A DNA stretch of 64,000 nt from Verrucomicrobiota bacterium (GTDB taxonomy: Bacteria; Verrucomicrobiota; Verrucomicrobiia; Limisphaerales; UBA9464): positions 124,001 to 188,000 of the forward strand of contig CANGKZ010000004.1 in assembly GCA_947454705.1 (NCBI GenBank), given 5' to 3'. Under the pieces are notes generated by a model. That model ran no database searches. It saw nothing but the letters and a program-made list of their open reading frames with translations, and was not told the DNA's origin. How positions within the stretch are numbered: the first letter of the stretch is position 1; the number at the start of each line of letters is the position of its first letter. The translations under genes and the position numbers were made by a program. Positions 1 to 64,000 of this stretch are shown here, in pieces.

Positions 1-513
1 AAGGATCAGGCCGACCCACAGGGCGGTGGCCACGGCGCTGTAGCCGATGAAGCGGGAGTACGGCATGGCCCCCATGCCGGCGACGAACGGGGTGAAGGTC
101 CGCACGATCGGGACAAAGCGCGCCATCAGGATGGTCTTGCCGCCGTAGCGATCGAAGAAGGCGTGGGTGCGGTCGAGGTGCTTCTGCTGGATCAATCTTG
201 GAAACCGCTTCACCAGCTGGGTGCCGACCTGTTTTCCGACCCAGTAGTTGAGGTTGTCCCCGACGAAGGCGGCCCCGGCGATGATCAGTGCGCAGTTGGT
301 CAGGCTGAGTCCGCTGGCGGGATCGGCCGCTAGGGCTCCGACCGCGAACAGCAGCGAATCCCCGGGCAGGAACGGGGTGATCACCAAACCCGTTTCGCAG
401 AAGATCACGGCAAACAGCATTCCGTAGAACCACGAGCCGTACTGCTGGAGCAGCTGGTTCAGGTGGTCCTGGAGATGCAGGACGAATTCGAGGGCTTGTT
501 TCAGGAGATCCAT
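1..513 (-). CDS. DedA family (SNARE-associated) membrane protein, 3' part truncated by window edge
   Basis: Reverse-strand reading from CAT at 511-513 gives MDLLKQALEFVLHLQDHLNQLLQQYGSWFYGMLFAVIFCETGLVITPFLPGDSLLFAVGALAA...; the FCETGLVITPFLPGDSLLF motif is typical of DedA. Confidence 0.9.
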   Translation of the reverse strand, partial: MDLLKQALEFVLHLQDHLNQLLQQYGSWFYGMLFAVIFCETGLVITPFLPGDSLLFAVGALAADPASGLSLTNCALIIAGAAFVGDNLNYWVGKQVGTQLVKRFPRLIQQKHLDRTHAFFDRYGGKTILMARFVPIVRTFTPFVAGMGAMPYSRFIGYSAVATALWVGLIL

Positions 514-679
514 GAACTTGAAATGACGCGATTGCCCCTATTCTACACGGAAACCGGTTCGCCGCGAGCCGGTGTCATGGGGTTCCGAACGGTTCCGGGG
601 CCGCCGAGGTTCAATCTCCGGGAAACGCTGCGGGAACTTCGCCTTGCGGTGCAAGCCGCTTGTCCGGGAAGTTCGGTGT

Positions 680-1702
680 GTGAAAGCCGCTGTGTTACAT
701 GGCCGTGAAGATATCCGCGTGGAAACCGTCGCCGAACGCCCGCTGGCGGAGGGCGAGGTGCGGGTCGGCATCCGGGCCGCCCTGACCTGCGGGACGGACC
801 TGAAGGTGTATCGACGCGGCTATCACGCGCGGATGCTCACCCCTCCGTGTGTATTCGGACACGAGCTCGCCGGCGAGATCACGGAGTCGCGTCACCCCTC
901 GTGGAAACCCGGCCAGCGGGTGGTGGCCGCCAATTCCGCTCCGTGCGGCGCGTGTTTTTCGTGCACCCATGAGCAGCCGAACCTTTGCGACAACCTGCTG
1001 TTTCTCAACGGGGCTTATGCCGAATCCATTGTGATCCCGGAACGGATCGCCACGCGGAATCTGATCGAACTCCAGCCCGGGACCGCCTTTGCCGACGCCG
1101 CATTGACCGAGCCGCTGGCCTGCGTGGTGCAGGGAATCGAGGATCTGAACCTGCGCGCCGGGGAATCGGTGCTGATTCTTGGAGCAGGGCCGATCGGGTT
1201 GTTCGCAGTGGCGCTGGCCCGGCAGGCCGGATGCGAGGTCACCGTGGCGGGCCGTGGCGATTCACGACTCGCGCTTGCGCGTCGGCTGGGAGCGTCGCAG
1301 GTCATCGACATGGCGGGTTCCGAAGACCTGGTGGGTGGAGTCCGCGCCGCGGGGAACCGGCGCTACGACGTGGTGTTCGAAGCCGTGGGAAAGCCCGCAG
1401 CGTGGGAGGCGGCCGTGTCGCTGGTTCGAAAAGGCGGGCGCGTGAATTTCTTCGGAGGCTGCCCCGGCGGGACCTCGGTCCAGCTTGATACCACCTTGAT
1501 CCACTATTCGAATCTCACCCTGCTGGCGAGTTTCCATCACACCCCGGCGACGATCCGACGGGCCTTGGGATGGATCGAATCGGGAGTGATCCGTGCGGCG
1601 GATTTCGTCGATGGCAATGCGACGTTGGATGCGCTTCCGGAACTGTTTCGATCGATGGCCCAGGGGAATCGGGCGGTGAAGACGCTGGTGTCGATCCACT
1701 GA
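680..1702 (+). CDS. Zinc-dependent alcohol dehydrogenase (MDR family)
   Basis: GTG start at 680; VKAAVLHGREDIRVE..., CGTDLK, GHELAGEI, CGxCxxCxxxxxNLC zinc motif, GAGPIGL Rossmann. Confidence 0.88.
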   Translation: MKAAVLHGREDIRVETVAERPLAEGEVRVGIRAALTCGTDLKVYRRGYHARMLTPPCVFGHELAGEITESRHPSWKPGQRVVAANSAPCGACFSCTHEQPNLCDNLLFLNGAYAESIVIPERIATRNLIELQPGTAFADAALTEPLACVVQGIEDLNLRAGESVLILGAGPIGLFAVALARQAGCEVTVAGRGDSRLALARRLGASQVIDMAGSEDLVGGVRAAGNRRYDVVFEAVGKPAAWEAAVSLVRKGGRVNFFGGCPGGTSVQLDTTLIHYSNLTLLASFHHTPATIRRALGWIESGVIRAADFVDGNATLDALPELFRSMAQGNRAVKTLVSIH

Positions 1703-1789
1703 CCTTCCAAGCCGCCACGGATTCCTGCCACCACTTCGCACTTCGTTCCCGCGCCGTCCTCCGCCATAGTCCCGTCCGGAATTGTCCTC

Positions 1790-2491
1790 GTGACCGCCAT
1801 GAAACTGCGCCTGTTTGTCCTTCTTTCGCTGATCTCGATCTTCGCCGGCTGCCGCACCAAGCAGTTGCCGCACATCCGTGTCGAGGATTACCAGGATCGC
1901 CGCCGCACCGGAAATCCGGTGATCAAGATCGCCTGCGTTGGCGACAGCATCACCTACGGAGCCGGGGTGGAAGGGCGCGAGACCAACAGCTATCCCGCGC
2001 AATTGGCGGAGTATCTGGGCAAGGGATTTCAGGTCCGCAACTTCGGCCGTTCCGGTGCGACCCTGATGCGCAACGGCGATCTGCCCTACTGGACCACCGA
2101 GGAGATGAAGGCGGCGGACGAGTTCCAGCCCGACGTGGTCATCATCAAATTGGGGACCAACGACACCAAGCCCCAGAATTGGAAGGGGCGCGCTCCGTTC
2201 ATTGCGGACTACACGGCGCTGATCGAGCACTTCCGTTCCTTGAAGTCGAAGCCCAAGATTTGGGCCTGCCTGCCGGTGCCCGTGTACGGCGACAAGTGGG
2301 GCATCAATGCCAACACGCTCGATGCGGTGTTGGAGGCGACTCAGGACGTGTGTGACAAGCGCAAGGTGCCGGTGATTGACCTCAACGACGCGTTGATGGG
2401 CCATCCGGAGATGTTCCCCGACCAGATTCATCCCAACGCCGCCGGAGCCGTACTGATGGCCAAGACGGTGTATCAGGCCATTCGGCCGTGA
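1790..2491 (+). CDS. SGNH/GDSL-type esterase, probable lipoprotein
   Basis: Lipobox-like FAGC; GDSITYGAG and GTNDTKP motifs, DQIHPNAAG catalytic Asp/His block. Confidence 0.85.
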   Translation: MTAMKLRLFVLLSLISIFAGCRTKQLPHIRVEDYQDRRRTGNPVIKIACVGDSITYGAGVEGRETNSYPAQLAEYLGKGFQVRNFGRSGATLMRNGDLPYWTTEEMKAADEFQPDVVIIKLGTNDTKPQNWKGRAPFIADYTALIEHFRSLKSKPKIWACLPVPVYGDKWGINANTLDAVLEATQDVCDKRKVPVIDLNDALMGHPEMFPDQIHPNAAGAVLMAKTVYQAIRP

Positions 2492-2495
2492 GAGG

Positions 2496-2764
2496 GCGGT
2501 GAAGCCGCCAGTTGAAGGGTTAAAATGTTGAAGTGTTGAAGGGGGGGGAACCGGTTGCATCCCGTATGGAGTACCGCGTTTACGCGGCTCTGCTGTTGGG
2601 CTGCGAACTCAGCGGAGAGATGGGTTCACCCCCTTGGATGACATTCTGCGCCCCTGCCCAAGCTTTCTGAAGACGGGACTCCAAACGGATAACGTCGTCG
2701 TCACGACTGCCGCGAATTCCCCTTCAACGCTTCAACTTTTCAACCCTTCAACCGCCGCACCGCG
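2496..2764. repeat. Intergenic element bounded by ~35-bp imperfect inverted repeats (GTTGAAGGGTTRAAAAKGTTGAAGYGTTGAAGGGG)
   Basis: Left arm 2511-2547 matches reverse complement of right arm 2718-2752; lies between convergent genes. Confidence 0.7.
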
Positions 2765-2768
2765 GCTT

Positions 2769-4106
2769 TCAATCCGCAATGCGGTACAGGTGCGTCCTCG
2801 TGCGGAGGTAGAGCGCTTTTCCTGACACGGCAGGGGAGGCCATGAAGCCGTCGGGAAGCGTGTTTTCCGCGAGCTTCTTGAATTCGCGGGAGGCGGCGAT
2901 CACCACGGTCTTTCCCTCCTCGCTGAAGCAATAGAGTCGGCCTTCTGAAGCGAGCGGAGACGCGGAGTAATTTCCACCGAGTCGTTCGTTCCACACCACG
3001 TTGCCGGTCTTCGCTTCCCAGCAGGTGGCGAGTCCGCCGTCCTCGATACCAAACAGCAAATCCCCAACCAGCGTGAGCGCGGGTTTCTTCGGGGTTCCAC
3101 GTTTGGAACGCCATGCGACTTTCAATTCGCTGTCGGGGGCGGTGGTGGCGTTGACGTCGAGCGACTCACCCTTTTTCCCCGGATGAATGGCGAGGGTTTG
3201 GCCCTGCGACCAACCGGTGGGGAAATAAACGAGTCCGTGTGCGGCGATCGGACGCGTCCCGGCCGAGTGACTGGTGCGTTCCTCAATGCGCCAGAGCTCC
3301 TCCCCGGTCGCCGGTTCGTACGCGTAAAACGCTTTGGCGCCCTGGCTGAGCAGGGTGGGGTGGCCGTTCAACGGAGCGACCTGACAGGTGGCGAAGGCCT
3401 TGCGCCAATCGCCTTCGGAGGCCGGTTTTCCGTCCGGTCCCAGATCCTGATAGTCCACCGAACGTTCCTTGCGCCAGACGGTCTTGCCGGTGCTCTTGTC
3501 CAGAGCGACGAGGAATTGGTGATCGCTGCCGTCGAAATTCAAGAAGAGCAGGTTCCCCCAAAGGATCGGAGACGAACCCGCGCCGCGGTAGTGGTTGCAC
3601 ACGAAGTCGCGTCGTTCCCACAGCACCTTGCCCGTGGCGGTGTCGAGGCACGCCGTTCCCGGTGAACCAAACGTGATGTACACCCGGCCCTTTTCGATCG
3701 CCGGGGTCGGGGATCCGTAGCTGTTGAACTTGTGGGCGAACTGCGGTTTCTCCACCTCGAACAGCGGGAGGTCGCGCAGAATTTTGCCCGAGTCGCGATC
3801 GATGCAAATCGCCGAGAGTGTGCGTCCATCCTCGGTGGCCGTGGTGAGCCAGATCTGCTTGTCCCAGATCACCGGCGAGGACCAGGCCTTGCCGTGGATC
3901 GGTGTCTTCCAGGTCACGTGGCGGTCCACGGCCCAGTCGAGCGGAAGGCCGGTGGAAAGCGTCGTGCCGTCGCCGCGCGGGCCGCGGAATTCCGGCCACT
4001 GAACGTCATCCTTGGGCGCTGCGGCGAGGCCGCGTCCAGCAACCACGCTGGTCAGGGCGGCCCATCCGATCAGGTTCTGGATCCACAAGCGACGCGGGGA
4101 GTGCAT
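2769..4106 (-). CDS. PQQ-binding-like beta-propeller repeat protein, secreted
   Basis: WPEFRGPRGDG N-terminus and repeated GKVLW / GEELWRIEE / GNVVWNERLGG propeller motifs. Confidence 0.85.
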   Translation of the reverse strand: MHSPRRLWIQNLIGWAALTSVVAGRGLAAAPKDDVQWPEFRGPRGDGTTLSTGLPLDWAVDRHVTWKTPIHGKAWSSPVIWDKQIWLTTATEDGRTLSAICIDRDSGKILRDLPLFEVEKPQFAHKFNSYGSPTPAIEKGRVYITFGSPGTACLDTATGKVLWERRDFVCNHYRGAGSSPILWGNLLFLNFDGSDHQFLVALDKSTGKTVWRKERSVDYQDLGPDGKPASEGDWRKAFATCQVAPLNGHPTLLSQGAKAFYAYEPATGEELWRIEERTSHSAGTRPIAAHGLVYFPTGWSQGQTLAIHPGKKGESLDVNATTAPDSELKVAWRSKRGTPKKPALTLVGDLLFGIEDGGLATCWEAKTGNVVWNERLGGNYSASPLASEGRLYCFSEEGKTVVIAASREFKKLAENTLPDGFMASPAVSGKALYLRTRTHLYRIAD

Positions 4107-4191
4107 GGGCGGACTCTATTCGAATCCGCCCCCGGACGAGGAAGGCAAAAGAGTGAAATGCGCGTGGCTGCCCGGGTCTGCAATTCGGCGC

Positions 4192-4222
4192 GGGGACTGC
4201 GCGAAGGGCTCGCGCAGTCCCC
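4192..4222. terminator. Perfect 13-bp hairpin 3' of aroF
   Basis: GGGGACTGCGCGA-AGGGC-TCGCGCAGTCCCC; no obvious U tract. Confidence 0.5.
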
Positions 4223-4236
4223 GGATTCGACGCCGT

Positions 4237-5280
4237 TTACTCGCGTCCGGCTGCGGCGAGGAACGGCTTCAGATCCTTCATCAGCTCACGGAATCCCTCG
4301 AGCGAGAGCTGTTGGGCCCCGTCGCTCCAGGCTTCCGCGGGGTTCGGGTGCACTTCGATGAGCAGCGCATCGGCCCCCATGGCCACCGCGCCTTTGCAGA
4401 ACGCGGCGACGAGATCCGCGCGTCCACCGCCCTGGCTGGGATCGATCACCACCGGGCAGTGCGATTCCCGCTTCACAATGGGAATGGTGGAAAGATCCAG
4501 CGTGTTGCGGGTGTAGGTCTCGAAGGTGCGGATGCCGCGTTCGCAGAACATCAGGTTCGGATTGTCATTCGCGAGCACGTACTCGCCGGCGAGCAGCCAT
4601 TCCTCGATCTTCATGGAAAGCCCGCGCTTGAGCAGAATGGGCCGCCCGGTTTTAGCAGCCGCCACCAACAGCTGGAAATTCTGCGCGTTGCGGGCGCCGA
4701 TTTGGAGGATGTCGGCGTACTCGGCCACCAGCTCCACGTGATCCTCGGAGAGCAACTCGGTGATCACCGCGAGTCCCGTGGCCTTGCGGGCCTTGGCGAG
4801 GAGTTTGAGTCCCTTTTCGCCGAGCCCCTGGAATTCGTACGGCGAGGTGCGGGGCTTGAACGCGCCGCCGCGCAGGACGGTGGCTCCGGCTTCCGCCACC
4901 GCCTCGGCCGTGGTCATGAGCTGACGCTCGCTTTCCACCGAACAGGGACCGGCCATGATCACGCATTTTTTCCCACCAATCACCACCGGGGCGCTGTTCC
5001 GTTTCGTGCCGGTGGCGGGGGGGAGGGTGATGGTGGAGTTCTGCGGATGCGCCTCGCGGCTGACCAGTTTGTATCGTTTTTGGATCCGGCTGACGCTCTC
5101 CACCTGGGGCCAGGCGGCGAGGGACTCGAGGGAGGCGTGCTGGCGTTCGTCGCCGATGGCGCCGATGACCGTGCGGGCGACCCCGCGCATGACGTGCGGG
5201 GTGTAGCCGAGGCGTTTGATTTCGGCGCAGACGGTGTTGACCTGCTGTCGGGTCTGTTGGGGCTTGAGGACGATGATCAT
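4237..5280 (-). CDS. aroF: 3-deoxy-7-phosphoheptulonate synthase (DAHP synthase)
   Basis: MIIVLKPQQTRQQV...; KKCVIMAGPCSVES, LRGGAFKPRTSPYEFQGLG, DPSQGGGRADLV motifs of AroAII/KDPGal-like DAHP synthase. Confidence 0.92.
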   Translation of the reverse strand: MIIVLKPQQTRQQVNTVCAEIKRLGYTPHVMRGVARTVIGAIGDERQHASLESLAAWPQVESVSRIQKRYKLVSREAHPQNSTITLPPATGTKRNSAPVVIGGKKCVIMAGPCSVESERQLMTTAEAVAEAGATVLRGGAFKPRTSPYEFQGLGEKGLKLLAKARKATGLAVITELLSEDHVELVAEYADILQIGARNAQNFQLLVAAAKTGRPILLKRGLSMKIEEWLLAGEYVLANDNPNLMFCERGIRTFETYTRNTLDLSTIPIVKRESHCPVVIDPSQGGGRADLVAAFCKGAVAMGADALLIEVHPNPAEAWSDGAQQLSLEGFRELMKDLKPFLAAAGRE

Positions 5281-5348
5281 GTTCGGAGCGGTTTGAGGGA
5301 TGTGGCGTGGTTTGTTTGTTGGACGGGAGAAACGCACGGCCGCTGGCG

Positions 5349-5381
5349 AAACAAAAACGCCGCCAGCGGGAGCCGGCGGCG
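5349..5381 (-). terminator. Intrinsic terminator (attenuator) in the aroF leader
   Basis: Minus strand CGCCGCCGGC-TCCC-GCTGGCGGCG-TTTTTGTTT; 10-bp stem (one G.U), 4-nt loop, U tract, 68 nt before the aroF start. Confidence 0.8.
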
Positions 5382-5399
5382 GTGAGGCACAACTTCAGT

Positions 5400-5483
5400 T
5401 CATGCGCCCACGCACCGACCGGCCCGGCTAAAATAAAAGCCGAACCAGAATGCAAATCGGTAGGTGAACGCGCTGAAACTCAC
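5400..5483 (-). CDS. Putative aromatic-amino-acid leader peptide of aroF, (M/V)SFSAFTYRFAFWFGFYFSRAGRCVGA
   Basis: GTG at 5483-5481, TGA at 5402-5400; 7 Phe, 2 Tyr, 1 Trp in 27 residues; ends 18 nt before terminator hairpin. Confidence 0.72.
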   Translation of the reverse strand: MSFSAFTYRFAFWFGFYFSRAGRCVGA

Positions 5484-5492
5484 AGCGCGGGC

Positions 5493-5521
5493 AACATGGC
5501 CAGTCCCCACGTCGGAGTCAA
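5493..5521 (-). promoter_or_regulatory. Candidate promoter for aroF leader transcript
   Basis: Minus strand TTGACT (5521-5516), 17 nt, CATGTT (5498-5493). Confidence 0.4.
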
Positions 5522-5590
5522 ATCGCCCTTGGCCGTCGTTCCTTGGACTTTGGACTTTGTTCGCCCTTCCTCGTGCGCTTCGATGACGGC

Positions 5591-6361
5591 ATGCCGAAGA
5601 GCACGTGGGTGTTTGCAGCGTTTTTTTCGATGGTGCTGATCCTGATTCTCGGGGGATTGCAGATTCGGGAAAAGGGGCGCGCCTTGGAGGCGGCCGAGCA
5701 GGCGGCACTCGAAGCAAAGAAATCCGTCGAACTCGCCGCCCAGACCAACGCGGCCTACCTGGCCGAAGTGGAGGCGCTGAGGAATCAAGCGACGGAACTT
5801 CAGCAACAGGTCAAGGCCGCTGCGGCCGATCGCGACACCCTCAAGCAACAAATGCAGGCGGAGCTGGATTCCAAGGAAGTCACCATTTCCGAGCTTCAGG
5901 GAAAGCTGACCCTCAGCATCCTGGATCGCATTCTCTTTGATTCCGGTCGTGCTGAAGTGAAACCGGAGGGACGCGCGGTTCTGAAAAAGGTCGCCGGTGT
6001 GCTTGGGAAATTTCCGAACCGACCGGTTCAGGTCATCGGCCACACCGACAACGTCCCGATTCGCGGCCGCACCCCGGACGGATTCTCGGACAATTGGGAG
6101 CTTTCCGCGGGGCGCGCCGTGTCGGCGGTGCGCTTCCTGGTGGAGCAGGCGGGGGTGGATCCGCACCGGATCTCCGCGGTCGGGAGCGGCGAGTTCAAGC
6201 CCATCGCCGACAACGCCACCGCCGAAGGCCGCGCCCGGAACCGTCGAATCGCCATCGTGGTGCTGCCCGAGGAACTTGGATCGGCGGATATTCCACGCGT
6301 GAAACCGCAAGAAATTCAAAAGCCGGTCGAAAACCCGGACGCTGGAACCCCCACGCCCTGA
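5591..6361 (+). CDS. OmpA family protein with N-terminal TM helix and coiled coil (MotB/OmpA-like)
   Basis: VQVIGHTDNVPIRG...NWELSAGRAVSAVRFLVEQAGVDPHRISAVGSGEFKPIADNATAEGRARNRRIAI. Confidence 0.87.
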   Translation: MPKSTWVFAAFFSMVLILILGGLQIREKGRALEAAEQAALEAKKSVELAAQTNAAYLAEVEALRNQATELQQQVKAAAADRDTLKQQMQAELDSKEVTISELQGKLTLSILDRILFDSGRAEVKPEGRAVLKKVAGVLGKFPNRPVQVIGHTDNVPIRGRTPDGFSDNWELSAGRAVSAVRFLVEQAGVDPHRISAVGSGEFKPIADNATAEGRARNRRIAIVVLPEELGSADIPRVKPQEIQKPVENPDAGTPTP

Positions 6362-6468
6362 GCGTTTTGGCGGAGGCGAAAACGAAGGAAACGGGAGGCG
6401 AGATGTGAGCTGTTCAGGAACCGAATTCCCCCGAATTAGCGGGCATAAAGTGTCGTCCAATGTTCGCT

Positions 6469-6484
6469 TGTGAAAAATTTCACG
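6469..6484. promoter_or_regulatory. Candidate CRP/FNR-superfamily operator upstream of cox operon
   Basis: TGTGA-AAAATT-TCACG, one mismatch from TGTGAN6TCACA. Confidence 0.4.
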
Positions 6485-6593
6485 AAGACACTTGACCCGA
6501 GTAAGTCGGGTGTTAGCGTCGATCCGTTTTCGCGAGAGGCATGGTCATGATTGCTAATGATCAGCCGTGCCGTTGACCGAATTATTCATTCCC

Positions 6594-7295
6594 ATGAACA
6601 CCACGCTTAAGACCCTTGTTGCAGTGGCCGCAACGGGTTCCGTCCTCAACGCCGCTGAATTGACCGGCAAGATCACCGTGAAGGGCACTCCGCCCCCGGC
6701 CAAGGCGATCTCTGCGGTGAAAGCGGATCCGAACTGCGGAAAGACCCGCACCGACGACGCCATGACCCGCACTTGGGTGGTTGGCGCAGACAGCGGTCTC
6801 GGCAACGTCGTTGTTTACATCAAGGCGGGCCTCGAAGGAAAGACCTTCACCGCTCCTGCTGAAAAGCCCCTGATCGATCAGGTCGGCTGCATGTATGAGC
6901 CCTACGTGACTGCGGTCATGGCCGGCCAGACCTTCCAAGTCCGCAACTCGGACGCGTTCATGCACAACGTGAATGCCACCCCGAAGATCAACAAGGGTTT
7001 CAACTTCGCCCAGGCCAACGCCGGTCAGGTGAACGAGAAGGTGTTCGACAAGCCCGAGCTCGGCGCGAAGTTCGCCTGCAACGTGCATCCCTGGATGATC
7101 TCGTACGTCAGCGTGATGGAGAATCCGTTCTTCGCCGTGTCTGACAAGGACGGCAAGTTCACCATTAAGGGTGACCTTCCGGACGGCAAGTACACCCTCG
7201 CTGCGTACCACCAGAAGGGTGGCGAAGTGACTCAGGACATTGAGGTCAAGGGTGGCAAGGCCACCGCGAGCCTCGCGATTGAAGTCAAACAGTAG
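6594..7295 (+). CDS. Cupredoxin-like secreted protein with carboxypeptidase-regulatory-like C-terminus
   Basis: Signal peptide; AFMHNV...FACNVHPWM gives a type-1 Cu-like H/C/H/M set; C-terminal GKFTIKGDLPDGKYTLAAYH. Confidence 0.75.
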   Translation: MNTTLKTLVAVAATGSVLNAAELTGKITVKGTPPPAKAISAVKADPNCGKTRTDDAMTRTWVVGADSGLGNVVVYIKAGLEGKTFTAPAEKPLIDQVGCMYEPYVTAVMAGQTFQVRNSDAFMHNVNATPKINKGFNFAQANAGQVNEKVFDKPELGAKFACNVHPWMISYVSVMENPFFAVSDKDGKFTIKGDLPDGKYTLAAYHQKGGEVTQDIEVKGGKATASLAIEVKQ

Positions 7296-7393
7296 TCGAT
7301 CGTTTTCAAGCTGGGGCCGGATCGGGGTAATTCCTGATCCGGCCCTACCTTTGCCCAAGCCGAAGTTCCGAATTTCGAATTCCGATTTCCGAC

Positions 7394-8605
7394 GTGCCCT
7401 CTGAGAGCTCCCAGCGCTGGATGTTCCGGTTTTCCGCGTTCACTGCGGCGTGCACACTGGTGCTGGTTTGCATCGGTGGACTGGTGACCAGCAAGGGCGT
7501 GGGAATGTCGGTGCCCGACTGGCCCACCAGCTACGGGTACAACATGTTCGCCCTGCCGCTGTCCACGTGGCTGACCGGCGGCGTGTTTGACGAGCATACG
7601 CACCGATTGGTGGCTACCATCGTGGGCACCCTCGTGGTGGCGCAAACCCGCTGGCTCGGAGGGGCCGCCTCCCGCCGTCCGCTGGGGATCATCGGCGTTT
7701 CCGAACTTCTCTGCGGCCTTCTCCTGTTGAAGCTGGGTCCTGACTGGAAGGGTGCCGGCCATTTTCTTTCCGGAATCGGCGGTTTGGTGCTCCTGGCCTC
7801 GCTGGTTCCGGTGAAGAATTCCCCAGCCTCGGCTGGAATTCCGTCGCTCGTCTGGGCGGCCTTCGTGCTCGTTCAATTTCAAGGCCTGCTCGGCGGGCTC
7901 CGTGTGGTGCTCGACAAAGTGGTGGTGTCCGACACCACCTTGGGAACGGTGCTGGGTTTGATTCACGGTTGCCTCGGACAGGCGTTTTTCGTGCTTTTGT
8001 GCTTCATCGCCCTGCGTTTGAGCCCGGTTTGGCAGCGCGCGTCCGTTCCGGTTCAGGGCGGGCTGCGGTTCTTGCTTCCGCTGGCCACCTTCGCCGTCTG
8101 CGCCCAATTGCTCCTCGGTGCTTCGATGCGCCATCAGCATGCCGGCCTGGCCATTCATGATTTTCCGACCGCGTATGGAAAAGTTTGGCCCGCAACGGAT
8201 TCTGCGGCGCTGGAGCGCTACAATCATGCCCGGACTGACGAGGTGGAGGTGACCGCCTTCCAAATCCAGCTCCAGATGTTTCATCGCATCGGGGCGGTGA
8301 TCGCCGTGTCGCTCGTTGCGGCCTGCGCGCTGGCGTCCCGCGCGTCCAGCACGGATCCGGTGGTGGGGCGTGGTGTTGTGATTTGGACGTGCCTGCTGGG
8401 AGTGCAGTTTGCGCTGGGAGCAGCGACCATTTGGACCGCAAAGGCCGCTGACGTGGCCACGGCACACGTGGCGGTGGGGGCTCTTTCGCTGGCCACTGGC
8501 GTCTTGGTGACCCTCCTGAGTCGTCGTCAAAGCACAGTTCCCATTCGTGACGCTTCCCATGTTTCCCCAAAGACGGCAATCTGGCCGGGATCGGTTCCGT
8601 CGTGA
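7394..8605 (+). CDS. ctaA: Heme A synthase (COX15/CtaA)
   Basis: Multi-TM; GGLVTSKGVGMSVPDWPTSYGYNMF, EHTHRLVATIVG, FHRIGAV motifs. Confidence 0.9.
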   Translation: MPSESSQRWMFRFSAFTAACTLVLVCIGGLVTSKGVGMSVPDWPTSYGYNMFALPLSTWLTGGVFDEHTHRLVATIVGTLVVAQTRWLGGAASRRPLGIIGVSELLCGLLLLKLGPDWKGAGHFLSGIGGLVLLASLVPVKNSPASAGIPSLVWAAFVLVQFQGLLGGLRVVLDKVVVSDTTLGTVLGLIHGCLGQAFFVLLCFIALRLSPVWQRASVPVQGGLRFLLPLATFAVCAQLLLGASMRHQHAGLAIHDFPTAYGKVWPATDSAALERYNHARTDEVEVTAFQIQLQMFHRIGAVIAVSLVAACALASRASSTDPVVGRGVVIWTCLLGVQFALGAATIWTAKAADVATAHVAVGALSLATGVLVTLLSRRQSTVPIRDASHVSPKTAIWPGSVPS

Positions 8606-8638
8606 GCCGGTTGGTTCGTCTTTAGTTCCTGTTTTTTC

Positions 8639-9616
8639 GTGTCGAATGCTTTGAAAGCACCGTCGCCAGCTCTGTCGCCTGAGGTCGAACTCACGGAGAA
8701 GAGCCGGATGTCCGTCTTCACCGAGCTGGTGAAGGCGCGTCTCACGCTGCTTGTGTTGCTGACCACCCTGGTGGGCTTTTACCTCGGGGCAACGTCGCCG
8801 GTGGACTATGCGCTGATGCTGCACACGCTGTTGGGGACGGCCCTAGTGGCCGCCGGCGCCGCGGCGTTGAATCAATTGATGGAGCGGGAACACGATGCGC
8901 GGATGCGTCGTACCGAAGGCCGTCCGTTGCCTTCAGGTCGAATTTCTCCCAATGCAGTGGTGGTGCTGGGATCCTCCCTGAGCGTTCTCGGCCTGACCTG
9001 GCTGTTGTTCGCCGTCAACGCGATGACCGCGCTGCTCGGCGTGATCACCATTGCCAGCTACCTGTTCCTTTACACCCCCCTGAAGCGTCGGACGGTGCTC
9101 AACACCGCCGTGGGCGCGGTTCCCGGGGCGTTGCCGCCGCTGATGGGCTGGACTGCAGCGACGGGTGGGATCGCGGCGGAAGGCTGGGCCCTGTTCGCCA
9201 TTCTTTTTTTCTGGCAGCTGCCGCACTTCATGGCGATCGCCTGGTTGTATCGTGAAGACTATGCCCGGGCGGGTTTCCGCATGCTTTCCGGCGTGGATCC
9301 GGAAGGGCGGCGAACCGCTGCTTCTGCCGTGCGGAACACGATTGCTCTGCTGGTGATCAGCCTTTTTCCCTTTGTTCTCGGTATTTCCGGGACCGTTTAT
9401 CTCGCCGGGGCTCTGATCCTTGGGCTTGCATTCATGGCGTTTGCCGTGATTTTCGCCCGATCGCTCACCGAGAAGTCCGCCCGGCGATTATTTTTGGCCA
9501 GCATTGTTTATCTTCCACTGTTGCTCGGCTTATTGGTTGCAGACAAACGCAGCAAAAAATTGACACCAGTGATCGGGATTTCCCAACAATCCCCGTGGCA
9601 CGTTCACGTCGGGTAG
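8639..9616 (+). CDS. ctaB: Protoheme IX farnesyltransferase (heme O synthase)
   Basis: GTG start; AALNQLMEREHDARMRRTEGRPLPSGRI, YTPLKRRT, GALPPLMGW, FFWQLPHFMAIAWLYREDY. Confidence 0.93.
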   Translation: MSNALKAPSPALSPEVELTEKSRMSVFTELVKARLTLLVLLTTLVGFYLGATSPVDYALMLHTLLGTALVAAGAAALNQLMEREHDARMRRTEGRPLPSGRISPNAVVVLGSSLSVLGLTWLLFAVNAMTALLGVITIASYLFLYTPLKRRTVLNTAVGAVPGALPPLMGWTAATGGIAAEGWALFAILFFWQLPHFMAIAWLYREDYARAGFRMLSGVDPEGRRTAASAVRNTIALLVISLFPFVLGISGTVYLAGALILGLAFMAFAVIFARSLTEKSARRLFLASIVYLPLLLGLLVADKRSKKLTPVIGISQQSPWHVHVG

Positions 9617-9667
9617 TTCCGACAGGCCGTTCCGCGCGCTCCCGTTTTCGAACTGACGCAGAAAATT

Positions 9668-11482
9668 ATGCATACCGCGACGACTCACGCTTCTGACCAT
9701 GGACACGCCCATGGCGGCGCGCATGACCACCACGAGCCGGGCTTCTGGAGCAAATACATCTTCTCCACCGATCACAAAATGATCGGCATCCAGTACGGCA
9801 TCACCTCGCTGGTCTTCCTCTTCTTCGGCTTCCTCCTGATGCTGGCCATGCGCCAGCAGCTGGCCTACCCCGGCAAGGCGCTTCCGATCGTGGGTCAGTT
9901 CCTCGCCAAGACCTTGGGCGATGACATGGCCAAGGACGGCGTCATGCAGGCCGACTTGTACAATTCCTTCGGCGCGATGCACGGAACCATCATGGTGTTC
10001 CTCGCGATCGTGCCGCTGGCCTTCGGTGCCTTCGGAAACTATGTCACCCCGCTCCAAATCGGCGCGCCTGACATGGCCTTCCCCCGGTTGAACATGGCCA
10101 GCTTCCACCTGTATTTCCTGGGTGGCGTGGTGATGCTCGCGAGCTTTTTCATCCCCGGCGGTGCGGCGAAGTCCGGTTGGACGAGCTATTCCCCGCTCGC
10201 AACGCTCGCGGACCGCGACCACATCATCAACGGTCAGACCATGTGGCTGATCGGCATGGTGCTGCTGATCACCTCCTCGCTGCTTGGCGCGGTCAACTTC
10301 ATCACCACGATCATCCAGCTCCGCGCCAAGGGGCTCACCTGGATGCGCCTGCCGTTCTTCGTCTGGGCCCAGTTCGTGACCGGATTCCTGCTGCTCCTCG
10401 CCTTCCCTCCGCTGGAAGCCGCTGGTGTCATGCAGCTGGTGGACAACGTTCTGAAGACCTCGTTCTTCCTCCCGACCGGTCTCGTGACCAGCGGCGGTCA
10501 GGTTCCGGTGTCCGGTGGCGGTAGCCCGCTGCTCTGGCAGCACTTGTTCTGGTTCCTCGCGCATCCTGAGGTGTACGTCCTCATTCTCCCGGCGATGGGC
10601 ATTGTTTCCGAAATCATCGCCAACAACACCCGCAAGCCGCTGTGGGGTTACAAGTCGATGGTGTACGCCGCCCTCGGCATCGGCTTCCTGGCCTTCATCG
10701 TCTGGGCTCACCATATGTACCTCACGGGCATGGGAACGAAGATCTCCACGTTCTTCCAGACCACCACCATGATGATCTCGATTCCGTCGGTGATCATTCT
10801 GACGGCCCTGTTCATCTCGCTCTGGGGCGGTTCGATCCGCTTCAACACTCCGATGCTCTTCGCATTGGCGTTCCTCCCGATGTTCGGCATTGGCGGTCTG
10901 ACCGGTCTCCCGCTCGGCTTCAACGCCTCGGACATCTACCTCCACGATTCTTACTACGTGATTGGACACTTCCACTACGTCGTGGCTCCGGGAACGATCT
11001 TCGGCCTCTTTGCCGGCGTGTACTTCTGGTACCCGAAGGCCACCGGCCGCTACATGAGCGAGATTCTCGGCAAGATCCACTTCGCCGGATCGCTGCTCTG
11101 CATGAACCTGATCTTCGCCCCGATGTTCGTTCAGGGTCTGAAGGGCATGAGCCGTCGTATGTATGACGGTGGCGCCACCTACTTCGGCGGCGGACTTGGT
11201 GCGGATCCGGGAATCCTGCAGCTGAACAAGGTCATCACCCACTCCGCAATCCTGCTCGGCCTCTTCCAGCTGCCGTTCATCTTCAACTTCTTCTGGAGCC
11301 TCTGGGCCGGCAAGAAGGTGGAATCCGACAATCCCTGGCAGGCGACCACGCTCGACTGGCAGACCCCGACGCCTCCTCCTCACGGCAACTTTGCCAGCGA
11401 GCCGGTGGTGTATCGCGGACCCTACGAATACAGCGTCCCTGGTGCTTCCAAGGACTTCATCCAGCAAGGCCAACCCGGCTGA
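9668..11482 (+). CDS. ctaD: Cytochrome c oxidase subunit I
   Basis: STDHKMIGIQY, MHGTIMVF, GAPDMAFPRLN, HPEVYVLILP, VWAHHMY, GHFHYVVAPG. Confidence 0.96.
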   Translation: MHTATTHASDHGHAHGGAHDHHEPGFWSKYIFSTDHKMIGIQYGITSLVFLFFGFLLMLAMRQQLAYPGKALPIVGQFLAKTLGDDMAKDGVMQADLYNSFGAMHGTIMVFLAIVPLAFGAFGNYVTPLQIGAPDMAFPRLNMASFHLYFLGGVVMLASFFIPGGAAKSGWTSYSPLATLADRDHIINGQTMWLIGMVLLITSSLLGAVNFITTIIQLRAKGLTWMRLPFFVWAQFVTGFLLLLAFPPLEAAGVMQLVDNVLKTSFFLPTGLVTSGGQVPVSGGGSPLLWQHLFWFLAHPEVYVLILPAMGIVSEIIANNTRKPLWGYKSMVYAALGIGFLAFIVWAHHMYLTGMGTKISTFFQTTTMMISIPSVIILTALFISLWGGSIRFNTPMLFALAFLPMFGIGGLTGLPLGFNASDIYLHDSYYVIGHFHYVVAPGTIFGLFAGVYFWYPKATGRYMSEILGKIHFAGSLLCMNLIFAPMFVQGLKGMSRRMYDGGATYFGGGLGADPGILQLNKVITHSAILLGLFQLPFIFNFFWSLWAGKKVESDNPWQATTLDWQTPTPPPHGNFASEPVVYRGPYEYSVPGASKDFIQQGQPG

Positions 11483-11521
11483 TCCGTTCCACCGAATCTC
11501 CGACCTCCAACGATCGACTTC

Positions 11522-12382
11522 ATGGAAATCCCCTACACGGTCAAACCCCGGCCTGATACCGGCCTGTACAACGCCAAGGTGGGCATCTGGCTCTTCCTGG
11601 CTTCCGAAGTAATGCTCTTCGGAGCGTTCTTCTCCTCGTACATCCTGCTGCGCGTGGGCGCCCTCGACGGCTTCTGGCCCGATGTCCCCACCGCCTGGCC
11701 CCACGGGTTGCTGAACATTCCCATCGGCACCTTCAACACTGCGGTGCTGATCATCTCCTCGGTTACGGTGGTGATGGCCTGGGTGGCGCTGAAGCAGGGT
11801 AACTTCAAGAAGTTCCAACGCTTCATGACGGTCACCATCGCGTGCGCCCTCGGGTTCCTCTGCATCAAGTCGTACGAGTACAACGAGAAGTTCACCCACT
11901 ACGTCATTCGCCTCAAGGATGGCTCCGCCGTCACCGGTCACTTGGATATCGATGGCCACAGCCCCCGTTTCTGGACGCTCGCAACGGTTACCGAAAAGAA
12001 GATGGCTTCGGTGAAGGTGCATGTGGATGTGCCCAACCAGTTCCGCTATCCGGTCGGGATGAAGCGCCCCGAGGCTCACCACGAAGGTGGCGAGCACGCT
12101 GAGCATGCCGCCCGCGAGATCAAGACCTCGGACATCACCTTCCTTCAGGCGTTTGTTCCGGCGACTGGCACGTTCTTCGCGATCTACTTCACGATGACCT
12201 TCCTGCACGGTCTCCACGTGCTCGGTGGTGCCATCGTCCTCGCCTACTTCACCTACTGCAGTAAGAAGATGTGGGAGACCGATCCGGAACGCCTGACGAA
12301 CCGTATCGAAGTCGGCGGCCTGTTCTGGCACTTCGTTGACCTGGTCTGGATCTTCCTGTTCCCGGTCGTGTACCTCCTGTAG
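11522..12382 (+). CDS. ctaE: Cytochrome c oxidase subunit III with internal His-rich insertion
   Basis: GIWLFLASEVMLFGAFFSSY; TFLHGLHVLGG; GLFWHFVDLVWIFLFPVVYL. Confidence 0.93.
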   Translation: MEIPYTVKPRPDTGLYNAKVGIWLFLASEVMLFGAFFSSYILLRVGALDGFWPDVPTAWPHGLLNIPIGTFNTAVLIISSVTVVMAWVALKQGNFKKFQRFMTVTIACALGFLCIKSYEYNEKFTHYVIRLKDGSAVTGHLDIDGHSPRFWTLATVTEKKMASVKVHVDVPNQFRYPVGMKRPEAHHEGGEHAEHAAREIKTSDITFLQAFVPATGTFFAIYFTMTFLHGLHVLGGAIVLAYFTYCSKKMWETDPERLTNRIEVGGLFWHFVDLVWIFLFPVVYLL

Positions 12383-12407
12383 TCGACCGTTTATCCCTTC
12401 TATTTCC

Positions 12408-12779
12408 ATGAGTGATACCTCTCATTCCCACGCTGCGGATCACGGTCACGACGCTGACCACGGACACGATCTGGAGAGCCACAAGAAGCTCTACTGGGCC
12501 GTCGGTGCCGCGCTTTTGGTTGGCACGATTGTGACCGTGCTCGCGCGCTACTGGGAGTTCAACAGTGTCTCCCTGACCATCGCGGTCGCCTTGTTCATCG
12601 CCAGCATCAAGTCGTTCCTCGTGGCCGGCTACTTCATGCACTTGCTGTCGGAGAAGAAGACGATCTATTTGATGCTCGGAACCACGGTGGCGTTCTTCAT
12701 CGGCATGATCGCCCTGATCATGTGGAGCGACAGCGATCTCCCCCGCGGTTCCAAGCCCAAGACCCACTATGTCCCTTAA
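12408..12779 (+). CDS. ctaF: Cytochrome C oxidase subunit IV family protein
   Basis: His-rich N-terminus then KSFLVAGYFMHL motif; follows ctaE. Confidence 0.82.
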   Translation: MSDTSHSHAADHGHDADHGHDLESHKKLYWAVGAALLVGTIVTVLARYWEFNSVSLTIAVALFIASIKSFLVAGYFMHLLSEKKTIYLMLGTTVAFFIGMIALIMWSDSDLPRGSKPKTHYVP

Positions 12780-12975
12780 GACGTTCCATCTGGTGTTTGT
12801 CACCGCGTCGGTGCTGCTGATGCTTTCCCTCACGGGGTGGTGTCTGGCGCAGTACCGCGACGGCGGACAGGCGGCTCAGTTGGTCTATGCGGCCATCAGC
12901 ATGGTTTGCGCCGTGGGTCTGGTGATCTACGGACGGATCTTCCTGAAGAAACTCAAACACATCAGCTACCTGTGA
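12769..12975 (+). CDS. Small two-TM hypothetical protein in cox operon
   Basis: ORF MSLKTFHLVF...KLKHISYL overlapping the ends of both neighbours. Confidence 0.7.
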   Translation: MSLKTFHLVFVTASVLLMLSLTGWCLAQYRDGGQAAQLVYAAISMVCAVGLVIYGRIFLKKLKHISYL

Positions 12976-13259
12976 AACACCGCCTGACCGCCATCGCGTT
13001 TGGTCTGCTTTTGGCTTCGCCGCTGCCCACCATGGCATGCGCCGCATGCTTTGGGCGCTCGGACTCGCGTCTGGCGGTTGGCATGAACTGGGGGATTTTT
13101 TCCCTGCTGGTGGTGATCGCCACCATGATGGGCCTGATCGCCTCCTTCTTCGTCTTCATCGCGCGCCGCGCGGCGACGCTCCCTGTCGAGCAGCCGACGG
13201 AATCTCCAGCGCCTGCCTCCACGCCCACGTCTCCGACCGCCGACCGAATCGAATCCTGA
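12972..13259 (+). CDS. Small secreted/membrane hypothetical protein in cox operon
   Basis: GTG start overlaps previous stop; signal-like N-terminus ending MACAACFGRSDS plus one TM. Confidence 0.65.
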   Translation: MKHRLTAIAFGLLLASPLPTMACAACFGRSDSRLAVGMNWGIFSLLVVIATMMGLIASFFVFIARRAATLPVEQPTESPAPASTPTSPTADRIES

Positions 13260-13284
13260 CACGACCCCTTTCCCTGACCGCACT

Positions 13285-14052
13285 ATGGAATTCTTTAAAT
13301 CCCTGTTGTTCCTCCCGAAGGTTGCCTCGGAGCATGGCTCTGGACTGGACGACCTGTTGGTCTATGTCCACCTGCTGATGGCAGCGTTGTTTATCGGCTG
13401 GCTCGCGTACTTCATCTACGCCGTGGTGAAGCACACCAAGGGCAACAACCCGAAGGCCGATTACCACGGCACCCGCAGCCACTTCTCGAGCTACGCTGAA
13501 ATCGGCGTCGCGGCGATCGAAGGCGTGCTGCTCCTCGGTTTCGCGGTTCCGCTGTGGGCGAAGGCCGTGGACAAGTTCCCCGAGGAAAAGGACGCGACCG
13601 TGATTCAGATCATGGGTCAGCAGTTCGCTTGGAACGCGCACTACGCCGGTCCTGACGGCAAGTGGGGCAAGCAGGAAATCGGCTTCGCGAGCGCGACCAA
13701 TCCGTTCGGTCTTGATTCGAACGACCCTGCTTCCAAGGACGACATCACCTGCCTCCGTGAGAAGTTTCTCGTTCCGGTGAATAAGGAAGTGATCTGCAAG
13801 ATTTCCAGCATGGACGTCATCCATTGCTTCAAGGTGACTCACATGCGCGTGACCCAGGATGCGATTCCGGGCATGAGCATCCCGGTTCACTTCAAGCCGA
13901 CAAAGACCGGCGACTACATCATCACCTGCGCCCAGCTCTGCGGAAACCTTCACTCCACGATGCGTGGTGATTTCAGCGTTGTGGATCAGGCGACGTACGA
14001 CAAGTGGTTCGCCGAGAAGGCCAAGGCTGGCGGCGGCGGCAGCTTCGAGTGA
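13285..14052 (+). CDS. ctaC: Cytochrome c oxidase subunit II (CuA)
   Basis: GQQFAWNAHY; DVIHCFKV...RVTQDAIPGM; CAQLCGNLHSTM CuA motif. Confidence 0.93.
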   Translation: MEFFKSLLFLPKVASEHGSGLDDLLVYVHLLMAALFIGWLAYFIYAVVKHTKGNNPKADYHGTRSHFSSYAEIGVAAIEGVLLLGFAVPLWAKAVDKFPEEKDATVIQIMGQQFAWNAHYAGPDGKWGKQEIGFASATNPFGLDSNDPASKDDITCLREKFLVPVNKEVICKISSMDVIHCFKVTHMRVTQDAIPGMSIPVHFKPTKTGDYIITCAQLCGNLHSTMRGDFSVVDQATYDKWFAEKAKAGGGGSFE

Positions 14053-14068
14053 TTCGGTTTTTTCCTTC

Positions 14069-14107
14069 AAAGGCCGCCGGAATCCATTCCCGGCGGCCTT
14101 TTGTTTT
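14069..14107 (+). terminator. Intrinsic terminator after ctaC
   Basis: AAAGGCCGCCGG-AATCCATT-CCGGCGGCCTTT-TGTTTT. Confidence 0.85.
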
Positions 14108-14206
14108 GTGGTTGGAGCAGCACCGGATTCCTCCACGGGGATCATTTGATTCGAACCCATTCCTGTGCTTCCGTGCACGCGGTGATTCTCAGCGGCGATA
14201 TCCAGG

Positions 14207-14824
14207 ATGAATGATCGATTTCAACGGGTGGTTTGGGCGGTCTTTGCCGTGCTGCTGGCTGGCATCGGCACGGTCGCGTTTCTGCGTGAATCGCGTCGCT
14301 CGGTGCTGCCGGTGATTGGCCCGCTCCACGACTTTTCCCTCACCAATCAGGTGGGCGGACTGGTCGGGTTGTCCTCGCTCAAGGGAAACGCCGGCGTGGC
14401 CAATGTGATCTTCACACTCTGTCCCACGCAGTGTCCGAAACTCACCGCCCAGATGTCGCGCATTCAGTCCAGGATGCCACAGGGGGCCCGCTTGGTTTCG
14501 CTGACCGCGGATCCGCTTCACGACACGCCGGCGGTGCTAAAGAAATACTCGGAGACGTATCATGCAGATCCGAGCCGGTGGTGGTTTGTCACCGGTACCA
14601 AGGCTGAGCTTTACCGGTTCGCGGTGGAGGATTTGAAGTTCAATCTCCTCGAAGCCGCGGATCCAGCAACCGCGAAGCTGGAGGACCGGTTCATTCACTC
14701 CACCGACTTCGCTGTGTTTGACCGTTCCGCGCGATTGCGAGCCGTGGTTCACGGCGAGGATGCGGATGCGGTGGATCAAGTGGTGCGTCTTTTGAAGGAA
14801 TTGCAGCGCGAACCCCTCCCATGA
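14207..14824 (+). CDS. SCO1/SenC family copper chaperone
   Basis: VIFTLCPTQCPKLTAQM (CxxxC) and RFIHSTDFAVFD (His ligand). Confidence 0.88.
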   Translation: MNDRFQRVVWAVFAVLLAGIGTVAFLRESRRSVLPVIGPLHDFSLTNQVGGLVGLSSLKGNAGVANVIFTLCPTQCPKLTAQMSRIQSRMPQGARLVSLTADPLHDTPAVLKKYSETYHADPSRWWFVTGTKAELYRFAVEDLKFNLLEAADPATAKLEDRFIHSTDFAVFDRSARLRAVVHGEDADAVDQVVRLLKELQREPLP

Positions 14825-15267
14825 CTGTTTCCGATCTTCCAGCGATCAATGCGACCTTGAACGGCCTGAGTGCGATCCTGCTCGCGTCGGGTTGGTTTGC
14901 GATTCGATCCGGCCGCCGCGACGTCCACCGCAATTGCATGGTGGGGGCGCTGGTGACCTCGGCGGTGTTTCTTGCCTGCTACCTGACTTATCACACGTTG
15001 ATGCAGCGGACGCACGGCCGGGCCCATACGGTGTTCACCGATCCGGCCTGGTTTCGGCCCTTCTATCTGGTGCTGCTCGGGACTCATCTGATTGGGGCGA
15101 TTGCGATGTTGCCGTTGATCTGGATCACATTTCAGCGCGCCTTTCGTCAGCAGTTTGAGGCGCATCGACGCATCGCGCGGTGGACGTTGCCGATCTGGTT
15201 TTATGTCTCCGTCACTGGCGTGGTGATCTACCTGTTGCTGTATCAAATCTTTCCGCAGAAGGCCTAG
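14821..15267 (+). CDS. DUF420 domain membrane protein
   Basis: LNGLSAILLASGWFAIRSGRRDVHRNCM, HRRIARWTLPIWFYVSVTGVVIYLLLY; overlaps sco. Confidence 0.85.
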   Translation: MTVSDLPAINATLNGLSAILLASGWFAIRSGRRDVHRNCMVGALVTSAVFLACYLTYHTLMQRTHGRAHTVFTDPAWFRPFYLVLLGTHLIGAIAMLPLIWITFQRAFRQQFEAHRRIARWTLPIWFYVSVTGVVIYLLLYQIFPQKA

Positions 15268-15305
15268 CCACCGAGTTGCCTGGAGTTTGCTGGAGTTCAC
15301 GCATC

Positions 15306-15929
15306 ATGCCGATCACGCCCCAGCAGTTTGAGGAGATTCAACGGCGGCTCTCCGGGAAGGGCCCCCGAAAGACCTCGGAGTCCGCAGAGGCGGCTGGCAT
15401 TCGTGCCTCGGCACCGGCATTGCCCGAAGCTCGGATCGTGCTCGGGATTGATCCGTCCCTCCGGGGAACCGGCTATGGAGTCATCCGTGTGGCCAAGCCG
15501 CGTCACGAACTGCTGGCGCAGGGAACGATTCATTGTCCCGCCCGCTGGGAGCGCTCGCGGTGTCTTGGGAAGATTGCCTCCGATCTTCGCGACGTGATTT
15601 CGACGCACCATCCCGATGTCTGTGTCGCGGAGGGGTTGTTCTTTGCTCAGAATCTTCAGACTGCGTTGATCATGGGTGAGGCGCGTGGGGCTGCGTTGTC
15701 GGTGGTGGCGATGGCGGGGTTGCCCATTTTTGAAATCGCGCCGCGCAAGGTGAAGCAGGCGATGGTGGGCTTCGGCGGCGCGCAGAAGGACGCGGTGGCG
15801 CGCATGGTTCAGCGGATGCTCCAGCTGGAGGAGATTCCGGATCCCGATGCTGCGGATGCCCTGGCCCTCGCGTTGGTTTATTTGCAGGGCGGGGGACAGT
15901 CCGCGCTCAATCCGCTCAAGCGAATCTAA
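15306..15929 (+). CDS. ruvC: Crossover junction endodeoxyribonuclease RuvC
   Basis: VLGIDPSLRGTGYGVI, VAEGLFFAQNLQTALIMGEARG, DPDAADALALAL. Confidence 0.92.
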   Translation: MPITPQQFEEIQRRLSGKGPRKTSESAEAAGIRASAPALPEARIVLGIDPSLRGTGYGVIRVAKPRHELLAQGTIHCPARWERSRCLGKIASDLRDVISTHHPDVCVAEGLFFAQNLQTALIMGEARGAALSVVAMAGLPIFEIAPRKVKQAMVGFGGAQKDAVARMVQRMLQLEEIPDPDAADALALALVYLQGGGQSALNPLKRI

Positions 15930-16002
15930 GACTGCCGTGGCTCGGCTGGGATTTTGGCACTTGGCCGTGGGACGGGATCAGGGGAGGTTTGGGGATTGAG
16001 TT

Positions 16003-16752
16003 ATGATTGAAGTTTCCGGGTTGACCAAATGCTACGGGGATTTCGTGGCCGTGAGGGATTTGTCGTTCACGGTGAGGCCGGGAGAGATCCTCGGCCTCGT
16101 CGGCCCGAATGGCGCGGGAAAGACCTCTGCGCTTCGATGCCTTGCAGGGATTATTCCTCCGAGCGGCGGGAGCATTCGGATCTCCGGACACGATTTGACG
16201 GCGGCACCGTTGGAAGCCAAGCGGGTGATCGCGTTTTTTTCCGATGAGCCGCGATTGTTTGAGTATCTCACCCTGCGTCAGCATCTCGTTTTTACCGGGC
16301 GTCTGTACGGGGTGGCGGATGTGGAATCGCGGATCGAGTCGCTGCTGACGGAGTTGGAGTTGACCGGAAAAGCGGACGAGCTGCCGGGGGCGCTCTCGCG
16401 CGGGATGAAGCAAAAGGTCGCGATTGCCTGCGGGCTGATTCATTCGCCCCGGGTGATTTTTTTCGACGAACCGCTGACCGGCCTGGACCCGATTGCGATC
16501 CGAAAGATGAAGGACACGATTCGACGTCTGGCAGCTGAAGGGGCTGCGATGGTGATCAGTTCCCATTTGTTGCACTTGTTGGAGGAAGTCTGCACGCACG
16601 TGCTGGTACTCAAGCGCGGATGCAAGATTGCACACGGTAGTCTGGACGAGATTCGGCAGCAGTTCGCAGCCGGGGATGCTTCGGTGGATCTGGAGGAGTT
16701 GTTCATCCGTATCGCTTCGCAGCCCGAGCCTCCGGAGGGGGGAGGGACATGA
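16003..16752 (+). CDS. ABC transporter ATP-binding protein
   Basis: GPNGAGKTS Walker A; ALSRGMKQKVAIACGLIHSPRVIFFDEPLTGLD. Confidence 0.92.
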   Translation: MIEVSGLTKCYGDFVAVRDLSFTVRPGEILGLVGPNGAGKTSALRCLAGIIPPSGGSIRISGHDLTAAPLEAKRVIAFFSDEPRLFEYLTLRQHLVFTGRLYGVADVESRIESLLTELELTGKADELPGALSRGMKQKVAIACGLIHSPRVIFFDEPLTGLDPIAIRKMKDTIRRLAAEGAAMVISSHLLHLLEEVCTHVLVLKRGCKIAHGSLDEIRQQFAAGDASVDLEELFIRIASQPEPPEGGGT

Positions 16753-18515
16753 TCCTGTCGGCACTTTGGTATCTCCAGAGCCGCAGCCTCGTGAACCGGG
16801 TTCGCAGCCGCGTGCTGCGGTTGCGTCAGCCCAAGTACCTCATCGGGGCAGTGGTGGGGTTTGGCTACCTCTGGATGGTCGGGTTTCGACACCTCTTCAC
16901 CGGTGCGGTGGCGCATCGTTCACCGGTGGATGGAGTGGTGCTGTCCCCCGAGCTTCGGCTTGGGCTGCAGGCGATCGCGATGTTGGTGTTTTTGATTTTC
17001 CTGGCGGGTTCGTGGGTGTTTGCCGGGGATCGTGCGAGTCTTCAGTTCTCGGAGGCGGAGGTGGCATTCCTGTTTCCGGCGCCGGTGGCGCGTCGCGCCT
17101 TGATTCAATTCCGACTGATCCGCCTTTTGCTGGGCAGTTTGTTCTCCGCGGTGGTGTTTAGTTTTTTCACCGGCCGTTCCCTGCACGATGGACATGGCTT
17201 GTTTCGTCTGGCGGGCATGTGGGTGGTGCTTTCCACCTTGGGGCTTCACGCGCTTGGGGCGTCGTTCGCCGCGCAACGCCTGACCGAGCGGGGACTTTCG
17301 GGGATGCGACGAAGACTGCTGGTAGTTGGGACGTTCGGTGTCCTGATGTTTGCGCTGTGGAGCTGGGGACGCGCCGTGGCGGCGGAGCATATGCCCCAGG
17401 GATTCGAAGAGTTCGGCGTGTGGCTCGGAAAGCTCCCGACGGTGGGGCCGGTTCCCTGGCTGTTTACTCCGATTCGATGCGTGGTGGCTCCCTGGTTTGC
17501 GGGATCCTGGTCCGAGTTCATTCGAGCCATGGTCCCGGCGTTGGCGGTTCTACTGGCGCATTACATCTGGGTGATCCGTGCCGATGTTTCGTTTGAGGAG
17601 GCGTCGGTCGAGGCCTCCAAGAAGCGCGCGGAACGCCTCGTTGCGGCGCAGGATCAGCGCCTGGGGGCGGCGCCCAGGCCAACCCGTCCGCGAAGGGATC
17701 CATTCGTCCTCGCCCCCACGGGGTTCCCGCCGATGGCGCTGCTGTGGAAGAACCTGATTTCCGCGGGACAGGTCTTCACGCTGCGGTTCTGGCTTCTGAT
17801 GGTTTGGATTCTGGTGGTTGGGGGCACGGTGGCCTCGGGGGTCATCAAGGGGTCGCAGGAGACGAATCCGGTTCAGTTGATTCTCGCCGGATTTTCCGCG
17901 GTGGTCTTTCTGCTCTCGTTTGCCCTCGGGCCCCAGGTGTTTCGAACTGACTTCCGGACGGATCTGAAGAACGCCGACTGGCTCAAGGCGCTTCCGCTCC
18001 CTGCCTGGCAGATTGCGTTTGGGGAATTGATGGCTCCGGTTTGTTTGATGGTGGGCGTTCAGTGGATTCTGCTCGTGGTGGTGGCGATCTTGAGCCGTGG
18101 ATTGGAGCTTTCGGACGGCCCCCAACTCGATGCATGGCGCTGGCAGGCGTTGGGGTCTGCCTTTCTACTCTGCGGGCCTTTGGACCTCTTGTTGATCGCG
18201 CTTCCGAACGCCGCCGCGCTTTTGTTTCCGGCCTGGGTGCAGATCGGAACGGACCGGCAGGCGGGCATTGAGGCGATGGGACAGCGGATGGTTTTTGTCG
18301 TCGGGCAAATGTTGATTCTGCTGGTGGCCCTTCTCCCGTCCGCGGGGGTGGGATTTGGCGTCATCTGGTTGGCCTCCCGGGTTATGGAGCTTCCGAATGC
18401 AATTCCGCTGGGAGCGATTGCCACAACGTTGGTGTTGGTTTTGGAAGGCTGGCTGGTGGTGCGAGCGCTGGGTGTGGCGTTCTCGCGGTTCGATATTTCC
18501 CAGGAGAACGGGTGA
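16749..18515 (+). CDS. ABC exporter permease
   Basis: Many TM segments; start overlaps stop of the ATPase gene. Confidence 0.75.
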   Translation: MILSALWYLQSRSLVNRVRSRVLRLRQPKYLIGAVVGFGYLWMVGFRHLFTGAVAHRSPVDGVVLSPELRLGLQAIAMLVFLIFLAGSWVFAGDRASLQFSEAEVAFLFPAPVARRALIQFRLIRLLLGSLFSAVVFSFFTGRSLHDGHGLFRLAGMWVVLSTLGLHALGASFAAQRLTERGLSGMRRRLLVVGTFGVLMFALWSWGRAVAAEHMPQGFEEFGVWLGKLPTVGPVPWLFTPIRCVVAPWFAGSWSEFIRAMVPALAVLLAHYIWVIRADVSFEEASVEASKKRAERLVAAQDQRLGAAPRPTRPRRDPFVLAPTGFPPMALLWKNLISAGQVFTLRFWLLMVWILVVGGTVASGVIKGSQETNPVQLILAGFSAVVFLLSFALGPQVFRTDFRTDLKNADWLKALPLPAWQIAFGELMAPVCLMVGVQWILLVVVAILSRGLELSDGPQLDAWRWQALGSAFLLCGPLDLLLIALPNAAALLFPAWVQIGTDRQAGIEAMGQRMVFVVGQMLILLVALLPSAGVGFGVIWLASRVMELPNAIPLGAIATTLVLVLEGWLVVRALGVAFSRFDISQENG

Positions 18516-18542
18516 TCCGGCCGGTGCGGAATCCATCGAAGT

Positions 18543-20165
18543 ATGATTTCTGATGAAGCCAATCCGATGGAGTCCTCGCAGGAGGAAAGCCAGTCCCCGG
18601 GCGCAAGCCGTTACCTCGTTTACGCGTTTCTGATCGTGGTGTTGTTTGTGGTGGCAACGGTGTTCGCGGTGCAGGCCCGCCGGGAATATCGGCTTCAAAC
18701 GGGCATCCGATTTGCGGAACGCGCCTCGATGTTGCTGGATTCGGGCGAGTACGGCCAGGCGGTCAGTTCCATGCGTGCAGCATTGCAACTCGCACCGCTT
18801 CAGCCCGAGGTCCAGCGTCGTGCCGCGCATGTGTTCAGCACGATGGGAAATGCGAACGCGTTTATCTTCTGGCACAACCTGTTCCTGCTCGAGCCGCCGC
18901 GAGGGGATGACGTCATTGCATTTGCCGACTGGTGTCGTCGCGTCGGGAGGGAGGAGCTCATTTCGGATCTATTGCCCGACGTGGATTCCCCGGAGGTCCA
19001 GTTGGCCCGGGCGTTGACCACGACCAATGTGTTTGAGCGCGTGACCGTCCTGGATCGGCTCGCGACAAATCCGCTCCCTTCGGTTCGGTTCGAGGTGGCC
19101 CTGCAGGGATGTGTAAGCACGAACCTCGCCTGGATGCGGATTGGCCGGACACGCATGTTGGATCTGGCCCGGGATCGCTATGAGGCTGCGCAGTTTTTTC
19201 TCCTGACCCAGCCCGCCTCCGAGACGGCCTTGGCGGCGTCTTCCCTGGAGCAGATGGTTCCCGATCCCTGGCTGCCAGGCTGCAAACCGATGGCGGATTT
19301 CGTTCTGCGCCAGATTCCGTTGCCCGACACCTTTAGGCAGCAGGGGCTGACGAACCAGGGAATTGCCACGTTTCTTCGCCGCCAGGGACAATCGCTGCTG
19401 CGACCGGACTGGCTAAGGGCGAGTCGGACGAATTATCCGCTTTTTCTGCTCCAGGCGGAGCAGTTGGCGGAGCGTGGAAACTGGGTGGAGTTGCTTTCGG
19501 AATGCGCGTTGACCAACCGCGTGATGCTACCGGAGGTTCGTCGCGCGCTTTCTGCGCTCGCGTCGGATCGACTCGGCAGGTTCGACGATGCGTTTCGATT
19601 CCGGACCGAGGCCATTCGCATCGCACGAGGCCAGCCGGCGAGGTTGTTGAACCTTCTTGGCTTCGCGCACCAGAACGGATCCCCGGATTTTCATGCGGCG
19701 CTCCTTCGGGAGTTCTGCCAACTGCCCGGTTGGAGGGAGAAGGCTTCACGGCTGTTGTTTGAATTGGGGAAGTCGGTTCGCCAGCTGCCCTGGATGATTG
19801 AAGGGGCGGAGTATCTGGCCAGGGGTGATCCGAAGTCGCCCTGGTACGGAGCTTGGATTTATGGTCGCTGCCTTCTGGAGTCGGACTTAAGCGGCATTAC
19901 TCCCCCCGAGGGGAATTCCCCGGACTTGATGGTGGCGCGGGCGCTCCTGCTGGCCCGACAGGGAATCATCGACGCCTCCGTGGAGGCCATTGAATCCATT
20001 CCCGACGCCTATCGAAATACTCACTGGCAGGTCACCGCCGCCTACGTGTATCGCCGCGCTCTTCAGCGTTCCCGGGCGGAGGAATTGATTCGGCGGTTGA
20101 ATACATCGGAGTGCTTTGATGAAGAGCTTTACCTGCTTGGATTGACCGGCAGTCGCACGCGCTAG
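18543..20165 (+). CDS. Membrane-anchored TPR-like hypothetical protein
   Basis: N-terminal TM (YLVYAFLIVVLFVVATVFAV), helical repeats. Confidence 0.6.
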   Translation: MISDEANPMESSQEESQSPGASRYLVYAFLIVVLFVVATVFAVQARREYRLQTGIRFAERASMLLDSGEYGQAVSSMRAALQLAPLQPEVQRRAAHVFSTMGNANAFIFWHNLFLLEPPRGDDVIAFADWCRRVGREELISDLLPDVDSPEVQLARALTTTNVFERVTVLDRLATNPLPSVRFEVALQGCVSTNLAWMRIGRTRMLDLARDRYEAAQFFLLTQPASETALAASSLEQMVPDPWLPGCKPMADFVLRQIPLPDTFRQQGLTNQGIATFLRRQGQSLLRPDWLRASRTNYPLFLLQAEQLAERGNWVELLSECALTNRVMLPEVRRALSALASDRLGRFDDAFRFRTEAIRIARGQPARLLNLLGFAHQNGSPDFHAALLREFCQLPGWREKASRLLFELGKSVRQLPWMIEGAEYLARGDPKSPWYGAWIYGRCLLESDLSGITPPEGNSPDLMVARALLLARQGIIDASVEAIESIPDAYRNTHWQVTAAYVYRRALQRSRAEELIRRLNTSECFDEELYLLGLTGSRTR

Positions 20166-20229
20166 CGGGATGAAGTCCCGTCGAAGAGGAGCTCCATGAA
20201 GCCGGGTTTTCTGAGCGTATTGGGCCCGA

Positions 20230-20279
20230 TATTAGATGCTAATATGAATTGCTCATGTGCTTTATATGCACACTGAGCA
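20230..20279. promoter_or_regulatory. Two adjacent inverted repeats in an AT-rich leader
   Basis: TATTAG-ATG-CTAATA (20230-20244) and TGCTCATGTGC-TTTATAT-GCACA(C)TGAGCA (20250-20279). Confidence 0.5.
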
Positions 20280-20347
20280 TTGAGATGTGTTCTTGTTCGT
20301 ATTAAGGGAATCGGAGTGCAGCGGGTAGGGTTGTTGAACGGGAGCCG

Positions 20348-21193
20348 ATGTCGGTTTCTTGTTTCATGACTCCAATCAAAAACACATCTCCCTCTCGATT
20401 CATTCACACGGCATTGATCGGCTCGCTCCTTTTTTCCGGCGTCGCCGTGATCGCCCAGACGACGAGCACTATCACCAGTAGTTTCAATTCCACAGCGGTG
20501 GGTGGAGACAACTGGCTTTGGATCAACGCCCGCATGACCTCGATTAATTTCAGCGGAGCGAGCGCGAGTGCGCCCGTGGTGCGTGTGTACGTCACGGGAG
20601 CGAATCTGAGTTTCACTGACGCGGCGGCTGGTCAGAGTTACTCGATTCCCCTGCCCAACGAGGTGCTTACCTTTAGTGGCGGGATTCTCACGTCGTCGGT
20701 GACCTTTGGGGCGTCGAAATGGAACGCCGATTTCCCGAAGCCAGGTTCAACGACTTCAGCAACCAGCCCCTTCCTGACCGGACTAGCCTACCAGCTTTCC
20801 CCCTCCGGGATCTCAGGCGGGATCAGTCCGGTGTCGATGACGGCGCTGTTCTCCACGGATCAGCCGGGTGTTTCGTTTAATTGGAACTGGTCCGTGGCGG
20901 CGTATTCCCAGATGTCGTCGGATCCGAACAGTCTTGGGGTTACCGCTGCGGACGGGTCGGGCCTGCAGTCGGGAACTCCCCGGAATGTCACCCAATATCT
21001 GATTGCCGGCGGCCGTGGCGGCGGGGTGCCCAACTACACCGGGACAACCACCCCGACGCTTTTGGTGACGCCTGCGGTGGTCGCCGGAGACCCCACCGTG
21101 GTTCCAGTTCCTGAACCTTCGACCTGGGGGGCGGCTGGTACGGTAGGAATCCTCGCAGCGCTCAGCTACCTGCGTCGGCGCCGTTCCGCTTGA
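20348..21193 (+). CDS. PEP-CTERM sorting domain protein
   Basis: C-terminus VPEPSTWGAAGTVGILAALSYLRRRRSA. Confidence 0.85.
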   Translation: MSVSCFMTPIKNTSPSRFIHTALIGSLLFSGVAVIAQTTSTITSSFNSTAVGGDNWLWINARMTSINFSGASASAPVVRVYVTGANLSFTDAAAGQSYSIPLPNEVLTFSGGILTSSVTFGASKWNADFPKPGSTTSATSPFLTGLAYQLSPSGISGGISPVSMTALFSTDQPGVSFNWNWSVAAYSQMSSDPNSLGVTAADGSGLQSGTPRNVTQYLIAGGRGGGVPNYTGTTTPTLLVTPAVVAGDPTVVPVPEPSTWGAAGTVGILAALSYLRRRRSA

Positions 21194-21466
21194 GAAATCA
21201 GAACTCAAAATTGAAACAATTCCGCGGAAGTTCCCTCTCCCGGGAGGCGGTTGTTGAGCTGGGGTAGGGAAGTGAGTAGGAGGAGTCCGTTAGGCGTTGG
21301 GCGGGTTAATCCGAGCGAAAAGGAGCGAAATTGTCGGGTGTGCGGTTGGGTCTCTGGCTGAGAGGGTTCCACCTGTGCGGACCGGTAATCCCTGATGAGG
21401 CTAGGGGAGTTCCTGATTGTAAATAGGATGGTCCAAAAGTACTAGGAGCCCTGTGCTAAAGGATCG

Positions 21467-22219
21467 ATGCGCAGAGCTTTCTCCATGGGCTGGATAGCCC
21501 GGATTGGCTGGCTGCTGGGAATTTGGATGCAACTCCATTTCCCAGCGGTCGCGCAGAATCTTTTGACCAACGGAGATTTTGAGACCGGCACGGTGAGTGG
21601 GTTCAGTACCACGCTGACCTTGGACAATACTGGAACGATGTCCTACGGCACCTATCGCCTTGCCACGTCCGCTGCCGCCGCTGGCACTGGATGGGTCCCC
21701 ACGGCGGATCACACCACAGGCTCCGGCCAGTACATGTATATCACGCGTGGAACCAACGGGAGCAACACAGTGACTCCCGTTTGGTCCGCAACGGTGAGTC
21801 AAACCAACGGAGGGAGGTACACCTTTTCCGGCTGGGCTGCGGTGCCGACCAGCCTCACTGCGGCACGAACCCCGACCTTCCGCCTGACCATCTCCGGGGC
21901 GGGCGGGTTTTCGGCAACCTACAATTTTTCCTCACCGACCACCGCGTGGGGCGCTTTTTGGGTGGGTTACGACTACACGGGAACCTCAGGCAATGTGACC
22001 TACACCTTGTCCATGGTGAATGGATCGTCTGGCAACAATCAGGCGAATGCCATTTCGTGGGACGATTTTCTTCTGACCGCACCCGAGCCCTCCACCTATG
22101 TCGCGGGCGTGGCGCTGGCGGGCGTAGTCGGGTGGAATTGGTATCGTTCAAGACGACGAAATCGCGACCGGGCCAGCGGGCATCTGCAACGAATCCTCGA
22201 ATTGGATCCGCTTCGGTAA
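21467..22219 (+). CDS. PEP-CTERM sorting domain protein
   Basis: C-terminal region APEPSTYVAGVALAGVVGWNWYRSRRRNRD; NLLTNGDFETG N-terminal domain. Confidence 0.85.
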   Translation: MRRAFSMGWIARIGWLLGIWMQLHFPAVAQNLLTNGDFETGTVSGFSTTLTLDNTGTMSYGTYRLATSAAAAGTGWVPTADHTTGSGQYMYITRGTNGSNTVTPVWSATVSQTNGGRYTFSGWAAVPTSLTAARTPTFRLTISGAGGFSATYNFSSPTTAWGAFWVGYDYTGTSGNVTYTLSMVNGSSGNNQANAISWDDFLLTAPEPSTYVAGVALAGVVGWNWYRSRRRNRDRASGHLQRILELDPLR

Positions 22220-22361
22220 TCCAGCCTTGGTTGTGGCTCGTTTGGATTCCTTGCCGTGACCCGCCTTGGACTCCGGCAAAAATCCCGCTTTTCATTCCCA
22301 CGATTCTGGGTATCGAGGTGGAAGTGCACGCTCGGGGCGGCGTGCTCAACCCAATAATCCT

Positions 22362-23201
<840 letters not shown>

Positions 23202-23287
23202 TCCGGCTGCGGGCTGAGGGGTGAGTGGATCGGAACGGTTTCCATTCCCCCCTTGACCGAACCGGGGGTGTCCCTCGACAACGGGGC

Positions 23288-24631
23288 ATGCAATTCCCCC
23301 GTCCGTTGGCACCTTCGTCGCGCGCGCTTTGGCTCGGACTCGCTGCCGGTCTCTCTGGCCTGCTGGCCCATGCCGCGCCCAAGAACACCCTGCACCTGTT
23401 CTCCAAGCAGGAGTTGAGCAATCAGTTCTGGAGCGAAGGCGCGAACATCGGCGATTTCAACCACGACGGCATTCAGGACGTGGTGGCCGGACCGTTCTGG
23501 TACGAAGGACCCAACTTCCAGGTGCGCCATGCGTTCATGGCGGCGGACAAGGTGTCCACCAGCACCAAGGACGGGAGGCCGGTGACCTTTCCCGGGTTCA
23601 AGGGACGTCTTGGAAATGAGAACGAGTACTCCGCGAATTTCTTCGCATATTCCCACGACTTCAACGGCGATGGGTGGGACGATATCATGATCCTCGGATT
23701 CCCCGGGGAGAACTCCTGGTGGTTCGAGAATCCCGGGAAATCGGGGGATCCGAAGTCGATGTGGAAGCGGCACGTGGCGCTCGATGTGACCGACAACGAA
23801 TCGCCCGCATTCCTGGACATCACGGGCGACGGAAAACCCGAGATCGTTTGCTCCTCGAAGGGCCATTACGGCTACGCCTCACCTGATCCGAAGGACCCCA
23901 CGAAGCCGTTCACGTGGCACTCGATTTCGCCCGACAACAAATATCACAAGTTCACCCACGGTATGGGCGTGGGCGATGTGAATGGGGACGGAAAGCAGGA
24001 CCTGCTCGAGAAGGATGGCTGGTGGGAACAGCCGGCATCGCTCGCCGGGGATCCGATCTGGAAGTTTCACAAGTGGCCGTTTGGGATCGGCGGGTCGCAG
24101 ATGTTCGCCTACGACGTGAATGGCGACGGGCTTCCCGATGTGATCACGAGCTTGTCCGCGCATGGCTACGGACTCGCCTGGTACGAGCAATACCGCGAGG
24201 GCGGAGAGATCAAGTTCCGCGAGCACGTGTTCATGAACAAGGAAGCCCGTGAGAACAAATACGGCGTGCACTTCAGTCAGCTGCACGCGGTGGATCTCGT
24301 GGACGTGGATGGCGATGGAGTGAAGGACCTCGTAACCGGCAAGCGGTTCTGGGCGCACGGGCCCTCGGGGGATCCGGAGCCCAACGCGGCACCGGTGCTC
24401 TACTGGTTCCAGTTGAAGCGGAATGCGGACAAGTCGGTGGACTGGATCCCGCATCTCATCGATTCCAACAGCGGCACCGGCACGCAGGTGGTGGCCCGCG
24501 ACATCAATGGCGATGGCCGCCCGGACATCATCGTGGGCAACAAGCACGGGGTGTACGTGTTCACGCATCGCGTGAAAACGGTGAGCGCCGCGGAGTTTGA
24601 GGCGGCTCAGCCCAAGCCAGTCCAACCTTGA
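23288..24631 (+). CDS. FG-GAP/VCBS repeat protein, secreted
   Basis: Repeated DFNxDGxxD / DVNGDGLPDVI / DINGDGRPDIIVGN. Confidence 0.85.
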   Translation: MQFPRPLAPSSRALWLGLAAGLSGLLAHAAPKNTLHLFSKQELSNQFWSEGANIGDFNHDGIQDVVAGPFWYEGPNFQVRHAFMAADKVSTSTKDGRPVTFPGFKGRLGNENEYSANFFAYSHDFNGDGWDDIMILGFPGENSWWFENPGKSGDPKSMWKRHVALDVTDNESPAFLDITGDGKPEIVCSSKGHYGYASPDPKDPTKPFTWHSISPDNKYHKFTHGMGVGDVNGDGKQDLLEKDGWWEQPASLAGDPIWKFHKWPFGIGGSQMFAYDVNGDGLPDVITSLSAHGYGLAWYEQYREGGEIKFREHVFMNKEARENKYGVHFSQLHAVDLVDVDGDGVKDLVTGKRFWAHGPSGDPEPNAAPVLYWFQLKRNADKSVDWIPHLIDSNSGTGTQVVARDINGDGRPDIIVGNKHGVYVFTHRVKTVSAAEFEAAQPKPVQP

Positions 24632-24651
24632 GCTGGCATTGGTGAATCCAA

Positions 24652-24680
24652 GGGCGGGCGTGGATTCTACGCGCCCGCCC
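24652..24680. terminator. Hairpin between convergent genes
   Basis: GGGCGGGCG ... CGCCCGCCC; overlaps the usp 3' end. Confidence 0.45.
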
Positions 24681-25092
24681 GGACCAGCAACACGGGCATG
24701 AGGGCCTTGTGTCTCACTTCTGAAATCGTGCTGCCGTAAACGAGGTCGCCGAGAAAGCGATGCCCGTGGGTGGTCATCGCGATGAGATCGCACCGTTCCT
24801 CATCGGCCGCCTTGAGGATCTCGGTGGCCGGGTCTCCCATGCGGAGGCGATGTTCCACCGTCAGGCCTCCCTGACTGAGGGAAAGCGCGGTGGATTCGAG
24901 GTAGCGTCGGTCGCCGACGATCTCCTCGGACTCCGCGAGTTTGAGTGCCTGGAAATTTCGCGCCGCCCATCCGTCCGCCACGTGGAGCAACACCAACTCG
25001 GAACCCAATCTTGCCGCCAGTTGGGCAATGTGTGGGAGCAGCGCCTGATCCGCAGGGCCGTTTTCGAGGGCAACCAGAATCCGTCGATACAT
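24667..25092 (-). CDS. Universal stress protein (UspA family)
   Basis: MYRRILVALENGPADQALLPH...CDLIAMTTHGHRFLGDLVYGSTISEVRHKALMPVLLVR. Confidence 0.9.
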   Translation of the reverse strand: MYRRILVALENGPADQALLPHIAQLAARLGSELVLLHVADGWAARNFQALKLAESEEIVGDRRYLESTALSLSQGGLTVEHRLRMGDPATEILKAADEERCDLIAMTTHGHRFLGDLVYGSTISEVRHKALMPVLLVRAGA

Positions 25093-25112
25093 GGGTTTCA
25101 GGGGATGCAGGT

Positions 25113-26480
25113 TCAGGACTTTGCGGTGGCCACGTCGTACAGCAGTCGCACGTTCAGCGCGATAATGATGACTGCGGTAGTCCAGGCCAGTGCCTTGACC
25201 CAGGCGGGGCTTACGAATTCGCCCATCTTGCGTTTATCGCCTGTGAACAGAATGAGTGGAACGACGGCGAAGGGGAGTTGGAGGCTGAGAATCACCTGAC
25301 TGAGAACCAGGAGTTTTGCGGTTCCTTGTTCCCCTTGGAGTGCAGCCACGATCACCGCAGGGACAATCGCGACTGCCCGTGTGATTAGTCGACGCAGCCA
25401 GGGGCGGAGCCGGATCTCGAGGAAGCCTTCCATGACGATCTGTCCGGCAAGCGTTCCGGTGAGCGTCGAGTTCTGCCCGCTCGCGAGCAGGGCCACTGCG
25501 AAAAGCACGCCGGCGACAGTGGTCCCGAGCATGGGGGCAAGAAGTTCGTGCGCCTTGCCGATTTCATCCACCACCGCGCCGCGGGAGTGAAAGGCCGCTG
25601 CGGCAACGATCAGGATCGCCGCGTTGATGAATAGCGCGCTCATCAGGGCCACGGTGGAGTCGATGGTCGCAAACCGAATGGCCTCGCGGCGTCCTTCCGA
25701 GGTGTGCTCGTACTTACGGGTCTGAACAATGCTCGAGTGGAGGTATAGATTGTGAGGCATCACCGTCGCACCGAGAATGCCGATGGCGATGTAGAGCATC
25801 TCGGGGTTCTTGAGGATTTCGGTGGTGGGAATGAACCCCGCCATCAGGGCGCGAATCGGTGGCTGCGCGAGGATCATCTGCACCAGGAAGCATCCGCCGA
25901 TGAGCAGGATGAGCGACACCACGACAGCTTCGAGATGACGAAAGCTCCGGTGCGTGAGGTACATGACGAGCACCACATCGAGCCCGGTCAGCACCACGCC
26001 GTAAACCAGCGGGATGTGGAAGAGGAGGTTGAGGGCGATGGCTGATCCGATCACCTCCGCGAGATCGCACGCGGTGATGGCGATTTCGCAGACGATCCAA
26101 AGCAGGATTGAGACGGGGTTTGAGTAGTGATCGCGACACGCCTGCGCGAGGTCGCGTCCGGTGGCGATGCCGAGCCTGGCGCAGAGCGACTGCAGCAGGA
26201 TCGCCATCAGGTTTGAAATCAGGATGACCGACAGGAGCGAGTATCCAAATTTGGAACCGCCTGCGAGGTCCGTCGCCCAGTTGCCCGGGTCCATGTAGCC
26301 GACGGCGACGAGATATCCCGGGCCGGAGAACGCGAGCAGCTTTCGCCAGAATCCGAGGTGGCCTGGGATCGCGATGGTGGCGTTCGATTCAGAAAGACTC
26401 TTGTGCGCGGACACTCGTTTCCACGCCGATTCGGACGGCGGCGTGGGAATGGGTGCTGGGGTGGGAGTGGAGTTGGGCAA
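25113..26480 (-). CDS. mntH: Nramp family Mn2+/divalent metal transporter
   Basis: [24 protein letters not shown] (DPGN) and [10 protein letters not shown] (MPH) Nramp motifs. Confidence 0.95.
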
Positions 26481-26483
26481 GGG

Positions 26484-27800
26484 TCAGAGTTCGAAATGCG
26501 CGCGGACTCCAAAAACGTGAATGGGTCCGCGATCGCGGTTGAAGGCCGGGTTGGCCACGAATTCATAGTGAACACTGGCGGACAGTCCCCGCGCGATGTT
26601 CAAACGGTAATAAACTTCAAAAAACTGTTCCCATCCGTAACGGAGTGCTCCGTCTCCCGCGAGGATTCCGGTGCCGCCAGCCGCAAAGTACTCGCGATGC
26701 ACGCGAGAGGCTCCATTGATGCCGCCTCCGAGCCCCACCGTGTCCAGGGGGCGTCTCCAGGAGGTTCCCTGCAGACTGATGCCCCCATTGACGGTTCGAT
26801 CGACGTCATTGAAATGCCACGCCTCGGTCTGTCCGTCGCTCAAGCCGGCCCGGGCAAAGACTCCCAGCGATCCGGTCACCGCCTGTTCCCAGTTTAGACC
26901 GAAGCCGGTATGCTGCCGTGTCGCGCGGGTGAGGGTGACGTCGGCAGGCGTGGCGCCGGAGGCAAGGGCGTCGCCGTAGCTGCCCATGTTCGCCTGGTTC
27001 AGAAACACCAGCGCGCGAATCGTCCCGGGGCGTTCCCCGACTGCGTATCGCCACTCGATTTCCGTGGCCATGGCCCAGGCCTTCAACACGGCGAGATCCA
27101 GCGCCATGCCGTTGGAGCGTTGCGGAGTTTGAAAGAAACCGTATCGAACGGCCCAGCGGGGCTGATTGAGTTCGAGGGTTGCGCCGGTGATGTAGCCCAG
27201 GGCATCGGCCGGATAATCCCACGCGTTGTTGGCCATCAGGGACCAGTTGAGGAACTGCGTGCGGGGATCGTTGGCGTAGGAGTTGTTGTCGAAGACGTCC
27301 TTCGCAGAAAGTTTTCCAACCGTCAGCGTCACGCGCGAAACATCGCGCCGACCCGCCAATTGAAACGGTTCGTCCTCGACCGTCTCTTGATCGCCTCCCA
27401 ATCCGAAGTCCTGTCGCACGAAGAGCCGCGACATCGTGATGTTCGGAACCGAGCTGCCCAGACGGAAGGCCTCGCCATTCGGAAACGCTTCGATCCCCAT
27501 GGAGTTTCCGAGCCCGTAGCCCTGGCACACCATGGCATCCGCAAACGCGGATGCTCCCGCCCAAAGCCGGACTCCGCCGGTGAGATCGAACGACACGGTC
27601 TCCCGCACCTCGTTGACGTTGGGAAGACTCCGGTCCCCGGAATAGGGTGCGGTGAAACGACCGTGCCCCTCCACCACCACGGTGGATTGCGCGTGGAGGT
27701 TCCACAGCGCGGTGGAGGCGGCCTCCTCCGCCTGGAGCGCAAAACCAGTGGCAATCAGCAAACCGAAGATCTGATGCGATTTTGCAGGGCGTTCGCGCAT
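26484..27800 (-). CDS. OprB-family carbohydrate-porin-like outer membrane protein
   Basis: GLGNSMGIEAFPNGEAFRLGSSVPNITMSRLFVRQDFGLGG; NWSLMANNAWDYPADALGYITG; FEVYYRLNI...; beta-barrel-like C-terminus FGVRAHFEL. Confidence 0.85.
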   Translation of the reverse strand: MRERPAKSHQIFGLLIATGFALQAEEAASTALWNLHAQSTVVVEGHGRFTAPYSGDRSLPNVNEVRETVSFDLTGGVRLWAGASAFADAMVCQGYGLGNSMGIEAFPNGEAFRLGSSVPNITMSRLFVRQDFGLGGDQETVEDEPFQLAGRRDVSRVTLTVGKLSAKDVFDNNSYANDPRTQFLNWSLMANNAWDYPADALGYITGATLELNQPRWAVRYGFFQTPQRSNGMALDLAVLKAWAMATEIEWRYAVGERPGTIRALVFLNQANMGSYGDALASGATPADVTLTRATRQHTGFGLNWEQAVTGSLGVFARAGLSDGQTEAWHFNDVDRTVNGGISLQGTSWRRPLDTVGLGGGINGASRVHREYFAAGGTGILAGDGALRYGWEQFFEVYYRLNIARGLSASVHYEFVANPAFNRDRGPIHVFGVRAHFEL

Positions 27801-27804
27801 CCGT

Positions 27805-27820
27805 GTTTTAGAGGTAAAAC
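27805..27820. promoter_or_regulatory. Candidate MntR operator
   Basis: GTTTTA-GAGG-TAAAAC perfect inverted repeat between divergent porin and mntR starts. Confidence 0.55.
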
Positions 27821-27856
27821 ATTTTGGAGCGGTTGGCAAATTAATTCATCCTCTGC

Positions 27857-28357
27857 TTGGCGGGCCGAGGGGGGGCTGGATACGGTCGCGGCGTGGGCGG
27901 CGACTCAACCTCATCATCCCGTCGCGCGGCGGCGCGGCGTTCGGAATCCACCGAGGATCATCTCGAGCGGATCAGCGAATTGCTGGCGACCAAGGGTAGC
28001 GCCCGCGTGACGGACATCGCGGTGTCGCTCGGGCTCCAGCGGTCGACTGTATCAAATATGGTGCGACGCCTTGCCGCCCGAGGGTACGTCAACCACGAGC
28101 CCTACCAGGGGTTGTCGCTGACGGCGGAAGGGCGGGCGGTGGCGCGGCATGTCCGCAAGCGTCATGAGACCCTGACGGCGTTTTTCGAGCAGCTCGGTCT
28201 GGAGTCGGCGACCATCGCGGCGGAGGTGGAGGACATCGAGCATCACCTGAAACCCAAGACGCTCGCGGTTTTTTCCTCGCTGGTGGAATTCTGGCAGGAG
28301 CGACCGGAGCAATTGGCCGATTTCCTCCGATTTCACGCCCGGAACAAGGAAGGTTGA
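27857..28357 (+). CDS. mntR: Manganese-responsive DtxR-family regulator MntR (actual start may be downstream of 27857)
   Basis: EDHLERI, RHETL and EVEDIEHHLK match MntR metal ligands (D8/E11/H77/E99/E102/H103 by alignment from memory to B. subtilis MntR). Confidence 0.88.
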   Translation: MAGRGGAGYGRGVGGDSTSSSRRAAARRSESTEDHLERISELLATKGSARVTDIAVSLGLQRSTVSNMVRRLAARGYVNHEPYQGLSLTAEGRAVARHVRKRHETLTAFFEQLGLESATIAAEVEDIEHHLKPKTLAVFSSLVEFWQERPEQLADFLRFHARNKEG

Positions 28358-28413
28358 ACATCCTTCCGCCCCCCGGCGTCGCTACACCGATCATCATTCC
28401 CGCAGTAAAAGGT

Positions 28414-28441
28414 TTTGACCCGCCGGTTGGCGGGGATTAAA
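28414..28441 (+). promoter_or_regulatory. Candidate tol operon promoter with embedded palindrome
   Basis: TTGACC - CGCCGGTTGGCGGGG - ATTAAA; CCCGCC-GGTT-GGCGGG inverted repeat 28419-28434. Confidence 0.35.
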
Positions 28442-28482
28442 CGGGGGTGCGCGTTGGATATGATGAGCGACGAACGACACCA

Positions 28483-29217
28483 ATGAATCTGCCCATAGGG
28501 CCTCTGCTTGCCGCTGAAGGTGGCATGAGGCTCACCTACATCTGGGAAAAGGCCACCCCAGAGGCAAAAGTCATCATCATTGTGCTGATGATCTTTTCGG
28601 TGTTCGCCTGGTCCGTCATGGCCTCCAAAGCGCTGCAAATGCGGCGCGCGAGGAAACTCAACCACTACTTCGACGCGGAATTCCGCGCCCAGAAGTCGGT
28701 GTTTGGGATCTACGACCGACACCTTCCCGTGGACGGCTGCCCCCTGTTTGTTGTGTACCAGGAAGGGTGCACGGACTTGGACGGCAACCTGAAGCTGCCG
28801 GAGGGCGGCCGCCGGACCTATGCCTCGATCAAGATGCTGGAGCACGTGAAGCGCGCCCTGGAAGGTGCGGTTTCCCGGGAGGCGCTGCAGTTGGAGTCCG
28901 GCCTGGTCCTGCTTGCCGTCGCGGTAAGCGGAGCGCCCTTCCTGGGGTTGCTCGGCACGGTCTGGGGCGTCATGGATGCTTTCGGAAGCGTGGCCATGGC
29001 GGCCAGCAACGGAAATCGGGCCGACCTCGCGGCGATGGCTCCCGGTGTTTCGGCGGCCTTGATTACCACGGTGGCCGGCCTGCTGGTGGCGATTCCCTCG
29101 ATGTTCGGCTACAACTGGCTGGTTCACAACCTGCGCGTCCTGACGGTCGAAATGGACAATTTCGCCCAGAGTCTGGCCTCGCGCATGGAGACGGAGTTCC
29201 TCAAGGACGATGAGTGA
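28483..29217 (+). CDS. tolQ: TolQ/ExbB/MotA-type proton channel
   Basis: LESGLVLLAVAVSGAPFLGLLGTVWGVMDAF...LAAMAPGVSAALITTVAGLLVAIPSMFGYN. Confidence 0.92.
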   Translation: MNLPIGPLLAAEGGMRLTYIWEKATPEAKVIIIVLMIFSVFAWSVMASKALQMRRARKLNHYFDAEFRAQKSVFGIYDRHLPVDGCPLFVVYQEGCTDLDGNLKLPEGGRRTYASIKMLEHVKRALEGAVSREALQLESGLVLLAVAVSGAPFLGLLGTVWGVMDAFGSVAMAASNGNRADLAAMAPGVSAALITTVAGLLVAIPSMFGYNWLVHNLRVLTVEMDNFAQSLASRMETEFLKDDE

Positions 29218-30988
29218 GCCCAAGTCACGCCGGAGGTCTTCGAGAAGACGCCGCGACGATCTGGACCCGATCACGGGTCCGGCGGGCCCCGCCGTGCTTT
29301 GCGGGAAGTGCGAGACCCTCAGTCCCATTGGCACGGAGGAGTGCCCCAAGTGTGGGGCGGATCTGTACGAGGAGTGCGACGACTGCGGGGCGGTGAAGCC
29401 GAAGGTGGCGCCGCGTTGCCCGTCGTGCGATCCCGCCGGGGTTCGCTCCCTGATTCCGGAATCAATGCCCGAAGCCCCCCGGGGCAAGGCGGTGCTGTGC
29501 CGTCACTGCGATCGGTTGAATCCGCAGGGAATCGAGGATTGCGATCGTTGCGGTCGGGCCCTGTTCGTGGTGTGTGAGGACTGCGGCGAACGGCGCCCGC
29601 GGATCATTGAATCCTGCCCGAGTTGTGAACAATCCAGGCAGCGTCGCACGCATGTGCCGGCGCCGGCGATGGTGCTTCCCAAGGGGCGGGGCGTGCTTTG
29701 TGCCGAGTGCGATCACCTGAATCCGACCGGCATCGAAGAATGCGAGCTCTGTCATCGGGCGCTGTTCTCGATCTGTCGGCACTGCGGGAATTCCAAGCCC
29801 CGGAATCAGACCAAGTGCCCCACCTGCCAGCCCCCGGAGGCACCGCGGGCCGAGGATCTGACCCCGGTCAGCAAACCCTCGGGCCGGGGCGTGCTCTGTG
29901 CGAATTGTGAGCATTTGAATCCGCAGGGATTGCAGGAGTGCGAGACCTGCGAGCGCCCGCTGTTTCTTACCTGCAAGGAATGCGGTACTCCCCGTGCGCG
30001 GGTGTTGAGGGATTGCCCGGTATGCAAGCCGCCCGAGGCGGTGCCGGTCGAAATCCCGGTGGAACAACAGCCCCGGGGCAAGGGGGTGCTTTGCAGCCGG
30101 TGTGACCGGTTGAATCCGCAGGGAATCGACGAATGCGATCGTTGCGGCACCTCGCTGTTCACGGTGTGCGAGGACTGCGGCGAAAAGAAACCGCGAAACT
30201 CCCGGCATTGTCCGGTCTGCGCCCGAAATCGCGCGCTCGAGGTCAACCCGGTGGTGGTGGTTCCGACCCTGACGGCCGAGGAGCGGGGTCCGAAAGGAAG
30301 GGGAATTCTTTGTGCCGAATGCGAGCACCTGAATCCGCCAAATCTTCGGGAGTGCGAGTCCTGTTCCGCGGACCTGTTTGACGAATGTCCGGAATGCGGA
30401 TTGGAAAAACAGGCAGTACGGGTTGAGTGCTCGGCGTGCGAGGAGAAGGAACGAGCCCGTTCCGCGCATCGACGCGAAACCGGTCCAAGCGGTCGCGCAA
30501 CGCTTTGTGGCAAGTGCGATCATCTGAATCCCTTTGGGCTCAAACAGTGCGAGACCTGCGGGGAGGACCTGTTTGTCACCTGTCCGGACTGCCAGATCAC
30601 GCGTCCGGCCGTGGTCACCGAGTGCGCCACCTGCCTTGGAACGGTGCCGAGGGCCAGGGATTTGATGGATCCAACCCGGGAGAAGGGGCGGGGACTCCTC
30701 TGCAAGGAATGCGAGCACCTGAATCCGTCCGGCCTGGAACAGTGCGAGCGGTGTGATGAGGATCTCTACGTCAACTGCCACCGGTGCGATCATCGCAATC
30801 CTCGCATCCGTGCCCGTTGCGAACGCTGCCGGCGGCGTCTGCAGCAATCGATGAGCGATCGGATCAAATCCGGTCCCGATCGTTCTCCGGCCAGCGTGCT
30901 CGGAGTGATTCTGGGTGCCCTTTTGCTGCTTGGGTTGATGGCCTTTGGCCTGTTTTGGGCCGGATTCCGTCTGCCGCGGCTTTGGTGA
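29210..30988 (+). CDS. Tail-anchored octameric double-zinc-ribbon protein (uncharacterised)
   Basis: Eight modules C-x2-C-x10-C-x2-C-x7-C-x2-C-x10-C-x2-C; C-terminal TM SVLGVILGALLLLGLMAFGLFWAGF; start overlaps tolQ stop. Confidence 0.92.
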   Translation: MSEPKSRRRSSRRRRDDLDPITGPAGPAVLCGKCETLSPIGTEECPKCGADLYEECDDCGAVKPKVAPRCPSCDPAGVRSLIPESMPEAPRGKAVLCRHCDRLNPQGIEDCDRCGRALFVVCEDCGERRPRIIESCPSCEQSRQRRTHVPAPAMVLPKGRGVLCAECDHLNPTGIEECELCHRALFSICRHCGNSKPRNQTKCPTCQPPEAPRAEDLTPVSKPSGRGVLCANCEHLNPQGLQECETCERPLFLTCKECGTPRARVLRDCPVCKPPEAVPVEIPVEQQPRGKGVLCSRCDRLNPQGIDECDRCGTSLFTVCEDCGEKKPRNSRHCPVCARNRALEVNPVVVVPTLTAEERGPKGRGILCAECEHLNPPNLRECESCSADLFDECPECGLEKQAVRVECSACEEKERARSAHRRETGPSGRATLCGKCDHLNPFGLKQCETCGEDLFVTCPDCQITRPAVVTECATCLGTVPRARDLMDPTREKGRGLLCKECEHLNPSGLEQCERCDEDLYVNCHRCDHRNPRIRARCERCRRRLQQSMSDRIKSGPDRSPASVLGVILGALLLLGLMAFGLFWAGFRLPRLW

Positions 30989-31007
30989 GTTCTGACGGAG
31001 GTATTTC

Positions 31008-31427
31008 ATGCGCCGATTTTCCGCCCGCAATCAGCTCGTCACCCTGAACGAGATCAACATCACGCCCCTGCTCGACCTGGCGTTCGTGTTGCTCATCATT
31101 TTCATCATCACCACGCCGCTTCTTGAGCAGAGCATCAGCGTCAAGCTGCCCAACGGCGGCGACTCAAAGGAGGCCGGGAATCCCGCCGACGTGGTGACCG
31201 CAGAGGTTAGCACCGCGGGAGTGTACTACCTTCGCGGGAAGCGGCTCGGGTCGGCCGCCGAGATGGAGCGAATCCTGGTGGCGGAGTACCGCAAGAATCC
31301 CAAGATGATCGTTCGAATCCGTGCCGATGCCGGGGGGGCTTACCGGCTGCCGGTGAGCATCATCAACATTTGTAAACGAAACGGCATCACCCGATTCGAC
31401 ATCGCCACCGAGCCCGAAAAGCCCTGA
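31008..31427 (+). CDS. tolR: TolR/ExbD biopolymer transport protein
   Basis: EINITPLLDLAFVLLIIFIITTPLLEQSISVKLP. Confidence 0.93.
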   Translation: MRRFSARNQLVTLNEINITPLLDLAFVLLIIFIITTPLLEQSISVKLPNGGDSKEAGNPADVVTAEVSTAGVYYLRGKRLGSAAEMERILVAEYRKNPKMIVRIRADAGGAYRLPVSIINICKRNGITRFDIATEPEKP

Positions 31428-31442
31428 TTTCTCGTCACGCTC

Positions 31443-32459
31443 ATGATGCGGGTTGAACAACGGTGCCTGCTTGGCTCGGCTGGGTTCCATGCCGCGCTGC
31501 TGCTGTTGTTGTTGTTGTCTCCGAAGCTGGTGACGACGCCCACGGTGGTGCCGGTGCTGACCCTGATCCCGACGGATCTGAAGGTGACCGACGGAGACAA
31601 GGTGGGGGGAGGCTCGCCCACCGCGAAGCCGCCGGCGCAATCGCCGGTTCCCAAGCTCCAGGCGCCCCCAGTGGCCAAGCCGGAGGTGAAGCCCGAGGCC
31701 AAGCCGCAGCTGAAACCCGAACCGCTTCCGGAAGCGCCACCCAAGCCGGAGCCGAAGGTGACGCCGCCCAAGGCCAAGGCGCGGTCCACGCCTTCGGAAC
31801 CGCAGATCAAGATCAACCCTGAGATCCACTCGCAGGACACGGATCCCGCCTTGAAGTCGAAGCCCAAGAAGCTTCGAAGCCGCGACGAGATTCACATCGC
31901 AGATCAGCCCAAGAAGTTCACCAAGTCCGAATTGGAGGAGCAGCGTCGGGAAGCGCAAGCCAAGCGGCGCGAGGCCGAGGAGGCGGAGGCGGAACGCGAG
32001 GCGGCGCGGCAGGCGGAAAGCCAGCGGCGCGCCCGTGCGGCTCAGGTGGCGCAGCTGAATGCGGACCGCGCCCGCATCGCCAACGCAATTGGTGGAGCGG
32101 CCAGCGTGGTGGGGAAGACCCTCGCGGGTTCCACCACCATCGAAATGCCCGGACCGGGCGGCCAGGCCTATGCGCCGTATCGCTCGTATCTCGCTGCGTT
32201 TTACAAGGAACGCTGGCGCAACAAGCCGGCGTCGATTTCCTCTGCGTCGGCGGGGGTGATGGTTGAAATCATCATTGCCCGGGATGGGCGACTCCTCGAC
32301 TGGCGGGTCACTCAAAGTTCCGGAGTCCGGGAGCTGGATCAATCGATCAAGGATCTCCTGCCGAAGTACCCGCGCCTTTTGCCTTTGCCTGAGGGGTCCA
32401 CCGACCCCCAGCGCACGTTTAGAATTCTGTTTACGTTGGAAGCCGACACACCTGCATGA
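31443..32459 (+). CDS. tolA: TolA/TonB-like energy transducer
   Basis: N-terminal TM, long Pro/Lys/Glu-rich and Arg/Glu/Ala-rich linker, TonB/TolA C-terminal domain (VMVEIIIARDGRLLDWRVTQSSGVRELDQSI). Confidence 0.85.
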   Translation: MMRVEQRCLLGSAGFHAALLLLLLLSPKLVTTPTVVPVLTLIPTDLKVTDGDKVGGGSPTAKPPAQSPVPKLQAPPVAKPEVKPEAKPQLKPEPLPEAPPKPEPKVTPPKAKARSTPSEPQIKINPEIHSQDTDPALKSKPKKLRSRDEIHIADQPKKFTKSELEEQRREAQAKRREAEEAEAEREAARQAESQRRARAAQVAQLNADRARIANAIGGAASVVGKTLAGSTTIEMPGPGGQAYAPYRSYLAAFYKERWRNKPASISSASAGVMVEIIIARDGRLLDWRVTQSSGVRELDQSIKDLLPKYPRLLPLPEGSTDPQRTFRILFTLEADTPA

Positions 32460-33625
32460 AACTGCCCCTCCTTTCCCGGATGGCCCTGGCCCTTGCGCTG
32501 GTTGCCACCGCCGGAAGTCTCCGCGCTGCGGACGAATCCGGAGTCATTCACATCAGCGACCAGGCGAAAAAGACGATTCCCATCGCCGTCTCCGGATTTT
32601 CCGGGGAGTCCGCCCAGGTCCTGAAATTCGATCTCGAAGTCGCCGGCTTCGACTTCGTTCCCGTGGCCTCCGCGCAGTACGAACTCAAGGGATCGTCTGC
32701 GGCGAACCTCCAGGGAACGCTCTCGGACACCGGAAACCATCACACCCTGTTCGCCCGGGCCTATCCCGGCGGCACTCCGCGCGCCCAGGCTCACATGCTG
32801 GCCGACGACGTGGTGAAGGCCATCACGGGGCAGAACGGAATCGCCCGCACGCGCATCGCGTTCAAGGTGGATACCGGTCGAACCAAGGAGATCTACGTCA
32901 GCGACTACGACGGCGGAAACCCCTTTCGAGCCACGGAGGATAACTCCATTGCAGCCTCGCCGGCCTGGGTTCCCGGAAAGCTTCGTTTGTTTTACACCAG
33001 CTACCGCTCCGGCAGTCCGAGCGTGTACACCCACGATCTTCAGAGCGGATCACGGACCCGTGTGTTTGGGTTCAACGGCTTGAACAGCAGCGCGGCGGTC
33101 TCCCCGGATGGCACCCGAGTGGCGGTGATCCTCAGCAAATCCGGCAGCCCGGATCTGTGGGTGGCCAACATTGACGGATCGGGTCTTCGGCAGTTGACCA
33201 AGACGCTTGAACCCGAGTCGTCCCCTTGCTGGTCGCCCGACGGCCGGACGATTTGTTTCGCGTCGACCCGGGATGGTCGGGCCTCGCTTTACACCGTTCC
33301 TGCGGCGGGGGGCGAAATGAAGAAGCTTTCGACGGGTGGAATCACTCCCGCCACCGAGCCGGATTGGTCGCCGGATGGAAAATGGATCATTTTCACGCGC
33401 GGAGCGGGTGAATTCACACTCTACATCGTTCCCTCCGGAGGCGGTGTTGCCGAGCCGCTGGTGGCAGGTGAGGACCCTTCCTGGGCCGCCAATTCTCGAA
33501 CCGTGGTGTTTACTCGCGGTCGGGATGGCGCTCGGCGACTGTCGCTGCTTGACGTGCCCACCCGCCGCGTAAAGGATGTCAACCGAATTTCGGGAAGTTC
33601 CTCCCAGCCGAGCTGGGCCCGGTAA
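32456..33625 (+). CDS. tolB: Tol-Pal system beta-propeller protein TolB
   Basis: RIAFKVDTGRTKEIYVSDYDG, AVSPDGTRVAVILSKSG, CWSPDGRTICFASTRDG; overlaps tolA. Confidence 0.93.
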   Translation: MKLPLLSRMALALALVATAGSLRAADESGVIHISDQAKKTIPIAVSGFSGESAQVLKFDLEVAGFDFVPVASAQYELKGSSAANLQGTLSDTGNHHTLFARAYPGGTPRAQAHMLADDVVKAITGQNGIARTRIAFKVDTGRTKEIYVSDYDGGNPFRATEDNSIAASPAWVPGKLRLFYTSYRSGSPSVYTHDLQSGSRTRVFGFNGLNSSAAVSPDGTRVAVILSKSGSPDLWVANIDGSGLRQLTKTLEPESSPCWSPDGRTICFASTRDGRASLYTVPAAGGEMKKLSTGGITPATEPDWSPDGKWIIFTRGAGEFTLYIVPSGGGVAEPLVAGEDPSWAANSRTVVFTRGRDGARRLSLLDVPTRRVKDVNRISGSSSQPSWAR

Positions 33626-33648
33626 CCTCCCTCCGAACGCGCACCCAT

Positions 33649-34314
33649 ATGAATCGCCTGACCAAACTTGGTCTCATCGCCCTGATCGCCGTCACTGCAG
33701 TCGGTACCGGCTGCACCAAAAAGCCCAAAAACATCACTCCGATCCCGGGAGGAATGAGCAACAACGGGGCACCGACGGGGGATCTCGGCGGCCGCGGCGG
33801 CCCAATCCGGGATCCGAACGCCGGCAAGTTCGGCGGTCTCGGCGGCCCGACCAGCACCGATCTGGCCAACGGCGGAGGCCTTGGCAACGGCAAGAGCGAT
33901 CCTTCGGCACTTCCGAGCGGGGATCCCCGTGCGGGAAAAGACGAGGATCGTGAGACCTTCAAGTCGAACACCGTCTATTTCGCCTACGACAAGTCGGCGA
34001 TCGTTGCTGCGGAAGCCGGAAAGATCAATCCGGTCATCGAATTCCTGAAGAGCCATCCCGACAACAACCTGCTCATCGAGGGCCACTGCGACGAGCGCGG
34101 CACCGAGGAGTACAATCGCGCCCTGGGCGAACGCCGCGCCCTCGCGCTGCGTGAGAAGGTCGTGGGCGCCGGCATCTCCGGCGAACGTGTCACCACCATC
34201 AGCTACGGCGAGGATCGTCCTGCGGATCCCGGCCACGATGACTCCGCCTGGTCCAAGAACCGCCGCGGTGAATTCATCCTGCTGACCCCGTCGAAGGGTG
34301 GTTCGCTGAAGTAA
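33649..34314 (+). CDS. pal: Peptidoglycan-associated lipoprotein Pal
   Basis: Lipobox AVGTGC; YFAYDKSAI...LLIEGHCDERGTEEYNRALGERRALALREKVVGAGISGERVTTISYGEDRP. Confidence 0.94.
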   Translation: MNRLTKLGLIALIAVTAVGTGCTKKPKNITPIPGGMSNNGAPTGDLGGRGGPIRDPNAGKFGGLGGPTSTDLANGGGLGNGKSDPSALPSGDPRAGKDEDRETFKSNTVYFAYDKSAIVAAEAGKINPVIEFLKSHPDNNLLIEGHCDERGTEEYNRALGERRALALREKVVGAGISGERVTTISYGEDRPADPGHDDSAWSKNRRGEFILLTPSKGGSLK

Positions 34315-34347
34315 CCTTCGGCGAATCCCCGGCAACCGGTTTCAATG

Positions 34348-34374
34348 AACCCCGCCCTCGTGGCGGGGTTTTTT
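34348..34374 (+). terminator. Intrinsic terminator after pal
   Basis: AACCCCGCC-CTCGT-GGCGGGGTT-TTTT. Confidence 0.88.
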
Positions 34375-34481
34375 GTTGTCGCGGGCCGAAACCAGAAGGG
34401 AATGGGGAATCCCCTTGAATGGTTTTGCCCCTTTACCGGTCGGATCCGAACACGTAAGTTGACCCCCTGTTGAATTTCGAA

Positions 34482-34649
34482 ATGAACTTCTTGCTGCTCG
34501 CCTTGCTCGGGACCACCGAGATGATCGTCATCGCCGTGGTGGTGGTGATTTTGTTTGGTGCCCGAAAGATTCCCGAATTGATGAAGGGCGTGGGCACCGG
34601 CATCAAGGAATTCAAGAAAGCCTCGAAGGACGATCCCGAGGCCAAGTAA
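34482..34649 (+). CDS. tatA: Twin-arginine translocase TatA/E subunit (55 aa; absent from supplied ORF track)
   Basis: [55 protein letters not shown]. Confidence 0.9.
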
Positions 34650-34742
34650 CCGATTTCGTCAGGATTTGGTCGGCAGCTGATCCGGGGGATCGCGCTTCGG
34701 CCTCGCAGAAAACCGATTAAGACGCCCTCCGGGGCCATTCCG

Positions 34743-35021
34743 ATGAACATGCCTCTTTTTTCAATGCTGGGTACCACCGAGATGCTGGTGATCGCGGTGG
34801 TGGTTCTGATTCTTTTTGGTGCCAAGAAAGTTCCCGAACTCATGAAGGGTGTCGGTACCGGCATCAAGGAATTCAAGAAGGCGTCCCGTGACGTCCAGGA
34901 TGAGTTGGAACGTGCGGTTCACGAGCAGCCCCAGGCTTCCAATCCTCCCCCGACTCCCAAGCCCGCGTCGGACACGGTGTCTCACCATTCCTCGACTCCT
35001 TCGGGCGCCCCCCCGGCCTGA
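34743..35021 (+). CDS. tatA: Twin-arginine translocase TatA/E subunit, second paralogue
   Basis: [47 protein letters not shown]. Confidence 0.92.
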
Positions 35022-35074
35022 GTCTCGGTTGGTTCGCTTCCCACCAAGCCTAGTGGTCCCGGTCCCTTTCTGGC

Positions 35075-36235
35075 ATGTCGGATGAGTTGGAGGTCATGCC
35101 GCCTGAGTCGTCGTTTGAAGACGATGGAGGCGGTCCGATTAAGAGCTTCCTGGAACACCTGGAGGATCTTCGCTGGACCTTGGTCAAGTGTGCCGCCGCG
35201 GTCTTCATCGGCATTATTGCCTGCCTGAGCGGCAGCGATTTTATCATTGGTCTGCTCAAGTGGCCCCTCGACAAGGCCAATGCGATGCGGACCTCGGATG
35301 AGTCGCAAATCGCGCTCACGCTCGGAACCAACGTCCTGGCCAAATTTGGGGCCAAGGAGTTCCCCAGCTTCCGTCCCGGTGGCTTCTCCACCAATCAGGC
35401 ACTACCTCCGAAGTCGTTCACCGATCGGTTGGGGGATTTGTTTCATCCGGGAGGATCTGCCGGCGGCACCAACCTGCCTCCAAAGAGCTTCACACAGCGG
35501 TTTGGCGATCTGTTTCATGTCGAGAGCTCGGTGACCAACCGGGACGTGTTTCTTCGCATCGAGCCAGTCACGATTGGCACCAACACGATTCTGGCAGTCG
35601 TCCCGGATTTGAATCCCCCGAAGGCGGCCACGGATGGCATGCAAACTTCGCTGGCGGTGCTCAGCCCGGGCGAAGCGTTCACGGTGGCCATCCAGATCGC
35701 GATCTACGGCGGCTTCACCGTCAGCGCCCCGTTTGTGATCTTTTTCCTCGGGCAATTCATTCTCCCGGCGCTGCACGTTCACGAGAAAAAGTTCCTCTAC
35801 AAGGTGTCGGGCTTTGCCACCGGACTGTTTCTGGCGGGCGTGGCGTTCTGCTACTTCGTGATGATGATCATCACCCTGAGCACCACGGTGGGCTTCGCCA
35901 ACTGGCTCGGGTTCCGTTCCGATTCGTGGCGCGCCTCGGAATACATCAGCTTCATGTGCTGGTTCCTGCTGGGCATGGGTATCAGTTTTGAGCTGCCGCT
36001 GGTCCTCCTTACCCTGGTCAAGATCGGCATCCTGGACGCCGCCAAGCTCTCCAAATTCCGGATGTATTGGGTCGTGGCCGGACTCACTCTGGCGGGTTTC
36101 ATCACCCCCGACGGCAACCCGCTGACCATGGTGATCATGTTCCTGCCGCTGCACTTCCTTTACGAGGTCAGCGTGATCATCGCCTGGTGGTGGGCCCGCA
36201 AGGAGCGCCTCGCTGCCGAACGGGGCGAGGGGTGA
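35075..36235 (+). CDS. tatC: Sec-independent translocase TatC with enlarged first periplasmic loop
   Basis: SFLEHLEDLRWTLVKC; SPGEAFTVAIQIAIYGGFTVSAPFVIFFLGQFILPALHVHEKKF; GISFELPLVLLTLVKIGI; AGFITPDGNPLTMVIMFLPLHFLYEVSV. Confidence 0.93.
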   Translation: MSDELEVMPPESSFEDDGGGPIKSFLEHLEDLRWTLVKCAAAVFIGIIACLSGSDFIIGLLKWPLDKANAMRTSDESQIALTLGTNVLAKFGAKEFPSFRPGGFSTNQALPPKSFTDRLGDLFHPGGSAGGTNLPPKSFTQRFGDLFHVESSVTNRDVFLRIEPVTIGTNTILAVVPDLNPPKAATDGMQTSLAVLSPGEAFTVAIQIAIYGGFTVSAPFVIFFLGQFILPALHVHEKKFLYKVSGFATGLFLAGVAFCYFVMMIITLSTTVGFANWLGFRSDSWRASEYISFMCWFLLGMGISFELPLVLLTLVKIGILDAAKLSKFRMYWVVAGLTLAGFITPDGNPLTMVIMFLPLHFLYEVSVIIAWWWARKERLAAERGEG

Positions 36236-36325
36236 CCCCGGATCGTGAACAAAGGTAAACATCAGTAAACTCCGTGCTTGCCTGACTGCCCCGCATCACT
36301 AGCTTTTCCCCACCACTTACTCCAT

Positions 36326-36751
36326 ATGCGTCTTTTGAAGTCCCTTTCCATCCTCGCCGGAGCGGCCGTTCTCCTCACGGGCTGCGCCAGCGCCGAGAAG
36401 AAGCTCGGTCGCGGCTTCAACAATCTGACTGAGCCGTTCCGCATGGGCGAACTCTCCCGCTCCTACGAGCAGAGCTACCTTTGGAGCGGTTCTGATGTCG
36501 GTGGCTCGGTAGGCGTGATCCACGGCTTCAACCGTACCGTCGGCCGTACGTTCGTGGGTGCCTTCGAGGTCTTGACCTTCCCGATCCCCAGCGAGCCGTA
36601 TTTCAAGCCCGAGCATCCTGTCTATCCTGACAGCTACAAGCCCGGTCCGTTGGACAACCCGATCATCCAGACCGACACCCGCGTCGGCTTCGACGGCACC
36701 GACAGCGCCTCGCTCATCCCGGGCAGCCGCTTCACGGTGTTCGGCAACTGA
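36326..36751 (+). CDS. Exosortase-associated (TIGR04073-like) lipoprotein
   Basis: Lipobox LLTGC; KLGRGFNNLTEPFRMGEL pattern. Confidence 0.65.
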   Translation: MRLLKSLSILAGAAVLLTGCASAEKKLGRGFNNLTEPFRMGELSRSYEQSYLWSGSDVGGSVGVIHGFNRTVGRTFVGAFEVLTFPIPSEPYFKPEHPVYPDSYKPGPLDNPIIQTDTRVGFDGTDSASLIPGSRFTVFGN

Positions 36752-36784
36752 TCCAGGGCGGGCCAAGACTCGTTCCATTCCTTT

Positions 36785-36820
36785 ACGCGCCAGCCTCTGG
36801 AAACAGGGATGGCGCGTTTT
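36785..36820 (+). terminator. Intrinsic terminator
   Basis: ACGCGCCA...TGGCGCGT-TTTC between 36751 and ispE. Confidence 0.6.
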
Positions 36821-36831
36821 CCATTTCGACT

Positions 36832-37728
36832 ATGCCGATCCGCCGCAACTCCCCGTGCAAGGTCAACTTTGTCCTGAACCTGCTCGGAAAACGTTCCGAC
36901 GGATACCACGAGCTGGAGACACTGTTTTTCCCGGTGCCGCTGCATGATGTCCTGACCGTGGATCGCGCTGCGGCTGCGTCGTCCGGTGCGACGGCGGACA
37001 AGGTTCTTCTCACCTGCGATCACCCTGGACTGCCGTGCGACGGCACGAATCTGGTTCACAAGGCCGCGACGGCATTCCTCGCCGCTTCGGGGATTCCGAC
37101 CGCAGTGTCGTTGAACTTGGAAAAGCGTCTGCCCCTCGCCGCCGGGATTGGTGGCGGCAGTGCCAATGCTGCGGTGACCCTGCTGGCATTGAATGAACTG
37201 TTCGACTATCCGCTCGCCATTGCGGATCTCGATCGCCTGGCCGCTGGGCTGGGCAGTGACGTCAATTTCTTCCTGCAACCCAACCCCGCGCTCGCGTCGG
37301 GACGCGGGGAACGCATTGAACCGCTGGCCCCGTTTTCATCGCTTCGCGGAACGGCCATGTTGTTGTTTCATCCGGGATTTGGTGTGTCCACGCCGTGGGC
37401 TTTCAAGGAGCTGGCTCGGTTCCCTGAAGACCTGAACGGACGACCAGGACGCGCCCGTGAGGTGGCTCAGTTGTTTCAATCGGGGGACCTCACCGCCGCG
37501 GGCAACGCCCTGTTCAACGGGTTGGAAAACCCCGTGTTCGAGAAGTATCCCATCCTGAAACTCTACACCGGGTTCATGCGGCGCAACGGGGCGTTCGGGG
37601 CGCTCATGAGCGGTAGTGGATCCACGACCTTCGGATTGTTCCCCGATTTGAAGACGGCGCGCGAGGCGTCGGTTGGGTTTCGAAAAGAGTTTGGGACCGC
37701 CGGGTGGCTTGAAGTGGTCGCGCTTTGA
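36832..37728 (+). CDS. ispE: 4-diphosphocytidyl-2-C-methyl-D-erythritol kinase
   Basis: CKVNFVLNLLGKRSDGYHELETLF; LPLAAGIGGGSANAAVTLLALN; MSGSGSTTFGLF. Confidence 0.93.
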   Translation: MPIRRNSPCKVNFVLNLLGKRSDGYHELETLFFPVPLHDVLTVDRAAAASSGATADKVLLTCDHPGLPCDGTNLVHKAATAFLAASGIPTAVSLNLEKRLPLAAGIGGGSANAAVTLLALNELFDYPLAIADLDRLAAGLGSDVNFFLQPNPALASGRGERIEPLAPFSSLRGTAMLLFHPGFGVSTPWAFKELARFPEDLNGRPGRAREVAQLFQSGDLTAAGNALFNGLENPVFEKYPILKLYTGFMRRNGAFGALMSGSGSTTFGLFPDLKTAREASVGFRKEFGTAGWLEVVAL

Positions 37729-37899
37729 CGTCGGCGTGCTTCTCGGCGTTCGCGTCGTTTTCCTAGGGGGAAACCTCGCTTGACCGCCGTGCGCCTTCTG
37801 TAAAACGTCGCTTACTGCTGAGAAGCGTTCCGGGCACCTCGCATGGGCAAACGGAGCGCGGGCTGGAGGGGGTCCATTCCGTCAATCAAGGAGCACGTG

Positions 37900-40800
37900 A
37901 TGAAACAATTTGGTCTTCGTTGGGGTCGCATTGCCGCATTGGTGGTGCTGAGTGCCGTAGAATCGATTGTTCACGCTGCCCCGGTCATCATTGCTCCTTT
38001 GTGGACCGGCCGTGGTCTGGTGACCGGTGCCGGTTCCGTGGAAGCCGGGAACTCGGTGAGTTTGGAGGCGGTTCCCGAAGTGGACTGGGCGTTTGACCAT
38101 TGGGAGGGCGTCGATGCCTCCGTCCGTCAGACCAATCCGATTTCCATCACCGCCGGCGGCGCCTCGGTTCCCGCGGCGGTGTTTGTGTCTTCTCCACGGA
38201 ACGGTCGAATGAATGACGGAACGCTGGCCCAGTGGCAGTGGCCGTTTCTCAACTCCAATTACGGCGCGCTGGATTCCGCTCCGCCGGGCACGGGCTACAC
38301 CAGCATTGCGGCTGGAACTCTCGGGTTTTTTGCGTCGCGAACCGATGGAACCGTGGTTGGCTGGAAACACTCGGGAGGTGCGGTTCCCTCAGCAGTTCGC
38401 TATGCAGTTCCGAATGGGCTGGCGAACGTGGTGTCCGTCACTGCAGGCACGTTCTCGGCCATCGCCATTCGCTCGGATGCTGTTCCTGCGGCATGGAATG
38501 CGGGAGTCTTCTTCGACAACAGTCAGTTCGGATATTCACTTTTCCCAAGCGATTCCCGGCGAATCGTGGATGTAAGACCGGATGGAGCCGCGCTGGATGA
38601 AGACGGAACCATCACCAAGTGGGGCCCGAACTATCCAAGCGTGGCACCGGTGAGGACCTTCAATCGATCGACACGATCGGTGGTGTCCCTGTTGTCGAAC
38701 GATGGCACAGCCCTGCTGGCCGACGGTTCCGCGGTGGGCACCGCTTCCCTCGTCTCGAAGACCGCCACCATCTCGGCCTATCTGGAGGCTCACCCGGAGA
38801 CGGCCGCGTACTACATTCAGGACACGGTTTCGTGGTTTCCGCCGGGCACCCCTGGAATTTTTGAGATTCGAAATGATGGACAGCTGGTGATTTCCGGTCC
38901 GCGTGCCGCCCAGCTTAGTGCAATCATGACGAGCAACACCGACCACGTGGTCGACATGGTGTTTAATGATTTCGACGGAGTGGTGATTCGCGCGACCGCG
39001 TTCGGGTTGTATCAGGGGGCTCCAGCATCGTTGCGATTGCAGACCGGCGATCCGTTGACGTTGCGTCCGCGGTGGGTGGCTGCGACGAGTTTTCAGTGGT
39101 ATCGGGACGGAGTGGCCCTGCCCGGAATGACAGGGCGCACGCTGAAGTTGTCGTCAGTGCAGGCATCGGACGCAGGCGTGTACCGGCAGATTGCATCGGA
39201 CGGGACAAAGCGCTTTGTTGGCCCCGAGACCCGTGTGGGTGTTTATCCGAATCGGGCAGCCGCCATTTTCCTGGACGGGACCCGGGTGGTGGAAGATCAG
39301 GCGACGGTACATGGGACTGGATCAGTCACCTTGGAATCCGCACTGGGTGGACCGGTGTTTTATACCACCGATGGAACCGCGCCGAGTGCCTCTTCCACTC
39401 CCTATTCCGGACCGATCACCGTCAGCAGCGACACGACACTTCGGGTGCTTGCGTTCAGTCTGGATCTCGCCACGAGCGAGCAATCGCAGACCCTGCAGCT
39501 CAAGGTGGTTCCCACCTATAATGTTTCTTGGAGCGTTGCCGGGCAGGGTCATGTCGAAGGCGTAGGAGTGAGTGCCCGGGTGGATGGGGGAGCGACGCTC
39601 AAACTGACTGCGGTTCCTGATTTTGGATGGAAGTTTGACCACTGGGAGGGGGGAGCGAGTGGTACCTCTGCGAACCTTTCGCTGACGGTCAATTCGGATG
39701 CGGCGGTAAAGGCGGTGTTTGTGTCGGCAATGGTCCAGGTGATTCTGGTGAACTCGGACGGTGGCTCGGTTGAGTTTTCGGACGGAATCGGAGGTTTCTT
39801 TTATCCCGGCGGGCGGTACCGAAACGTCCTCGAGGGAACATCCATCACGCTGACTGCGACGGGAGATCCGGGCTGGAGTTTTGTTCGATGGACTGGTTCC
39901 TCCGTGGGTACCGATGCGACGTTGACGTTTGTGGCGAATGCGACGGTGACGCTGCGGCCGGAGTTTGGCACCCCAGTCACGGCAACAGCGACGGGAGGCG
40001 GTCGGATTGCCCTGGATCCCCAGTTGCCGTTGTACCCCTATGGAACGCGCGTTCATGTGGTGCCGGTACCTGATGCGGGAAAATCCCTCGTGGCCTGGAG
40101 TGGCGATGCTGCGGGAACGCCGCCTACTGATTGGTATCTTACGGTTACCAATCCGACTCCGACCCTGACCGCGCTCTTTGCCGGAGCACCGCAACGTCTG
40201 GCGCAGAGCATCACCGCCCAGCCGGTTCCTCCCCAAAAATCCGGCGCAGCGCCGGTCACCTTGAGCGCGACCGCGAGCAGCGGGCTGCCGGTGACTTTCA
40301 GCGTGGTGAACGGGCCGGGGCAGGTGACGGGAACCTCCCTGCGGTTTACCGGAATTGGTACGATCTTGGTGCGGATCGATCAGGCGGGTGACAGCCAGTA
40401 CGAACCAGCGAGTACGACACTGTCGATCGTGGTTGCCCCAGCGTGGACTGGGCGCGGATTGGTTACTTCCGTTGAATCCGGCGCGACGTTGACGCTGGAG
40501 GCGGTGCCGGAAGTCGATTGGGCGTTCGATCATTGGGACGGCGTGGATGCGGGAGTGAGCCACAGCAATCCCTTGAGCCTGGCAGCAGGAGGGGGCGCAA
40601 CACCCGCCGCGGTGTTTGTTTCGGCACCGCGAAATGGTCGAATGAATGACGGGAGTTTGTACCAGTGGCGTTGGACTTTCCTGACTTCGGAGTACGGGAT
40701 CCTCGAGGCGGCACCGACGGGTGAGGGATTCACCGGAGTTGCCGCCGGAGGCCATGGATTCTTCGCGGTACGAACCAACGGAACCGTGGTCTCTTGGAAG

Positions 40801-43800
40801 CACCTCGGAGGAGTTCTTTCGAATGCCATCACCTATTCGGTTCCGGCTGGAGTGTCGAATGTCCTCTCCGTATCAGCTGGCACCTTTTCGGCCATGGCCC
40901 TGCGCTCCGACAACATTCCTGCCGTTTGGAAGGCCGGGGTCTTTTTTGACAACAGCCAGGCAGGATATTGGCAGCTGCCGAGCGGCTCGCGGAGGATCGT
41001 GGATGTAAAACCGGATGGGGCAGTTCTCGATGACGCGGGCACAATTACCCAGTGGGGAACTTCCTATCCCTACGTGGTTCCGACGAGGATTCCGAATCGA
41101 TCGACGCGTTCGATTGTGTCCCTGCTCTCGAATGACGGAACGGCGTTGTTGGCCGATGGATCGGTTGTGGGGACGGCGTCGGTGGCATCCAGGTACGCCA
41201 CGGTCTCCAGCTATTTGGAGTCACACCCCGAGGTGGCAGCGTATTACATACAAGATTCCGCATGGTTCACCCCCCAGACGGCGGGAATCTTTGAAATCCG
41301 GAACGACGGACAACTCGTGGTTTCGGGCCCACGCGGGCCCCAGCTCTCGGCCATCATGACGGATCACACGGATCACGTGGTGGACATGGCTTTCGGCAAC
41401 TTTAATGGGGTCGTGTTGCGAGCGACCGCGTTTGGTTTGTATCAGGGGGCTCCGGCCTCGCTGCGACTTCAGGCATCGGACCCGCTGACGCTGCGACCCC
41501 GGTGGGTGTCGGCCACCAGCTTCCAGTGGTATCGCGATGGAGTGGCGCTACCCGGGATGACGGGGCGCACCTTGAAGCTGCCTTCGGCTCAGCCAAGCGA
41601 TGCGGGGGTTTACCAGCAGATTGCTTCCGATGGAACGCGCCGTTTTGTGGGACCGGAGACGCGGGTGAGTGTCTATCCGAATCGCGCGGTCGCGGTTTTT
41701 CTGGATGGCACGCGGGTTGTGGAAGATCAGGCCACCGTTCACGGGACGGGTTCCCTCACTCTGGAGAACTCGCTGGGGGGAGCGATCTTTTACACCGCCG
41801 ACGGATCCGTTCCGAGCGGGTCTTCCACGATTTATTCCGGAGCAATCCCGGTTCCCAAGAACACCACGATTCGTGCGATCGGTTTTAGTCCGGACTTCTC
41901 CTCCAGCAGTTCATCGCAGGCACTGGAGCTCCGAGTGATTCCCGCTTTTGCCGTCTCGTGGGGGGCAATTGGCAATGGTCATGTGGAAGGTGTGGGCGTG
42001 AGTGAGCGTGTGGACGGCGGAACGGTTTTGACGCTGACTGCGGTCCCTGATTCCGGCTGGAGGTTTGACCATTGGGAGGGCGGACTGAGCGGAACCTCTG
42101 CAACGTCCACGCTGGCGGTTGCTGCGGATACCCGGGTGACTCCTGTGTTTGTCATCATTCCTCCCTTGGCGGAATTTGAGGTTCAGGTCTCAACGCAGGG
42201 CGGGGGCGTTGCCCGGCTTTCTCCGGGGCGATTCGGTGGTGATGTGGGCACTGGAGCTTCGGTGACGTACACCGAAGGCAGTTCCTACACCATGACCGCA
42301 ACACCCAATGCGGGTTGGAGTTTTCTGCGTTGGACGGGTTCGTACACCGGTACCGATTCAGTGGCGACGCTGGTTGCTCGGGGATCGGCTGCATCGAGCG
42401 CGGTCTTTGGCACTGCGGTGACGGTCAGTTCGACCGGAGGCGGACGCGTCGTGTTGGATCCGGACCTTCCGGTCTATCCTTACGGAAGCCGCGTTCACGT
42501 GGTTCCGATTGCCGATGCCGGAAAACTGCTGGCGGCCTGGGGTGGCGCTGGGACCGGGAATCCGCCGACGGATTGGTATCTGACGGTGACGAGTCCAGCA
42601 CCGAACCTCACGGCGTTCTTCACCGCCGCGCCGCAACGCCTGCCTCAAACCGTCAACGTTCAGCCCGTGGCACCTCAGAAATTCGGAGCGGGCCCGGTAA
42701 CCCTCAACGCGTCGGCCAGCAGCGGTCTGCCGCTGACCTACAGCCTTGTGAGCGGTCCGGGGCTGGTGACCGGCTCCTCGGTCCGAATGGTCGGAGTGGG
42801 CACAATCCTGGTGCGCATCGACCAGGCGGGGGACGCTCAGTACGAGCCGGCCAGCACGACGGTGTCGATCCTGGTCTCGCCCTCGTGGACCGGACATGGA
42901 TTGGTTATCGCGAGGGAGGCCGGCGGGACGGTGACCTTGTCAGCGGTGCCCGAAGTCGATTGGGCCTTCGATCACTGGGACGGGGTGGATGCTTCGGTGA
43001 GTCGCGTCAATCCGTTGTCCGTTTCAGCGACCGGAGGATCCGCGCCTTCGGCCGTGTTTGTGTCCGCGCCTCAGAACGGGCGGATGAAGGATGGGAGCCT
43101 GGTTCAGTGGGGAAACGTGATCCGTGAGTTCGGTGACATGAAGCCCGCTCCTTCCGAGTCAGGCGTCGCAGAAATCTCGGCCGGACCGTGGAGCTTTGCA
43201 GCCCGTCGAATCGATGGAACGGCGGTGGCCTGGACCCACGTCGGTGGCGGCGGTGTGTTCGGAACTCAAGTCGCAACCGTTCCGAATGGGGTGGCCGATT
43301 TGGTGGCGGTTTCCGTGGGAACCAATTCCGCGATGGGTCTTCGAGCCGATGGCACGATTGCCGCGTGGCAGCAGGGACTCTTCAAATTCAACTATCCTAG
43401 CGGCTACTGGACCGTTCCGCAGGGGTTGAAACCGATTGTTGAAATCAAGCCCGACGGCGCCGTGCTGGATCAGGAGGGAACCATCACCCGGTGGGGTCCG
43501 GTTTATCCGTTCTCCCCGCTGGTGGTCATTCCCAACCGATCCACCCGGTCGGTGGTCTCGCTGCTTTCCTACGATGGAACCGCGCTGCTCGCGGACGGGT
43601 CGGTGGTGGGAGACTCCTCCGTCGCGTTGACGTACCTTGCTTCGGTTGCCGCGCTCGACGCTCATCCGGACGCGGTGAAGGTGCTGAGGACGTCCATCGC
43701 AGGCGAGGGAATGGTCACTTTTCTGGTGCGCGAGAATGGGACGCTCGACGTCTCCGGTGATCGTTCGGAGTGGGTGATCAATCCAATGCCCAGCGGCCTT

Positions 43801-46032
43801 GACCATGTGGTGGATGTGGCCGTCAACGACACTCATACGCTGGTGCTTCGGGCTTCCGCGTTCGCGTTGTTCAAGGCGGCTCCATCCACGCTTCGATTGC
43901 AGGTGGGCGATCCGTTGACGCTGCGCCCGCAGTGGGTTTCCGCCACGAGCTTCCAATGGTACCGGGACGGCGTGGCCCTTCCCGGGATGACGGGCCGGAC
44001 GTTGAAGCTGGCTTCGATTCAACCCTCGGACGCGGGCAGTTACCAGCAGGTCGCATCGGACGGCGCGAAGCAGTTTGTTGGGCCTGCAACCCGCGTGAGT
44101 GTGTATCCCGGACGGGTGGCTGCGATCTACCTCGATGGAACCCGCGTGGTGGAGGATCAGGCCAACGTTCACGGGAGCGCGACGCTGACCTTGGAATCCA
44201 CGCTCGGTGGGCCGGTGTTTTATACCACGGACGGATCTGCACCGAGCGCGGCTTCCACGCCTTACCTGACGCCGGTTTCGATCTCCAAGAACACGACGCT
44301 TCGAGCGGTGGGCTTCAGCGCGGATTTCACCTCCAGCGGACCATCCCAAACCCTTCAATTGATTGTGGGACCGGCCTATTTCGTGAACACGAGTGTCGAA
44401 GGCAGTGGAAGTGTTCAGGGAGTCGTGAGCGGTTCGCGAATCGACAGTGGGACGGTGTTGACCCTGACGGCCGCGCCCAATGCAGGTTGGAAGTTTGACC
44501 ACTGGGAAGGCGGGTTGAGTGGAACTTCGGCGACATCCTCGCTGACGGTCGAGGCGGACGTTTCGGTGAAGGCGGTGTTTGCGGTAATTCCGGCCCCCGC
44601 CCGATTCGTGGTGGAGTTGTCCACGGACGGTGGGGGCGTTGCCCGTCTTTCTCCTGGTGTCGGCGGTGGAGATCTCGGAAGCGGGGCTTCAGTGACGTAC
44701 CTCGAGGGCTCGGCGTACACCATGACGGCGACTCCGAATTCGGGTTGGAGTTTTGTCCGGTGGATCGGTTCCTACGCCGGCAGCGATTCACCGGTAAGCC
44801 GCGTGGCCACCGGCCCTGCGACTTCCACCGCAGTGTTTGCAACTCCGGTGACGGTGACCACCTCGGGAGGAGGGCGCGTGGCCTTGGATCCCGACCTGCC
44901 GGCCTATCCCTATGGAACCCGGGTGCACGTGGTGCCGGTGCCAGATGCCGGAAAGTCTCTCGCCGCGTGGAGTGGCGCCGGACTTGGGGTGGCCCCAACC
45001 GATTGGTATCTGACGGTCACCAATCCCACGCCCAACATCGCGGCTCTGTTTGCATCGACCCAGCCAAGGCTCGCGCAAACCATCGTTGCCCAGCCGGTGC
45101 CTCCGCAGCAGTTTGGGGCGCCGCCGGTGACCTTGAGCGCAGTGGCCAGCAGTGGTCTGCCAGTGACTTTCACGGTCCTGAGCGGCCCGGGCGAGATGAC
45201 CGGCAACGCACTGCGATTGTTGGGAGTGGGTACGGTGGTGGTTCGCGTCGATCAGGCGGGTGACAGCAGGTATGAGCCGGCCAATGTGACCCTATCGATT
45301 TTGGTGAACGCGGCCCCGCAGACGATCACCTTCAATCCTCCGGAATCACTCACCTATTTCCCGTCGCAGGCCTTGTTCCTGACCGCGACTTCGAGCAGTG
45401 GCTTGCCGGTGTCCTTTTCGGTCAACTCGGGTCCGGCCATTCTCATCGGCAACATCCTGTCCATTCAAGGGGCCGGAAAGATCGTGATTACCGCATCGGT
45501 CCAGGCCTCCGACGGCAGTCCTGCCGTGTCGGTAACCCGGACGGTCGTGGTGAATTCCGTTGGGAAACCGCAGACGATTCGTTTCGACGCCCTGGCGGAC
45601 CAGGTGCTGGGTGCAAATCCGCTCGCTCTGTCCGCCACCGCGAGCAGCGGGCTTGCGGTTAACTACACCGTTCTGGATGGCCCGGCCGTGATCGAAGGAT
45701 CGACCGTTCGATTTACCGGTGTGGGATTGGTGCGTCTGGCTGCTGACCAGGCGGGCGATTCGAACTACGCCGCGGCTCCGCGCGTGGTGCAAAGTGTGCA
45801 GGTGGTGCCGGGTCTTCTGTTCACTCTGAAACCCGCGGGCGCGCCAGACGGAAACCGTCTCACCATCACACTCGACGAAGGAGTCACCGCGGACGTGGAG
45901 GAAAGCACCGATCTTGGAACGTGGATCCCGTTGGGAAGCGTTCAAGGCCATGGTTCCGGACAGCCGGTGAGCTTCCCGCTCGGAGGCGGAAGCTCGACCT
46001 CCCGATTCTGGCGCCTGCGGGTGCGTCCCTGA
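37900..46032 (+). CDS. Giant secreted modular repeat protein (InlB-B-like, RCC1-like, Ig-like and CHB_HEX_C-like segments in three ~815-aa units)
   Basis: Signal peptide MKQFGLRWGRIAALVVLSAVESIVHA; repeated AVPEVDWAFDHWxGVDA, SFQWYRDGVALPGMTGRTLKL, VFYTTDGxAPSxxSTPY. Confidence 0.88.
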   Translation: MKQFGLRWGRIAALVVLSAVESIVHAAPVIIAPLWTGRGLVTGAGSVEAGNSVSLEAVPEVDWAFDHWEGVDASVRQTNPISITAGGASVPAAVFVSSPRNGRMNDGTLAQWQWPFLNSNYGALDSAPPGTGYTSIAAGTLGFFASRTDGTVVGWKHSGGAVPSAVRYAVPNGLANVVSVTAGTFSAIAIRSDAVPAAWNAGVFFDNSQFGYSLFPSDSRRIVDVRPDGAALDEDGTITKWGPNYPSVAPVRTFNRSTRSVVSLLSNDGTALLADGSAVGTASLVSKTATISAYLEAHPETAAYYIQDTVSWFPPGTPGIFEIRNDGQLVISGPRAAQLSAIMTSNTDHVVDMVFNDFDGVVIRATAFGLYQGAPASLRLQTGDPLTLRPRWVAATSFQWYRDGVALPGMTGRTLKLSSVQASDAGVYRQIASDGTKRFVGPETRVGVYPNRAAAIFLDGTRVVEDQATVHGTGSVTLESALGGPVFYTTDGTAPSASSTPYSGPITVSSDTTLRVLAFSLDLATSEQSQTLQLKVVPTYNVSWSVAGQGHVEGVGVSARVDGGATLKLTAVPDFGWKFDHWEGGASGTSANLSLTVNSDAAVKAVFVSAMVQVILVNSDGGSVEFSDGIGGFFYPGGRYRNVLEGTSITLTATGDPGWSFVRWTGSSVGTDATLTFVANATVTLRPEFGTPVTATATGGGRIALDPQLPLYPYGTRVHVVPVPDAGKSLVAWSGDAAGTPPTDWYLTVTNPTPTLTALFAGAPQRLAQSITAQPVPPQKSGAAPVTLSATASSGLPVTFSVVNGPGQVTGTSLRFTGIGTILVRIDQAGDSQYEPASTTLSIVVAPAWTGRGLVTSVESGATLTLEAVPEVDWAFDHWDGVDAGVSHSNPLSLAAGGGATPAAVFVSAPRNGRMNDGSLYQWRWTFLTSEYGILEAAPTGEGFTGVAAGGHGFFAVRTNGTVVSWKHLGGVLSNAITYSVPAGVSNVLSVSAGTFSAMALRSDNIPAVWKAGVFFDNSQAGYWQLPSGSRRIVDVKPDGAVLDDAGTITQWGTSYPYVVPTRIPNRSTRSIVSLLSNDGTALLADGSVVGTASVASRYATVSSYLESHPEVAAYYIQDSAWFTPQTAGIFEIRNDGQLVVSGPRGPQLSAIMTDHTDHVVDMAFGNFNGVVLRATAFGLYQGAPASLRLQASDPLTLRPRWVSATSFQWYRDGVALPGMTGRTLKLPSAQPSDAGVYQQIASDGTRRFVGPETRVSVYPNRAVAVFLDGTRVVEDQATVHGTGSLTLENSLGGAIFYTADGSVPSGSSTIYSGAIPVPKNTTIRAIGFSPDFSSSSSSQALELRVIPAFAVSWGAIGNGHVEGVGVSERVDGGTVLTLTAVPDSGWRFDHWEGGLSGTSATSTLAVAADTRVTPVFVIIPPLAEFEVQVSTQGGGVARLSPGRFGGDVGTGASVTYTEGSSYTMTATPNAGWSFLRWTGSYTGTDSVATLVARGSAASSAVFGTAVTVSSTGGGRVVLDPDLPVYPYGSRVHVVPIADAGKLLAAWGGAGTGNPPTDWYLTVTSPAPNLTAFFTAAPQRLPQTVNVQPVAPQKFGAGPVTLNASASSGLPLTYSLVSGPGLVTGSSVRMVGVGTILVRIDQAGDAQYEPASTTVSILVSPSWTGHGLVIAREAGGTVTLSAVPEVDWAFDHWDGVDASVSRVNPLSVSATGGSAPSAVFVSAPQNGRMKDGSLVQWGNVIREFGDMKPAPSESGVAEISAGPWSFAARRIDGTAVAWTHVGGGGVFGTQVATVPNGVADLVAVSVGTNSAMGLRADGTIAAWQQGLFKFNYPSGYWTVPQGLKPIVEIKPDGAVLDQEGTITRWGPVYPFSPLVVIPNRSTRSVVSLLSYDGTALLADGSVVGDSSVALTYLASVAALDAHPDAVKVLRTSIAGEGMVTFLVRENGTLDVSGDRSEWVINPMPSGLDHVVDVAVNDTHTLVLRASAFALFKAAPSTLRLQVGDPLTLRPQWVSATSFQWYRDGVALPGMTGRTLKLASIQPSDAGSYQQVASDGAKQFVGPATRVSVYPGRVAAIYLDGTRVVEDQANVHGSATLTLESTLGGPVFYTTDGSAPSAASTPYLTPVSISKNTTLRAVGFSADFTSSGPSQTLQLIVGPAYFVNTSVEGSGSVQGVVSGSRIDSGTVLTLTAAPNAGWKFDHWEGGLSGTSATSSLTVEADVSVKAVFAVIPAPARFVVELSTDGGGVARLSPGVGGGDLGSGASVTYLEGSAYTMTATPNSGWSFVRWIGSYAGSDSPVSRVATGPATSTAVFATPVTVTTSGGGRVALDPDLPAYPYGTRVHVVPVPDAGKSLAAWSGAGLGVAPTDWYLTVTNPTPNIAALFASTQPRLAQTIVAQPVPPQQFGAPPVTLSAVASSGLPVTFTVLSGPGEMTGNALRLLGVGTVVVRVDQAGDSRYEPANVTLSILVNAAPQTITFNPPESLTYFPSQALFLTATSSSGLPVSFSVNSGPAILIGNILSIQGAGKIVITASVQASDGSPAVSVTRTVVVNSVGKPQTIRFDALADQVLGANPLALSATASSGLAVNYTVLDGPAVIEGSTVRFTGVGLVRLAADQAGDSNYAAAPRVVQSVQVVPGLLFTLKPAGAPDGNRLTITLDEGVTADVEESTDLGTWIPLGSVQGHGSGQPVSFPLGGGSSTSRFWRLRVRP
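37993..45310 (+). repeat. Three long tandem coding repeats (starts ~37993, ~40438, ~42879; ~2.44 kb each)
   Basis: Unit boundaries marked by WTGRGLV / WTGRGLV / WTGHGLV. Confidence 0.85.
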
Positions 46033-46043
46033 TCCATCCGGCC

Positions 46044-46100
46044 CGCCGCCCTGCTGAGTGTCCGGGTTCCGTCCCGGCCGAGGCAGGGCGGCGAGCCTTT
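46044..46100 (+). terminator. Hairpin terminator after giant protein gene
   Basis: CGCCGCCCTGC (46044-46054) pairs GCAGGGCGGCG (46083-46093), followed by AGCCTTTTG. Confidence 0.6.
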
Positions 46101-46172
46101 TGTTGGATCGCCTCTGCGGACCGGTCTGCGCCTTCGCGTTGACTTCAACGCTCCGGTTCGGACACTCCCCGC

Positions 46173-46499
46173 ATGCCTGCTCCCAAAGAGTTCACTCACG
46201 TCACCGCTGTCACCAAAGCCAACGTCTATTTCGAGGGCAAAGTGGTTTCCCACTCGATCCTCTTTCCCGACGGCTCCAAGAAGACCCTCGGCCTGATTTA
46301 TCCCGGCGAATATCACTTCGGCACCGAGAAGGCTGAGCGCATGGAGATCGTCGCCGGCAACTGCAGCGTGAAGCTGGACGGAAACACCGATCGCACCAAC
46401 TTCACCGCCGGTCAGCACTTCGACGTTCCCGCCAAGTCCGGGTTCGACATCGCCGTCGCCGGCGGGATTTGCGAGTACGTTTGCTCCTTCATCGGCTGA
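46173..46499 (+). CDS. ppnP: Pyrimidine/purine nucleoside phosphorylase (DUF1255, PpnP)
   Basis: KANVYFEGKVVSHSILFPDGSKKTLGLIYPGEYHFGT...AGQHFDVPAKSGFDIAV. Confidence 0.9.
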   Translation: MPAPKEFTHVTAVTKANVYFEGKVVSHSILFPDGSKKTLGLIYPGEYHFGTEKAERMEIVAGNCSVKLDGNTDRTNFTAGQHFDVPAKSGFDIAVAGGICEYVCSFIG

Positions 46500-46533
46500 G
46501 TTCCGAATTGAGGTTTCCTTCTTCCTTCACGTC

Positions 46534-47487
46534 ATGAATCGCCGCGCCTTCCTCGCCGCCGGAGCCACGCTGCCCTGGGTTGTCCAGGCGGCGGGTTCCG
46601 GATCGTACACCTTCGGCCTGATCGCCAAGTCGCAGGGCAATGCCGTCTTCCAGGTGGCCCGCGCCGGTGCGGAACAGGCGGCGCGCGAGCTCGGGGCGAA
46701 GCACGGACTGAAGATCAAGATCGACTGGCGCACTCCGAATGAGGAGGACGCCCAGAAGCAGGCCGAGGCGCTCGAGCAGCTGGTGCTCGCGGGTGCGGAC
46801 GGCATTGCCATCAGCTGCAGCGATGCGAACAAGGTGACCGATGCCATCAATCGCGCCGTGTCCAGCGGCGTGCCGGTTTGCACCTTCGACAGCGACGCGC
46901 CGGCCTCCAAGCGCTTCGTCACCTATGGCGTGGATGACTTGGAATGCGGGCGTCAGGTGATGACCGAACTGGCCAAGGTTCTCGGTGGAAAGGGCGTGGT
47001 GGCCATCCTCGCCGGAAACCAGAACGCACCGAACCTTCAACGTCGTGCGCAGGGCGTTCGCGAAGAGGCGAAGAAGTTCCCGGGCATCAGCATTCGCGAC
47101 ACCTACTACCATCGGGAGACGCCGCAGGATGCCGCGGCCCGCGTGGAGCAGGTGATGCAGGCGAATCCGGAGATCACCGGTTGGGCGATGATCGGCGGCT
47201 GGCCGCTGTTCACCGAGCACGCATTGAAATGGGCTCCCGGAACGGTGAAGTGTGTGAGTGTGGACGCGCTGCCCGCGCAGCTAGCCTACCTGCGTTCGGG
47301 CCACGTGCAGAAGCTCCTTGCCCAGCAATGCCACGCCTGGGGCTATCGCTCGGTCGCCCTGCTGCTGGACAAGGTTCACTTCAAGAAGAACCCGCCGGCG
47401 GTGAAGGAAATCAGCGCCCTCGTCCCGGTCGATTCTTCGAACGTGGACGCCTACGCGAAGAACTGGGAAACGTGGCTCCCGCGTTGA
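46534..47487 (+). CDS. Sugar-binding periplasmic protein (ribose-type PBP1), orphan
   Basis: NRRAFLAAGATLP signal; ALEQLVLAGADGIAIS, VPVCTFDSDAP, AQRxQGVREE. Confidence 0.82.
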   Translation: MNRRAFLAAGATLPWVVQAAGSGSYTFGLIAKSQGNAVFQVARAGAEQAARELGAKHGLKIKIDWRTPNEEDAQKQAEALEQLVLAGADGIAISCSDANKVTDAINRAVSSGVPVCTFDSDAPASKRFVTYGVDDLECGRQVMTELAKVLGGKGVVAILAGNQNAPNLQRRAQGVREEAKKFPGISIRDTYYHRETPQDAAARVEQVMQANPEITGWAMIGGWPLFTEHALKWAPGTVKCVSVDALPAQLAYLRSGHVQKLLAQQCHAWGYRSVALLLDKVHFKKNPPAVKEISALVPVDSSNVDAYAKNWETWLPR

Positions 47488-47523
47488 GCTGAGTCAGAGT
47501 CGATTTGGCACAGCGTCGTCGGC

Positions 47524-48969
47524 TCACCAAATGAGACCGTACCGCGCCAGTCGCCGCTGAACTGCGGGAAGGTTCCATTCCTCCACCGATCCGTCCTCGC
47601 GGTGGAGATGCAGCCAGGCGCCGTTGGGGGACAATCCCAGGCGCTGAAGGTTGTCCGAATTGGGGAGCCGGATTTCGCCGCCGTTGGTTCGCACGAGCCA
47701 CACGCCGCCTTTTTCCCAACGCGCCACTGAAACGGGCGGCGTGTTGGTGACCACCTTTTCGCCGGTGGGGACCAAATGAACGAGGTCGCGCGAGACGGAG
47801 AACGAAATCAGACGAGGCACCGCCTCGTCCTTCTGTTGAACCACGAGTCGGACCGCTCGGGGGGACCACTGGATTCGTTCGATTGGGGATCCCGTGAGTT
47901 CGACGCTGGCAATCGGGTGGATCGATTTTGAGTCCCAGACTTCCAATTCGGGTCCGGACCGTGCGAGGGCCAGCAGCGCGCCGTTGTCGCTGACTGCGAG
48001 GGCGCTGATTTCCTCCAGGGGTGGGCCGAAGGGAGTCGCCGTTTTTTCCTGCGTGTCCACGCGGCGAATCCCAGCGGGAGTGGCCACCAAAAGCTGTCGA
48101 GCGTCGGGCATCCAGCTCAGGTCCGTTGGCACGGCATCCAACGGGATCTGGCTTTCCACCTGATCGAGCGCTGGTTGGATGACCATCAGCGCGGGCAGAC
48201 CTTCGCAGAGCGAGGCGAGCCGCGTCCCACTGGGGGAGAATTCGAAACGGGTTGGAGACGCGGGCAGCGAAATGGCGCGCACTCCGGTGTCGCCCTGCGG
48301 CGGGAGGGGAGCGAATTGCAAACCCGGAGCCGATGACTTCGGTCCGGTGATCGCGAACCGGGAAAACTCAGGATGAATCGAAATGCGCGGGGGCTGATTC
48401 GGAGGGAGGTTGGTTCCGATCACCGCTCCGGACGACGCGTTGGTGCTCTCGGAGAGCAAACGAAAACTCCAGCGCCCCTCGTCATTGATCGACGCCAGCC
48501 AGCCGGATCGTGAGTCGAATCGGACCAGTCGGCGATCGCGCGGGGTGGATGCCGGGTAGCGCGTCTTCACGGCGCCCGAGTCCAGATCGTGAACGGTGAT
48601 CTCGCCCGAGGTCGCCAGTTGGATCGACCGTTTGGTTTCAAGATCGATCCAGGCCGAAAGGGTTCCCGTCGCGGGTTTCCAAGGTTCGACCGCGACTTCA
48701 GGGGTACCAAAAATGACAATGGCCTCCTGGATCAACGCCGTGCGTGTGCCGGAGGAAAGCGATGGAGCGTTGGTGCGGAGGGCGCTGCCGTGGTGATCCA
48801 GCCACTCGAGGGCTTCCGTTCTCCAGCCGGGTTTCGCGGATTCGCGGATTGCCTGGAGCGGGCCTGCGGTGAGGTTGGATTCGATATCCGCCCCCGACGC
48901 ACAAAGACCGAGCAGGGTGCCCAGGAAAAGTGCGGCGGTGCGTTGAATTTGAATCCGGCGGGAATTCAC
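47524..48969 (-). CDS. WD40-like beta-propeller hypothetical protein
   Basis: Repeated SPSGTRLASL / SDNGALLALA / SPNGAWLHL motifs with signal peptide. Confidence 0.65.
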   Translation of the reverse strand: MNSRRIQIQRTAALFLGTLLGLCASGADIESNLTAGPLQAIRESAKPGWRTEALEWLDHHGSALRTNAPSLSSGTRTALIQEAIVIFGTPEVAVEPWKPATGTLSAWIDLETKRSIQLATSGEITVHDLDSGAVKTRYPASTPRDRRLVRFDSRSGWLASINDEGRWSFRLLSESTNASSGAVIGTNLPPNQPPRISIHPEFSRFAITGPKSSAPGLQFAPLPPQGDTGVRAISLPASPTRFEFSPSGTRLASLCEGLPALMVIQPALDQVESQIPLDAVPTDLSWMPDARQLLVATPAGIRRVDTQEKTATPFGPPLEEISALAVSDNGALLALARSGPELEVWDSKSIHPIASVELTGSPIERIQWSPRAVRLVVQQKDEAVPRLISFSVSRDLVHLVPTGEKVVTNTPPVSVARWEKGGVWLVRTNGGEIRLPNSDNLQRLGLSPNGAWLHLHREDGSVEEWNLPAVQRRLARYGLIW

Positions 48970-49070
48970 GTGGGAGAAACCCTAGCGAAGACGCATCAAA
49001 AAGCGAAGGGCGTCGCACTTTTGCGCGGCCAAGGTTGCCGGGCCGGGAGGGATCTGAAACCGTTGCTTCC

Positions 49071-50024
49071 GTGAATGCGCCGATACTCAGTGCCACGGGA
49101 TTGGTTCGACGGTTCGGGGAACGGGTGGCCGTCGATGGATTCCAACTCGAGGTGAAGCGCGGCGAGGCCGTGGGGCTTTTGGGGCCGAATGGAGCGGGCA
49201 AGACGACCACCATTTCCATGCTGGCCGGACTGATGAAGCCCGATGCCGGCGTGGTGCGAATCGATGGCGTATCGTTCGAGGGCGAAGGCGATCCCCGCAA
49301 ACAATGGGTCGGACTCGTCCCCCAGGAGCTCGCGCTCTACGGGGAGATTTCCGCGATGGAGAATCTTCGCTTCTTCGGCGCGCTGCAGGGGTTGACTGGA
49401 TCGAAGCTAGCGACGCGCTGCGGCGAGGTGTTGGAGATCGTCGGACTTTCCTCGCGCGCGGGCGACCGCGTGAAGACCTTTTCCGGCGGCATGAAGCGGC
49501 GGCTCAATCTGGCCGCGGCGCTGGTGCACGACCCGGAACTGCTGCTGCTCGATGAACCCACCGTGGGTGTCGATCCGCAGAGCCGAAACGCGATCTTCGA
49601 CAACATTGAATCGCTGCGTCGCGCCGGAAAGACGCTGATCTACACCACCCACTACATGGAGGAGGTGGAGCGGCTTTGCGATCGCGTGGTGATCATGGAC
49701 CACGGACGCGTAATCGCGGACGACTCCCTCGCCGGGCTGCGTCAGCGCGCGAGCTCCGCGGGACGGCTCACGCTCGAACTGTCCGCAGCCGCAGCCACGG
49801 ACGCCCGGTGGCTTGATGCGGTTCGGTCCCTCGATGGAATTCTTGGGGCGGAGCTCACGGGATCGACGTTGGTCCTGGAGGCCCGCGAGGTGCATTCCGG
49901 GGCGGCTCGGGCACTGGATTGTTTGGCCGCGCACGGCGTTCGCGTCACGGGCTTGGCGAGCCATCAGGCCCGACTCGAGGACGTGTTCCTCCAACTCACC
50001 GGACGAAGCCTTCGCGACGGATGA
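49071..50024 (+). CDS. ABC-2 type transporter ATP-binding protein
   Basis: GLLGPNGAGKTTTISMLAGLMKPDAG; FSGGMKRRLNLAAALVHDPELLLLDEPTVGVDP. Confidence 0.94.
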   Translation: MNAPILSATGLVRRFGERVAVDGFQLEVKRGEAVGLLGPNGAGKTTTISMLAGLMKPDAGVVRIDGVSFEGEGDPRKQWVGLVPQELALYGEISAMENLRFFGALQGLTGSKLATRCGEVLEIVGLSSRAGDRVKTFSGGMKRRLNLAAALVHDPELLLLDEPTVGVDPQSRNAIFDNIESLRRAGKTLIYTTHYMEEVERLCDRVVIMDHGRVIADDSLAGLRQRASSAGRLTLELSAAAATDARWLDAVRSLDGILGAELTGSTLVLEAREVHSGAARALDCLAAHGVRVTGLASHQARLEDVFLQLTGRSLRDG

Positions 50025-50037
50025 TCGGAGAAGGTTA

Positions 50038-50181
50038 AACCACAGATGAACACAGATTCACACAGATAGGCCCGGAGCTTGGAGTCTCGACGCAGCATGA
50101 ACGTTTTCACCTTCGGAGTAATTTCTGAGTCTTTCCGTTCCATGCATTTTCATCCGTGTCCATCTGTGTGCATCTGTGGTT
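50038..50181. repeat. 144-bp element with terminal inverted repeats (AACCACAGATGMACACAGAT)
   Basis: 50038-50067 matches reverse complement of 50151-50181. Confidence 0.7.
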
Positions 50182-50230
50182 GAGCTCCTCTTCAACTGCA
50201 GGATTTAGGTTTACGAAATCCCGAACGACT

Positions 50231-51574
50231 ATGAATCGACTCACCCAGCTTCGGGCTCTGATCCGTTTGGATCTGCGGCTGTTCCTCTCGGACCGACGCG
50301 CGCTGATCATGCTGTTCGTCGTGCCCATCGGGATTGCGTCGTTCATGGGATCGCTCTTCGGCGGATCGGGGACCAAAAATGGGAAATCCGGTGCCGCGGG
50401 TGGCGGCGGTGGCATGGATCTCGTGCTGGTGGATGAGGACGATTCGGCGGTGTCGCGCGGGGTGGTTCAGTCGTTTGCCTCCGATGCGAACTTCCACGTC
50501 CAAGTGACCAACTCGACCGTGGCGAAGGATTGGGTGATGACCGGCAAGCGTCCGGTGGCGGTGTTGCTTCCCAAGGGATTTGGAGCGGACGTTCTCCCCG
50601 GTCTGTTCGACTCCAAGCGCACACCGGAGCTCACCGTGTGGCATGATCCGGGCCGCTCGATGGAGCGGGCGATGGTGGAGGGTATCCTTGTACCCAAAGT
50701 GATTCAGTCGGTGGTCGCCAATGCCGTGAACCCCGAGCTGGGACGCGAGCAGATCCGCAAAGGCCTGGCCCGACTGGACGCCCGCGCTGCCGCGGGAACC
50801 AACGCCTCGGGGGACAAACTTCTCCGGGAGTTGATGACCCGTGCAGATGACTTCCTGGCCTCGCGCCCTGCGGGAAGCCTCCTTCAATCGTCCGGAACCA
50901 ATTCGGGTCCGGCCTCGCTGCCGCTTCCGTTCAAGACCCAGTCGGTGCCGCTCACCAAATCCCGCGGGGGCGAATACAACGGCTACGCGCATTCCTTCGC
51001 GGGGATGGGAATTCAGTTCGTGCTGATGTCGTTGCTCGACATGTCGATTGGTCTGCTGCGCGACCGCGAGGCCGGAATGTTTCGTCGATTGCGATCGGCT
51101 CCACTCACACGCGCCACGTGGATGCTGGGCAAGGTGGGGAGTTTTACGCTGATTTCCCTCGGATCGCTGGTGGGCTGCTTTGCCTTTGCGATGGCGGTGT
51201 TCGGCGTTCGGATCGAGGGAAGCATCGCCGGATTTGTCGGATGCCTGATTTGCGTGTCGCTGATGGCGGCCTGTTTGGCGCTGGCGATCGCCGCGGTGGG
51301 AGGCACTCCGGCCGGCACGCGCGGGGCCGGGATCGCGGTGTTGTTGCTGCTGGTGATGATCGGCGGCGCGTGGGTTCCGACGTTTGTCTTTCCGCGATGG
51401 CTCCAGTCGGTGTCGCTGATGACGCCCACGCGCTGGGGAGTGGATGGTCTGGATGCGATGACCTGGCGGGGGCTCGGATTCGATGCGGCGTTGGCTCCGA
51501 TCGGTGCGCTGCTGGGGTTCAGCGTTCTGCTCGCGGGAATCGCGTGGCTGCGATTCCGGTGGGATGACGAATAG
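50231..51574 (+). CDS. ABC-2 type transporter permease
   Basis: LRLFLSDRRALIMLFVVPIG; GMGIQFVLMSLLDMSIGLLRDREAGMFRRLRSAPLTR. Confidence 0.92.
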   Translation: MNRLTQLRALIRLDLRLFLSDRRALIMLFVVPIGIASFMGSLFGGSGTKNGKSGAAGGGGGMDLVLVDEDDSAVSRGVVQSFASDANFHVQVTNSTVAKDWVMTGKRPVAVLLPKGFGADVLPGLFDSKRTPELTVWHDPGRSMERAMVEGILVPKVIQSVVANAVNPELGREQIRKGLARLDARAAAGTNASGDKLLRELMTRADDFLASRPAGSLLQSSGTNSGPASLPLPFKTQSVPLTKSRGGEYNGYAHSFAGMGIQFVLMSLLDMSIGLLRDREAGMFRRLRSAPLTRATWMLGKVGSFTLISLGSLVGCFAFAMAVFGVRIEGSIAGFVGCLICVSLMAACLALAIAAVGGTPAGTRGAGIAVLLLLVMIGGAWVPTFVFPRWLQSVSLMTPTRWGVDGLDAMTWRGLGFDAALAPIGALLGFSVLLAGIAWLRFRWDDE

Positions 51575-51646
51575 GTTCCGTTCGCAGTGCTGGGCACTGC
51601 GAGTGGGCGCCTTTGAATTCGGCCGCAGGGTCGTGTTGGACGCGGC

Positions 51647-51859
51647 TTAGGTCTTCGCCATGAACCAATGGATGAATCCGCAGTGGTCGCACACCAGGCA
51701 ATAGGTCTGGCGGTCGGCCCAGTCGGGATTCATCGCAGTGCTCAGGGCGACGTCGATGTGGGAGCGACGTTTGTGGAACGCCTCGTGATGGCACATGAGG
51801 CACTTCAACTGCTGACCGTCAATTTCCGCCGCGACGGGTTCGGTCTTGAGGACAGACAT
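51647..51859 (-). CDS. Small zinc-ribbon-like hypothetical protein (70 aa)
   Basis: MSVLKTEPVAAEIDGQQLKCLMCHHEAFHKRRSHIDVAL...TYCLVCDHCGFIHWF: CxxC ... CxxC. Confidence 0.75.
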   Translation of the reverse strand: MSVLKTEPVAAEIDGQQLKCLMCHHEAFHKRRSHIDVALSTAMNPDWADRQTYCLVCDHCGFIHWFMAKT

Positions 51860-52085
51860 GGCTGGTGGGGGGGGTGGGGGTGGTTGGGTTCCTTGCTGGC
51901 GGATTCCTTCAGGGCACAGCACGGCACGATGGGTTGAAACGGATTGCGAGGCCGTCGCTGGGAACTCAAGGGATCAGTGGCATTGAGTCACAAGCCGGGC
52001 GGGAAGGGAAGCTCGGAGAACATCCACGAATCGGGGTGGGCCTTTCCGCTGGAACGGGACTCGGGACCGGGCTCAACATGTCGGT

Positions 52086-53243
52086 GTGAGCGCGATCCAA
52101 TTCTCCTTTCCCACCCCGACTCTCTACGGTGCCGGCTCGCTGGCAGAACTCCCCGCGCGGCTCGCGCGGTTGAACGTGCGTCGTCCCCTCGTCGTGACCG
52201 ACCCCGGCCTCGTCAAAACCGCCGCCTTCACCGCCCTGGCAAAAACGCTGGGTGTTGACGGTCAGGGCCGCGACTGGTTCCTGTACTCGGGCGTGCATCC
52301 GAATCCGGTGGAGTCGGACGTGGTGGAATCCGCCGCGCTGCTGCGCAGTTCGGGATGCGACGGCGTGATCGCCATCGGCGGTGGAAGTCCGCTCGATGCC
52401 GGCAAGGCTGCGCGTCTGCTTGCGAAGCATCCGAATTTCCCGCTCGCGAAATTCTACGAACAGCCGGCCGACTGGACCGGACTCCTTCCCTTCATCGCCA
52501 TTCCCACCACCGCCGGCACCGGCAGTGAAGTGGGTCGCAGCTCGGTGATCACGCTGGATGCGACGCACCGCAAGGCCGTCCTCTTCCACCCCGAACTGCT
52601 CGCGAAGTTGGTCATCCTCGATGCGGAACTCACCGCGGGCCTGCCCCCGGGACTGACTGCTGCAACCGGCGCGGATGCGTTGACCCATTGCATTGAGAGC
52701 TACACCTGTCCGGCGTTCCACCCGATGTGCGACGGCATTGCGCTGGAGGGAATCAGCCTGGTCGTGGATGCGCTTCCCCGGGCGTTCAAGAACGGCGGCG
52801 ACCTCGATGCGCGCGGTCGCATGCTGGTGGCAGCGGCCATGGGCGCGGTGGCGTTCCAGAAGGATCTCGGCGCGGTGCACTCCCTGGCGCATCCGTTGTC
52901 CACGCTCTGCGGCATGCACCACGGTCTGGCCAACGCGCTGTGCCTGGTGGCCGTGATGAAGTGGAATGCGGTGCGAAAGCCTGGTCTGTATCGCCGCGTG
53001 GGCATTGCCTGCGGACTCGATGTGGTGACGGGTTCGGATGCGGATGCGGATCGCAAGACGATCGAGTTCATCGCCAAGTTCCTCGCGGATCTCGGCCTGA
53101 ACAAGAAGCTCCGCGATGTCGGCGTGCCGCTCGACAAACTCGACGCCCTCACGGCGCAGGCGTGGGAGGATCCGTGCCACCGGACGAATGCGATCCCGGT
53201 CACGGCGGACGATCTCCGGGCGCTGTACCTCGAATGTCTGTGA
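52086..53243 (+). CDS. Iron-containing alcohol dehydrogenase
   Basis: GGGSPLDAGKAARL, PTTAGTGSEVGRSSVIT, GADALTHCIESY, HSLAHPLSTLCGMHHGLANALCL. Confidence 0.94.
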   Translation: MSAIQFSFPTPTLYGAGSLAELPARLARLNVRRPLVVTDPGLVKTAAFTALAKTLGVDGQGRDWFLYSGVHPNPVESDVVESAALLRSSGCDGVIAIGGGSPLDAGKAARLLAKHPNFPLAKFYEQPADWTGLLPFIAIPTTAGTGSEVGRSSVITLDATHRKAVLFHPELLAKLVILDAELTAGLPPGLTAATGADALTHCIESYTCPAFHPMCDGIALEGISLVVDALPRAFKNGGDLDARGRMLVAAAMGAVAFQKDLGAVHSLAHPLSTLCGMHHGLANALCLVAVMKWNAVRKPGLYRRVGIACGLDVVTGSDADADRKTIEFIAKFLADLGLNKKLRDVGVPLDKLDALTAQAWEDPCHRTNAIPVTADDLRALYLECL

Positions 53244-53283
53244 GGTAGCCGGCGGCGAAACTCGAATCCAACCCGGCATCCCC

Positions 53284-54744
53284 ATGAATCCTCCGGAAAC
53301 CAGCACTGACGAACATCTGCTGGCCCGGATGGGATACCGGCAGGAGCTGGCCCGGCGCATGTCGGGCTTCTCCAATTTCGCGATTTCGCTGTCGATCATT
53401 TGCATCCTCGCGGGCGGGATCACCTCGTTCCATGTGGGGCTCGATTCCGCGGGCGGGATCAGCATCGGACTCGGCTGGCCGCTCACCTGTCTGTTCTCGA
53501 TGTGTGTCGCGGCCACCATGGCCCAGGTGGCTTCGGCCTTTCCGACGGCGGGCGGGCTGTACCATTGGGGATGCATGCTGGGTGGACGCGGATGCGGCTG
53601 GACCACGGCCTGGTTTAATCTCGCGGGTCTGATCACCGTGCTCGCGGCGATCAACGCGGGGACCTACGACTTCACTCTCGCAGCCTTTGGTTTGAACAGC
53701 GCCGGCTCGGGCGTGCGGCTCGGTCTGGTGGTGGCAATGACGCTTTCGCAGGCGCTGTTGAATCATCATGGGATCCGGCTCACCACGCGTCTCACCGATG
53801 CGAGCGGTTGGTTGATCCTGGCGGTGGCCGCCGTGCTTACCGTGGCCCTGCTCGTGGCCGCGCCGCATCTCGACTGGAGTCGCCTGTGGACGTTCCAGAA
53901 CTTCAGCGGGCTTCCCGAGGGCAGTCCTGTGTTCCCAAAGCAAAGCAATGCGGGATGGTTGTTCGCCCTTGGCTTGATGCTGCCGGCGTACACGTTGACC
54001 GGATTTGATGCATCGGCCCACACCGCCGAGGAAACCCTCGATGCCGCACGCAACGTTCCGCGCGGAATTGTTCGTGCGGTGGCGGTCTCGGGGTTGGCTG
54101 GCTGGGCCCTGGTGGTGGCCATCCTGCTGGCCATTCCGGATCTTCCCGCTGGAGTGGCGCAGGGGGCCGACGTGGTTCACAAAACGATTCGCGCCGTGCT
54201 GCCGGCTCCGCTGGCCACGCTGTTGCTGGTTGGAATCGTGCTGGCCCAATACCTCTGCGGACTCGCTGCGCTGACCTCGGCCTCGCGCATGATGTACGCG
54301 TTTGCGCGCGACGGGGGGTTGCCGGGGTCTGGGTGGCTGCGTCGCGTGCAGCCGGCTTCGGGCTCGCCCTCGGTGGCGGTCTGGGCGGCTGCGGGGGTTG
54401 CTGCGGCGGTCACGCTGTTGCTGCGGTACGAGACGATTGCCGCAATTGGAACGGTGTTTCTTTACGTGAGCTATGTCCTGCCGGTCGCGGCGGGGGCGAT
54501 GGCTGTGGGCAGGACCTGGCATCGGATGGGTCCGTGGCAGCTCGGCGGCGCGTTTCGTCCGCTGGCGGTCGTGGCGGTGCTGGGATGCGTATTCCTGATG
54601 GTCGTGGGAGTGCAGCCTCCGAACCAACAAGCCCTGCCCATCCTGGGTGGAACCGCGCTGGTGATGGTGCTGGTGTGGTTCGGACTCGAGCGCCGCCGCT
54701 TCCAAGGCCCGCCAAAAATCTCCGACGAGCCAGGTTCGAAATAG
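53284..54744 (+). CDS. APC family amino acid/amine permease
   Basis: GYRQELARRMSGFSNFAISLSIICILAGGITSFHVG; FPTAGGLYHW; TGFDASAHTAEET. Confidence 0.92.
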   Translation: MNPPETSTDEHLLARMGYRQELARRMSGFSNFAISLSIICILAGGITSFHVGLDSAGGISIGLGWPLTCLFSMCVAATMAQVASAFPTAGGLYHWGCMLGGRGCGWTTAWFNLAGLITVLAAINAGTYDFTLAAFGLNSAGSGVRLGLVVAMTLSQALLNHHGIRLTTRLTDASGWLILAVAAVLTVALLVAAPHLDWSRLWTFQNFSGLPEGSPVFPKQSNAGWLFALGLMLPAYTLTGFDASAHTAEETLDAARNVPRGIVRAVAVSGLAGWALVVAILLAIPDLPAGVAQGADVVHKTIRAVLPAPLATLLLVGIVLAQYLCGLAALTSASRMMYAFARDGGLPGSGWLRRVQPASGSPSVAVWAAAGVAAAVTLLLRYETIAAIGTVFLYVSYVLPVAAGAMAVGRTWHRMGPWQLGGAFRPLAVVAVLGCVFLMVVGVQPPNQQALPILGGTALVMVLVWFGLERRRFQGPPKISDEPGSK

Positions 54745-54898
54745 TCGGCGCAGCACGAATCACGAGCCTCGCGCCACGATCCTCCCATTTTTCATTTTAA
54801 ATTTTTAATTTTGCCTTGGTCTCTCCTCCCCGTTCCCGGGGATCGCATTGAACGTGTTTCGAATGGAGCCCGCGCTCTGCTGGTGTCAGCCTTGAGGC

Positions 54899-56329
54899 AT
54901 GAAGTTGCCCGGACAACTGTACGTGGATGGTGCCTACCGCGAAGCCGCCAGTGGCGCCCGAACCTCTCTCATCAACCCTGCGACGGAAGCGGAATTCACC
55001 ACGGTCTCGGCCGCGGGAACTGCCGACGTCGAAGCGGCTGTCGCCTCAGCCCAGCGCGCCTGGGAAGGCGGATGGCGCGATCTGGCCCCCGGCAAGCGGG
55101 CCGAAATCCTTTATCGCATCGCGCGGTTGCTGCGCGATTACGTGGAGCACATCGCGGAGTTCGAGATGCTGCAGATCGGCAAGCCGATCGCCGACGCCCG
55201 TGACGAGGCGGGCCTCGGAGCGCGCGTGTTTGAGTACTATGCCGGGGCGATTTCGCAGTTCGGCGGACAAACGCTTCCGGTGGCTCGCGGTGGATTCGAT
55301 TTCACGCTGCGTCAGTCGATGGGCGTTGTGGCGGCCATTGTTCCCTGGAATTTCCCCTTCCCCATCGCGTGCTGGAAGGTTGCCCCTGCGCTCGCCGCCG
55401 GAAACTGTGTGGTGCTGAAGCCCGCTTCGTTGTCGCCGCTCACGGCTCTCGCACTTGGCGAAATTGCCCACGCGGCGGGATTACCCGCGGGCGTGCTGCA
55501 GGTGTTGCCTGGATCGGGCTCGGTGGTGGGCGATGCGTTGGTCTCGCATCCGCTCATTCGCAAGGTTTCGTTTACCGGTTCGACCGAGGTGGGACGCCAC
55601 ATCATGGGACTCGCTGCGAAGGACATCAAACGGGTGTCGCTCGAGCTCGGGGGCAAGTCGCCCAACATCGTGTTCGCCGATGCCGACTGGCAGAAGGCGG
55701 CCGACAATTCCCCGATGAGCGTGTTTGCGAACACCGGTCAGGATTGCTGCGCGCGCAGCCGCGTGTACGTGGAGCGGTCGGTGTATGAACCGTTTGTGGA
55801 ACGGTTCGTGGGCGCGACCCAGAAGTTGATCGTCGGCGATCCCACCCACACGGAAACCCAGCTCGGACCGATGGTGTCGGCCGGGCAGCGCGCCTCGGTG
55901 GAGGCTTATCTGGACGATGCCCGGAAGACCGGCGCGACCATTGCCTGTGGCGGCGGACGTCCGCTCGCGAAGGGCTATTACCTGTCTCCCACGGTGCTGC
56001 TCAACGCGGGGGCCGATTCGAAGTGCTGGCGCGAGGAGATCTTTGGGCCGGTGGTGGCGATCACGCCGTTCGACGACGAAGCCGCGATGCTGCGCGATGT
56101 GAATGCGTCGCCGTACGGACTCAGTGGATCGATCTGGACGCAGAATCTTTCCCGCGCGTTGCGGGTGTCGCGCGCCGTGCAGAGTGGCGTGTTGAGTGTG
56201 AACTCGCACAGCAGCGTGCACGTGGAGGCGCCGTTCGGCGGCTTCAAGACCAGCGGACTCGGACGCGACCTCGGCATGTCGGCCATGGAGGGATACACCG
56301 AGTTGAAGAACGTGTACGTTGCGGAGTGA
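54899..56329 (+). CDS. Aldehyde dehydrogenase (NAD-dependent)
   Basis: VPWNFPFPIACWKVAPALAAGNCVVLKPAS; FTGSTEVGRHI; LELGGKSPNIVFADAD; NTGQDCCARSR; EEIFGPVVAI. Confidence 0.95.
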   Translation: MKLPGQLYVDGAYREAASGARTSLINPATEAEFTTVSAAGTADVEAAVASAQRAWEGGWRDLAPGKRAEILYRIARLLRDYVEHIAEFEMLQIGKPIADARDEAGLGARVFEYYAGAISQFGGQTLPVARGGFDFTLRQSMGVVAAIVPWNFPFPIACWKVAPALAAGNCVVLKPASLSPLTALALGEIAHAAGLPAGVLQVLPGSGSVVGDALVSHPLIRKVSFTGSTEVGRHIMGLAAKDIKRVSLELGGKSPNIVFADADWQKAADNSPMSVFANTGQDCCARSRVYVERSVYEPFVERFVGATQKLIVGDPTHTETQLGPMVSAGQRASVEAYLDDARKTGATIACGGGRPLAKGYYLSPTVLLNAGADSKCWREEIFGPVVAITPFDDEAAMLRDVNASPYGLSGSIWTQNLSRALRVSRAVQSGVLSVNSHSSVHVEAPFGGFKTSGLGRDLGMSAMEGYTELKNVYVAE

Positions 56330-56372
56330 TTCCCGCGCCGCCAACCGTCACAGCAAACCGAAGCCTGAACCG

Positions 56373-57725
56373 ATGAGCCTCTCCCTGAAACAACTGCAGG
56401 CCGCCGTGAAGTCCGGCGCCATCGACACCGTGCTGGTGGCCGCGCCCGACCCGTTCGGCCGGCTGGTGGGCAAACGCTTTCGTGCGGATTATTTCCTGAA
56501 GTCGGTCGCCGAACAGGGAACGCATGGCTGCAATTACCTGCTCACGGTGAACCTGGACATGGACCCACTGGACGGCTTCAAGCTGGCCAACTGGGAGTCG
56601 GGCTTTGGTGATTTCGAGCTGCGGCCGGATCCGGCCACGATGCGCATCCTGCCGTGGCAGACTGCATCGGCGTTGGTGCTCTGCGATTTTCATCGTCACG
56701 ACGGTGCGCTGGTGGAGGAGGCTCCGCGGTCGGTGCTCCGTCGCCAGGTGGAGCGTCTGGCGAAACTGGGCTTCACCTGCGAGTGCGCCACGGAGCTCGA
56801 GTTCTATCTCTTCAACCAAACGTTCCACTCGGCGCATCAGGCAGGGTATCGCGATCTGCAGCCGTCGAGCGATTACCGCATCGACTACCACCTCATGCAG
56901 CCCACGCGGGATGAGCCGCTGATGCGGGCGATCCGCAACGGCCTGACCGACGCCGGCGTGCCGGTGGAGAGCAGCAAGGGTGAGTGGAGCCGCGGTCAGC
57001 ACGAGATCAACTTCACGCACGCGCAGCCGCTGCCGATGGGCGACATGCACGTGCTCTTCAAACACGGGGTGAAGGAGATCGCCGAGCAGCACGGCAAATC
57101 GGTTACCTTCATGGCCAAGTATGCGCCGTCCGAGGCGGGCAACTCCTGCCACGTGCATCTCAGCCTGTGGAAGGGCGGGAAGAATCAATTCTGGGACGCC
57201 AAGGCCCACGCGGGTTCCAAGCTGTTCCGTCAGTTCCTGGGCGGCATGCTGAAGTACTCCCCCGAGTTCTGTCTTTTCTACGCGCCGACCATCAACAGCT
57301 ACAAACGCTATCAGGCCGGCAGCTGGGCTCCGACGCGCATGGCGTGGTCCACGGACAACCGCACCTGCGGATTCCGCGTGGTGGGCCACGGCAATTCGTT
57401 CCGGCCCGAGAATCGCATGCCGGGCGCGGATGCGAATCCCTATCTCGCGCTCGCAGCGATGATCGCGGCAGGCCTCGCCGGGGTGGAGGAGGATCTCGAG
57501 TGCGGCGAAGCCTACGCAGGCAACGCCTACATTGATCCCAAGCTGCAGCGCCTGCCTTCGAGCCTGCGCGATGCGGCGGACCTATTCGCCGAGTCGAAGC
57601 TGGCGAAGGAGGTCTTCGGCCAGCCGGTGGTGGATTTCTACACGCACCACGCGCGACTCGAACTCGAAGCCTTCGGCGCAGCGGTCACCGACTGGGAAAA
57701 GCAGCGCTACTTCGAGCGGATTTGA
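56373..57725 (+). CDS. Glutamine synthetase family protein (gamma-glutamylamide/polyamide synthetase-like)
   Basis: CATELEFYLFNQT; GEWSRGQHEINFTHA; FMAKYAPSEAGNSCHVHLSL; RPENRMPGADANPYLALAA. Confidence 0.9.
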   Translation: MSLSLKQLQAAVKSGAIDTVLVAAPDPFGRLVGKRFRADYFLKSVAEQGTHGCNYLLTVNLDMDPLDGFKLANWESGFGDFELRPDPATMRILPWQTASALVLCDFHRHDGALVEEAPRSVLRRQVERLAKLGFTCECATELEFYLFNQTFHSAHQAGYRDLQPSSDYRIDYHLMQPTRDEPLMRAIRNGLTDAGVPVESSKGEWSRGQHEINFTHAQPLPMGDMHVLFKHGVKEIAEQHGKSVTFMAKYAPSEAGNSCHVHLSLWKGGKNQFWDAKAHAGSKLFRQFLGGMLKYSPEFCLFYAPTINSYKRYQAGSWAPTRMAWSTDNRTCGFRVVGHGNSFRPENRMPGADANPYLALAAMIAAGLAGVEEDLECGEAYAGNAYIDPKLQRLPSSLRDAADLFAESKLAKEVFGQPVVDFYTHHARLELEAFGAAVTDWEKQRYFERI

Positions 57726-57758
57726 TTCCGCTCGGTTCGAAAATAGGTTTCTAAAACA

Positions 57759-57788
57759 AAACCCCCGGCCGTTGGCGGCCGGGGGTTT
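57759..57788. terminator. Bidirectional terminator between convergent GS-like and korB genes
   Basis: AAACCCCCGGCC-GTTGGC-GGCCGGGGGTTT. Confidence 0.85.
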
Positions 57789-57836
57789 CGTGTTTCTGAA
57801 GGGATGGAAGCGGGCCGTAGGCGCCGCCTCTTCGCT

Positions 57837-58793
57837 TCACTTCATGCGGTCGAAGTTCTTCTGGAGGATCTGCCAGTCGGCGGCGTCGCCGACCTTGGCG
57901 CGATGATCGGCAATGATCTTGGCTTCGTTGCCGTTCTTCGTGGGACGCGTGGTCTTGTAGAAGATGCCGAACTGACCGGGCCAGGGAACGTCGGCGAGCT
58001 TGTAGGCCGCGTACTCGTCGGTGACGTCGTGTTCCTTCGGCACTTCGTTGAACACGCCACCCTTGCGGGGAATGGCGGCGTCGAAGGCACCGGGGTGGAA
58101 CTCAACGCATTCGCTGAGGCACTGGATGAAGCTGAATCCATCGTGATCCATCGCGGCTTCCATGGTGGCGAGCACGTGATTGGGAGTCATCGCGGAGGTG
58201 CGGGCGACAAAGGTCGCGCCGGCGGCGATGGCCTGCTTGATCGGGTTGATCGGGCGGTCACCGGAACCCCAGACGTCGGTCTTGGACTTGTAGCCGAGAG
58301 GCGAGGTGGGGGAGGTCTGGTTCTTGGTCAGGCCGTACACCTGATTGTCCATGACCACGTAGGTGAGCTTGATGTTCTTACGGGCGGTGTGGGTGAAGTG
58401 ATTGCCACCGATCGAGAAGGCATCGCCGTCACCACCGAACACGAACACGTGCAGGTCGGGACGCGAGAGGCTCACGCCGGAGGCGAAGGGCAGGGCGCGT
58501 CCGTGGATGAAGTGGGCGCCGTGGCCCTGCACGAAATACGGGAAGCGGCTGGAGCAGCCAATGCCCGCAACCGTGGTGATCTTCTCGTGCCACATCTTGC
58601 GGCGCTCGATGAGCTTGAAGTACAGCGCGAGGACGGAGAAGTCGCCGCAGCCCGGGCACCAGGTGGGGTGGTCGGCGGAGATTTCCTTCTTGGTCAGCGG
58701 CTTGCGGTCGGCGTCGGCAATCGGAGGAACCGGCGTCAGCGGAATGTTGCCCGTGCGGGGCAGGGTGGCGAAGGGAAAGGTGATCGCACTCAT
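57837..58793 (-). CDS. korB: 2-oxoacid:ferredoxin oxidoreductase subunit beta
   Basis: HPTWCPGCGDFSVL; GIGCSSRFPYF; HGRALPFASGV; GGDGDAFSIGGNH TPP motif. Confidence 0.95.
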   Translation of the reverse strand: MSAITFPFATLPRTGNIPLTPVPPIADADRKPLTKKEISADHPTWCPGCGDFSVLALYFKLIERRKMWHEKITTVAGIGCSSRFPYFVQGHGAHFIHGRALPFASGVSLSRPDLHVFVFGGDGDAFSIGGNHFTHTARKNIKLTYVVMDNQVYGLTKNQTSPTSPLGYKSKTDVWGSGDRPINPIKQAIAAGATFVARTSAMTPNHVLATMEAAMDHDGFSFIQCLSECVEFHPGAFDAAIPRKGGVFNEVPKEHDVTDEYAAYKLADVPWPGQFGIFYKTTRPTKNGNEAKIIADHRAKVGDAADWQILQKNFDRMK

Positions 58794-58844
58794 ATCAGAT
58801 CAGATCAAAAACGATTCGATAAATTTGGAATGTCGGGGTTCGGA

Positions 58845-60662
58845 TCAGGCGGTGGGGGGCTGGGCCTGAGCGCGGACGCGATCGAGGATTTCCTTCACCT
58901 TCCAAGTGAGGCCGTCGACCTTGGTGATGCCCTGGATGCGGGGATCGGCATAGCGGGCGCGGAGCACCGCACCGAGCTGGCCGTAGCCGTAGAGACCCTC
59001 GTCGTTGAGTTCAACCACGAAGATGCGGTGGAAGCCGCGGAAGATCTTCTCGAGCCCGTTCGGGAGCGGGTTGATGTACTTGAGGTGGAGGGCGGAGATG
59101 GGTTCGCCGAGCGAGCGGGCCTTGTCCACGGCTTCGCGGAGCGGTCCCTGGGTGCTGCCCCAGCCGACCAGCAGGACGTGGCCTTCGTTCGGGCCGTAGG
59201 TGGTGGGGAGCGGAATCTCGTTGGCCAGCGTGCGCAGCTTGTTGCGGCGCTTCGCGGTCATGTTGACGTGCAGCTTCGGCGAGCCGGTCGGGTGACCGAG
59301 TTCGTCGTGTTCCAGACCGGTGACCACCGGGTACTTGCCGCTGGCAACGCGGGTGCCGGGGGCGAGGTGGCGGGTGACGCCGCCAGGGGCCGCGAGATCG
59401 TAGGGCTTGTGGTCGGGAACCGGGGAGAGATCCGGGGTGAGGTCCTGGCAGATCTCCTGGAGCTTGGGCTCAGGGAAGGCCTCGATGCGGGTCGCGATTC
59501 CCTGGTCGGTGAGCAGGATGACCGGGGTGCTGAACTTGCGGGCGATGTTCACCGCTTCAATGGCGGTGTAGAAGCAATCCTCGACGCTGCTCGGGGCGAT
59601 GACCACGCGGGGGCTGTCGCCGTGGCCGCCGAAGGTGGCGATGTTGAGGTCGGACTGTTCGATGTTGGTCGGCATGCCCGTGGAGGGACCGCCGCGCTGA
59701 ACATCGATGACCACCAGCGGCATTTCGGCCATGGAGGCCCAACCGATGGCCTCGGTCTTGAGCGAGATGCCCGGGCCGGAGGAACCGGTGACCGCCACAC
59801 GGCCGCCCCAGCTGGCTCCGATGGCCATGGAGACGGAGGCGATTTCGTCTTCGCACTGAACGAAGGTGCCGCCGTACTTGGGGAGTTCCTTGCGGAGGAG
59901 CTCCATGATGTCGGACCACGGAGTGATCGGATATCCCGCGCCGAAGCGGACGCCGGCGGCGAGCAGGCCGTAGGCGATGGCTTCGTTGCCGTTCATCACG
60001 ACCTGGGTGCCGACCTTGTTCTGGGCGGCGTAGAACTGGTAGCTCTTGAGGAGGTTCTCGAGGCTGTGGTTGTAGCCGGCGTCGAAGCAGGCGTTGGCGT
60101 TGTTCAACACCGACGCGTCCTTGCCGCCGAAACGCTCGGTGATGAGCTTCTTCAGCTTGGCGACCTCGAGGTCATAGATCTTCGCGAGGAGGCCGAGGAC
60201 GTAGATGTTCTTGCCCTTGTCGCGACCGGTGCCGCCGATGGCCTCCACGGTGAGGCTGGAGATCGGCACGCCCACGTGGCGGTAGTTCTCCTGCCACTCG
60301 GGCTTCGGGGTCACGTGGTCGGAATCGTACAACACGATGCCGCCGAGCTTGAGCGAGTTGATGTGGCCTTCGTAGCTGTGCTGGTAGAAGGCGAGCAGCA
60401 TGTCGGCCTCGTCACCGGCGGTCAGGACTTCGCCCGAGCCAATGCGGACCTGGAAAATGGAGGGACCACCGGAGATGGTGGAGGGAATGGTCATGAAGGT
60501 CATGACCTCCTGCTCACTCCGTCCGGCGAGGCGGGCGAGGAACCCGCCGATCGCCTGGATGCCGTCCTGGGAGTTGCCCGCGAGACGAATGACCGCCTCG
60601 TTGATTTTGGTGACCTTCGGCTGGCCGCCGCTCGATGCCGGTGTTTCTGCAACTGCGCTCAT
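58845..60662 (-). CDS. korA: 2-oxoacid:ferredoxin oxidoreductase subunit alpha (N-terminal gamma domain fused)
   Basis: GNEAIAYGLLAAGVRFGAGYPITPWSDIMELL; GRVAVTGSSGPGISLKTEAIG; VIDVQRGGPSTGMPT. Confidence 0.95.
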   Translation of the reverse strand: MSAVAETPASSGGQPKVTKINEAVIRLAGNSQDGIQAIGGFLARLAGRSEQEVMTFMTIPSTISGGPSIFQVRIGSGEVLTAGDEADMLLAFYQHSYEGHINSLKLGGIVLYDSDHVTPKPEWQENYRHVGVPISSLTVEAIGGTGRDKGKNIYVLGLLAKIYDLEVAKLKKLITERFGGKDASVLNNANACFDAGYNHSLENLLKSYQFYAAQNKVGTQVVMNGNEAIAYGLLAAGVRFGAGYPITPWSDIMELLRKELPKYGGTFVQCEDEIASVSMAIGASWGGRVAVTGSSGPGISLKTEAIGWASMAEMPLVVIDVQRGGPSTGMPTNIEQSDLNIATFGGHGDSPRVVIAPSSVEDCFYTAIEAVNIARKFSTPVILLTDQGIATRIEAFPEPKLQEICQDLTPDLSPVPDHKPYDLAAPGGVTRHLAPGTRVASGKYPVVTGLEHDELGHPTGSPKLHVNMTAKRRNKLRTLANEIPLPTTYGPNEGHVLLVGWGSTQGPLREAVDKARSLGEPISALHLKYINPLPNGLEKIFRGFHRIFVVELNDEGLYGYGQLGAVLRARYADPRIQGITKVDGLTWKVKEILDRVRAQAQPPTA

Positions 60663-60935
60663 GAAATGTGTCCGTTACTCGTAAAAAGTGCCGCGGTCCG
60701 CAGCCAGGAAAACCCAGCTTGGGGCACGCGGCGGTTCGTTCAAATAGCAGCTTACCGGGGTGCTCCGACGCGTCAAGCGACCGGTCCGATCAATTTAACT
60801 AAAAATGGGACGCATCCGGATTAGCAACGCTTCACGCTTTGTTTGATCCCAGGTCGGTGCGAAGGCCGTGGAGGATCAAGCCAACCCGCTTCCAGGAAAC
60901 GGGTTGTATCAAAAAAGATGCATCTTCTTGGGCGG

Positions 60936-62885
60936 CTAGCGTGGGATTGCAGTTTCGAGCTCGGCCAGCGTGTAGGCGGTGGCCGCCATGACGGCGGTGC
61001 AGCGGGCAAGGTCGGCGGGGTCGACTTTGTCCACGGTGTCGGCCGGGGTGTGGTGGTACCAGAAGTAGCGTTCGCGCTGCACGCGAAGTCCTAGATTTGG
61101 AACTCCTTCCTCCAGCAACGGGGCGATGTCCATTTCACCGGCGCCTTCTTCGACCTTGCCGGCGTTGAGGCGGGAACCGAGGAAGGCACCGAGGGCCTGG
61201 ATGACCGGCCGGGCGGCGCGGCTGCCGGTGAAGGCGATGCCGGTGGGGGCGAAGGTGCCGGAGTCGGATTCCATGGCGGCGACGTGCTTGGGGAGTTCCT
61301 CGAGGTGGGTCTTTTTGTAGGCGCGCGCGCCGGCGCCGCCGGTTTCCTCGTTGGTCCAGAGGACGAGGCGGATGGTGCGGCGGGGGCGGAGTCCGAGCGA
61401 TTTCATCAGCCGGATGGCCTCCCAGGCGGCGACGCATCCGCCGCCGTCGTCCTGCGCGCCCTGGCCAACGTCCCAGGAGTCGATGTGTCCGCCGATGACG
61501 ATGACTTCATCGGGCTTTTCGCGTCCGCGCAGTTCGGCGATCACGTTGCGCGACTTCACGTCGGGACGCGTGCGGGCGGACATTTTCAACCGCACCACCG
61601 GAGTGATTCCGCGGTCCTGCCAGCGGGAGAGGCGGGCGGTGTCCTCGGGCGTCAGCGCGGCGTGGGGAATGCGCAGGACGTTGGTGGCGTACACCATCAT
61701 GCCGGTGTGGGGAGTTCGCAGGGAAAACGGGGTAACGCTCCGGATCAGGCTGGCGCGGGCTCCGACCTTGGCGGCTTCGACGGCACCGCGGACGCGGATG
61801 GCAACGGTGGTGCCGTAGTCAGTGTATGGAACATCGAAGACCACGATCTTGCCTTCGGCTTCGTGGCCGCGTTGCCGGAGTTCCTCCATGGTGTGGACGA
61901 CCAGCACCGGGGCAGTGATGCCTTCGGGCGGCGTGGCGACACTGCCGCCGAGACCGAGCATGGGAAGGTGCTCGGCGCGCGGGGAAATCAGATCGACGGA
62001 TTCCTCACCGCGAATCCAGTGCGGGACCATCACGCCTTCGCCGCGGACGTTTTCAAATCCGTCGGCTTTGAGCTGGCCGAGGATCCAATCGATGGCCATT
62101 TCCAGATTCGTCGATCCGGTGAAGCGGGGGCCAAAGGTGTCGCATAATTCGGCCAGCCGACGGTGTCCCGCCGGTTGATTGGTGGCCGCTGCGACGATGC
62201 GATCGAGATTCGAAATGAGCGCGTCGGGCAGCGGGTTGAGCGCGGTCTTGGGTTTTGCAGGGGCGGCCGATTCCAGCCGACGGAGGCGGATGTTTCGCAC
62301 CTGCGAGGTGGTGCTCCAGCTCGCGATTCCGAAGGGTTTGCTGGCTTCGATTTCGCCCGAACGGAGGGAGACGGTCTTGCCCTTGATGTCGACCTGGACC
62401 ACCTGCGCGCCGTCAATCCACGCGCTGAGTTTGTCGGCGGTGACTGCGAGGCGGATGGTGTACCAGCGGTCGTTTTCGAATCGACGGTAGGTGGTGGTTG
62501 CGTTGTGGGCCGCGTCGTCGCCGTTGATCGACGAGATGCCCACGACCGATCCGCCCCAACCGCCCACCACCAGCGTGGCGAAGGTGTCGCGAACAGGGAA
62601 AGTAAGGCCGCAGAAGAAGTCGATGCCCTGGGTGCGACGCGCTTCGAGCTCTACTTCATAATCCACCGTGGGGGTGGCGTTGGTGTAGTTGACGCCGGTG
62701 AGAATGCCCTGATTGAGGGTGAGCGCGCCGTCGAGGACCTCAACATCGCCATGGCCCGCGAAGCCGGTGACGCTCCATCCGGCCAACGATTTGCCGTCGA
62801 ACAACGATTGCCATTCCGCGGCGAGCAGGGGGCCGGTGCAAACCGTAAGGCAGAACAGAAACAGCGCTTTCACGGTTCGAAGCAT
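60936..62885 (-). CDS. Secreted M28 family peptidase with N-terminal DUF1080/LamG-like domain
   Basis: [18 protein letters not shown]-terminal domain; [21 protein letters not shown]...[16 protein letters not shown]28 metal ligands. Confidence 0.88.
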
Positions 62886-62965
62886 GGACGGCCGGGCGTC
62901 GCTCGTCCACGCTTCAGGCCGAAGCACGCAGAACTCAATTCGATCGACCGCGTTTATACCCGCCC

Positions 62966-64000
62966 ATGTCCTCCGTCATCACCCGGCTGACCATTGAAGA
63001 CATCCGTTTCCCGACGTCGCGCGCCCTGGATGGCTCCGACGCGATGAATCGCGATCCGGACTATTCCTCCGCGTACGTGATTCTCCACACCTCGGACGGT
63101 CTGGAGGGCCACGGGTCCACCTTCACCATCGGACGCGGCAATGAGATCGTTTGCGCCGCCATCCGGGCACACGAGCATCTGGTTGTGGGCCGCACGCTGG
63201 AGGAATTTGCCGAGAATCCCGGCGCGTTCTGGCGTCATCTGAACGGCGATTCGCAACTACGCTGGATCGGGCCCGACAAGGGAGCGGTTCACCTCGCGCT
63301 GGCCGCAGTGGTGAATGCGTTGTGGGATTTGTACGCAAAATCCCGCGGCGTGCCGGTGTGGCGGTTGATCTCGGAATTCTCCCCCGAGGAGTTCGTCCGT
63401 TGCATCGATTTTCGCTACCTCACCGACGCCCTCACGCCGGCCGAGGCGCTTGCGATTTTACAATCCCGTGTGCCGGGGCGCGCGCAGCGAATCGCCCAGC
63501 TGGAGGCGGAAGGTTATCCGGCTTATACCACCAGTGCGGGGTGGCTGGGGTATCCCGATGACAAGATCCGCCGGCTATGCCGCGAGGCCGTGGCCGAGGG
63601 GTGGAATCACATCAAGATCAAGGTGGGACGCGATCTGCAGGATGATCTGCGCCGGCTCGCCATCATCCGCGAGGAGATCGGATGGGACCGCAAGCTGATG
63701 GTGGATGCGAACCAAGTTTGGGACGTGCCGCAGGCCATCGACTGGATGAAGGAGCTCGCCCGGTTCAAGCCGTGGTGGATTGAGGAGCCGACCTCGCCGG
63801 ACGACGTGTTGGGTCACGCGGCCATTGCGCGGGCCATGGAGCCGCTCGGAATTGGCGTGGCCACTGGCGAACACGGGATGAACCGGATTTTGTTCAAGCA
63901 GCTGCTTCAGGCGAAGGCGATTTCGTTCTGCCAGATCGACTCGTGCCGCGTGGGCGGGGTGAATGAGAACCTGGCCATCCTGCTGCTCGCGGCGAAGTTC
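62966..64000 (+). CDS. L-fuconate dehydratase (enolase superfamily), truncated by window end
   Basis: [81 protein letters not shown]. Confidence 0.9.

Follow-up and report, generated by a model that had tools for sequence, protein, structure and literature searches.

The window analysed here, a stretch of 64,000 nucleotides (C4:124001-188000) from a Verrucomicrobiota genome of 5.4 Mb, carries on its minus strand an aroF-type DAHP synthase gene (4237-5280), which is the putative regulated gene of the locus and whose product combines a ferredoxin-like domain (PF18152) with a catalytic domain (PF00793) and has its best PDB relatives in 1rzm, 1vr6, 3pg9 and 4grs. Upstream of it on the same strand, an ORF of 27 codons (5400-5483) runs from a GTG (5483-5481) to a TGA (5402-5400) and encodes the putative leader peptide VSFSAFTYRFAFWFGFYFSRAGRCVGA, which contains seven Phe, two Tyr and one Trp. 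The first-pass annotation of this DNA had reported the same ORF and composition, and coordinates and sequence match exactly; the longer, antisense-type ORF (5400-5717) in which it had placed the leader is present, but it is merely the leader frame extended upstream to a TTG. Conservation and the aromatic peak of the family mark F10, F12, W13, F14, F16, Y17 and F18 (5430-5456, minus strand) as the candidate control codons. A divergent OmpA-family gene, with its start near 5543, lies on the opposite side of the leader.

A promoter-like sequence, TTGACT-N17-CATGTT, spans 5521-5493 on the minus strand, with the predicted -35 element at 5516-5521 and, behind a 17-nt spacer, the predicted -10 element at 5493-5498. 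The CATGTT is weak, indeed too weak for a strict promoter scan, and in most relatives a TAnnnT stands at the same place. The predicted -10 element would imply a transcription start near 5486. A start downstream of the terminator, below 5349, had been named beforehand as an argument against attenuation; the predicted promoter lies instead upstream of the leader.

Between this promoter and aroF the minus-strand RNA offers three helices in the classic order. Segment 1 (5451-5480, about codons 2-10) is the 5' strand of a protector helix, P0, in which 5480-5451 pairs with 5423-5396 (-30.6 kcal/mol) and which represents 1:2. Segment 2 (5396-5426), the tail of the ORF, is common to P0 and to the antiterminator 2:3, in which 5426-5403 pairs with 5392-5369 (-37.9 kcal/mol); this pairing had been drawn before in a shorter form. 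Segment 3 (5369-5392) is the 3' strand of the antiterminator and takes in the 5' arm of the terminator. The 3:4 helix, CGCCGCCGGC-TCCC-GCTGGCGGCG-TTTTTGTTT (5349-5381), is an intrinsic terminator with its stem at 5381-5358 followed by a U-run; it lies where the first-pass annotation had located it and is the sole terminator-like site within 5200-5700. Folding also gives a small hairpin, P1 (5425-5442; CGGCT-TTTATTTT-AGCCG), that holds the codons for F16, Y17 and F18 in its loop. The leader of the window folds with z = -4.8 and dozens of species show the arrangement in front of this gene, which confirms that ORF, helices and terminator go beyond chance.

Orthologous DAHP synthase loci, collected from the protein family and from genome contigs at one per species, yielded 85 distinct upstream regions from the Limisphaerales/Pedosphaera group of the Verrucomicrobiota. 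We classified them by a rule on architecture that ignores amino-acid content (TTGAC-N16-18-hexamer, an ATG or GTG 4-16 nt later, an ORF and a terminator). Sixty of the 85 regions pass, of which two with wrongly chosen starts were removed to leave 58 leaders, and several regions that fail the rule also show a leader by eye. After removal of near-identical sequences, 48 non-redundant leaders were used in the statistics. The peptides are 20-32 residues long, and the stop codon lies about 17-20 nt ahead of the terminator stem (median 19 nt). In four near relatives F10, F12, Y17 and F18 are identical, and across the 48 leaders the pairs of the terminator stem are kept in 95% of cells. At two loci, L047 and L054, the stretch about 120 to 50 nt upstream of aroF retains promoter, start codon and terminator but has lost the aromatic middle of the leader, as though by deletion.

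The first-pass annotation had expected relatives to keep aromatic codons as well as competing stems, the latter with compensatory changes, and so they do. RNAalifold on a MAFFT alignment recovered the terminator and no other helix, as the leader part has diverged too far, and the helices were therefore tested by swapping partners and by counting pairs explicitly. In P0, arms paired with their own partner at -21.0 kcal/mol and with partners from other species at -15.8 kcal/mol (p = 2.9e-10); for the antiterminator the values were -23.5 and -19.3 kcal/mol (p = 6.7e-7), and the terminator (p = 4e-8) behaved likewise. A control pairing of the start region with the terminator arm gave no own-partner advantage in this test (p = 0.42). 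Real leaders also out-pair synonymous recodings of the same peptide in P0 (p = 2e-12), in the antiterminator (p = 5e-14) and in P1 (p = 2e-6). With phylogeny handled by the removal of near-identical leaders alone, two-sided pair changes in P0, P1 and the terminator number 119 versus 73 in shuffled sets, more than at any slid register, and affect nine of nine pairs of P0; under the same treatment of phylogeny the count for the antiterminator plus P1 is 81 versus 61, weaker because part of the antiterminator is nearly invariant. P0 and the antiterminator overlap in 96% of the 48 leaders. Mutually exclusive 1:2, 2:3 and 3:4 helices, as well as an intrinsic terminator that separates the leader from the structural gene, are thus present here as in attenuators of the trpL/pheL type.

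The hairpin P1 had previously been proposed as the main 1:2 protector helix. The hairpin exists, but the helix that excludes the antiterminator is P0, and the swap test is weaker for the P1 arms (p = 8e-6 vs p = 3e-10); P1 was therefore rejected in that role and is a real extra hairpin that carries control codons.

The aromatic signal of the leaders is bound to the reading frame. Over the 48 leaders aromatic residues make up 23.6% in the leader frame versus 6.1% and 9.8% in the other two, and 306 in-frame aromatic codons were counted versus 149 +/- 8.5 in dinucleotide shuffles. Phe, Tyr and Trp occur together in 39 of the 48 leaders, with means of about 3.5 F, 1.7 Y and 1.2 W per leader. Aromatic codons are most frequent at 10-14 codons ahead of the stop, and Y/F-Y/F-F is the usual form of the last control triplet. 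The preference among synonymous codons is reversed across the 48 loci, UUU and UAU being favoured in the leaders and UUC and UAC in the downstream aroF: UUU accounts for 76% of Phe codons in the leaders versus 19% in the DAHP synthase genes behind them, and UAU for 58% of Tyr codons versus 16%. The ORF has the codon-rich character of trpL/pheL-type leaders and is predicted to be translated.

This translation would probably start without a leader of its own. In all 58 leaders the start codon lies 6-12 nt after the predicted -10 element (search range 4-16 nt), and therefore the 5' UTR would measure about 0-5 nt and leave no room for a Shine-Dalgarno sequence; a motif resembling one was found in 3 of the 48 leaders. 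When the ORF was picked by its aromatic cluster instead of by the promoter, a TTGAC was found 23-42 nt before the in-frame start in 79% of leaders versus 1.6% of control windows. Leaderless mRNAs have 5' UTRs of 0 to about 7 nt and lack a Shine-Dalgarno sequence; as judged from the predicted start site, the peptide is probably leaderless. Some Verrucomicrobia have been listed as scarce in Shine-Dalgarno sequences (PMC10783764). Some lineages lack the leader and have a promoter directly ahead of aroF, about 40 nt upstream in six loci. In these (L079, L083, L086, L087, L098 and L099) a TTGAC-N17-TAnnnT ends 9-12 nt before the aroF ATG, so that the aroF mRNA itself may be leaderless, and the two kinds of loci may represent a switch between directly expressed and attenuated aroF.

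When a covariance model was built from the 48 leaders and run against 116 genomes of the order, it matched in 72 of them at E <= 0.05; the weakest of these matches are probably due to chance or to the terminator only. All of the 30 strongest matches in the order directly precede a DAHP synthase; ten of them lie outside the 85-leader set and again encode aromatic-rich leaders. As in attenuators of the aroR type, the gene behind the leader is that for DAHP synthase (PF00793 and PF18152). In the genome of the window the model has a single strong match, and no similar leader was found there ahead of pheA or of either trpE-like gene. The other DAHP synthase family protein of this genome, which belongs to another subtype and is encoded at G000:C2:70443-71327 (L001), likewise lacks an aromatic leader. 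Outside the order, a search of a phylum-wide sample gave weak matches only, and in neither of two such matches inspected by eye was a DAHP synthase ORF present. One locus from another class of the phylum (L124) has a leader ending in DAHAVYFWFFYFSAGPRKWG and a terminator GGGCCGC..GCGGCCC-TTTTCTTTT that by eye are comparable to the family; its DAHP synthase is about 55% identical to that of the window, and the resemblance may reflect shared ancestry, transfer or convergence.

To model the effect of ribosome position, we considered as decisive the state in which the RNA ends in the terminator loop and segment 4 is absent. In this state, placing the A site 9-20 codons ahead of the stop gives a minimum-energy fold with the antiterminator in 88-96% of leaders; the share is 0% for an A site within five codons of the stop and 54% when there is no ribosome. 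The model thus flips to antitermination once the ribosome stalls at least nine codons before the stop, and a stall at the aromatic peak, 10-14 codons before the stop, would still permit the antiterminator. For the window with the whole terminator included, modelled stalls at F12, F14 and F16 lead to the antiterminator and a ribosome at the stop leads to the terminator; a stall at the last control codon, F18, no longer yields the antiterminator at equilibrium. In most relatives, once segment 4 is included, the terminator still prevails at equilibrium for most stall positions, and therefore co-transcriptional timing would be needed, as in the classic systems. According to the model, stalling would free segment 2 and a ribosome at the stop codon would mask it.

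The sequence itself, its conservation, the in-frame enrichment, the covariation and the geometry of the helices make it very likely that the DAHP synthase gene of the window is under ribosome-mediated transcription attenuation, and the comparative tests support what the first-pass annotation had proposed, namely attenuation of the pheL/trpL type by Phe and Tyr (and also Trp) codons. Transcription would begin just ahead of the leader GTG, and a ribosome would load at the (nearly) 5'-terminal start codon and trail the RNA polymerase. With plentiful charged tRNA-Phe and tRNA-Tyr (or tRNA-Trp) it would reach the stop codon and cover segment 2, whereupon the 3:4 terminator would form and transcription would end near 5349. 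A ribosome stalled on the aromatic codons would already have melted P0, the duplex of segment 1 with the ORF tail; segment 2, thus released, would be able to pair with segment 3 while segment 4 has yet to be transcribed, and the antiterminator would block the terminator and let the RNA polymerase enter aroF. In the absence of a ribosome, P0 would compete with the antiterminator and favour termination. As read from the DNA, ribosomes short of Phe, Tyr or Trp probably switch aroF on.

The same elements could be read in other ways. If the terminator acted constitutively as a simple attenuator, or if it closed another transcript, the aromatic ORF might be a coincidence of a single-stranded region rich in UUU and UAU, and the U-rich codons of the leaders (UUU 76%) would indeed also keep a loop unpaired. 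However, the enrichment is limited to the frame of the ORF, the control positions also hold UAC, UUC and UGG, and the start, the stop spacing and the frame of the ORF are kept in many species; nor does the ORF list of the window contain any annotated-looking minus-strand gene with its 3' end at the terminator. We therefore regard such a coincidence as very improbable. An ORF coding for a functional small protein, with the RNA folds as a by-product, would agree with the conserved length and reading frame and with a pN/pS of 0.54 among four near relatives; this seems slightly less probable still, since just the aromatic character and the helix-forming codons are conserved while the peptides otherwise diverge freely, and since the pairing advantage is lost on synonymous recoding.

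A small-molecule riboswitch or a T-box controlling the terminator, with the ORF unrelated to it, would likewise account for a structured leader with terminator and antiterminator alternatives. Against this, the leader gives chance-level matches only in Rfam and belongs to no family there, the ORF itself makes up the structured region, no non-coding core is conserved, and strong sequence conservation is confined to the helix arms, so that we give this explanation next to no chance. We also consider it rather unlikely that the leaders amount to a distinct variant of attenuation, in which a leaderless peptide would read Phe, Tyr and Trp alike at the first step shared by their pathways, the start-proximal codons would serve as segment 1, the 5' end, folded onto the tail of the ORF, would also gate ribosome loading at the 5'-terminal start, and the terminated RNA or the peptide might in addition act in trans, as has been described for trpL of Sinorhizobium meliloti.

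Attenuation by a translated aromatic leader, the reading that we prefer, has relatives in several known systems. In Corynebacterium glutamicum, a member of a different phylum, the aroR leader peptide with its Phe-Tyr-Phe sequence precedes the DAHP synthase gene aroF, and stalling under Phe limitation was reported to raise transcription (PMC4046766); aroR attenuation is also covered in PMC11802643, which cites Neshat et al. (2014). The likeness to the Verrucomicrobiota leaders, with their F, Y and W residues, is one of description, and common descent is not claimed. The uORFC-13-1 motif upstream of aroF follows the same idea, with a terminator, promoter-like elements and a predicted uORF that holds Phe codon(s), but it differs in its ribosome-binding site and in its count of 'at least one' Phe codon, and it comes from Acholeplasma and environmental sequences only (PMC8632094), whereas the leaders described here have no room for such a site and represent three amino acids. 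The first-pass annotation knew of no leader-peptide attenuator for DAHP synthase in this bacterial group, and this holds for the group and not elsewhere. With pheL-pheA and trpL-trpE of E. coli the family shares the four-segment logic of 1:2, 2:3 and 3:4, control codons and a stop beside segment 2 (PMC11802643); it differs in the target gene, in the lack of a Shine-Dalgarno sequence, and in that the main cluster of control codons lies between segments 1 and 2, in an additional hairpin, and not within segment 1. A leaderless leader peptide is known from S. meliloti trpL (rnTrpL/peTrpL), where the 5' end of the attenuator RNA is the ATG of the leader ORF (PMC7298713). That 5' end is reported while the one in Verrucomicrobiota is predicted, and the S. 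meliloti leader responds to Trp only and acts on trpE. Among open-licence papers we found no leader-peptide attenuator described for Verrucomicrobiota. The mechanism is classic; the family of DAHP synthase attenuators in this phylum appears to be undescribed and somewhat unusual in layout.

Annotation overlooks the leader, as Rfam has no family for it and gene callers do not pick up so short an ORF. For Verrucomicrobiota it provides a concrete example, open to testing, of attenuation that senses amino acids: how fast ribosomes translate the Phe, Tyr and Trp codons probably tunes the committed step of aromatic synthesis. Moreover, the predicted leaderless start bears on the coupling of ribosome and polymerase without a ribosome-binding site in a phylum that includes Shine-Dalgarno-poor species.
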